38,567 nt of DNA from Acidobacteriota bacterium (GTDB lineage: Bacteria > Acidobacteriota > Terriglobia > Bryobacterales > Bryobacteraceae). The stretch covers positions 1 to 38,567 of the forward strand of contig VFZW01000013.1 in assembly GCA_016871055.1 (NCBI GenBank), written 5' to 3'. The notes below the pieces were generated by a model. It ran no database searches. It saw only the letters and a list, made by a program, of their open reading frames with translations, and had not been told where the DNA came from. Numbering within the stretch: position 1 is the first letter of the stretch; the number at the start of each line of letters is the position of its first letter. Position numbers and translations under genes: made by a program. Positions 1 through 38,567 of this stretch are shown here, one piece after another.

Positions 1-352
1 TCGCGGTTGAACTTTCTTCGTGACACGGACATGACTCAAATTCTCCTTTGGGAATTTTTGTGTGTCTAGACTCGTGTCTCAGATTTGGGGACAACTCCAA
101 TCGGCAGCCTCCAGCCGAACGAGTCTCAAGGACTGGCATTTAGGCGAAACCGCGCCAATGCTGGTCGTGCAGTGCCTGGCGGACAAAATCGCAGTGCCGG
201 AGAACGGGTGGAATTTGGCGACCCAGCGACCCAATACTCGGCTGGTGGCTCTGCCAGGTTGTGGGCACGCGATGTTACCCGAACAGTCTCGGGCCATTTC
301 CGACGCCGTCATCGGTTTCCTGAGTGAGTTTTCGCCAGAGCAAAAGCGCTAA
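1..352 (+). pseudogene. alpha/beta hydrolase C-terminal remnant (broken, runs off the left edge)
   Basis: The reading frame from about position 62 to the stop at 350-352 looks like the C-terminal third of an alpha/beta hydrolase: a strand with APMLVVQCLADKIAVPE (the usual acid-residue loop) and then a stretch ending GCGHAMLPEQ, where the H would be the catalytic histidine. Upstream, positions 1-66 are open in a different frame (residues NFLRDTDMTQILLWEF), which reads like hydrolase lid sequence and ends at a TAG at 67-69. The gene therefore appears frameshifted near 60-70. No nucleophile elbow is inside the window. The family call rests on the short C-terminal motif pattern. A short independent protein starting at GTG 62 is possible but less likely. 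Confidence 0.5.
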
Positions 353-369
353 AATTGCGCTTAAGTCGC

Positions 370-809
370 GCCTGCCGGCGGCGTCGATCCCGAGTACATA
401 CACGCGAGCTTTGTCCCGGGAGGAGTTCAACTTCATCCGCACGAGGGTGTAGTCCGGTTCGGACGGGAAATATCCCAGGATGCGCCTTGAGTTGTTTTTC
501 ACCGGAACACAGCAATTGGATCGCGTTGCGGGCGCTGATTGTGTCGCCGTAGAGCAACATGTCGATTCCCTCGGAGTGCCGAAAACGGAACCCACGGCTT
601 TCCGCGATCGCATTCACGCGCTGCAGATCGGCCCGGTCGATCACGATGTCGAGATCACAAGTAAGCGATGAATGCGGGCAGTCGGCATTCTCAACGTGAA
701 GAAAGCCCGCAAGCCCTCCGCCTAGTTCGTTGGGCACTCCCGTTTTTTCGAGCGGCGCGGACAGCTTCTTCAGAGTTCCGATCAGTTCGAACACGCGTTC
801 CTCGAACAA
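370..809 (-). pseudogene. nucleotidyltransferase (AbiEii-like) pseudogene
   Basis: Reading from 809 downwards, the protein begins FEERVFELIGTLKKL and has a nucleotidyltransferase-like core: a GG motif in ELGGGLAGFLHV, then the DLDIVID strand that would carry the catalytic acids, then FRFRHSEGIDMLLYGD. Near 465-495 the frame is lost. Homologous-looking sequence continues in another frame at about 463-374 (VRMKLNSSRDKARVYVLGIDAAG), where the family normally has its (V)RMKLNSFRDKD segment. One frameshift therefore separates the two halves. The start would be a TTG at 809, and I see no clear ribosome site. The family is the nucleotidyltransferase group that includes AbiEii-type toxin components. 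I infer a decayed gene because the frame is broken and several motif positions look substituted. Confidence 0.6.
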
Positions 810-888
810 GATATTTACAAACTCAGATTGGAAGCGGCATTCCCCAGGAATTCCGTAAAAGTCGAGATACCGCTCATCGCCTGGCAGC

Positions 889-957
889 TTAGGCCCCGGC
901 CACCCGGGACTTCACCGTCCGTCGATCGATGCCCATGATTCGGAATAGCTGCGCGGC
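889..957 (-). pseudogene. decayed copy of the Fis-type HTH tail of a sigma-54 regulator
   Basis: Read on the minus strand from 957 to a TAA at 891-889, this short stretch encodes AAQLFRIMGIDRRTVKSRVAGA followed by a stop. It is almost the same as the last residues of the intact sigma-54 regulator ending at 1588 (RIMGIDRRTVKARVDGGER). At DNA level the core of roughly 40 bases differs at about two positions. Relative to the intact copy, this one lacks about nine to ten bases just before the ATCATGGG core. Nothing upstream of it resembles the rest of the regulator. It is best read as the last remnant of a duplicated regulator gene. Confidence 0.7.
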
Positions 958-1055
958 CTATGTACTCCAAGCGTGGCGGCGGCGGAGAATCGAGACGTTG
1001 AACCATTCCAATACGATGCAACGCCGAAGGCGAAGTCCAACCTATATTTGGCTGA

Positions 1056-1316
1056 ATGCCGGAAGTGTCGCGATTCTTTGGAATTTCCATACGTTTCTAT
1101 TACAACGATCACGAACCCGCGCATTTCCATGCGACCTACGGCGAATTCGAAGCACTTCTCGAAATCGATACGCTGTCGGTACTTCGCGGGCAGCTCCCGC
1201 GGAGGGCGCTCGCACTCGTTTTGGAATGGGCGATTCTCCATCGCGCCGAACTGCGGGCGGACTGGGACAAAGCGCGGATTGGCGAGCCGCCACTTCCCAT
1301 CGATCCGTTAGACTGA
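1056..1316 (+). CDS. DUF4160 family protein
   Basis: The 86-residue product begins MPEVSRFFGISIRFYYNDHEPAHFHATYGEFEALLEI, the hallmark of DUF4160: an N-terminal strand pair around RFYYNDHEPAHFHA with a conserved His/Asp cluster. Its function is unknown. Members very often sit directly upstream of a DUF2442 gene, as here (15 bp gap to the next start), which has led to suggestions of a toxin-antitoxin-like pair; that idea is not established. The size is normal for the family and the frame is intact. The ATG at 1056 is chosen because the conserved region begins right after it; no strong ribosome site is visible. Confidence 0.85.
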   Translation: MPEVSRFFGISIRFYYNDHEPAHFHATYGEFEALLEIDTLSVLRGQLPRRALALVLEWAILHRAELRADWDKARIGEPPLPIDPLD

Positions 1317-1331
1317 GTAAGGAGGATTGCG

Positions 1332-1643
1332 ATGACGCTGGTTCGGATCGTATCCGTGAAGCCGCTAGCGGGACATTCCGTGGAGCTCCAACTGACCACT
1401 GGCGAAGTTGTGGTTCGCGAGTTGACCCACCTTCTGAACGGTCCGATCTTCGATGGCATTCGCACTGACGACGCGCGGTTCCGGCAAGTAGAGGCCGCCG
1501 ACGGCACGTTGGTTTGGCCGGGCGGCGCCGACCTTTGTCCCGATATGGTGATCTGGGGCGGATTGCCCCCGTCCGATTCCTCCTCGCTCACCGTTCTCCC
1601 CCATCCACCCGGGCCTTCACCGTCCGCCGATCGATGCCCATGA
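1332..1643 (+). CDS. DUF2442 family protein with a read-through-like C-terminal tail
   Basis: The 103-residue product has the DUF2442 pattern: VRIVSVKPLAGHSVELQLTT at the start, a central LLNGPIFDGIR segment, and VEAADGTLVWPGGADLCPD near residues 53-70. A strong ribosome site, AAGGAGG at 1319-1325, precedes the ATG at 1332, so this start is secure. DUF2442 proteins are usually about 75-90 residues. Here the last ~20 residues are low-complexity (Pro/Ser-rich) and come from DNA that is antisense to the end of the convergent sigma-54 regulator, with a 56-bp overlap. The tail probably arose by loss of an earlier stop codon. The gene is paired with the DUF4160 gene just upstream, and the function of the pair is unknown. 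Confidence 0.85.
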   Translation: MTLVRIVSVKPLAGHSVELQLTTGEVVVRELTHLLNGPIFDGIRTDDARFRQVEAADGTLVWPGGADLCPDMVIWGGLPPSDSSSLTVLPHPPGPSPSADRCP

Positions 1644-3036
1644 TGCGCGCCGCTTCCGAATAGCTACGGGTCTTTTCATAGACTCGCCGCGCGTAGTGGT
1701 TAAGCACTTCGTCAGAGGTTAGGGCCGTGCCTTCGAACGCGCTCCAGAACGAGTCCGGCATGGTGGACGCCGCCAGCGGCCGGTACGATTTGCGGATCAG
1801 CACGTTGCGCACACACTGCTCCAACTCGCGGTAGTTGCCGGGCCAGCGATAGGCGGGCGGCATCTCGCGGAGGATCCAATCGCGCACGGCCGGATAGGCG
1901 GCGTCGGCGTCTTCACCCACAGTGCGCCGCGTCATGTAATAGATCAACTCGCGCAGCACTTCGGGCTTGTCGTCGATCTGCGCCGCCATCGACGGCGTCG
2001 CGATCTGGTCGGCGCAGAGACGATAGTACAGGTCCTCGCGGAATCGCCCGGCGGCGATTTCGACGGCGAGGTCGCGGTTAGTCGCTGCGATCAGCTTCCC
2101 TTCGAAACGCTTGCGCGCCGTGTCGCCGACGGCCGAGTACTCGCGGCTTTCGATCACGCGCAGCAGTTTCACCTGCAGATGCAGTTCGAGTTCGCCCATC
2201 TCGTCGAGGAAGACCGACCCGGTGCGCGGGCAGGCTTCTAGCCACCCGGCGCGATCAGCGATCGCACCCGTGAATGATCCCTTTTTGTGGCCGAACAGTT
2301 CGCTTTCGATCAACGCCGGCGACAGCGCCGCGAGGTTCACCGGATAGAACGCTTCCCCGCCCTCAAACGTCATCTTTGACGGTTGAAACGGCAGGTACCG
2401 CGCGCCGGCGATCGCCTTGGCGACTAGTTCTTTGCCGGTTCCCGATGGGCCGGTGATCAGCGTCGCGAAGTCGCCCATTTTTGCGAAGAGCGATCCGCGA
2501 TAACGCTTCATATCGCAGGTGAAGATCGATTCCCAAATCGCCGCGCGCAGCCGCGCCGCGGGCATCGAACTGCCGATTACGTGATCGAAAATGCCGTGGA
2601 ACGCCCGCATGATCTGCCACGAACAGGCGAAGAAATGCTCCGGCGTCATCGACGTGCGAGGACCAAGGAGCCGGTTCCAGTCGGCGAGAAACTTGCGGAA
2701 AAAACTCCAGTCGCGGCGCGCTCCCGCGAAGGACGCGTAGTAGCGCTGATAGAGCAGATAGAGCACGCAGTCTTCATACAACGCGCGCTCGTTGTCGGAT
2801 GGCCGCCAGTCCGTGATCAACTCTTCGACCTTCTTGTGAATGAGCGCAACGTTCGGCCGGGGCGCTTCCGGGTCGGCCACGGATACGCTCCAAACGGGAT
2901 CGCCCTCGACAAACTCCTTGCCAAGCGCGGTCTTCTCGAATTGAATCCGCTCGGTGGAAAACGGGTTTGAGAAGGCAAGCCGCGAAACGATATGCGGTAG
3001 CCACTTGACCGGTGAGTGTACAGGTTTTATGTACAT
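1588..3036 (-). CDS. sigma-54-dependent AAA+ transcriptional regulator, Fis-type HTH
   Basis: This 482-residue bacterial enhancer-binding protein should remodel RNA polymerase carrying sigma-54. The N-terminal ~185 residues are not a receiver, GAF or PAS domain that I recognise. The AAA+ core follows: Walker A GPSGTGKE at about 196-203, the sigma-54 contact loop GSFTGA at 253-258 (Ser replaces the usual Ala of GAFTGA), Walker B VFLDEMGE around 275-282, and the arginine-finger region RFREDLYYRL at 331-340. A short Fis-like helix-turn-helix, SEAARIMGIDRRTVKARV, ends the protein. The ATG at 3036 lies among the TGTACA boxes and could be a little too early, but no other Met is near. It is divergent from the LplT-Aas gene, which is a natural candidate target, though no -24/-12 promoter was recognised. 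Confidence 0.9.
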   Translation of the reverse strand: MYIKPVHSPVKWLPHIVSRLAFSNPFSTERIQFEKTALGKEFVEGDPVWSVSVADPEAPRPNVALIHKKVEELITDWRPSDNERALYEDCVLYLLYQRYYASFAGARRDWSFFRKFLADWNRLLGPRTSMTPEHFFACSWQIMRAFHGIFDHVIGSSMPAARLRAAIWESIFTCDMKRYRGSLFAKMGDFATLITGPSGTGKELVAKAIAGARYLPFQPSKMTFEGGEAFYPVNLAALSPALIESELFGHKKGSFTGAIADRAGWLEACPRTGSVFLDEMGELELHLQVKLLRVIESREYSAVGDTARKRFEGKLIAATNRDLAVEIAAGRFREDLYYRLCADQIATPSMAAQIDDKPEVLRELIYYMTRRTVGEDADAAYPAVRDWILREMPPAYRWPGNYRELEQCVRNVLIRKSYRPLAASTMPDSFWSAFEGTALTSDEVLNHYARRVYEKTRSYSEAARIMGIDRRTVKARVDGGER

Positions 3037-3046
3037 TTACTGTACG
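3017..3046. promoter_or_regulatory. three TGTAC(A/G) boxes between divergent genes, candidate operator
   Basis: Three boxes lie in the divergent region: TGTACA at 3017-3022, TGTACA at 3030-3035 and TGTACG at 3041-3046, spaced 13 and 11 bp start to start. TGTACA is itself palindromic. The cluster covers the start codon of the minus-strand sigma-54 regulator and lies about 30 bp upstream of the LplT-Aas start. A GATAAT at 3046-3051 could be a -10 element on the plus strand. Binding by the adjacent regulator or by another factor is inference only. Confidence 0.4.
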
Positions 3047-3075
3047 ATAATTGCCGGGCAAGTTTCGCGCCTGAA

Positions 3076-6000
3076 ATGGCGATACCCTTGATGAACCAAG
3101 TAATGGAACAACTTACTGAATCGGCCGCAATTGGCAATGAAGTTGCCATTGAAGAGAGCATGCAACATTCAAGCTACGGCGCGCTGCTGGCCAACAAGGG
3201 CTTTCAATCGTTCCTTTGGACGCAGTTTCTCGGCGCCTTTAACGACAACGTCTTCAAGATGATCGTCTCGGTGGCGGCGGTCTCCTATACGGCCGGCGAC
3301 TCCGGCGCGGGATCGATCTATCTGGCGTTGACCGGCGCCGTGTTCGTGCTGCCGTTTCTCATGTTTGCGGGCTACGCGGGGCAACTGGCCGATCGTTTTT
3401 CAAAGACGCGCGTGCTGGTGATCACGAAGTCGTTCGAGATCGTGACGATGATTTTCACGCTTTGGGCGTTCCAGACCGCGTCGATGCCGATGCTGCTTGG
3501 CATCCTCTTCCTGCTCGCGGCGCAAGCCAATTTCTTTTCGCCGGCCAAGTACGGAATTCTGCCGGAGATCCTGCCGGAGCGAGACCTGTCGCGCGCGAAC
3601 GGGTTGCTCGAACTGACGACGTTCGCCGCGATCGTACTCGGCGGCGGATTGGGTACGCTGCTGTTTGAACATTGGAAACACGAGTCGTGGAAGATGAGCG
3701 CGTTTTTGGTCGCGCTGGCGGTGACCGGTTCGCTGGCCAGTCTTGGTATTCCGAAGGTCAAGCCGTCGGGCAATATCGAACCGTTCAAGCTCAACCCTTT
3801 CTCCGAGATCACGCTCGGATTCAAGATCCTCGCCAACGACCGGCCGATGTGGCTGACGGTTCTTGGCGTTTCGTTCTTCTGGTTTACCGGTGCGCTGGTG
3901 CAGCTAACACTGGTGGTTTTCGTCAACGAGACGCTGCACGGGCATGAAAGCCAGATTGGGTTACTAGTCAGCGCTCTGGCGATTGGGATCGGCGCGGGGT
4001 CGATCGCGGCTGGACGAATTTCCGGCGATGCGATTGAACTCGGGATGGTCGCGCCCGCGGGTATTCTAATGGGACTGTTCGGCATTGCGCAGTCGATGGC
4101 CTCGACGCAGGAGTCGGCGTTTGCCGCGCTCGCGTTGATGGGATTCTTCGGCGGGCTGTTCATCGTGCCGCTGAATGCGTTTCTCCAGGACGAAGCCGAT
4201 CCGGAAGAAAAAGGCCGCATTTTGGCCACCAACAACTTCGCGAACATGATCGGCGTGATCGCGGCCTCTGGCACGTTGTACCTATTGCACGATAAGCTGC
4301 AATGGAGCGCTCCTGGCGTATTTCTTTTCGCCGGCATCGTAACGATCGCCGCGTCGCTCTGGATTCTTTTCAAACACATGCTTCGTCATTCCGTCCGTTT
4401 TGCCTGCTGGTGCATCCTGCACACGCTGTTCCGTTTTTCGATCACCGGCGCGAACAATATGCCCGCCAAAGGCGGCTGCGTTGTCGTCGGCAATCACGTC
4501 TCCTACGCCGACGCGTTCCTGATCGGGGCGGCGACGATGCGGCCGATCCGCTTCATTCTATGGAAGACGCTTTACGACATTTCCTGGCTGCAATGGCTGT
4601 TCCGCGTGCTGCGGGCCATGCCGATCAATCTGGCGACGCCCCGAGAGGCTGTCGCTACGCTTGGCGCGGCGCGCAAGGAAGTGGAAGCGGGCGAGATGAT
4701 CGGCATCTTCCCCGAAGGCCAGATCACGCGAACCGGCCACTTGCTGCCGTTCAAACGGGGCTACGAGCGCATCGCCAAGGACTCGCCGATCGTACCGTGC
4801 TGGATCGAGGGCGTCTGGGGCCATCCGCTCAGCATGAAGGGCGGCAAGCTGTTCGCCGCGTGGGACAACTGGTTCCGGCCGCCGGTGCGCGTGATCGTCG
4901 GCGAACCGGTGCCGGGCAACACGCCGGCCGAAGCGCTGCGCTCCAAAGTTACCGAACTGGCCGCGCAAGCGGCGACCGATAAACGGACATCGAGCGATCA
5001 CCTTGGACTGCGCTTCGTGCGCGCCGCTCGTAAGCAGTGGTCTTCGCTCGGCATGGCCGATTCGTTCGGCAAGGAACTGACTTTCGGAAACGCTCTGATT
5101 GGCTCGCAACTGCTGCGCCGCTGGATCGATTCCAATTGCGCCGATCAACCGATGATCGGCCTGTTGCTGCCGAACGCGGTCGGATCCGCGCTCGCGAATA
5201 TTGCGGTAACAATCAGCGGGCGCACGGCCGTGAATTTGAACTGCACGGCGGGTCCGGCGTCGATGGCTTCGGCGATCGCGCAGTGCAACATCAAAACGAT
5301 TTTCACGTCGAAGCTCTTCATTACCAAGCAGAAGATTGAGCAGACGCCGTCGATGATCTTCATCGAAGAGTTGCTGCCGGCGTTTTCGAAGCTCGACAAA
5401 GCCATCGCGTTTGCGCAGTGCAAGTTCCTGCCGGCGTCGTGGCTGGCCAAGGGCAACCCGGATCAAACGGCGGCTGTGATCTTTTCGAGCGGCTCGACCG
5501 GTGAACCGAAGGGCGTCGAATTGACGCATTGGAATCTGCTGTCGAACATGGAGGCCGTGGCGCAGGTCTACCCCGTCGGCCATACCGATTGCATGCTCGG
5601 CATTCTGCCGTTCTTCCACTCGTTCGGCTTTACATACAACTTGTGGTTCCCGCTGCTCGAAGGCTTCCCGGTGATCTTTCATCCGAATCCGTCGGACGCG
5701 GGTAAGATCGGTGAGTTGTCACAAAAATACGGCGCGACGTTCCTGTTGTCGACGCCGACGTTTGCCTCCACATACGCGTGCAAGTGCACCAAGGAACAGT
5801 TCTCGAAGATTCGCTACGTACTGGTCGGCGCGGAAAAACTGCGGCCCGCTGTCGCGGCGCAGTTCGAAGAAAAGTTCGGACTGAAGATGCACGAGGGTTA
5901 TGGCTGTACCGAGATGGCGCCGGTGGTCGCGGTGAACGGGCCGGACTTTATCTCCGATGACCCGGATCAGTCCTCGCAGCTTGGCAACAAATCCGAGAGC

Positions 6001-6549
6001 GTTGGCCGTCCGCTGCCAGGCGTGTCGGTGCGGTTTGTCGATCCGGCCACGATGGAACCGGTTCCGTTCGGGACCGACGGTATGTTGTTAGTGAAAGGCC
6101 CGAGCCGCATGAAGGGCTACCTCGGCCATCCCGAGCGGACGGCCAAGGTGTTGATCGACGGCTACTACAACACGGGCGATATGGCCCGCATGGATGAGGA
6201 CGGGTTCGTCTACATCACAGGGCGGTTGTCGCGGTTCTCCAAAATCGGCGGCGAGATGGTGCCGCATCTGCGCATCGAAGAGACGCTGCAAGAGGTCATG
6301 AACGGAGCGGACTGCTTTGTGATCGGCGTGCCGGACGAGGCCCGTGGCGAGCGGCTTGTCGTGCTACATACGAGCAAGGAAATCGCGCCCGCGGCAATGA
6401 TCGAGCACTTGAACGCCGCCGGTCTACCGGCATTGTGGATTCCGAAACCGAACCAGTTCTACGCAGTCGAAGCGATTCCGACGCTGGGCACCGGCAAAAC
6501 CGACTTGCGGAAGTCCCAGGAGTTGGCGGTGCAGTTGGCCGGGCGCTAG
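3076..6549 (+). CDS. three-domain LplT-Aas protein: lysophospholipid transporter, acyltransferase and acyl-ACP synthetase
   Basis: This 1157-residue protein fuses three activities. The first ~430 residues are an MFS transporter of the LplT type, recognised by QFLGAFNDNVFK near the start and about 12 hydrophobic segments. Next is a PlsC-type acyltransferase with the H-x4-D catalytic motif in NHVSYADA (His about 474) and FPEG at about 545-548. Last is an AMP-forming acyl-activating domain with SSGSTGEPKG at about 804-813, GYGCTEMAP, and YNTGDMARMDEDGFVYITGR, ending with the catalytic-lysine region GTGKTDLRK. In known LplT/Aas systems, lysophospholipid flips inward and is re-acylated by acyl-ACP. 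I chose ATG 3076 over an earlier frame opening at 3016, which overlaps the divergent gene; 3091 and 3103 are also possible. Confidence 0.92.
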   Translation: MAIPLMNQVMEQLTESAAIGNEVAIEESMQHSSYGALLANKGFQSFLWTQFLGAFNDNVFKMIVSVAAVSYTAGDSGAGSIYLALTGAVFVLPFLMFAGYAGQLADRFSKTRVLVITKSFEIVTMIFTLWAFQTASMPMLLGILFLLAAQANFFSPAKYGILPEILPERDLSRANGLLELTTFAAIVLGGGLGTLLFEHWKHESWKMSAFLVALAVTGSLASLGIPKVKPSGNIEPFKLNPFSEITLGFKILANDRPMWLTVLGVSFFWFTGALVQLTLVVFVNETLHGHESQIGLLVSALAIGIGAGSIAAGRISGDAIELGMVAPAGILMGLFGIAQSMASTQESAFAALALMGFFGGLFIVPLNAFLQDEADPEEKGRILATNNFANMIGVIAASGTLYLLHDKLQWSAPGVFLFAGIVTIAASLWILFKHMLRHSVRFACWCILHTLFRFSITGANNMPAKGGCVVVGNHVSYADAFLIGAATMRPIRFILWKTLYDISWLQWLFRVLRAMPINLATPREAVATLGAARKEVEAGEMIGIFPEGQITRTGHLLPFKRGYERIAKDSPIVPCWIEGVWGHPLSMKGGKLFAAWDNWFRPPVRVIVGEPVPGNTPAEALRSKVTELAAQAATDKRTSSDHLGLRFVRAARKQWSSLGMADSFGKELTFGNALIGSQLLRRWIDSNCADQPMIGLLLPNAVGSALANIAVTISGRTAVNLNCTAGPASMASAIAQCNIKTIFTSKLFITKQKIEQTPSMIFIEELLPAFSKLDKAIAFAQCKFLPASWLAKGNPDQTAAVIFSSGSTGEPKGVELTHWNLLSNMEAVAQVYPVGHTDCMLGILPFFHSFGFTYNLWFPLLEGFPVIFHPNPSDAGKIGELSQKYGATFLLSTPTFASTYACKCTKEQFSKIRYVLVGAEKLRPAVAAQFEEKFGLKMHEGYGCTEMAPVVAVNGPDFISDDPDQSSQLGNKSESVGRPLPGVSVRFVDPATMEPVPFGTDGMLLVKGPSRMKGYLGHPERTAKVLIDGYYNTGDMARMDEDGFVYITGRLSRFSKIGGEMVPHLRIEETLQEVMNGADCFVIGVPDEARGERLVVLHTSKEIAPAAMIEHLNAAGLPALWIPKPNQFYAVEAIPTLGTGKTDLRKSQELAVQLAGR

Positions 6550-7622
6550 CTCGCCGCCTGCCGGCCCCAACTGTTGTCGAGGCAATACACGAGCGTCTTC
6601 TCCAAGAACTTTCGAAGCACCGGGAACCGCAAACCGCTGTCTTCGAGATCGGCGCGGGTCTTCGTGTTCAGATAGACCTGCCGCGTTCCCATCAGCCGCA
6701 CGTGGCGGCCGACCATCGCGGCCGAGAACCGTTGGACGCGATCGGGGCAGTTCTTTACGAACTCATCATACTCCGCCACCGACACCATCTTGGGCACGCG
6801 CACGGACTTGCCCGCGGGATAGGTGGGATGGCTTTCGATGATGCCGCAGGCGTGCGAGATGAACTCTTGCAACGGCATCGTGCCGTCGGGGCCGAGACAC
6901 AAGTGGCGGTAAGAGCCGGAAGTGAATCGAAAATCGAAGATATGCGCCAGCGCGGCGGCGACCCAATCGGCGGGCATCAGATCGACGGGAATGTCGGGAT
7001 CGCCGGGCATAACGGGAAGCTCGGTCACCGGCAACATGCGGAACAGATGATGAATGTAGCCCCACTGGCTGACGACACCGTCTTCGGAATCGGCCAACAA
7101 CGCGGGTACTCGATAGATGGCCGCGGGCAGCGCGCGCATAGCCTCTTCGACGAGGCACTCGGCTTCAAATTTCGACTGCTGATAAGCGTTGCAGAACTCC
7201 TGGCCGGGGGCCATCGGCGCTTCGTCGTAAACACCCTCGCGGAAGCCGTTAACGTACGTCGTGCTGACGTGGCCAAATTTACGCAGACGCGGGCAGGAGC
7301 GGGCGAGTTCGAGCATGCGTTGGGCCCCGCCGACGTTGATTTCGCGGGACTCTTCGAGCGGAAGATCGAACTCAACGCTCGCGGCCGAATGGAGTATCTC
7401 GGTCACGCTGCCGCGCAGATCCGCATAGGCCGATTCCGAGAGACCCAGGCGAGGTTGTATGAGATCGCCGACGACGGTTTCGACACCCTGCGCGTTGAGC
7501 GCCGAGGCCTGGCTCTCGCGGCGAACGAGGGCCACGACGGCGCGCTCGGGGTGGTTCTTCTTAAGGATTGGTAGGATGGAGCGGCCAACCAGGCCGGTCG
7601 CTCCGGACAGGAACAGTTTCAT
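6546..7622 (-). CDS. NAD(P)-binding SDR, fatty acyl reductase/epimerase-like
   Basis: The 358-residue product opens with the Rossmann nucleotide-binding motif SGATGLVGR at residues 6-14. It has VVGDL after the second strand, ILHSAASVEFD, a STTYVNG strand, and the catalytic YQQSK (Tyr-x3-Lys). The overall pattern, including the mid-region YRVPALLADSEDG and the substrate-side PVDLMPADWVA, fits the extended SDR subgroup that includes fatty-acyl-CoA and thioester reductases (NAD_binding_4-like). The substrate cannot be told from sequence. It is the last gene of a five-gene minus-strand run and its stop overlaps the LplT-Aas stop by 4 bp. A lipid role is suggested only by that convergent neighbour. 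Confidence 0.8.
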   Translation of the reverse strand: MKLFLSGATGLVGRSILPILKKNHPERAVVALVRRESQASALNAQGVETVVGDLIQPRLGLSESAYADLRGSVTEILHSAASVEFDLPLEESREINVGGAQRMLELARSCPRLRKFGHVSTTYVNGFREGVYDEAPMAPGQEFCNAYQQSKFEAECLVEEAMRALPAAIYRVPALLADSEDGVVSQWGYIHHLFRMLPVTELPVMPGDPDIPVDLMPADWVAAALAHIFDFRFTSGSYRHLCLGPDGTMPLQEFISHACGIIESHPTYPAGKSVRVPKMVSVAEYDEFVKNCPDRVQRFSAAMVGRHVRLMGTRQVYLNTKTRADLEDSGLRFPVLRKFLEKTLVYCLDNSWGRQAAS

Positions 7623-7667
7623 CGAACGGAAACGGTTAGTGTATCGTATCGGCCCGGCTCCGGGCAG

Positions 7668-8093
7668 CTACTCCTTGACGGTCTTGCCGAACATCTGGCC
7701 GCCGCCGTTCTTACCGCTCCAGGTGCCGGCATACTGATTGCCGCTGAGTACGACGTGCGCCGTCCATGTGCCGAAGCCGGGAATCGTGAAATCTTCGAGC
7801 GTGATCAAGGGTGCCCTTCCGGCCCACTTTACGGTGATGGGAATAGGCACGGCGACCTCTTTGCCTTCGTGAGTCATGCGGGCCTTGAAGATCCACGTTT
7901 CGCCAGACGATTTTGCGACGCTGTCGATTTTGTAGCGTTCGGGGCCGAAGGTCCCTTCGCGGTCGAGGCGCGTGGAATAGCCGACCAGCGTGACGCCCTT
8001 CATGCGCTCTTCGAACGCCTTTTCGTTGGCGGCTTGCTGGAAATCTTGCGCTGCGATGCAAAGCGCGGCGATGAGAAGAAAGAGGGCTTTCAT
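7668..8093 (-). CDS. small secreted protein of unknown function
   Basis: The 141-residue product has a clear N-terminal export signal (MKALFLLIAALCIAAQ). The mature part contains EERMKGVTLVGYSTR, then a beta-rich region ending WSGKNGGGQMFGKTV. It looks like a single small beta-sandwich or lipocalin-like fold, but I do not recognise a named family. It starts 3 bp after the stop of the PhoPQ-related gene upstream, so the two are almost surely cotranscribed and may act together outside the cytoplasm. No catalytic motif was seen. Confidence 0.75.
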   Translation of the reverse strand: MKALFLLIAALCIAAQDFQQAANEKAFEERMKGVTLVGYSTRLDREGTFGPERYKIDSVAKSSGETWIFKARMTHEGKEVAVPIPITVKWAGRAPLITLEDFTIPGFGTWTAHVVLSGNQYAGTWSGKNGGGQMFGKTVKE

Positions 8094-8096
8094 AAG

Positions 8097-9437
8097 TTAG
8101 TTGGCGCGAAGTGGATACTTTCCGGCGGCGTCGGACCACTTGGCCGGCAGCGTGTCCGGCGTGATCGTGATCGGCGTTGAGAGTTTCAGGCCATCGGCGA
8201 ATTTAAGTTCGATGAAGTAGGCCGTGAAACCTTTGGCGGGTTTGTCGACTCTGGCGGTGAACGATTTGTTGCCTGTGAGTTGCGTCGCCTTGTAGGCATT
8301 GCCAATGGTGTCGACGCGGAAGTCGCGGGCGTCGGGATTGTTTGCTTGCCAGAGTGTTACGGATTCGGGTTTGATGTTGCTCTTCACCGTCACGCTTTCG
8401 GGTTTCGTTCGCCACGTTAGGCGCGGGCGCTTTGAGCCGGAGATCACCGACTTGTAGAACGCCAGCATGGTATCGGCGGCGTCGGAGCCGGCGAGGTTGT
8501 GCTTGGCGTTGGGAACATAGCGGAGGAGCTTTTCGTCGGAGAGCTTGTCGTAGTAGAAACGGGAGTTGTCGGGCAGGAAGAATTGATCGCCACTGGCGTT
8601 GATCAGCATCTTCGGCATGCGCAGCGCGGGGCGGTCGCGATAGTTGAACGGATCTTCGATGGCGAGCACGGCGGCGTATTCGGGCGTTCCGATCTTGTGT
8701 GGGAATAGGCCGTGGTTGACGTAGTCCTTGAGCGCGGTCGAGAAGAAGCCCATGGCTTCGAAGTGGTGGCGCGTGATGGCCTCGCTGTTGAGCGCGTCGA
8801 TGACGACGGGCATAATGGCGGCAACGCGGGGGTCGACGGCGCCGATGAGCCACGTGGTCCAGCCGCGCTTGGAACCGCCGGAGACGACGAACTTGTCGAC
8901 ACCGATTTGCTCGGTGCGCGCCCAGGCTTGGATGGCGTCCATCGCGCGCACGCCGCTCTTGACCATCGCAAGACGCACAAGCCATGTGTCGTCCTTGGTT
9001 GTGAAATGCTTCACGCGCGAGTACGCGATGAGATCGTCTTCGAAGCGGGCGGCGTCCGGGGAGTCGGTGAAGCGGAGTGGCTGATTGGGGACCATGCCGA
9101 GGTCGGCGACGATCGATCCGGTCTCGACGGCAAAGCGGGCGCTGCGGTCGGGAGATTTTTCGGGAGCGGGGTCGAGGTTCAAACCGCCGCCAATAAAGAG
9201 CAGCGCGTGTTTCGACTTGATTTCATTGGGCCGGGTTATGGTGAGCCAGTGCCTCCAGACGGGCTTGTCGACCTCTTTCTCGGTGCGCCAACTCTGCGAG
9301 GTCAATTCGAGGACATAGGTGCGGTGTGTAGGCGCGGTCGCAGTCTTAACGACCTTCCAGGCGTATACGGGATCAGGCGCGGCGACGTATTTGTCGAGGG
9401 CGGTCGTGAGGAATAGAGCGGTGAGGAGTGTTGTCAT
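8097..9437 (-). CDS. PhoPQ-activated pathogenicity-related family protein (secreted alpha/beta hydrolase-like)
   Basis: The 446-residue product matches the PhoPQ_related family in layout: a signal peptide (TTLLTALFLTTALDKYVA), an early PDPVYAWKVV segment, an SQSWR...WRHWLTITRP region, an oxyanion-type GGGLN, and a nucleophile-elbow-like SGGSKRGWTTW in the middle, followed by a SGDQFFLPDNS loop and a YVPNAKHNL histidine segment. These would supply Ser, Asp and His of a hydrolase triad. The name comes from a Salmonella/Dictyostelium-type family, and the true substrate is unknown. It overlaps the upstream ATP-grasp gene by 4 bp (ATGA), indicating translational coupling. The length is normal and the frame intact. 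Confidence 0.88.
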   Translation of the reverse strand: MTTLLTALFLTTALDKYVAAPDPVYAWKVVKTATAPTHRTYVLELTSQSWRTEKEVDKPVWRHWLTITRPNEIKSKHALLFIGGGLNLDPAPEKSPDRSARFAVETGSIVADLGMVPNQPLRFTDSPDAARFEDDLIAYSRVKHFTTKDDTWLVRLAMVKSGVRAMDAIQAWARTEQIGVDKFVVSGGSKRGWTTWLIGAVDPRVAAIMPVVIDALNSEAITRHHFEAMGFFSTALKDYVNHGLFPHKIGTPEYAAVLAIEDPFNYRDRPALRMPKMLINASGDQFFLPDNSRFYYDKLSDEKLLRYVPNAKHNLAGSDAADTMLAFYKSVISGSKRPRLTWRTKPESVTVKSNIKPESVTLWQANNPDARDFRVDTIGNAYKATQLTGNKSFTARVDKPAKGFTAYFIELKFADGLKLSTPITITPDTLPAKWSDAAGKYPLRAN

Positions 9438-10378
9438 TTGGCGATCTCGTTGGTCAGATAATCCACGACGCGCTCGAAAGGATCGAAGCCGCCGAAGTCT
9501 TGCGCGACAGGGGCGCGCAGGTTGGAGTTGGCGTTAACGTCGTAGTAGATGAGGCGGCCGTCGGGGGCTTCGAGATATTCGATGCCGCCAACATCGAGGC
9601 CGCCGGCGGCGACGATGCGCGACGCTTGTTCGACGGCGTGCGCGGGCACTTCTTTGTAGGCGTAGAACTCGACGGGCTTCGAAGCTTTCATTGTCGGTAC
9701 TTCGCAGTGGCCTTCGCCGTCGGTTGGGTTGCAGACCTCCGAGGGGCAAAGATTGAATGCGCCATGCGAGATGACGCGCATGGCGTAGAGCAGTCTGCCG
9801 CCAAGGAATTCGAGGCGTACGATGCCGTTGGCGGGATCGACGGGGAAATACTCTTGGAGAAGGAAGAGGTTGTCGGGGAGCCAGAGGTTCGGCTGTTCAC
9901 GCAGGAGCTTGCGGAGCTCGTCGGGGGAGTTGAGGAGGAACATGCGCGCACCGCTTCCGCCTTGTTCGGGCTTCAGTAGCGCCGGCCATGGGCCTTGCCA
10001 TTGTTCGATGGCGGCTTCGACGTCGTTGAAGGCGAGCGAGCGCGGGTGGTCGATGTTAAGGGACTTCATTAGCGCGCATTGCGCGGACTTCGACAGCTCC
10101 AAGCTAAAGGCGCGCGAGCCGTTAAGGACGCGCGCACCGGCTTGTTCGAGCGATCGCATGAGCGAAAGGCAAAGCGGCACGGCGCGGGTGTTGCCGCGGA
10201 CGTAGGCGCTGGGGCTGGCTTGATTGAAGTAGAGCCGCGCTTCGGGGATTGCGTCGGGGTCGAAAGACGCCCGCTTCAGGTCGATGGTGGTGTAGTCGAC
10301 GCCGCGGCGGTCAAGGGCGGCGAAGAGTGGGTTTTGCCATTCCGGGTGTTCGTAAATGATGGCCAGGGATTTGGACAT
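9434..10378 (-). CDS. RimK-like ATP-grasp ligase
   Basis: The 314-residue protein has the ATP-grasp layout. An N-terminal pre-ATP-grasp fold (SLAIIYEHPEWQNP) is followed by NGSRAFSLELSKSAQCALMK, where ligases position the nucleotide. WPALLKPEQGGSGARMF then gives the ATP-binding lysine and Gly-rich loop, and LLQEYFPVDPANGIVRLEFLGG and YYDVNANSN give the metal and phosphate-binding acids and Asn. RimK-type enzymes join a carboxylate to an amine through an acyl-phosphate; the substrate pair here is unknown. The gene begins 1 bp after the stop of the secreted protein gene upstream and overlaps the PhoPQ-related gene downstream by 4 bp, so it is in the middle of an operon with exported partners. 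Confidence 0.85.
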   Translation of the reverse strand: MSKSLAIIYEHPEWQNPLFAALDRRGVDYTTIDLKRASFDPDAIPEARLYFNQASPSAYVRGNTRAVPLCLSLMRSLEQAGARVLNGSRAFSLELSKSAQCALMKSLNIDHPRSLAFNDVEAAIEQWQGPWPALLKPEQGGSGARMFLLNSPDELRKLLREQPNLWLPDNLFLLQEYFPVDPANGIVRLEFLGGRLLYAMRVISHGAFNLCPSEVCNPTDGEGHCEVPTMKASKPVEFYAYKEVPAHAVEQASRIVAAGGLDVGGIEYLEAPDGRLIYYDVNANSNLRAPVAQDFGGFDPFERVVDYLTNEIAK

Positions 10379-10379
10379 G

Positions 10380-11393
10380 TTAGTTTTTTTTGGCGAGCGC
10401 CTTCGTTGCCCGTAGCGCGGCTTCGAGTCCGTTGCGCGAACCGGAGCGTGCTTTCGACTTTATCAGCCCCCCGAAGGTTCCTGTCAAACCGTCGGAGCGG
10501 GCCATGTTTAACACAACCAAGTAATGCGCCTTGCCGGGCTGCGATTCGTCGTCAACAAGCGCGCGAAGTTCGAGCGCGGTTTGGAAGTAATGCGTTGCGT
10601 AGAGTTGCTTGGTCGCGATAGCGTAGAGCGTAGTTGTGCCGGGCGGCACGGGGTGGATGACGACGTGGTTCAGACGAAAAACGGGCTTGAGGCCGAAGTC
10701 GGCGACGGACCAGTAGTAGAAGTCGTCGGTGCCTTTTGGGCGCGGGGCGGTTGGATAGCCGAGCAGAAAGCCGGTGAGCGGGACGAGATGATCGGGCAGC
10801 ATGTCGGAGCGTTTTATCATGTCGGCGAACTCTTCGGCGACGAAACGCGGGCGGTCGGTGTCGACGTAGGCGGCGAGCTCGGTGTTGCCACCTCGGCGGT
10901 AGGCTTCGACGTAGTCGAAGGCCGTCTTGCGGGCGAGATCGTTGACGCGCGTGGCGACGCCGGGGGACGCCCAATCGAGGCGCGCTACGGCGTCCATGGC
11001 GGGCTTTCCGAGTTTGACGGCGCACTTGCCGGGGCGGCATTTGCGGAGGTCGTTGATGTCGTCCTTGTCGACGGAGAAGGCGGCGAAGTCGTCAAGCTTG
11101 GGCGGCGTGCTGAGCTTGTGCGTGTGTAGAAACCCTTTGCCGGATTCGAGAGTTTCGATGTTGCGGATAACATCGATGGTGCGGGCGGCTGGGCGGTCGA
11201 TGCGGATGACGCCGGCGACGGACACTTCGCGGTCGACCTTGCCGTTGACAGGAACGGCAATAGGCTGGCCGGTGCGAAGGGTGGCGAGTTGCGCGGGCGT
11301 TAGCGCAAGTTTTTGCACAAGGAATTTTTCTAGTCTGGTTTGGGCGGGCAGGGTAAAACAAGCCACGAAGAGCAGGAGCGTGGGGGCGCGCAT
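10380..11393 (-). CDS. secreted protein of unknown function
   Basis: The likely start is the ATG at 11393, giving about 337 residues that begin with a signal peptide (MRAPTLLLFVACFTLPAQ). The frame stays open upstream to 11522, but that extension is not signal-like and lies opposite the Mn2+ riboswitch on the other strand, so I reject it. The mature protein contains LTPAQLATLRTGQPI, a KCRPGKCAVKL motif with two cysteines, and a FYYWSVADFGLKPVFRLNHV segment. I recognise no named domain. It is first in a five-gene minus-strand operon with an ATP-grasp ligase and a PhoPQ-related hydrolase. A CAAAAT sits 6 nt upstream of the start. Confidence 0.75.
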   Translation of the reverse strand: MRAPTLLLFVACFTLPAQTRLEKFLVQKLALTPAQLATLRTGQPIAVPVNGKVDREVSVAGVIRIDRPAARTIDVIRNIETLESGKGFLHTHKLSTPPKLDDFAAFSVDKDDINDLRKCRPGKCAVKLGKPAMDAVARLDWASPGVATRVNDLARKTAFDYVEAYRRGGNTELAAYVDTDRPRFVAEEFADMIKRSDMLPDHLVPLTGFLLGYPTAPRPKGTDDFYYWSVADFGLKPVFRLNHVVIHPVPPGTTTLYAIATKQLYATHYFQTALELRALVDDESQPGKAHYLVVLNMARSDGLTGTFGGLIKSKARSGSRNGLEAALRATKALAKKN

Positions 11394-11443
11394 CCCCCTA
11401 TTTTGCAACCAACACCCGTAATGTTGCATCCTATTGGGTGAAA

Positions 11444-11539
11444 GCAAGAGGGGAGTGGATCGCCCATCCGCGCGCTCGTCAAGACGGGTAACACCCCGGG
11501 CCGCGGCGTGAATCACCGTCACGGATCAAGACCTTTTGC
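11444..11539 (+). promoter_or_regulatory. yybP-ykoY (manganese) riboswitch aptamer
   Basis: The leader of htpX-terC contains the conserved parts of the yybP-ykoY aptamer. The left strand of P1 is GCAAGAGG at 11444-11451, followed at once by GGAGTGG (family GGAGTAG). The right strand is CCTTTTGC at 11532-11539, preceded by AAGA (family GAGACCTTT); the two strands pair over 8 bp with one G-U. Between them are a small hairpin (GGAT/ATCC at 11457-11469), the conserved TCGTCA at 11476-11481, and a GC-rich arm. This class senses Mn2+ and typically controls TerC/YkoY-family exporters, exactly the gene found downstream. The P1 right strand is also part of a terminator, so metal binding should turn expression on. 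Confidence 0.85.
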
Positions 11540-11569
11540 GCTAGCGATGGGCTAGTGCAGAAGGTTTTT
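11531..11569 (+). terminator. intrinsic terminator / expression platform of the Mn2+ riboswitch
   Basis: ACCTTTTGCGCTAGC at 11531-11545 pairs along its whole length with GCTAGTGCAGAAGGT at 11551-11565 (15 bp, two G-U), closing a 5-nt loop, and is followed by TTTTT at 11565-11569. It lies in the 5' leader of htpX and no plus-strand gene ends upstream, so it must act as a conditional terminator. Its left arm contains the whole right strand of aptamer helix P1 (11532-11539), so aptamer and terminator are mutually exclusive. Confidence 0.85.
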
Positions 11570-11590
11570 CGCATTTAGGAGTTAAACACA

Positions 11591-12445
11591 ATGAACCGCA
11601 TGAAAACGTACCTACTACTGGCCGCTCTGACGAGCCTGTTGATCGTCACTGGTCAACTGCTCGGCGGGCGCGGCGGGATGATGATCGCGATTGCGATGGC
11701 CGTTGTTATGAACGTCGGCTCGTACTGGTTCTCGGACACGATCGTGCTGAAGATGCACGACGCGCAACAGATTGGGCCTAACGATGCACCGGAGATCTAT
11801 GGAATGATCCAGCGGCTCGCGCAGCGCGCACAGATTCCGATGCCGCGCGTGTTTGTGATCCCCGACGATTCTCCGAACGCGTTCGCAACCGGGCGCAATC
11901 CGGCGCATGGCGCGGTGGCGATGACCGAGGGGATTCTGCGTGTTCTCAGCAAAGACGAATTGGAAGGCGTGCTGGCGCATGAGTTGGCTCACATCGCGCA
12001 TCGCGACACGTTGATCATGACCGTGTCGGCCACGATAGCTGGCGCGCTGAGTTCTCTCGGCAATATGGCGATGTGGGGCGCAATGCTCGGCGGCGGGCGA
12101 TCGCACGATGACGAAGACGGCGGCGGACATCCGATCGGCATGTTGGTGGGCGCGATCGTCGCGCCGTTCGCGGCGATGTTGATTCAGATGGCGATCAGCC
12201 GGTCGCGCGAGTATCTGGCCGACGAGGCCGCGGCTCGCTACTCCGGAAAGCCGTGGGCGCTGGCGAGCGCGCTGCGCAAGATCGAAACGTGGAGCCATCG
12301 CGTACCGATGGAGACCGGCGCCCCGGCGACGGCGCACCTCTACATCTCAAATCCGTTCTCGGGCGGCATGGCGAATCTGTTCAGCACGCATCCGCCGACG
12401 GCTGAGCGCGTCGCCCGCCTGGAAGCGATGGCGCGCGTTGCATGA
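11591..12445 (+). CDS. htpX: HtpX-type membrane zinc metalloprotease (M48)
   Basis: The 284-residue protein has two N-terminal membrane segments (to about residue 48), the zinc site HELAH at 130-134 with its third ligand Glu in SREYLADE (about 207), and two further hydrophobic segments in between and after. HtpX degrades misfolded or damaged inner-membrane proteins. A His/Asp-rich loop, [12 protein letters not shown] (about 170-181), lies between the membrane segments and could bind metal; that is inference. AGGAG at 11577-11581 is a good ribosome site for the ATG at 11591. It is first in the operon behind the Mn2+ riboswitch and overlaps terC by 4 bp (ATGA), suggesting translational coupling. 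Confidence 0.95.
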
Positions 12446-13452
12446 CCGAAGTCACCTACTTCCCGTTCGCGGAATATTGGTGGTTTTACGCCGGCTTCAC
12501 GACAATGATCGTGACGCTGTTGATCCTAGACCTCGGTCTGTTCAATCGCGTGGCGCATCATGTGTCATTCCGCGAGGCGGCGACGTGGGTGGTGGTGTGG
12601 GTATCGCTGGCCCTGGTGTTTTGCCTCGGGCTGCATCAGTATGTGCTGGCGAAGTTCGGCGCCGAGGTGGCGAAAGAGTTGGCCCTGGAGTTCTTAACGG
12701 GCTATGTGCTCGAAGAGTCGCTGAGCGTCGACAACATGTTTGTCTTCGTGGTCGTATTCGGCTACTTCGGCATTCCGCGCGAGCATCAGCACCGGGTGCT
12801 GTTCTTCGGCATTCTCGGCGCGCTGATTTTCCGGGCCATCTTCATCGCGCTTGGATCGGCGTTGTTACAGTTTCAGTGGACGGTGTGGGTGTTCGGCGCG
12901 ATTCTCATCGTGACCGGTTTGAAGATGATAACCGGGGGATCGTCATCGGTCGATCCGTCGCATAATCCGGCGATGAAACTGCTGCGGCGCTGTGTGCCTC
13001 TGACGAAGGAGTTGAAGGGTTCCGACTTTTTTGTCCGCATCGAGGGTCGATTGCACGCGACTCCGCTGCTGGCGTGCCTGATGGTTTTGGAGATGACCGA
13101 CATTCTGTTCGCGGTCGATTCCGTGCCGGCGATTTTCGCCGTGACTTCGGAACCGCTGGTGGTGTTCACGTCGAATATCTTCGCGATTCTGGGACTGCGG
13201 AGCTTGTACTTCCTGTTGGCGGGCGCGGTGCACCTGTTTCATCTGCTGAAGTACGGACTGTCAATCGTGTTAGTGTTTGTCGGGTTGAAAATGGTCTGGT
13301 TGAACCGGTTGTTCGACGGGCACTTTCCGATTGTGGTTTCTCTGGCGATCATTACGGGCGTAATCGTCGCGTCGATCGGATTGTCGCTCTTGTTTCCTAG
13401 GCCGCCAGAGCCTTCCGAAGCATCGCCCGCGCCCGATGCAGACGTTGCTTGA
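12442..13452 (+). CDS. TerC-family metal exporter (Alx/YkoY type)
   Basis: The 336-residue polytopic membrane protein carries both TerC signature acid clusters: [23 protein letters not shown] at about 93-115 in the first half and [18 protein letters not shown] in the second, within some seven to nine hydrophobic segments. TerC/Alx/YkoY proteins export manganese and, in Bacillus, help load metals into secreted enzymes. The riboswitch upstream of the operon fits a Mn2+ role. The ATG overlaps the htpX stop by 4 bp. The last ~20 residues (Pro/Ala/Glu-rich) are encoded in DNA that overlaps the convergent ECF sigma gene by 56 bp, so the tail is probably not functionally constrained. Confidence 0.93.
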
Positions 13453-13951
13453 CGTTGTCTTCGGTGATATCAAGCAGTGATGCGGTCTCCGCGGTGGACA
13501 TCTCCTCGACGTCGCGCAGCAGTATTACCGAGCGATAGTTCTCAGGGGTGGCGCGAAGCGCGCCTTCGAGTTCATCGTGGATTTCTTTACGCAGTAGGAT
13601 TTCATCCGGGCCGTCGGCGGCGGACTCGACTGGGACGTCGTCGATGGGCAATTCTTCGGCAGGGGCGAAAGCACTTTTGCGGCGCTTCAACATGCAGCAG
13701 TTGCGCGCGATGCGAAACACCCATGGCTTGATATTTTCGGGATCGCGCAACTGTTCCCAGTTCTCGAAGACCTTGAGTAGCGTATCCTGCGCCACTTCTT
13801 CGGGGTCTTCGCGGTGGCCGCACATTAACCACGTATACTGAAATACTTTCCTTTGGAAAAGTTCGACGAACTGCTGCATGGCGGCTTGGTCGCCTTGGAC
13901 CAGACGCCGCGCGAGGGCGACTTCAGGGCTGTCAATTTTCTCTGTCACCAA
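13397..13951 (-). CDS. ECF-type RNA polymerase sigma factor
   Basis: The 184-residue product is a compact sigma-70 family factor. Region 2 spans LARRLVQGDQAAMQQFVELF through EDPEEVAQDTLLKVFENW and WVFRIARNCCMLKRRK. After a short acidic linker, region 4 reads [51 protein letters not shown], the HTH that binds the -35 element. The start is TTG 13951 or GTG 13948; neither has a good ribosome site. It is divergent from the RND efflux operon, with a 17-bp palindrome between them, which suggests control of that operon or of itself. No anti-sigma factor gene is adjacent. Its 3' end overlaps terC by 56 bp. Confidence 0.93.
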   Translation of the reverse strand: MVTEKIDSPEVALARRLVQGDQAAMQQFVELFQRKVFQYTWLMCGHREDPEEVAQDTLLKVFENWEQLRDPENIKPWVFRIARNCCMLKRRKSAFAPAEELPIDDVPVESAADGPDEILLRKEIHDELEGALRATPENYRSVILLRDVEEMSTAETASLLDITEDNVKQRLHRARAMLRKALAA

Positions 13952-13965
13952 TCGAACTTCGATTG
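13949..13965. promoter_or_regulatory. perfect 17-bp palindrome, candidate operator
   Basis: CAATCGAACTTCGATTG is a perfect inverted repeat of 8 bp around one central base. It lies between the ECF sigma gene and the efflux operon, only 15 bp upstream of the efflux start at 13981. On the minus strand a TACAAT at 13967-13962 looks like a -10 box for the sigma gene, so the palindrome would cover its transcription start, a common place for a repressor to bind. The binding protein is not known. Confidence 0.5.
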
Positions 13966-13980
13966 TATCTCGCTTATAGA

Positions 13981-15285
13981 ATGCGATATTTACTGTTCGC
14001 CGCTATCCTCCCGGCGATGTGCGCGGACCTTTCGCTGGCGGATGCGGCGCGCGCGGCGCTTTCTGGAAATCCCGCGATCGCTTCGGCGAAACAACTGGAA
14101 GCCGCCGCTTCGGCGCGGGAGCGCGCCGCGGCGACGGCGCGACGGCCACGGGTGTAATGGCGCGAGGGTGTGCAAGGCGGAAACAATCCGGTCTACGTTT
14201 TTAGTTCCCTCCTCACGCAGCGGCAGTTTCGCGAGCCAAACTTCGCGATCAATTCGCTGGTGCGGCCAGACCCGGTGGCCAACTTTCAGTCGCAGATCGG
14301 CATCGATCAGGTCCTTCACGATTTTGGACGAACGGACTCGCGGATTAAAGAGGCGCAAATCGGCCGCGAGATGACCGCGCAGGAGCGGCGGCGGAGGGAA
14401 TTAGAGATCCTGACCCAGACAGCGCGCGCGTACTTCGGCGGGCAGCTTGCGGCGGCCGCGATGAAGGCGGCCGAGTCGTCGATCGCATCGATATCGGCCA
14501 CGCTCGAACAGGCGAAGTCGCTGCGCGCCGCTGGACGCGCGACCGACGCGGACGTGCTAGCGGTCGAGGTGGAAATGGCCGGGGCCAGAGAAGAGCTGAT
14601 CCGGCGCACGCAGCAACAGGCGCTGGCGATGGCCGCGCTGAACAACGCGATGGGACAGTCGATCGAGACGATGCACACTCTGACGACGGCGCTGGCGGCG
14701 CCGCCTGCGGCGCCAGGCGCAATTCAGATCGACCGCCCCGAGATTCGCGGCACCGAGTTGGCCTTCGCGATGGCGACAACACGCGGCGACCAGGCCAAGG
14801 CGATGCGCCGGCCCGAAGTGGGCGTCCGGTTTATCGCCGAGGCCGACCGGCAGCGCTTCGTCACGCGAGGCGCGGCGAACTGGTTTGCGGCTGCCACGCT
14901 GCGGTGGAATTTGTTCGATGGCGGGCAATCGAAGGAGATGGCTGCCGAGGCGGCGAGCGCGGCGGCGTCGGCGCGCGAAGACGGCAAGGCGATGCGGAGC
15001 GCGGCGGAGTTGCAGGTGAAGCAGGCCGACGCAGCGATCGCCGGCGCAATCGCCCGAGAGAACGTGACAGGGGCGATCACGGAACAAGCGCGAGAGACGG
15101 TGCGCATTCTGCGCAATCGGTATGGCGCGGGGCTGGCGACGGTGACCGATGTTTTGCGCGCGGAGGCTGCATTGCTCGGCGCCGAGACACGACGACTCGC
15201 GGCGATTCACGATCATCGCGTGGCGCGGATCGAGCGCGAAGCGGCGGCCAGGCGATTGACGGGAGACTCGAATGAACTTCGGTAA
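13981..15285 (+). pseudogene. TolC-type outer-membrane efflux protein, interrupted by an in-frame TAA
   Basis: A full-length outer-membrane factor of 434 codons would run from ATG 13981 (signal peptide MRYLLFAAILPAMCADLSL) to 15285. It includes NNPVYVFSSLLTQRQFREPNFAIN, typical of this TolC subfamily, and the two long alpha-helical hairpins with DVLAVEVEMAGAREEL and the matching second-half TVTDVLRAEAALLGAETR. Codon 59, at 14155-14157, is TAA, and the frame continues intact on both sides. This is a single nonsense change in an otherwise preserved gene. Relatives usually have an acidic or polar residue here, from which one base change would give TAA. The 3' end overlaps the adaptor gene by 14 bp. 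Internal initiation at GTG 14170 would lack an export signal. Confidence 0.85.
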
Positions 15286-16410
15286 ATTTGCGGCGGTCGC
15301 GCTGATCGCGCTCACTGGCTGCGCGACAAAGAAGGAAGCACCGCGCGTCGAAGAACCGCGCGCAGTGCGTGTGCAAACGGCCATTGCCGAGTCCTCGATG
15401 AGGCCGGAAGAACGTGAATTTACCGGCACGGTGACGGCGAAGACGACAGCGGCTGTGAGTAGCCGGATCGCTGGCCACATTAAAGAACTGCGTGTTCGAG
15501 AAGGTGACGCGTTGTCCTCGGGACAGACGATTGCGGTGATCGATACGCGCGAAGTGGAGACGGCGATTCGCGAAGCGGAGGCTGGCCGGACCGAAGCGCA
15601 AGCAGGCCTGCCGGAGAGCGAAGCCGCGCTACGCGGGGCGCAAGCACAACTCGATCTTGCGCGGACGACGCTTGACCGCATGACGAAGTTGAAAGACAGC
15701 AAGTCGATTACCGATCAGGAGTTCGACGAGACGCGGGCGCGCTTCCGGCAGGCACAGTCCCAGGTCGACATCGCGCAGGCGCGTGGGCGGCAGATTCGCG
15801 AGCGAATTCAGCAGGCGTCGGCGGCGGTCGAACGCGTTCGGTTACAGCGGAATTACGCGACGGTCACCGCGCCCTTTGCGGGGATTGTGACCGAGAAACG
15901 GGCCGAAGCGGGAGTGTTCGCGGGACCGGGGCAGCCGATCGTGGTGATAGAACGCGCCGGCGAATGGCGGCTGGACGCGGCCGTGGATGAATCGCTGCTG
16001 AAACATTTGCGCGTTGGGACGGCGGTATCGGTGACGCTTGATGCGCTCGACGAACCGATGGCGCTGCGGTTGAACGAGATTCTGCCGTCGGTCGACGCAC
16101 GGACTCGTACCGCGACTGTGCGTGTGGCGTTGCCGGGGTGGGCCGGGATTCGAAGCGGGTTATCGGGACGAATGAGAATCGCGGGCGGAGAGCGAAAGGC
16201 GATAACGGTTCCCTCATCCGCCGTACTTACGAACGGGCAGTTGCAGCGCGTGTTCGTTCTGAGCGATGGGCGTCTACGCGCACAATTGGTGACAGCGGGC
16301 GAGACGCGGGATGGGAAAACGGAGATCGTCAGCGGGATGGAGGGCGGCGAGCGAATCGCCTCGCCGGCATCGGCGGCGCTCACTGATGGCGCGCGCGTCG
16401 AGGTGGTTCA

Positions 16411-16414
<4 letters not shown>
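15272..16414 (+). CDS. RND efflux periplasmic adaptor lipoprotein (membrane fusion protein)
   Basis: The 380-residue product has a lipoprotein signal with lipobox LTGC (Cys17). The adaptor domains follow in order: a first lipoyl half around [29 protein letters not shown], a long coiled-coil hairpin (about residues 90-180, rich in Ala, Arg, Gln and Glu), the second lipoyl half with [33 protein letters not shown], and beta-barrel and membrane-proximal domains ending at [11 protein letters not shown]. It bridges the inner-membrane pump and the outer-membrane channel. It is the only intact gene of the tripartite pump here: its TolC partner and its RND partner each carry an in-frame stop. It overlaps both neighbours (14 bp upstream, 4 bp downstream). 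Confidence 0.93.
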
Positions 16415-19509
<3,095 letters not shown>

Positions 19510-19522
19510 GAAGAACAACCCA

Positions 19523-19711
19523 ATGAACGTGGAACGAATGCTCCGCATGATCGCCGGAGCAATGCTGCTGTTGAGTCTGGCGCTGGCCCACTATGTGAGT
19601 CCGAACTGGTTGTGGTTCAGCGCCTTCATCGGCGCGAATCTGTTTCAATCGGCGTTCACCAATTGGTGCCCGATGATGACCATCCTGCGGAAGATGGGGG
19701 TGCGGGGGTAA
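19523..19711 (+). CDS. small membrane protein, DUF2892 (YgaP transmembrane-like)
   Basis: The 62-residue protein begins MNVERMLRMIAGAMLLLSLAL, then HYVSPNWLWFSAFIGANLFQSAFTNWCPMMTIL, giving two membrane segments with the conserved N-x-x-Q-S-x-[FW]-T-x-x-CP-[ML] pattern of DUF2892. In some proteins this module is fused to a rhodanese, as in YgaP. Here it stands alone, 13 bp after the RND permease and 12 bp before cydA. The cysteine in NWCP is the family's characteristic one. Its function is uncertain; sulfur or redox handling in the membrane is inferred from YgaP. ATG 19523 is chosen because the conserved start follows it. Confidence 0.85.
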   Translation: MNVERMLRMIAGAMLLLSLALAHYVSPNWLWFSAFIGANLFQSAFTNWCPMMTILRKMGVRG

Positions 19712-19723
19712 CAATAGAAAGGG

Positions 19724-21049
19724 ATGGACAACGCGCTCGGTTTACACCGGCTGCACTTCGCCTTCACAATCACGTATCACTACCTTTTCCCGCAGTTGAC
19801 GATGGGATTGGCTCTGCTGATCTTCGTGATGAAGACGATTGCGCTGCGAACGGGCGACCGGCGTTACGAAGCCGCCGCGCAGTTTTGGATTCGCATCTTC
19901 GGCATTAACTTCGCGATGGGCGTCGTCAACGGAATTCCGATGGAGTTCCAGTTCGGCACGAACTGGTCGCGTTTCGCGAAGGCGGCGGGCGGCGTGATCG
20001 GGCAGACGCTGGCGATGGAAGGGTTGTATTCGTTCTTCCTGGAGTCGACGTTCCTCGGCATCCTGCTCTACGGCCGCGATCGCGCTGGCCCCCGTATTCA
20101 TTGGCTGGCATCGCTGGGCGTGTTCGTTGGATCGTGGCTGAGCGGGTTCTTCATCATCGTCACCGATGCGTGGATGCAGCATCCGGTTGGGCATCGAATC
20201 GGGGCCAACGGCGAAATCATCCCCGACAGTTTGTCGGTGTATCTGCTCAACCCGTGGGCGTACGCGCAGTACGCGCACAACATGATGGGATCGGTGGTCA
20301 CGGCGTCGGCGGTGGTTTGTTCGATTGGCGCGTTTTATCTACTTCGCCGCGAGCATGAAGAATCGGGCCGGTTGTTTCTGCGAATCGGGGTACCGGCGTT
20401 CGCGTTGTCCTCGGTGATGATGATTTTTCCGACTGGCGACATTCAAGGCAAAATGGTGGCGATGCATCAACCGGTGACGCTGGCGGCGATGGAAGGTCAC
20501 TTTGAAACCAGAGCCGGCGCGCCGATGAACGTGCTCGGACAGCCCGACGTGGAACGCCAGCGGTTGGACAATCCGCTGCAACTTCCGAACGTGTTGAGCA
20601 TGATCAGCTACGGCCGTTGGAACGCCGAAGTGAAAGGGCTGAACGAGGTCCCGCGCGATCAGTGGCCCGACAACATTCCGCTGCTGTACTACTCGTTTCA
20701 CATCATGGTCGGATTGGGCACCATTTTCGTCGCCCTGAGTCTGGCGGCATTCGCTGCACTCCGTCTGCGCAGACTCTTCACAATGAAACCGTTGTTGTGG
20801 GCGTTGTTGCTGGCGCTTCCCTTCCCGTATATCGCGAACACCGCGGGGTGGATGACCGCCGAGTTAGGCCGGCAGCCGTGGCTCATTTATGGAATCATGC
20901 GAACGGCGGAGGGCGCGTCGGCGCGGGTGTCGAGCGGCAATGCACTGTTCACGCTGCTCGGATTCATGGGCCTGTACACGGTGCTGGGGATATTGTTTTT
21001 GTTCCTGATACATCGAGAAATCATGCACGGACCGGAGCCGCACGAGTGA
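19724..21049 (+). CDS. cydA: cytochrome bd-type quinol oxidase subunit I
   Basis: The 441-residue protein is the haem-bearing subunit of a bd oxidase, which reduces O2 using quinol. The haem b595 ligand His19 is in TYHYLFPQ, a second haem-ligand region is in QYAHNMMGS, and the haem b558 Met is in YSFHIMVGLG. The quinol-site motif GWMTAELGRQPW is present. The Q-loop between GKMVAMHQP and FHIMVGLG is short, as in the cyanide-insensitive (CioA/AppC-like) branch rather than long-loop CydA. AAAGGG before ATG 19724 is a modest ribosome site. It overlaps cydB by 1 bp. No cydCD or cydX gene was seen in the window. Confidence 0.95.
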   Translation: MDNALGLHRLHFAFTITYHYLFPQLTMGLALLIFVMKTIALRTGDRRYEAAAQFWIRIFGINFAMGVVNGIPMEFQFGTNWSRFAKAAGGVIGQTLAMEGLYSFFLESTFLGILLYGRDRAGPRIHWLASLGVFVGSWLSGFFIIVTDAWMQHPVGHRIGANGEIIPDSLSVYLLNPWAYAQYAHNMMGSVVTASAVVCSIGAFYLLRREHEESGRLFLRIGVPAFALSSVMMIFPTGDIQGKMVAMHQPVTLAAMEGHFETRAGAPMNVLGQPDVERQRLDNPLQLPNVLSMISYGRWNAEVKGLNEVPRDQWPDNIPLLYYSFHIMVGLGTIFVALSLAAFAALRLRRLFTMKPLLWALLLALPFPYIANTAGWMTAELGRQPWLIYGIMRTAEGASARVSSGNALFTLLGFMGLYTVLGILFLFLIHREIMHGPEPHE

Positions 21050-22062
21050 TGGAAACGATCTGGTTTGGCCTGGTGGCGCTCTGTTTGGCAGCTTACGTCG
21101 TGCTCGATGGATTCGATCTCGGCGTAGGCGCCGTGCACTGGTTGGTGGCGCGGAATTCGGAAGAACGCGCGCAATCGCTTGAGACTATCGGCCCGTTCTG
21201 GGACGGCAATGAAGTCTGGCTGCTGGCGGGCGGCGGAACACTCTATTTCGCGTTTCCGACACTCTACGCGAGCGCGTTTTCCGGCTTCTACCTGCCGTTG
21301 ATGATCGTGCTTTGGCTGCTGATTCTGCGTGGCATCTCGATCGAGTTCCGCCACCTGATTCACGACGATATGTGGACGCCTTTTTGGGACGTCGTGTTCT
21401 CGGGCGCAAGCGCGCTGTTGGCAATCGTGTTCGGCGCGGCTCTCGGCAACGTCGTGCGCGGCGTGCCGCTCGATGCGAATCAGGAATTTTTCCTGCCTCT
21501 GTGTACGGACTTTCGCGTGTCGGCGAATCCGGGGATTCTCGATTGGTACACGATTCTCACCGGACTGCTGGCGCTGGTGGCGCTGGCGCAACACGGTGCG
21601 TTGTGGATCTGCCTCAAAGCGCACGACCCGCTTGAATCGCGTGCTGCGGAAGTCGCGCACTGGCTCACGCCGGCTGTCGCGGCGTTGACCGCTATCGTCA
21701 CAATCGCGAGTTTTTCCGTACGCCCCCCGTTGATCGGAAACTTTGCGGCGATGCCGTGGGGTTGTCTCTTTCCGATCATCGCGATCGGTTCGCTTGGGGT
21801 TGTTCACACGCGAAAATCGTTCGCGGCATCGTGCGCGTACCTGGAGGGAATGCTCGTCAGCGTGGTGTTCAGCGTGTATCCGGAAGTGCTCCCAGCAAGC
21901 CCGGGCGCGAAACCGTTAACGATTCGAAACACGGCGGCGCCAGCCTACGGCCTTCAAGTCGGGCTAGTATGGTGGATTCCCGGTCTGCTGCTGGCCGTTG
22001 CCTACGCGGTGTTTCTTTACTGGCGTTTCGCGGGCAAACCAGACCGGTCTTCCGCAACTTAA
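21049..22062 (+). CDS. cydB: cytochrome bd-type quinol oxidase subunit II
   Basis: The 337-residue membrane protein starts METIWFGLVALCLAAYVVLDGFDLGVG, the diagnostic CydB N-terminus with the conserved D-G-F-D-L-G-[VI]-G motif. Next come IGPFWDGNEVWLLAGGGTLYFAFPTLYA and RGISIEFRH, also characteristic, and SWYT-like DWYTILTGLLAL further on. About eight or nine hydrophobic segments are visible. It pairs with CydA to form the oxidase core. The start overlaps the cydA stop by one base (TGATG), a standard translational-coupling arrangement; the frame is open further upstream inside cydA, but that part is spurious. The gene ends 27 bp before the BACON-repeat gene. Confidence 0.95.
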   Translation: METIWFGLVALCLAAYVVLDGFDLGVGAVHWLVARNSEERAQSLETIGPFWDGNEVWLLAGGGTLYFAFPTLYASAFSGFYLPLMIVLWLLILRGISIEFRHLIHDDMWTPFWDVVFSGASALLAIVFGAALGNVVRGVPLDANQEFFLPLCTDFRVSANPGILDWYTILTGLLALVALAQHGALWICLKAHDPLESRAAEVAHWLTPAVAALTAIVTIASFSVRPPLIGNFAAMPWGCLFPIIAIGSLGVVHTRKSFAASCAYLEGMLVSVVFSVYPEVLPASPGAKPLTIRNTAAPAYGLQVGLVWWIPGLLLAVAYAVFLYWRFAGKPDRSSAT

Positions 22063-22089
22063 ATCGGAGATCGGGGTTATCTACAGGTT

Positions 22090-24690
22090 ATGGTTTCTCG
22101 CGGCGTTCTGCCGGTGTTCCTCTTCTGCCTTACCGGCGCCGCATCGGCGTGGGGTCAGGCCTGCACTTCGGTCAGTTTGAACAACTCCGGCGCGTTCGCG
22201 GCGGCAAACGGGGGCAACGGAACTTTCAACGCAACCGGCACTCCGTCGAATTGCCTGAAGAGCGCGTCGAGCACCGTCGACTGGATCACGATCTCGTTTG
22301 GCGGCGGCACGGCGAATCCGTCGACGTTCGGCTACACGGTGACGGCGAACAACTCCACGCAGCAGCGAGTGGGGGTGATTCAGGTCAACGGCGGGCTAGC
22401 CAGTTTCACGGTCACGCAAAGCGGCGTCACCTGTAGCTACAACGTTTCGCCATCGAACGCGACGGTCGGGAGCGCGGGCACAACCAATACGTTCAACGTT
22501 ACGACAACGAGCGCCTGTTCGTGGACGCCCGTTTCAAACTCGGCATGGATTCAAGTGAGCGGCGGCAGCAGCGGCGACGGCCAGGTCACCTACACCGTTC
22601 AGGCGAACACCACGACGGAAGCGCGAAGCGGGACGATCTCCGTCGGCAGCGCCACGTTCACTGTGAATCAGCAGCCGGTGTGCAGCTTTACGCTTTCACC
22701 GAATTTCCAACAGATCCGTTCTGGCGCGGAGTCGGGTACAGTGACGATTACAGCGAACGTTTCCAGTTGCGTTCGCAACGCCGTCAGCGATTCCACGTGG
22801 CTGACGATTCCGGTCGGATCGAGCGGCACCGGTAACGGCACTCTGAGTTGGAGCGCGGCGGCGAACCCGGCATCGACCGCCCGCACCGGACGCATCACGA
22901 TTGGCGATGCGACTTTCACGGTGCAGCAGGAGGGCGGAAGCTGCTCCTATCTTGTAGCACCGGCTTCGACAACGGTGCCCGTAACTGGTGGCGCGGGGAA
23001 TTTCACGCTGACGACGAATTGCGCGTGGCAGGCGAGGTCGTCGGCGACCTGGCTGAGCATCGTGGGCCCCGAGAGCGGCAGCGGCACGGCGACCATCGGC
23101 TATTCGGCGAGCGGCAATCCCACCCCCGTTGCGCGATCGGCGTCAATTACCGTGGGCGACACCGCATTTATCGTGTCCCAGCCCGCTTCGACGTGCAGCC
23201 TCACGCTCAATCCGACATCGTTTGCAATTGGACCGGAAGGCGGCGCGGGCGCGTTTGGCGTCGATGTGCTGAGCGGTTGCAATTGGACGGCAACGTCGAA
23301 CGCATCGTGGCTGACGATCGCGTCGGCGGCCAGCGGCAACGCGGATGCAACGATCACCTTTAATGTGGCGGCTAACACAACGCCAGGTACGCGCACCGGG
23401 GTAATCACCGTTAGCGACAAGACTTTCACCGTGACGCAGCAAGGCGCCAACTGCACGCTGTCGATCGAGCCGGCGTCGAATCTCGCAGTGCCGTCGAACG
23501 CGTTTCAGGGAACGATAAGTGTCACATCGACGTGCCAGTGGACGGCGCAATCAACGGTTGGATTTATCAGCATAACGGCGGGTGCGAGCGGCAATGGGAA
23601 CGGGCAAGTCGCCTATTCGGTCGGCGCGAATCCGTCGGCGCAGAGCCGCAGCGGCACGATTCGCATCGGCAACTTGACCTTCAATATTACGCAGACTGGC
23701 GGGGGTTGCTCGATTACGCTGAACCCGCCGCAAGCGACGATTTCCGGCGCGGTCTTCGCCGGACGGTTCAACATTAACGGGAGTGTCGGCTGCCAGTGGA
23801 CGCCGTCGACAACCGATTCGTGGATTACCATCGCATCGTTTTCCAGCGTGAACGGCAGTGGCGCGGTGGACTACACGCTCACGCCGAATTTCACTGGCGC
23901 GGAACGAACGGGTACAGTGCGCGTGAACAACGAGACGTTTTCGATCACGCAGGGAACATCCAAGCCCTCTATCGTTGCGAACGGGATTTTGAACGCGGCA
24001 AGTTTCCGGGGCGGCCCGGTCGCCGCGGGCGAGATCGTGACCATCTACGGAACGCTGATGGGCCCGGCGGAGATCAAAACCCTAGAACTGACGAGCGATC
24101 GAACGGGCATAACGACGGAGCTAGCGCGCACGCGCGTGTTGTTCGACGATGTACCCGCGCCGATCATCTATACGACCGACAAACAGCTAAGCTGTATCGT
24201 TCCGTTCGAAGTACAAGGCAAGCCGAGCGTAAAGGTGAAGGTCGAGTATCGAGGCGCCCAATCGGACGCGGTCGACATTCCGGTGGCGCAGACGGCGCCG
24301 GCGATATTCACCCAAAACGCAAACGGCACGGGCCTGGCGGCAATTCTCAATCAGGACAATTCACTCAACGGGACGGCGAACGCCGCCGCGCGAAACTCGA
24401 TCATCCAGATCTTCGCGACAGGCGGCGGGCAGACGAACCCGGCCGGACAAACGGGCAAGCTAACCGGGACGCCGTTGCCGCAGTTCCCCGCCGGCCGCAT
24501 CATAGTGCGCATTAACAACATCGACGCACCGGTCGTTTACGCAGGCGGCGCTCCGGGCTTGGTGCAAGGGTTGATTCAAATCAACGTACGAGTGCCGGCC
24601 ACGGCGCCGATCGGCCCCGCGGTGCCGATTCTCATTCGCGCGAACAACGTCGATAGCCCCGCGGGCGTGACAGTTGCGATTCGGCAGTAG
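22090..24690 (+). CDS. secreted protein with seven BACON-type repeats and a Solibacter-type C-terminal domain
   Basis: The 866-residue protein has a signal peptide (to about residue 22), then seven tandem beta-sandwich repeats of 83-90 residues starting at Cys25, Cys115, Cys198, Cys285, Cys369, Cys455 and Cys540. Each has SWLTI/AWIQV-like and SGTI.VG..TFTVTQ-like motifs, as in BACON domains. Each repeat also holds a second Cys 26-30 residues later, usually in C-x-W, so each may contain a disulfide. From about 626 to the end is a domain beginning NGILNAASFRGGPVAAGEIVTIYG and ending VPILIRANNVDSPAGVTVAI, which matches the TIGR03437 type abundant in Solibacter. BACON domains are often linked to carbohydrate or surface binding; no enzyme domain is present. 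It follows cydB by 27 bp. Confidence 0.9.
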   Translation: MVSRGVLPVFLFCLTGAASAWGQACTSVSLNNSGAFAAANGGNGTFNATGTPSNCLKSASSTVDWITISFGGGTANPSTFGYTVTANNSTQQRVGVIQVNGGLASFTVTQSGVTCSYNVSPSNATVGSAGTTNTFNVTTTSACSWTPVSNSAWIQVSGGSSGDGQVTYTVQANTTTEARSGTISVGSATFTVNQQPVCSFTLSPNFQQIRSGAESGTVTITANVSSCVRNAVSDSTWLTIPVGSSGTGNGTLSWSAAANPASTARTGRITIGDATFTVQQEGGSCSYLVAPASTTVPVTGGAGNFTLTTNCAWQARSSATWLSIVGPESGSGTATIGYSASGNPTPVARSASITVGDTAFIVSQPASTCSLTLNPTSFAIGPEGGAGAFGVDVLSGCNWTATSNASWLTIASAASGNADATITFNVAANTTPGTRTGVITVSDKTFTVTQQGANCTLSIEPASNLAVPSNAFQGTISVTSTCQWTAQSTVGFISITAGASGNGNGQVAYSVGANPSAQSRSGTIRIGNLTFNITQTGGGCSITLNPPQATISGAVFAGRFNINGSVGCQWTPSTTDSWITIASFSSVNGSGAVDYTLTPNFTGAERTGTVRVNNETFSITQGTSKPSIVANGILNAASFRGGPVAAGEIVTIYGTLMGPAEIKTLELTSDRTGITTELARTRVLFDDVPAPIIYTTDKQLSCIVPFEVQGKPSVKVKVEYRGAQSDAVDIPVAQTAPAIFTQNANGTGLAAILNQDNSLNGTANAAARNSIIQIFATGGGQTNPAGQTGKLTGTPLPQFPAGRIIVRINNIDAPVVYAGGAPGLVQGLIQINVRVPATAPIGPAVPILIRANNVDSPAGVTVAIRQ

Positions 24691-24696
24691 CCGAAG

Positions 24697-26187
24697 CTAT
24701 TTGAAAACTACTTCGTCGCGCTCGTCGCTGCGGAACAACGAAGCGGGCAAACCGGCGCTATTGACCAGGTTCGCGTCGGGGTTGTAGTCCCAAGCGTAAC
24801 GGACAGCGCGCGGATCCGGAACGCCAGATACCAAAACGGTCGCGCCGTCGATGGTCGCCGTAGCGGGAACGAACTGGCCGTCGGCGCCGGCGATGACGAA
24901 CCCCTTTACCGCGCCGCCATCACGCGTCTTCAGACCCGTTCCGGCGTGATCGAACCACACGCGCAGATTCTTGCCGTCGCGCGTCGTCTGCCTGTACAGC
25001 GGGCTCGACCAGACGAAACCGTTCTGTCCATAGGCCACATGCCGGGCGAGCAGCGCGAGGCGCTTTCCGACATCCTGCTTGTTCTTCGGGTGAATATCGG
25101 TGGCCTCGCCGATATCGTTGATAACGACGACTCCCGTGCGTTTCAACGACGTCGCCTTGACTTGACCTTCCTGCACACGCATCCAGTGCCCGTTCTTGGC
25201 GGCGTTGCCGAAGTTGGCCAGTTGCACCCAGAAGAACGGGAAATCGCCTTGGCCGAACGCGCGGCGCCAGTCGGTCGCGAGCGTGCGCAGCGCTTCGCCG
25301 TAGAGGTGGCCTTGCGCGCGGCCGGATTCGGATTCGCCTTGATACCAGAGCGCGCCCTTGATTGTGTATTTGGCGAGCGGCGCGATCATTCCGTTGTAGA
25401 GCGTGGTCGGCTCGTGTTGATGACCAGGGCCGAGCGGCGCGGCGGGACGCGGCCCCTTTTTTCCATCGGCCTCCCATTTGACGACGTACATTTCGTAGCG
25501 CGCGTTGTTGTTCGGATACTGCGCGATCGCGTCCTGCCAGAACGTCAAGAACGGCGAGAGATTCGCGTTGCCCGTCAACGCTGGGCCGCTCAGCCAGGAG
25601 GCGATCGGCGTGCCGCCCCACGACGAGTGAATCAAGCCCATGGGCACTTTCAAATCCTGATGCAGTTGCCGCCCGAAGTAGTAGAGCACAGCCGAGAAGT
25701 CGCGAGCCGAATCGGGAGTGCAGACAACCCACTTTGCGTCGACATCTTCGACCGGTGTCGACGATCCCTTTCGCGGAACATAGAAGAGCCGCACTTGCGG
25801 GAAGTTCGCGCCGCTGATTTCGGCTTCGGCATTGTTGGTCTGCCGCACGGCCCATTGCATGTTCGATTGGCCGGAACCAATCCAGACGTCACCCACCAGC
25901 ACATCGGCAATGCGAATGGTGTTCGTGCCCCGAACGGTCATCTCGGCCGGCGCGGCGGGCGTCATCGGCTTTAACCACGCTTCCCAACGGCCCAGCGCAT
26001 TCGCGGTTGTTTCGGTGGTTTGGCCGCGGAAAGAAACAGTAACGGCTTCGCCGGGATCGGCCATGCCGAAAATCCGCACTGGCACGTCGCGTTGGACCAG
26101 CATGTGGTCGCCGATTAGATTGGGCAGTTTGACGGCGGCCTGGCTACAGGCGATCAACAGGAGCGAGAGAAGGGTTGGTTTAGTCAT
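24697..26187 (-). CDS. sialate O-acetylesterase-like SASA/SGNH hydrolase, secreted
   Basis: The 496-residue product has a signal peptide (TKPTLLSLLLIACSQAAV). An N-terminal beta-sandwich (LPNLIGDHMLVQRDVPVRIFG) is followed by the SGNH hydrolase core: GSGQSNMQW with the nucleophile Ser at about 105, the block-III-like LWYQGESE, and the Asp-His pair in DIHPKNKQDVGKRLAL. This order is that of sialate O-acetylesterases, which in soil bacteria more often de-acetylate plant polysaccharides. The frame is intact and the length normal. A second, broken SASA-domain gene lies at 37524-38266. TATGAT sits 12 nt upstream of the ATG. Its end is 6 bp from the BACON gene's end. Confidence 0.9.
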   Translation of the reverse strand: MTKPTLLSLLLIACSQAAVKLPNLIGDHMLVQRDVPVRIFGMADPGEAVTVSFRGQTTETTANALGRWEAWLKPMTPAAPAEMTVRGTNTIRIADVLVGDVWIGSGQSNMQWAVRQTNNAEAEISGANFPQVRLFYVPRKGSSTPVEDVDAKWVVCTPDSARDFSAVLYYFGRQLHQDLKVPMGLIHSSWGGTPIASWLSGPALTGNANLSPFLTFWQDAIAQYPNNNARYEMYVVKWEADGKKGPRPAAPLGPGHQHEPTTLYNGMIAPLAKYTIKGALWYQGESESGRAQGHLYGEALRTLATDWRRAFGQGDFPFFWVQLANFGNAAKNGHWMRVQEGQVKATSLKRTGVVVINDIGEATDIHPKNKQDVGKRLALLARHVAYGQNGFVWSSPLYRQTTRDGKNLRVWFDHAGTGLKTRDGGAVKGFVIAGADGQFVPATATIDGATVLVSGVPDPRAVRYAWDYNPDANLVNSAGLPASLFRSDERDEVVFK

Positions 26188-26233
26188 CGCAATCGGACCA
26201 TCATACAGCTTCGGCGGTGTACCCTGAAAGAGA

Positions 26234-26584
26234 ATGCGTTATTTGTGGATCGCGCTGGCCGGAGGCGCTGGGAGCGTCTGCCGCTATTTGGTCTGGCGCG
26301 CGATGAGTGGCATCGATGGGTCGTTGCCTTTCGGAACGCTGGCGGTAAATTTGGCCGGCTGTTTCGGAATCGGTTTGGCCGCGCGTGTCATCCAAGATGA
26401 GTTGATACGGCTTGCATTGGTAACAGGCTTTCTCGGCGGCTTCACCACCTTCTCCGCCTTCGGCCTGGAAACGCTGAACCTGCTGCGTGCTGGAGCCGCC
26501 GGCACGGCGGTCGTCTACGTCGTTGTTTCTAACGCTGGTGGACTCGCGGCTGCTTGGGCCGGCTGGAGAGTCGCCTCACGATGA
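26234..26584 (+). CDS. crcB: CrcB/Fluc fluoride channel
   Basis: The 116-residue protein has four membrane segments and the CrcB signatures: [13 protein letters not shown] near the start, [15 protein letters not shown] (the pore Asn is in VN), and [16 protein letters not shown] with the Phe-box and Thr/Ser track. It exports fluoride as an antiparallel dimer. A single gene like this forms a homodimer. The 46 bp upstream contain no fluoride riboswitch that I can recognise, so control is probably by another route. The stop overlaps the start of the next gene, an ABC permease, by 4 bp (ATGA). The next three genes follow with almost no gaps, so all five may share a transcript. Confidence 0.93.
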
Positions 26585-27803
26585 AGGCGTTTCGATACAA
26601 GTTTGAAACGGCTTTCGGTCTGGCGTGGGCCTCGTTGCGCGCGCACAAGCTGCGAAGCTTTCTCACCCTGCTAGGCGTGATCATCGGCGTTTCGAGCGTT
26701 GTGCTAGTCGGTTCGGCGATCGAAGGGCTCGGCAATTATGCGGAGTCGACGACGTCGAAGGCGTTCGGCAGTGAGTCGTTTCTAATCGCACAGGTCGCTA
26801 ACTTCGGCAAAATGACACGGCGCGAGCGCGCGGAAAAGTTGCGCGTGAATAAAGAGATTCGTCCGGAAGATCTCGATTACCTGCGCGCCACGACCGGCGA
26901 GCAGATGCTGTACAGCCCCTATCGCACTCGAGTCGAGGACATCCGCTTCGGCGACATCACGCTGGAAGGCGCGTCGATAATCGGTACTTCGGCGATACTC
27001 CCGGAAATCCGCGAAGTGATTACCACCGATGGCCGCTTCTTCACGGAACAAGAAGAGCACAACAAGCAGTTTGTGTGCGTCGTTGGGACCGAGGTGCAGG
27101 CGAAATTTTTTGGCGACGCGAGCCCTGTCGGCAAGTTCATCACAGTGCGTGGGTATTCGTTTCAGATCGTCGGATTGCAAGAGAAACTCGGCAACGCCGG
27201 AGGGCGCTTGCAGGACAATTCGGTGTACATTCCGGATTCGGCGTTCACTCGGATTATCGGTCCGGCGCGTTCGACGTCGATCTTCGCGCGGCCGCGGCCT
27301 GGCTCGGGTCTGACGCTGGAACAGGGCCTGGATGTGGCGCGCCTTGCGCTGCGAACCCGGTTCAAGACACGGCCGGGCGCGGTCGATAATTTCGACTTCC
27401 TGACGCCGGATTCCATTCGGGCGTTCATCGATCAGATTCTCGGTTTGATCGGCGCGGTGGTCGTTCCGGTGACGATGATTTCGCTAGTCGTGGGCGGCAT
27501 CGTGATCATGAACATCATGCTTGTAAGCGTAACGGAGCGGACGCGCGAGATTGGCATTCGCAAGTCGCTGGGCGCGCGGCAGACCGATATACTCTTGCAG
27601 TTTCTAGTCGAAGCCGTGGTGCTCTCAAGCGCCGGGGGAATGATGGGGCTGGGATTGGGGTTTGTGGCGGCGCGCGGGTTGTCACTCCGTTCTACATTGC
27701 ACTGTCGGTGATCGTCTCGTCGGCGGTCGGCGTAATTTCCGGGTGGTATCCGGCGCGCCGGGCGGCAAGGCTCGATCCCATCGAGGCGCTGCGCTCCGAA
27801 TAA
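26581..27803 (+). pseudogene. MacB-type ABC transporter permease, frameshifted near the 3' end
   Basis: From ATG 26581 the protein reads like a MacB permease: first membrane segment with [29 protein letters not shown], then a large extracytoplasmic domain (to about residue 270), then the FtsX membrane block with [42 protein letters not shown]. Near 27675-27685, in CGCGCGGGTTG, the frame shifts by one base. The expected end ([40 protein letters not shown]) continues in the next frame to TAA 27801-27803. The lesion looks like loss of one base, probably in the GGG run. Otherwise it closely parallels the intact paralogue that begins 4 bp downstream. No ATPase gene is nearby. Confidence 0.88.
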
Positions 27804-27807
27804 CGCC

Positions 27808-29070
27808 ATGCAGATTCCAGGAACTATTTCGTTTCGCGAGTTAATTGCAGTGGCAATGGACTCGGTGTGGGCGCACCGCTTTCGCTCGCTCTTGACGATA
27901 GTCGGCATCGTCATCGGCATTACAACAGTGGTGACGGTGTCGTCCCTACTCAGCGGCCTCAAACAAGGCGTGACGACTTTCTTCTCAGAGTTCGGACCGG
28001 ATAACATCTTTATTTCACGGGTGTCGGGAGACCCGAATCAGAATCCGCCCCCGTCGGAGATCCGTCGCAAACCGGTCGGATCGGATTATGCGGAGTTGAT
28101 TCAACGGCTGGTTCCATCGGTAGCGGAGGTGAGCGCGACCCTCTACTTGCCGGGCGTGATTGGGCGCACCCCGATTACCGCGAAGGTGCCGGGGTATGAG
28201 TCGGACCAGGTGAACATGATCGGGCAGACCGCGTCCGGCTTTCTGACCCAACCGCGCAACTTCGTCGCGGGCCGGCCGTTCACCGAGGAAGAAGAAAAGC
28301 GCGGCGCGCGCGTCTGCGTGATCGGTCCGAAGCTTGCCGATGCGCTGTTCCCAGATGGCTCGGTACTTGGCCGATCTGTCACGGTGGCGGGCGCGGAGTA
28401 CACAATCATTGGCGTGACCGAAGAGGCCAAGGGCGGGTTCTTCGGCGAGAACCCAATCGACCGCCAGGTAACGATTCCGCTGTCAGTGGCGCGGCTGCGC
28501 TATCCGCAACTGGATCGATTCGTAGTCATCGCGAAAGCCTCTGAAGGCCGGCGCGGCGACGCCGAAGAAGACATTCGCCAACTGTTACGCCGCGTGCGCA
28601 AGACGCCCCTCGGAGCGCCAGACGATTTTTCTCTGAGCACCGCCGACCAAATTATCGCTCGCTTCGACTCGATCACGCAGTTGATCGTGCTGGTTTCGAT
28701 TTCGATCTCCGGGCTCGGGCTGCTGGTCGGCGGCATTGGCGTCATGAACATCATGCTCGTCAGCGTGACGGAGCGAACCAAGGAGATCGGCGTACGCAAA
28801 GCGCTGGGCGCGCGGCGTTCCGACATCATCGTACAATTCCTGACCGAGGCCGTTGCACTGACCGGTGCGGGTGGGGTACTCGGGCTGTTGATCTCCGTTA
28901 TCGTCACACTGATTGTCGGCACGCTTGTACCATCGCTGCCGTCCGCAGTCTCGACGGGCGCGCTGATCGCTGGCTTCGCCGTGTCAGTTGGAATCGGTAT
29001 TTTCTTCGGAACATGGCCGGCCGTGAAGGCGGCGCGATTGGACCCGGTCGAAGCGTTGCGGTACGAATAG
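27808..29070 (+). CDS. MacB-type ABC transporter permease
   Basis: The intact 420-residue permease begins at ATG 27808. The first membrane helix is at ALDSVW-like [27 protein letters not shown] (about 12-40), followed by a periplasmic MacB_PCD domain with [16 protein letters not shown] and [22 protein letters not shown]. The C-terminal FtsX domain holds [42 protein letters not shown] and ends [18 protein letters not shown]. Such permeases work with a MacB-type ATPase in mechanotransmission or export. Here neither an ATPase nor an adaptor is adjacent, so partners must be encoded elsewhere. The frameshifted paralogue directly upstream suggests the two normally form a heterodimer. Confidence 0.92.
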
Positions 29071-29075
29071 AAGGA

Positions 29076-31159
29076 ATGCGATTCCTTGCAATTTTTCTTC
29101 TTGGAGCGCTGCTGTCGAGCGCCCAGAGAAAGCCCGTGCCCGATTCGGCGTATCGCGGCTGCCCGGCTATCACGGCGGGCCCGACAACATTCACTACACC
29201 ACTATCGGCGAGATCACGCCGGCCAACGTCGCTACGCTCACGACAGCGTGGAAGTTCGACGCCGGCGATTCTTTCGACGGCTCGGAGATTCAGTGCAATC
29301 CGCTTGTGCTCGATGGAATTGTGTATCTGAGTTCGGCGAAATTGCGCGTCTACGCCATCGACGGCGCAACCGGCCGCGTACTTTGGAACTTCGATCCGCA
29401 CGAGGGCAAGCCCGTTCGCGGCAAACAACGCAACCGGGGCTTCATGCACTGGAACGGCCGGATTTACGTGGCAGCGCAACATCGGCTGTGGTCGATCGAC
29501 CGCAAGACGGGTAAGCCGGACATGGCGTTCGGCGGCAAAGGTTGGATCGATCTGAGAGAAGATCTGGGACGGCCGGTGGAATCGCTGAACGTGGGCCTGA
29601 CAACGCCTGGTGTTGTCTACAACGACACTCTGATTATCGGCTCGATCACCAGCGAAGGTCTGCCCGCCGCACCGGGCGACATCCGTTCATACAACGCGCG
29701 CACGGGCAAGCTCCAATGGAGCTTCCACACAATTCCGCATCCTGGCGAGTTCGGCTACGACACTTGGCCGAAGGATGGCTGGAAGTACCTGGGCGCGGCG
29801 AACAATTGGGCCGGGATGGCGCTCGATGTGAATCGCGGGCTTGTGTACGTTCCCACGGGTTCGGCGGCCTACGATTTCTTCGGCGCCAATCGCGCTGGCG
29901 ACAACTTGTTCGCCAACACGCTGCTGTGCCTCGATGCGAAGACGGGCAAGCGTAAGTGGCATTTTCAGGCCGTCAAACACGACGTGTGGGATCGTGATTT
30001 TCCGACTTCGCCAGTGCTGGTTACCGTTCAGCGGAACGGCAAATTGATCGACGCAGCTGCGCAGGCGACAAAGTCGGGCCACGTTTTCGTCTTCAATCGC
30101 GAAACAGGCGAGTCGTTATTTCCCTTGGAGACTCGCAACGCGCCGCCATCGCCTGTGGCCGGAGAAAAGCTCGCGGCTACGCAGGTGCTGCCGGCGAAGC
30201 CCGAGCCCTTTGCGCGGCAACGGCTGACCGAAGAGACACTGACGAAACGTACGCCGGAGGCGGCGCGTGTGGCCCGCGAACGGTTCAAAACGATTCGCAG
30301 CAATGGGCAATGGGAACCGCCTTCGCTCGAAGGGACGATTGTGTTTCCCGGCTTCGATGGCGCGGCGGAGTGGGGTGGTCAGGCATTCGATCCGGAGACG
30401 GGCCTCTTCTACGTGAACTCCAACGAGATGGCGTGGGTGCTTCGTCTGGTGCCGCGCTCGCTGGCGGGCGGTGTGGTACGCGGCCAAGGAATCTACGCGC
30501 GCAGTTGCGCGGGCTGTCATCGCGAGGATCTCGGCGGCAGTCCGCCGGAGTTTCCATCGTTGAAGAATTTGGTATCGCGCATGGACGCCGCGGCCCTGGA
30601 GAGAGTCATCGTCAACGGTGTTGGGCGCATGCCGGCGTTTCGCGCGCTTGGGCGCGACGCGATCGAAGCGCTTTCGGCTTTTCTGCTGCGCGGTGAGGAC
30701 AAAGAAGTGATTGTTGCGAAGTCCGACTCACCCATGGATCAGTCCCACACCACCGACGGCTACAACAAGTTTCTCGATCCCGATGGCTACCCCGCGATCA
30801 CGCCGCCGTGGGGAACATTGAATGCCATCTCGCTCGACACCGGCAATTACGCTTGGAAGATTCCTTTCGGCGAACACCCGGACCTCGCCGACAAATCCAC
30901 GGGCAGCGAAAACTACGGAGGGCCGCTTGTGACCAAATCCGGCCTGCTTTTTATCGGCGCGACAAACTTCGACAAGAAGTTTCGCGCCTACGACAAACGT
31001 ACCGGCAAACTGCTCTGGGAGACGACGCTGCCGTTCGCCGCCAACGCAACGCCAGCAACGTACGAAGTAGGAGGTAAACAGTTCATCGTCATCGCCGCCG
31101 GTGGCGGAAAGAGCGGCGCGGCGTCAGGCGCAATGTACTTCGCGTTCGCACTGCCATGA
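29076..31159 (+). pseudogene. PQQ-dependent dehydrogenase with inserted cytochrome c domain, frameshifted near the 5' end
   Basis: From ATG 29076 (signal peptide [17 protein letters not shown]) the frame is lost near 29161. At that point TATCGCGGCTG|CCCGGC needs one more G to read [13 protein letters not shown], and the conserved sequence then continues in the next frame ([24 protein letters not shown]). The rest is a beta-propeller with the repeats of quinoprotein alcohol/glucose dehydrogenases: [28 protein letters not shown] and [17 protein letters not shown] haem-binding CAGCH at about 30508-30522 sits in a cytochrome c domain inserted before the last propeller blades. Without the lesion it would be a periplasmic PQQ sugar or alcohol dehydrogenase of about 694 residues. 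Confidence 0.88.
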
Positions 31160-32274
31160 AACTCACGCTCGATGAAGCGCGGCGCATCGCCGTCGCCGCG
31201 CAGGGCCTTCTCGGCATGTCGTCCGTCGAGGACGCCGTGCGCCGGATTGGTGTGCTGCAGATCGACTTCGTGAATGTTCTCGTTCCGGCGCATTTTCTGA
31301 TCCCGTACGCGCGCGTCGGGCCCTATGACCGCGCGGAGCTGCACGATCTCGTCTACAAGAAATATCGCTTCACCGAGCAATGGGCTCACGAGGCGTCGAT
31401 AATCCCGGTCGAGCATTGGCCGCTGCTCCAGTATCGTCGCGACAGTCATCGCGTGCGGCCGTGGAATTTCGAGGAGCAACTGGCGCGGCATGAAGGCTAC
31501 GCACAATGGGTGCTCGACGAAGTGAAACGCCGGGGCCCGCTGTCGGCCGACGATCTGCCGCCGCCCGACGGCGTCGCGCGCAAGCTGGACGCGGTCTGGA
31601 TGGGAACGTTTCCGCGGGCCGTGCTGGAGGCGCACTTCGGCCGCGGAGCAGTCGCGGCGGCCAACCGATTGCCGAACTACGCTCGCGCCTACAACCTGCC
31701 GCACCGCATCGTACCCAAGGCGATTCTCAAGCAGAAGCTCACAAAGGAACAGGCGCAGTGCGAGTTGATCGGGGTCGCGGCGCGCGCTCACGGCGTCGCC
31801 ACGGCGCACGATCTCGCGGACTATCACCGCATGCCGATCGGAGAAGCGCGCGTGGCGATTGCGGCGCTGTTGGCGGAGAAGCGGTTGGAAGCGATCTCGG
31901 TTGAAGGTTGGAAGGACACCGCCTACATCACTCCTGACACGGAATGTTCGAAACAAATGCAGGGTGGGACTTTCCTGTCACCCTTCGACCCTCCCGTCTG
32001 GCGCCGGCCGCGCGCCGAAAGACTCTTCCATTTTGAGTACCGCATCGAGATCTACACGCCCACGGAAAAACGGCGCTGGGGCTACTACGTCTTGCCATTT
32101 CTACTCGACGGTAAACTCGTCGCGCGCGCCGACTTGAAGGCGGATCGGAAGGAGGGAAAACTCGACGTTCTTTCGATGCACTTTGAAAAAGGCGCACGAG
32201 TACCCTCGGTGCGCGCGGCGCTCAAAGCGGAATGCGGGCGGCTCGCCGATTGGCTGGGGCTATCGCGAAAATGA
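31156..32274 (+). CDS. YcaQ-like DNA glycosylase (HTH_42 family, QxD subgroup)
   Basis: The 372-residue product matches the HTH_42/YcaQ family: an N-terminal winged-helix region starting [19 protein letters not shown], then the catalytic motif QID at residues 35-37 (in VLQIDFVNV), the [16 protein letters not shown] segment, and a C-terminal part with [30 protein letters not shown]. The Q-hydrophobic-D form distinguishes the E. coli YcaQ/AlkX branch from the AlkZ (QxQ) branch. Known members unhook DNA interstrand crosslinks and remove bulky alkylated bases. The gene starts 4 bp inside the dehydrogenase's end and is the last in its operon. It overlaps the 3' end of the convergent DedA-rhodanese gene by 15 bp. 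Confidence 0.9.
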
Positions 32275-33204
32275 CGGCAACTGGACGATGTCTTCCGGCG
32301 GCACCGGCTCCAACGGCAAGCCGGCCTTTTTCCAAGCGCTCAAACCACCGTGAATCACGATGGCGTCGATTCCCTTCTCTCGCAGGATCCGCGCCACACG
32401 GACGCTGGTCGCATCGTTGATTCAAGTGCAGTAGAGGTAGATTTTCTCCTCCTCGGAAAGTTCGGCGACTGCCTCGGGCAGCCGGTTCGGTTCCAATCGC
32501 TTCGAACCCTGAATGCGTTCAGCCCTGCGGTCGTAGTAGCCGTGGCTGCGGACGTCGAGGATTCTGCCGTTAACGTTGGTGGCCTCCGCGCGCGGAATGT
32601 CGCGATAGCCGCGCGCCCGCCACATCAGGCCGAATCGATATGCGAGAAAAGCAATAAAACCGGCTGCAAAGACCCATGTGACAACGCTCCCGGCGACATC
32701 GAGAAACTCCAGAATCCGCGTCAAGACACCGCTGAACGCGTAACCCGCGCCAAGATAGACACCGACATAAAGCACGATTCCGGCCGCGTCGAGCAGCAGG
32801 AAGTCTCGCGGATGCATGCGCATCGATCCGGCCAGCGGCGGGGCCATGGTATTCAGGCCCGGAACAAATTTCGAAAAGACGAGGGCGATCTTCCCACGCT
32901 TGTAGAAGGATTGCGCCGAGGCCACAATACAGGACTCCGGATTTACGGAGACCTTGCAGAGAAAACCAAGCAGCCACCAGCCGGTATATCGGCCGCCGAT
33001 ATAGTACAGCACGTCGCCGGCCAAAAACGCCGCGAACGCCGCCGCAAATGCCGGAAGCCATTGCATCCGGCGGAGATCGATCAACGCGCCCGACGTCAGA
33101 AGCGCCACCGCCGCCGGCACCGGCGCACCGATCGCTTCGACGAAACAAACGCCGAAAAGCAAAGCGATCCCATGTCTAGCCAGACTGTCGAGCCAAGTGT
33201 TCAT
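32260..33204 (-). pseudogene. DedA membrane protein fused to a rhodanese domain, interrupted by an in-frame TGA
   Basis: The first ~200 codons encode a DedA/SNARE-associated-type membrane protein: several hydrophobic segments and the conserved SKFVPGLNTMAPPLAGSMRM motif (F-x-R/K-F-x-P-[GA]-x-R/N). After it comes a rhodanese domain beginning around LMWRARGYRDIPRAEA, with DVRSHGYYDRRAERIQGSKRLEPNRL and then the catalytic strand KIYLYCT. Codon 261, at 32424-32422, is TGA, immediately after the Cys-Thr of the active-site strand. The frame then continues unbroken to TAG 32262-32260 with INDATSVRVARILREKGIDAIVIHGGLSAWKKAG, the expected C-terminal half of rhodanese. It could be a nonsense mutation of a Cys or Arg codon, or conceivably a Sec codon. 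Confidence 0.85.
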
Positions 33205-33245
33205 CCCGGAATACTACATAGTACGGCATGCGCCGCCCGCTGGAT

Positions 33246-33488
33246 CTAGTATTCGTACCAATCGCTATGAGCTGACCAGCCCTTGCAGTGCGGACACTGC
33301 GTCGAAGGCCACTTCGTAATGCACGAAGGACAAACGCCGCCGGTATCGAACGTGTGCCAGCTATATCCGCACAAACAGGTCCAGAGCGCATCGCTCGGCG
33401 GCTCCCATTCGCACAACGGACAGCGGATTCGCGGCCCGTTTATACCACTGCCAATCTCGGATATCTCTTCGGTGATGACTTGCCGCAC
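33246..33488 (-). CDS. small zinc-ribbon protein of unknown function
   Basis: The 80-residue protein starts at GTG 33488 and has three Cys-x2-Cys-type pairs or near-pairs: RCPLCEWEPP, TCLCGYSWHTFDTGG with VCPSC, and QCPHCKGWSAHSDWYEY at the end. Together they would bind at least one, probably two, zinc ions. The W-x-C-x-C-G-x-x-W-[HN]-T-F-D-T pattern recalls a small uncharacterised zinc-ribbon family seen in Bacteroidota and Acidobacteriota; I recall no assigned function. It is upstream of, and on the same strand as, the DedA-rhodanese gene (41 bp gap), and divergent from the hydrolase at 33557. Confidence 0.75.
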   Translation of the reverse strand: MRQVITEEISEIGSGINGPRIRCPLCEWEPPSDALWTCLCGYSWHTFDTGGVCPSCITKWPSTQCPHCKGWSAHSDWYEY

Positions 33489-33556
33489 ACTCGTAGGACG
33501 CTTGAAACCGGGGTAACGTTTCGCCGCGGCCGCCCGCCTTCCATAAAATGGTTCGC

Positions 33557-35548
33557 ATGAGAATTGCTATATTCCTCGCGGTCTTCGCGGGACTGCTGGC
33601 GCAACAGCAGAAACAAAAGGCCGCTCCGCCGCCGGCCATCGAGCCGAAAGCCGAGGAGTTAGCGCGCGTCAAGGCGAAGACCGAAGAGATCGAATCTATC
33701 CTCAAGACGGCCTCGACAAAAGACGCGGCGCTTCGCACCGACGTGGAGGTGTATGCGAAAGCGGGACCATTGCTTCTCGAATTCCCTCAAACGTTTTTCA
33801 CGCAAGCCGGGATCGATCAGGCAATGATGGTGCTCGATTAAGGTATCGCGCGTGCCAAGCAGTTGCAGAATGGCCAAGCGCCGTGGTCCGCGGCGAAGGG
33901 CCGCAAAATTCACGGTTACGTATCGAGCCTGGATGGCTCGGTGCAACCGTATGGCGTAACCGTGCCGGATTCCTACGACGGCAAGACGCCCGCAAGACTC
34001 TACGTCTGGCTTCACGGCCGCGATCAGACGCTGACCGAATCGAGCTTCCTCTTCAAGTTCCCCGCCCCGAACAAAGGCTTGACGTACGCGGCGGCCGATG
34101 TCGGACAGATCATTCTCGACTGCTACGGCCGTTGGAACAACGCCAATCATTGGGCCGGCGAGGTGGACGTGTTTGAAGCGATCGCAGCGGTCAGCGCGCG
34201 CTATAAGATCGACCCAAACCGCATCGTGTTGCGCGGCTTTTCACTCGGCGGTGCCGGTGCATGGCACATCGCGTTGCAATATCCCGACCGCTTCGCGGCC
34301 GCGGAAATCGGCGCCGGCACGTATCCGCGGCGCGCGTACATGGACGGATTTCCGCCATATCAAGCCGGCCCGCTGCGCATTTGGGAAAACATCATCGACT
34401 GGTCATTGAACGCGTTCAACATTCCGATCGCCGGCCACGATGGCGATAACGACACGCAAACCGCCGTGATTCCGCCCGAACCCGGTAAGCCGCACCGGGG
34501 CCAGTTGGAATCGTCGTTGCGAGTGCGCGCGCAGTTGGAAAAAGAAGGCTTTCCTTCCGAAGGCGAAGCGAATAATTGGCGCGTCAAAGGAACACCCTCG
34601 ATTTTTCTAATCTCGGAAAACACGGGCCACAGCATCAGCCCGTTAGTGCGGCAGCGAATCGACGCATTCTTGAAAGAACACGGAGATCGCGGTGTCGTCA
34701 GCCGCGACGAAGTGCGCTTCGTCACCTACACAACGCGCTACAACCGGGCCCATTGGGTCACCCTCGACGGCCTGGAAAAGCAGTACGAGCGAGCCAGCGT
34801 GGAAGCCTCACGGAACAAGGATCGAACGGCGATCACCGTCAAGACGCGGAACCTGACTCACCTGACGCTTCGTGAAACGGAGAGAACGCGCGAAGCCAGA
34901 ATCGACGGTCAGCCGTTGAAGATCAAACCCGCCGCCGAAGTCTATTTTGCAAAAACGGCTGGGACCTGGAAACAACTGCCAAAACGCGCTTCCGAGCTTC
35001 GCAAGACGCACGCATTGCAAGGCCCAATCGACGACGCCTTCCTCGGTCCATTCCTGCTTGTGAAGCCGACCGGCCCGCCGGCGAACGCCGCCGCGCACGC
35101 GCAGGCGATGCGCATCATGGCGCGGTTTGATCGCGTTTACGCGCGCTACTACAGCTCTCATCCGCGCATGAAAAACGACGAAGACGTAAAGCCTGAGGAC
35201 TTCACCAAGTACAACGTAGTCCTGTTCGGCGATCCGGGGTCGAACCGCTGGATCAGACGGATTGCGGCGAAGCTGCCGGTGCAGTGGACGAAGGACAGAG
35301 TAACCGCCGGAACGAAATCGTTCGATGCCGCAACGCACCTGCCCGCGCTTATATTTCCGAATCCTCTGGCGCCATCGAAATATGTCGTGATCAACTCGGG
35401 CCTTACTCTCGACGAGCGCGAGTATCACAGCGATTACGCAATGCCGAAGCTCGGCGATTGGGCAATTCTGCCAATCAAAGAAGGCGTCGAATTTCCCGAA
35501 CCGGTCACAGCCAGACTCTTCGACGAAAGTTGGAGAATCAGGGAATGA
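33557..35548 (+). pseudogene. secreted alpha/beta hydrolase (prolyl-oligopeptidase/esterase-like), interrupted by an in-frame TAA
   Basis: A 663-residue secreted hydrolase would start at ATG 33557 (signal peptide MRIAIFLAVFAGLLAQ). Codon 95, at 33839-33841, is TAA. The frame continues without damage for 569 more codons, beginning GIARAKQLQNGQAPW. Downstream parts include YGVTVPDSYDGKTPARLYVWLHGRD (oxyanion strand), the nucleophile elbow GFSLGGAGAW with Ser at about 229, and a HSISP-like GHSISPLV histidine region near 357. A C-terminal beta-rich part follows. Relatives would be expected to read LDEGIA here, so a single G-to-T change would explain the stop. A TAAAAT at 33544-33549 lies 7 nt upstream of this ATG. 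Confidence 0.85.
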
Positions 35549-35725
35549 AATACGCAAAGGCGGCGTACACGATATCGTTCAACAACGGCGCGCCGAAGGC
35601 CCGTGGCACAAGGGCGATCGCCATGGCCACAAGTCGCGGCGCTGCAATCCGCGAGACTCGGCCAGGCGGCGGATTAATTTTCGCCGGGGAGTTCGCAATC
35701 GCCCGATAAGGTATAGAATCTCTCT
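35549..35725. other. intergenic stretch without a supported gene
   Basis: This 177-bp gap separates the hydrolase from the FAH-family gene. Short open frames exist on both strands (for example a minus-strand one of about 50 codons ending at 35540, hydrophobic near its end), but none has a convincing start, ribosome site or recognisable motif. Its right end holds TATAGAAT at 35712-35719, a likely -10 element for the gene at 35726. Confidence 0.5.
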
Positions 35726-36559
35726 ATGCCAGTTTCTCGAAGATCCGCAATCGGCCTCGCGATGAGCGCCGCATCCATGCAGGCGCAGAGCGGCGCCACA
35801 CACTACGTTCGATTCCGCCAGGGCTCCCGCACGGCCTTTGGAATTCTTGCCGGCGAGGAGGTGCGCGAACTCTCCGGCGACTATCTGAGAGGCGGCAAGC
35901 CCACCGGCGCGAAGCACCAACTGAAAGCCGTCAAGCTGCTTGCGCCGATCGTGCCCAACAAAATCTTCGCGATGGCGCGCAATTACAAGAGCCACCTCGG
36001 TACGGTCGCGCCGCCCTCGCGCCCCGAGTTCTTCTATAAGCCGACGACATGCATCTGTGGCCCTGGGGACTCGATCGTACTTCCGAAGGATTCTACCGAT
36101 GTGCACTACGAGTGCGAACTGGTTGTCGTCATCGGAAAGCGCCTGAAAAACGTTTCAAAAACTGAGGCGGCGGCCGGTGTCTTCGGTGTCACGTGCGGCA
36201 ACGATGTCAGCGAGCGGCAGTGGCAAAACGGCAAGGATAAGGACATCCAGTGGTGGCGCGCGAAAGGCTCGGACACGTTCGGGCCGATCGGACCATCGGT
36301 GGTGGCGGGGTTGAAGTACGAAGATCTCGCGATTCAGACGCGGCTGAATGGCAAAGTCGTTCAAGAAGGACGCACGTCGCAATTGATCTACGACGTCGTC
36401 ACAATGATCAGCTTCTGTTCCAAGTATGTCGCGCTGGAACCAGGCGACCTGGTATTTACAGGAACGCCGGGAACCACCAAGAAGATGGCGCCCGGCGATG
36501 TGGTTGAAGTCGATATCGAAGGAATCGGCGTTCTGAAGAACCCGGTTACTTCTTCTTAG
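35726..36559 (+). CDS. fumarylacetoacetate hydrolase (FAH) family protein with N-terminal export signal
   Basis: The 277-residue product has a FAH-fold core: PNKIFAMARNYKSHL near residues 75-88, FYKPTTCICGPGDSIVLP, the metal site with Glu-x-Glu in YECELVVVIGK, the GVTCGNDVSERQWQ Asp, and LVFTGTPGTTKKMAPGDVVEVDIEGIG at the end. The family cleaves C-C bonds or decarboxylates keto acids (for example homoprotocatechuate or 2-hydroxyhepta-dienedioate routes). Unlike classical cytoplasmic members, it begins MPVSRRSAIGLAMSAASMQAQ, which looks like a twin-arginine or Sec export signal. TATAGAAT 6 nt upstream suggests a leaderless transcript. It overlaps the convergent ComEA-like gene by 14 bp. Confidence 0.9.
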   Translation: MPVSRRSAIGLAMSAASMQAQSGATHYVRFRQGSRTAFGILAGEEVRELSGDYLRGGKPTGAKHQLKAVKLLAPIVPNKIFAMARNYKSHLGTVAPPSRPEFFYKPTTCICGPGDSIVLPKDSTDVHYECELVVVIGKRLKNVSKTEAAAGVFGVTCGNDVSERQWQNGKDKDIQWWRAKGSDTFGPIGPSVVAGLKYEDLAIQTRLNGKVVQEGRTSQLIYDVVTMISFCSKYVALEPGDLVFTGTPGTTKKMAPGDVVEVDIEGIGVLKNPVTSS

Positions 36560-36857
36560 TCGCGGCCTGCTTGGCGATGATCTTGTCCTTGATCTTGTCG
36601 TAGACGCCTTGCGGAACGCCGCCTTTGGACACGATTTCGTCCTTGCGGGCATAGGGCCGGCCGGCGATAATCTTCTTCGAGTAGGCGTCGCCGATTCCGG
36701 GAATCGTCTTCAACGTCGCTTCGTCGGCGGTGTTGATGTCGATGACGCCGGCGGCAGCGGCGGCTTCTTTCTTGACAGCTTCCTTCTTGGCAGCGGGCTG
36801 GGCCGGCAGGAAGGTCGTGAGTGCGCAGAGCGCGATGAGGATGCGAACGAGTTTCAT
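36546..36857 (-). CDS. ComEA-like helix-hairpin-helix protein, secreted
   Basis: From ATG 36857 the product is 103 residues: a signal peptide (MKLVRILIALCALTTFLPAQ), a short Lys/Ala-rich linker (PAAKKEAVKKEAAAAA), then a helix-hairpin-helix DNA-binding domain, VIDINTADEATLKTIPGIGDAYSKKIIAGRPYARKDEIV, as in ComEA, which binds incoming DNA in natural transformation. Other secreted HhH proteins exist, and no com genes are nearby. The frame is open further upstream but overlaps the DUF1080 gene, so I place the start at the signal peptide. TACAAT lies 8 nt upstream. Only 19 bp separate this start codon from the divergent one at 36877. Confidence 0.85.
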   Translation of the reverse strand: MKLVRILIALCALTTFLPAQPAAKKEAVKKEAAAAAGVIDINTADEATLKTIPGIGDAYSKKIIAGRPYARKDEIVSKGGVPQGVYDKIKDKIIAKQAATKKK

Positions 36858-36861
36858 GGGA

Positions 36862-36871
36862 TAGGATTGTA
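36862..36871. promoter_or_regulatory. interleaved divergent -10 boxes (comEA-like and DUF1080 genes)
   Basis: TACAAT on the minus strand (36871-36866) and TAGGAT on the plus strand (36862-36867) overlap by two bases within a 19-bp gap between two divergent start codons. They lie 8 and 9 nt upstream of their own ATGs, so both transcripts would be leaderless or nearly so, and only one promoter could fire at a time. No clear -35 boxes were identified. Confidence 0.35.
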
Positions 36872-36876
36872 CCGTA

Positions 36877-37512
36877 ATGGAAGTTAATTTGGCGCGCCGG
36901 TCCGTACTGCTACTTTTTGCGGGTGCGGCGAAAGCACAGAACCGGAAATCGTTGTTCGATGGCCGGAGCGCCGAAGGTTGGATCTCGGTCACCGGCAAAG
37001 AGTTTCCATCGCACTGCTGGAAAATCGAAGAAGGTTGTCTGTGTCCGCTAGTCGTGAAGCCGACGTTTCAGGACATCCGCACGCGTGAAGAATTCGGCGA
37101 CTTTCAGTTTTCGTTCGAGTGGAACATCGCTCCGGGCGGCAACTGCGGCGTGAAGTACTTGATCGAGAAGTTCGATGTGTGGACACCCGCCGGCGCAACC
37201 CTCCCGCACGCACGCGGACGCGGCCCGGAGTATCAGCTCACCGACGACGCGGTCTCCGCCGAAGCGATGCGTGATGCCAGAAAAGGAACGGCTTCGCTCT
37301 ACGGTAAGCTCGCGCCGAGCGATGCGCCGATTCGTCCCGCGGGCGAATGGAATGAGTCTGAGATCGTCGTTCAGCGGCGGCGGATCGAACACTGGCTCAA
37401 CGGCGTCCGCGTGCTGGAAGCCGCCGCCCCAAACAAGGTGGAGCGATCTCCCATCGTGCTACAGAATCACTCCTCGGAGTGCCGCTTCCGCGCGCTGCGC
37501 ATCGTCACATAG
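36877..37512 (+). CDS. secreted DUF1080 (3-keto-disaccharide hydrolase-type) protein
   Basis: The 211-residue product has an N-terminal export signal (ARRSVLLLFAGAAKAQ) and a single concanavalin-like DUF1080 domain: KSLFDGRSAEGWI near the start, FGDFQFSFEWNIAPGGNCGVKYLI in the middle, GPEYQLTDD, and GEWNESEIVVQRRRIEHWLNGVRVLE near the end, with SPIVLQNH closing the domain. Members are abundant in Planctomycetes, Verrucomicrobia and Acidobacteria, and several cleave 3-keto-glycosides outside the cytoplasm. The size is normal and the frame intact. It is 11 bp upstream of the broken SASA esterase gene, on the same strand, so the two were probably cotranscribed for polysaccharide use. Confidence 0.92.
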   Translation: MEVNLARRSVLLLFAGAAKAQNRKSLFDGRSAEGWISVTGKEFPSHCWKIEEGCLCPLVVKPTFQDIRTREEFGDFQFSFEWNIAPGGNCGVKYLIEKFDVWTPAGATLPHARGRGPEYQLTDDAVSAEAMRDARKGTASLYGKLAPSDAPIRPAGEWNESEIVVQRRRIEHWLNGVRVLEAAAPNKVERSPIVLQNHSSECRFRALRIVT

Positions 37513-37523
37513 AATAGGAACTC

Positions 37524-38266
37524 ATGCGCGCCCTACTCCTCGTTTCCGCCGCGCTGTTCGCGCAAGCGCCCAAGGATGTGTACCTTCTGATTGGACAGTC
37601 GAACATGGCCGGTCGCGGGGTAATCGCCGACATCGATAAGGAGCCGATGCCGGGCGTATTCATGCTAACGAAGGAAGACAAATGGGTCCCAGCGGTCGAG
37701 CCCGTGCACTTGATCGCCCAGACCGTCTCGGCGTGGGACTAAGCCGCGCGTTCGCCAAGACGCTGAAAGACTTCTGCGCCGGCTCGAACGGCATCGGCCT
37801 TATCCCCTGCGCGATGGGCGGCAGCGCGCTCGATGAATGGAAGCCCGGCGGCAAGCTCTACACGGAAGCCGTTCGCCGCACGAAACTCGCGACGGCCAAC
37901 GGCGCTCGGCTCCGCGGCATCTTGTGGCATCAAGGCGAATCGGATTCGCAAGACTAGAGCAAAGCGCGATCGTACGCCGCGCGTTGGAGCGCCGTAATGC
38001 AATCGCTGCGTAACGATGTGGGCGACGCGCCCATTGTCGTAGGCGGACTTGGCGAATTTCTCTACACGCGCGACAAGAACGATTACCCCTATTCGCGGAT
38101 GATCAACGAAGCGCTCGAGTCACTTGCGGTGAATGAGAAAAATGTGGCGTATGTGCCCTCAGGCGCGCTCGGTCACAAGGGAGATATCGTGCACTTCGAC
38201 ACGCCCTCTCTCAAAGAATTCGGCCGGCGCTACGCGATGGCGTTTCTGCTGCTCGCGAAGCCTTAG
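37524..38266 (+). pseudogene. SASA/SGNH esterase with a frameshift and an in-frame TAG
   Basis: From ATG 37524 the gene begins with a signal peptide (RALLLVSAALFAQ) and the nucleophile block IGQSNMAGRG. Near 37708-37712 (CACTTGATCGC) one base seems missing: the first frame runs into TAA at 37740-37742, whereas the next frame gives RPDRLGVGLSRAFAKTLKDF and the rest of the domain, including ILWHQGESDSQD. That second frame is then stopped by TAG at 37955-37957, after which SKARSYAARWSAVMQSLR and the final block GHKGDIVHFDTPSLKEFGRRYA follow in frame. So there are two separate lesions. A smaller paralogue of the intact SASA gene at 24697-26187, it lies right after the DUF1080 gene. Confidence 0.88.
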
Positions 38267-38567
38267 ATTTCTGGGAATAGCCGAGCGACCGGAATCTGCA
38301 CACCGGGCATGACGGCGGGCGCGTCGACGAAATCGCCGAGCTCCGCGTTCCGGACACCTCTGTCGTCGTAAACCAGCACATGCTTCCGCTTCGGCATAAC
38401 TACCCAAACCGTCTTCGTTCCCGCGGCCAAATAGAGAGCCACTTTTTCATCGACGTCATAGGCGTATTCGCTCGGCGAAACGATTTCAACGGCCAGATCC
38501 GGCGCGCCGCGAGAAGCCCCGCGGAATCGCGGCATGTCGCGCAGGCGTGTCCGATCAACAACCTACA
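38263..38567 (-). CDS. Uma2-family endonuclease-like protein (partial, runs off the right edge)
   Basis: The visible ~100 residues end with LFPEI at TAA 38265-38263 and contain GAPDLAVEIVSPSE, YDVDEKVALYLAAGTKTVWVVMPKRKHVLVYDDRG and VMPGVQIPVARLF. This is the C-terminal half of a Uma2/DUF820 domain, whose fold is that of PD-(D/E)xK nucleases; the Asp in PDLAVE and the following Glu are typical active-site positions. The function of the family is unknown. Homologous-looking sequence (VVDRTRLRDMPRF) begins before ATG 38535 and is preceded by an in-frame TAG at 38565-38563, just at the edge, so this gene may also be broken. It overlaps the SASA gene's end by 4 bp. Confidence 0.75.

Follow-up and report, generated by a model that had tools for sequence, protein, structure and literature searches.

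The leader preceding htpX and terC in the analysed DNA (the window: positions 1-38,567 of contig VFZW01000013.1 in the Bryobacteraceae assembly GCA_016871055.1) is a further member of an established riboswitch family, genuine but ordinary. Taking all parts of the explanation jointly, we consider it very probable that this leader acts in cis as a yybP-ykoY-class ON riboswitch, with a terminator platform and with Mn2+ as its putative ligand (Table 1). It is most likely activated by Mn2+, which is the ligand that we infer from its resemblance to known members of the class.

Table 1. Features of the htpX-terC leader and of the genes that follow it (positions in the window)
Feature	Position	Strand	Basis or remark
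Candidate promoter TGCAAC-N16-GCATCCTA	11404..11433	+	putative function; single exact occurrence in genome
yybP-ykoY (Mn2+)-type aptamer	11444..11539	+	87.5 bits, E 1.6e-18 in the whole genome with R1, a model from which the window was withheld
P1 5' strand GCAAGAGG	11444..11451	+	8 bp (one G-U) with 11532-11539
L1 5' side GGAGUG	11452..11457	+	consensus GGAGUA; A in 48/49 leaders compared
P1.2 5' strand GAUC	11458..11461	+	pairs with 11524-11527 (GAUC); MFE fold; covaries
P3.1 5' strand	11468..11478	+	pairs with 11497-11506; MFE; six pairs with two-sided changes
L3, one-sided 7-nt bulge UCAAGAC	11479..11485	+	UCAnnAC in related leaders
P3.2 hairpin GGGU-AAC-ACCC	11486..11496	+	MFE; 3/3 modelled pairs covary
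P4 hairpin CGUGA...UCACG	11507..11523	+	MFE; two-sided changes in 5/5 pairs
L1 3' side AAGA	11528..11531	+	[ACG]AGA in all leaders compared
P1 3' strand CCUUUUGC	11532..11539	+	common to terminator; pairs in one or the other, not both
Intrinsic terminator (predicted)	11530..11569	+	15-16 bp stem, GAUGG loop, short U-run; stem dG -26.2 kcal/mol
Shine-Dalgarno AGGAG of htpX	11577..11581	+	sequence; outside hairpin
htpX, membrane M48 metalloprotease, 284 aa	11591..12445	+	PF01435 E 1.2e-36
terC, TerC-family membrane protein, 336 aa	12442..13452	+	PF03741 E 5.6e-48

The case for this assignment is built on conservation and covariation, and not on folding energy, since the stability of the aptamer by itself is within the ordinary range of shuffled sequences (z -0.6); its folding energy was consequently dropped as evidence. 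The leader together with the terminator folds better than 200/200 dinucleotide shuffles (z -3.8). A DNA search and an HtpX-based locus search found the leader conserved upstream of htpX in relatives, and eight same-genus aptamers were aligned with MAFFT (alignment A2), neither the window nor its 94%-identical twin (L002) being among them; the covariance model R1 built from this alignment is hence independent of both. The window's leader is the sole match of R1 in its genome. Elsewhere the model picks up leader L043 of the Pyrinomonadaceae (52.5 bits), htpX leader L100 of the Veillonellaceae (33.1 bits) and, at 29.1 bits (E 7e-5), the leader of E. coli alx. Exactly one copy is present in 15 of the 19 same-genus genomes, the four genomes without a match being 58-83% complete. 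Standard pairs fill 94.5% of the cells in the plain MAFFT alignment A2 (as compared to at most 49% with the 3' partners slid), with two-sided changes in 10 pairs; across 23 leaders the figure is 96.4% (at most 47% when slid), with two-sided changes in 20/30 pairs, this second alignment having been fitted to the model and the A2 figure being the fairer one.

Comparison with these relatives supported the yybP-ykoY identity and the anatomy put forward in the original prediction, despite a negative outcome with the Rfam 15 model RF00080, the very search that had been named beforehand as a means of refutation. RF00080 matched nothing in the window when the gathering score was applied, nothing within 11380-11600 even at E up to 10, and nothing anywhere in the whole genome, which places the leader below the 45 bits that define membership. 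We consider this result uninformative for the present subtype, because the positive control, the leader of E. coli alx (L137), goes undetected with the same model, as do 20/20 of the acidobacterial homologous loci tested. In alignments against L126 and L127, RF00080 treats P1 as single-stranded and assigns no pairing to the 3' side of L1; it is on account of these unmodelled elements, and of a fit shaped around mntP-type leaders, in which L3 is long, that the model passes over leaders of the kind described here. Five sub-threshold matches in relatives (L111, L113, L114, L117 and L118) were inspected and discarded as chance-like, none of them being such a leader. With an entire branch escaping RF00080 of Rfam 15, a standard model for annotation, Mn2+ control would be under-annotated, and the present leader brings acidobacterial htpX-terC operons into the range of a well-studied Mn2+ sensor.

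The unconstrained MFE fold of 11444-11539 is exactly P1-L1-P1.2-P3.1-L3-P3.2-P4, and the sequence elements from which the leader had been recognised (GCAAGAGG at 11444-11451, GGAGTGG at 11452-11458, TCGTCA at 11476-11481, AAGA at 11528-11531 and CCTTTTGC at 11532-11539) were all confirmed in place. Four pairs of P1 display two-sided changes across leaders, and the same loop geometry recurs in RF00080-positive mntP-type leaders, there with P2 in addition. L1 (6 nt against 4 nt, closed by P1) agrees with GGAGUA/[AG]AGA save for one deviating base, G11457, in which the window stands alone among the 49 leaders; the L1 pattern was partly used to locate these leaders, so that variation could show at its last base alone. 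L3 reads UCAnnAC in 43/43 acidobacterial leaders, as it does in E. coli alx with UCAUUAC, and forms in the window a one-sided bulge that carries the invariant adenosine of the metal-binding type and lies beside the pairs C11477-G11498 and G11478-C11497 (features per PMC6754395). In the known structures, docking of L1 on L3 proceeds via an extruded L1 adenosine placed on the P3.1 C-G pair, and one L3 adenosine contacts Mn2+ through N7 (PMC6754395). Judged by sequence, L1, the L3 bulge (UCAnnAC) and the adjoining C-G pair match this Mn2+ pocket, and A11481 would be the expected Mn2+-contacting adenosine by virtue of its position and by analogy with A41/A48 (PMC6754395).

The proposed 15-bp terminator hairpin was recovered as an uninterrupted stem (11531-11545/11551-11565, G-U pairs included), which reaches 16 bp with G11530-U11566, and the right strand of P1 indeed lies inside its left arm (11530-11545 includes 11532-11539). 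A T stretch does follow, although not the five T originally described: T11565 is paired, and the unpaired T that remain are the four at 11566-11569, reduced to three if the stem is taken as 16 bp. A consensus terminator scan, which needs five T, did not score the hairpin of the window. The mutual exclusion of P1 and terminator is likewise supported, the arrangement being the same in relatives: in 15/15 same-genus leaders the P1 3' strand starts a 14-21 bp hairpin that is succeeded by a U-rich stretch, and in all 15 the hairpin does not include the Shine-Dalgarno sequence. In the growing transcript, P1 belongs to the MFE structure up to 11561, the terminator state is better from 11563 onwards (by 11 kcal/mol at 11569), and the MFE of the full leader is the terminator state.

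On the basis of these structures we propose that, when Mn2+ is sufficient, L1 (GGAGUG/AAGA) would dock on L3 (UCAAGAC) around the metal and thereby stabilise helix P1; since P1 would then hold CCUUUUGC (11532-11539), the terminator could not form and RNA polymerase would read into htpX-terC. In the absence of metal, the arm 11551-11566 would take the 11532-11539 strand, and the resulting terminator would end transcription near 11569. As the htpX Shine-Dalgarno lies outside the hairpin, the sequence suggests that control in the window's genome acts on transcription rather than on translation, and the latter was rejected as the primary mode on the same ground. In a sister-genus terC leader (L154), a likely Shine-Dalgarno (GGAAAGG) is part of the right arm of the hairpin and a U-run is lacking, an arrangement that suggests a shift to translational output in that lineage.

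The closest comparison is offered by E. coli alx, the leader of which is reported to be a manganese-activated yybP-ykoY riboswitch (PMC9603457) and shares with the window P1, L1 (GGAGUA/GAGA in alx), a 7-nt L3 (UCAUUAC in alx) beside a C-G pair, P3.2, P4, the lack of P2 and a TerC-family gene; it differs in that alx itself encodes the TerC-family protein and has a long P4, whereas the window has htpX first and an intrinsic terminator overlapping P1. The transcriptional yybP-ykoY riboswitch of Lactococcus lactis, for which a crystal structure exists and in which P1 is stabilised by Mn2+, also has a P1 3' strand common to an intrinsic terminator (PMC11087558, PMC6754395), and competition between P1 and terminator has been described for it (PMC11087558); its junction is four-way, in contrast to that of the window, where P2 is missing. 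The mgtA yybP-ykoY riboswitch of Streptococcus pneumoniae has a three-way junction in common with the window (PMC9495176) but controls a Ca2+/Mn2+ ATPase, while the window's leader precedes htpX-terC. The mntP-type RF00080 members (L126, L127 and L132) share the L1 loop and the overall order of helices, and differ by the presence of P2 and by a longer L3 (UCAACAUAC...), this being the subtype that the Rfam 15 model fits.

Three other explanations were weighed against this one. The terminator state of the full-leader MFE and the negative RF00080 search would be in keeping with a plain intrinsic terminator (or attenuator) that resembles an Mn2+ aptamer by chance, yet the aptamer helices covary, the holdout match reaches E 1.6e-18, and both the phylum-wide conservation and the terC/htpX context speak for a true aptamer; the probability that we assign to such a coincidence is negligible, and the comparative data already contradict it. 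It is unlikely that the window carries a weakened or non-functional allele owing to the A-to-G change at 11457 in L1 (or that this base is an assembly error): G occupies the position in 1/49 leaders only, A being found in the 94%-identical twin genome (L002/L152), but all other core elements, P1 and the terminator are intact, and the loop may still accommodate G11457 as part of a G-A pair.

The ligand itself is not readable from sequence alone, because a relative in S. pneumoniae prefers Ca2+, the mgtA aptamer binding it more tightly than Mn2+ (PMC9495176); alx, in turn, is activated by alkaline pH together with Mn2+ (PMC9603457). A switch of yybP-ykoY fold and identical terminator mechanism could on these precedents have another main signal (Ca2+, Cd2+ or alkaline pH), but TerC is a recurrent partner of the leader and the Mn2+-discriminating L3 adenosine is kept, and we regard such an input as quite improbable in comparison with the Mn2+-activated switch.

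With respect to genomic context, the presence of TerC downstream had been offered as independent support for an Mn2+ switch. This argument holds insofar as the leader stands directly upstream of terC in other genera (L154, L156-L158, L163, L164, L166, L168-L171 and L178); it is weaker for the window itself, where the leader's neighbour is htpX, an order also met in other genera (L155, L160, L161, L167, L173 and L174). The terC start overlaps the htpX stop (ATGA), and terC comes after htpX in the same-genus loci L031, L033, L034, L035 and L040; it was not found downstream of htpX in the same-genus loci L036 and L038. A convergent ECF-type sigma factor gene (13397-13951, minus strand) faces terC. 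The genome contains a second TerC-family gene on another contig, alongside the single genome-wide R1 match. The searched literature held no paper linking htpX to the yybP-ykoY riboswitch class. HtpX and the TerC protein MeeF of B. subtilis co-purify (PMC10246235), and a common Mn2+ switch over htpX and terC would fit a connection of membrane quality control with the metal loading of exported proteins.

Upstream of the aptamer, the TGCAAC-N16-GCATCCTA boxes recur at the same place in the same-genus loci L031, L033, L035, L036, L038 and L040 (and nearly so in L034). They show no match to the sigma-70 consensus and possibly constitute an alternative-sigma promoter; a role as regulon-wide promoter was rejected, given that the exact form occurs once in the genome.

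The window's leader possesses P3 and P4 and lacks P2, which results in a three-way junction. P2 is also absent in 12 other same-genus leaders, two leaders of the genus have a 2-bp P2, P2 and P4 occur together in five leaders of other genera within the family, and at least seven leaders of other acidobacterial groups (including the Pyrinomonadaceae leader L043) have P2 and 5-7 nt in place of P4. As the same comparison showed no P2 in E. coli alx, and as the mgtA riboswitch of S. pneumoniae has been described as three-way (PMC9495176), P2 is not strictly required, and for the same reasons its loss was rejected as a novelty in kind. On balance, and with limited confidence when all its parts are taken jointly, we favour the view that Acidobacteriota carry a TerC-type branch of Mn2+ riboswitches that is unseen by Rfam 15, has lost P2 in the present genus and P4 in at least one other acidobacterial family, is wired to htpX and other genes seldom linked to Mn2+, and has as its outputs termination and possibly the masking of Shine-Dalgarno sequences. 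The natural losses of P2 or P4 represent ready variants with which to probe which arms of the junction are needed for docking.

Leaders of this type were also encountered in further settings. In L176, L177 and L179 the leader precedes a family of small secreted proteins (approximately 180-197 aa), which may represent a new Mn2+-linked gene; the L176 protein, the sole member of the family scanned, gave no Pfam match. The leaders of L180 and L181 precede look-alike proteins (that of L180 being a DUF2490 protein), L175 has a homologous leader before a 189-aa protein without a Pfam match, and in L165 a homologous leader is located near a universal stress protein gene. Far from Acidobacteriota, the Veillonellaceae locus L100 has an htpX leader of the same type (2324-2417) with an overlapping terminator.
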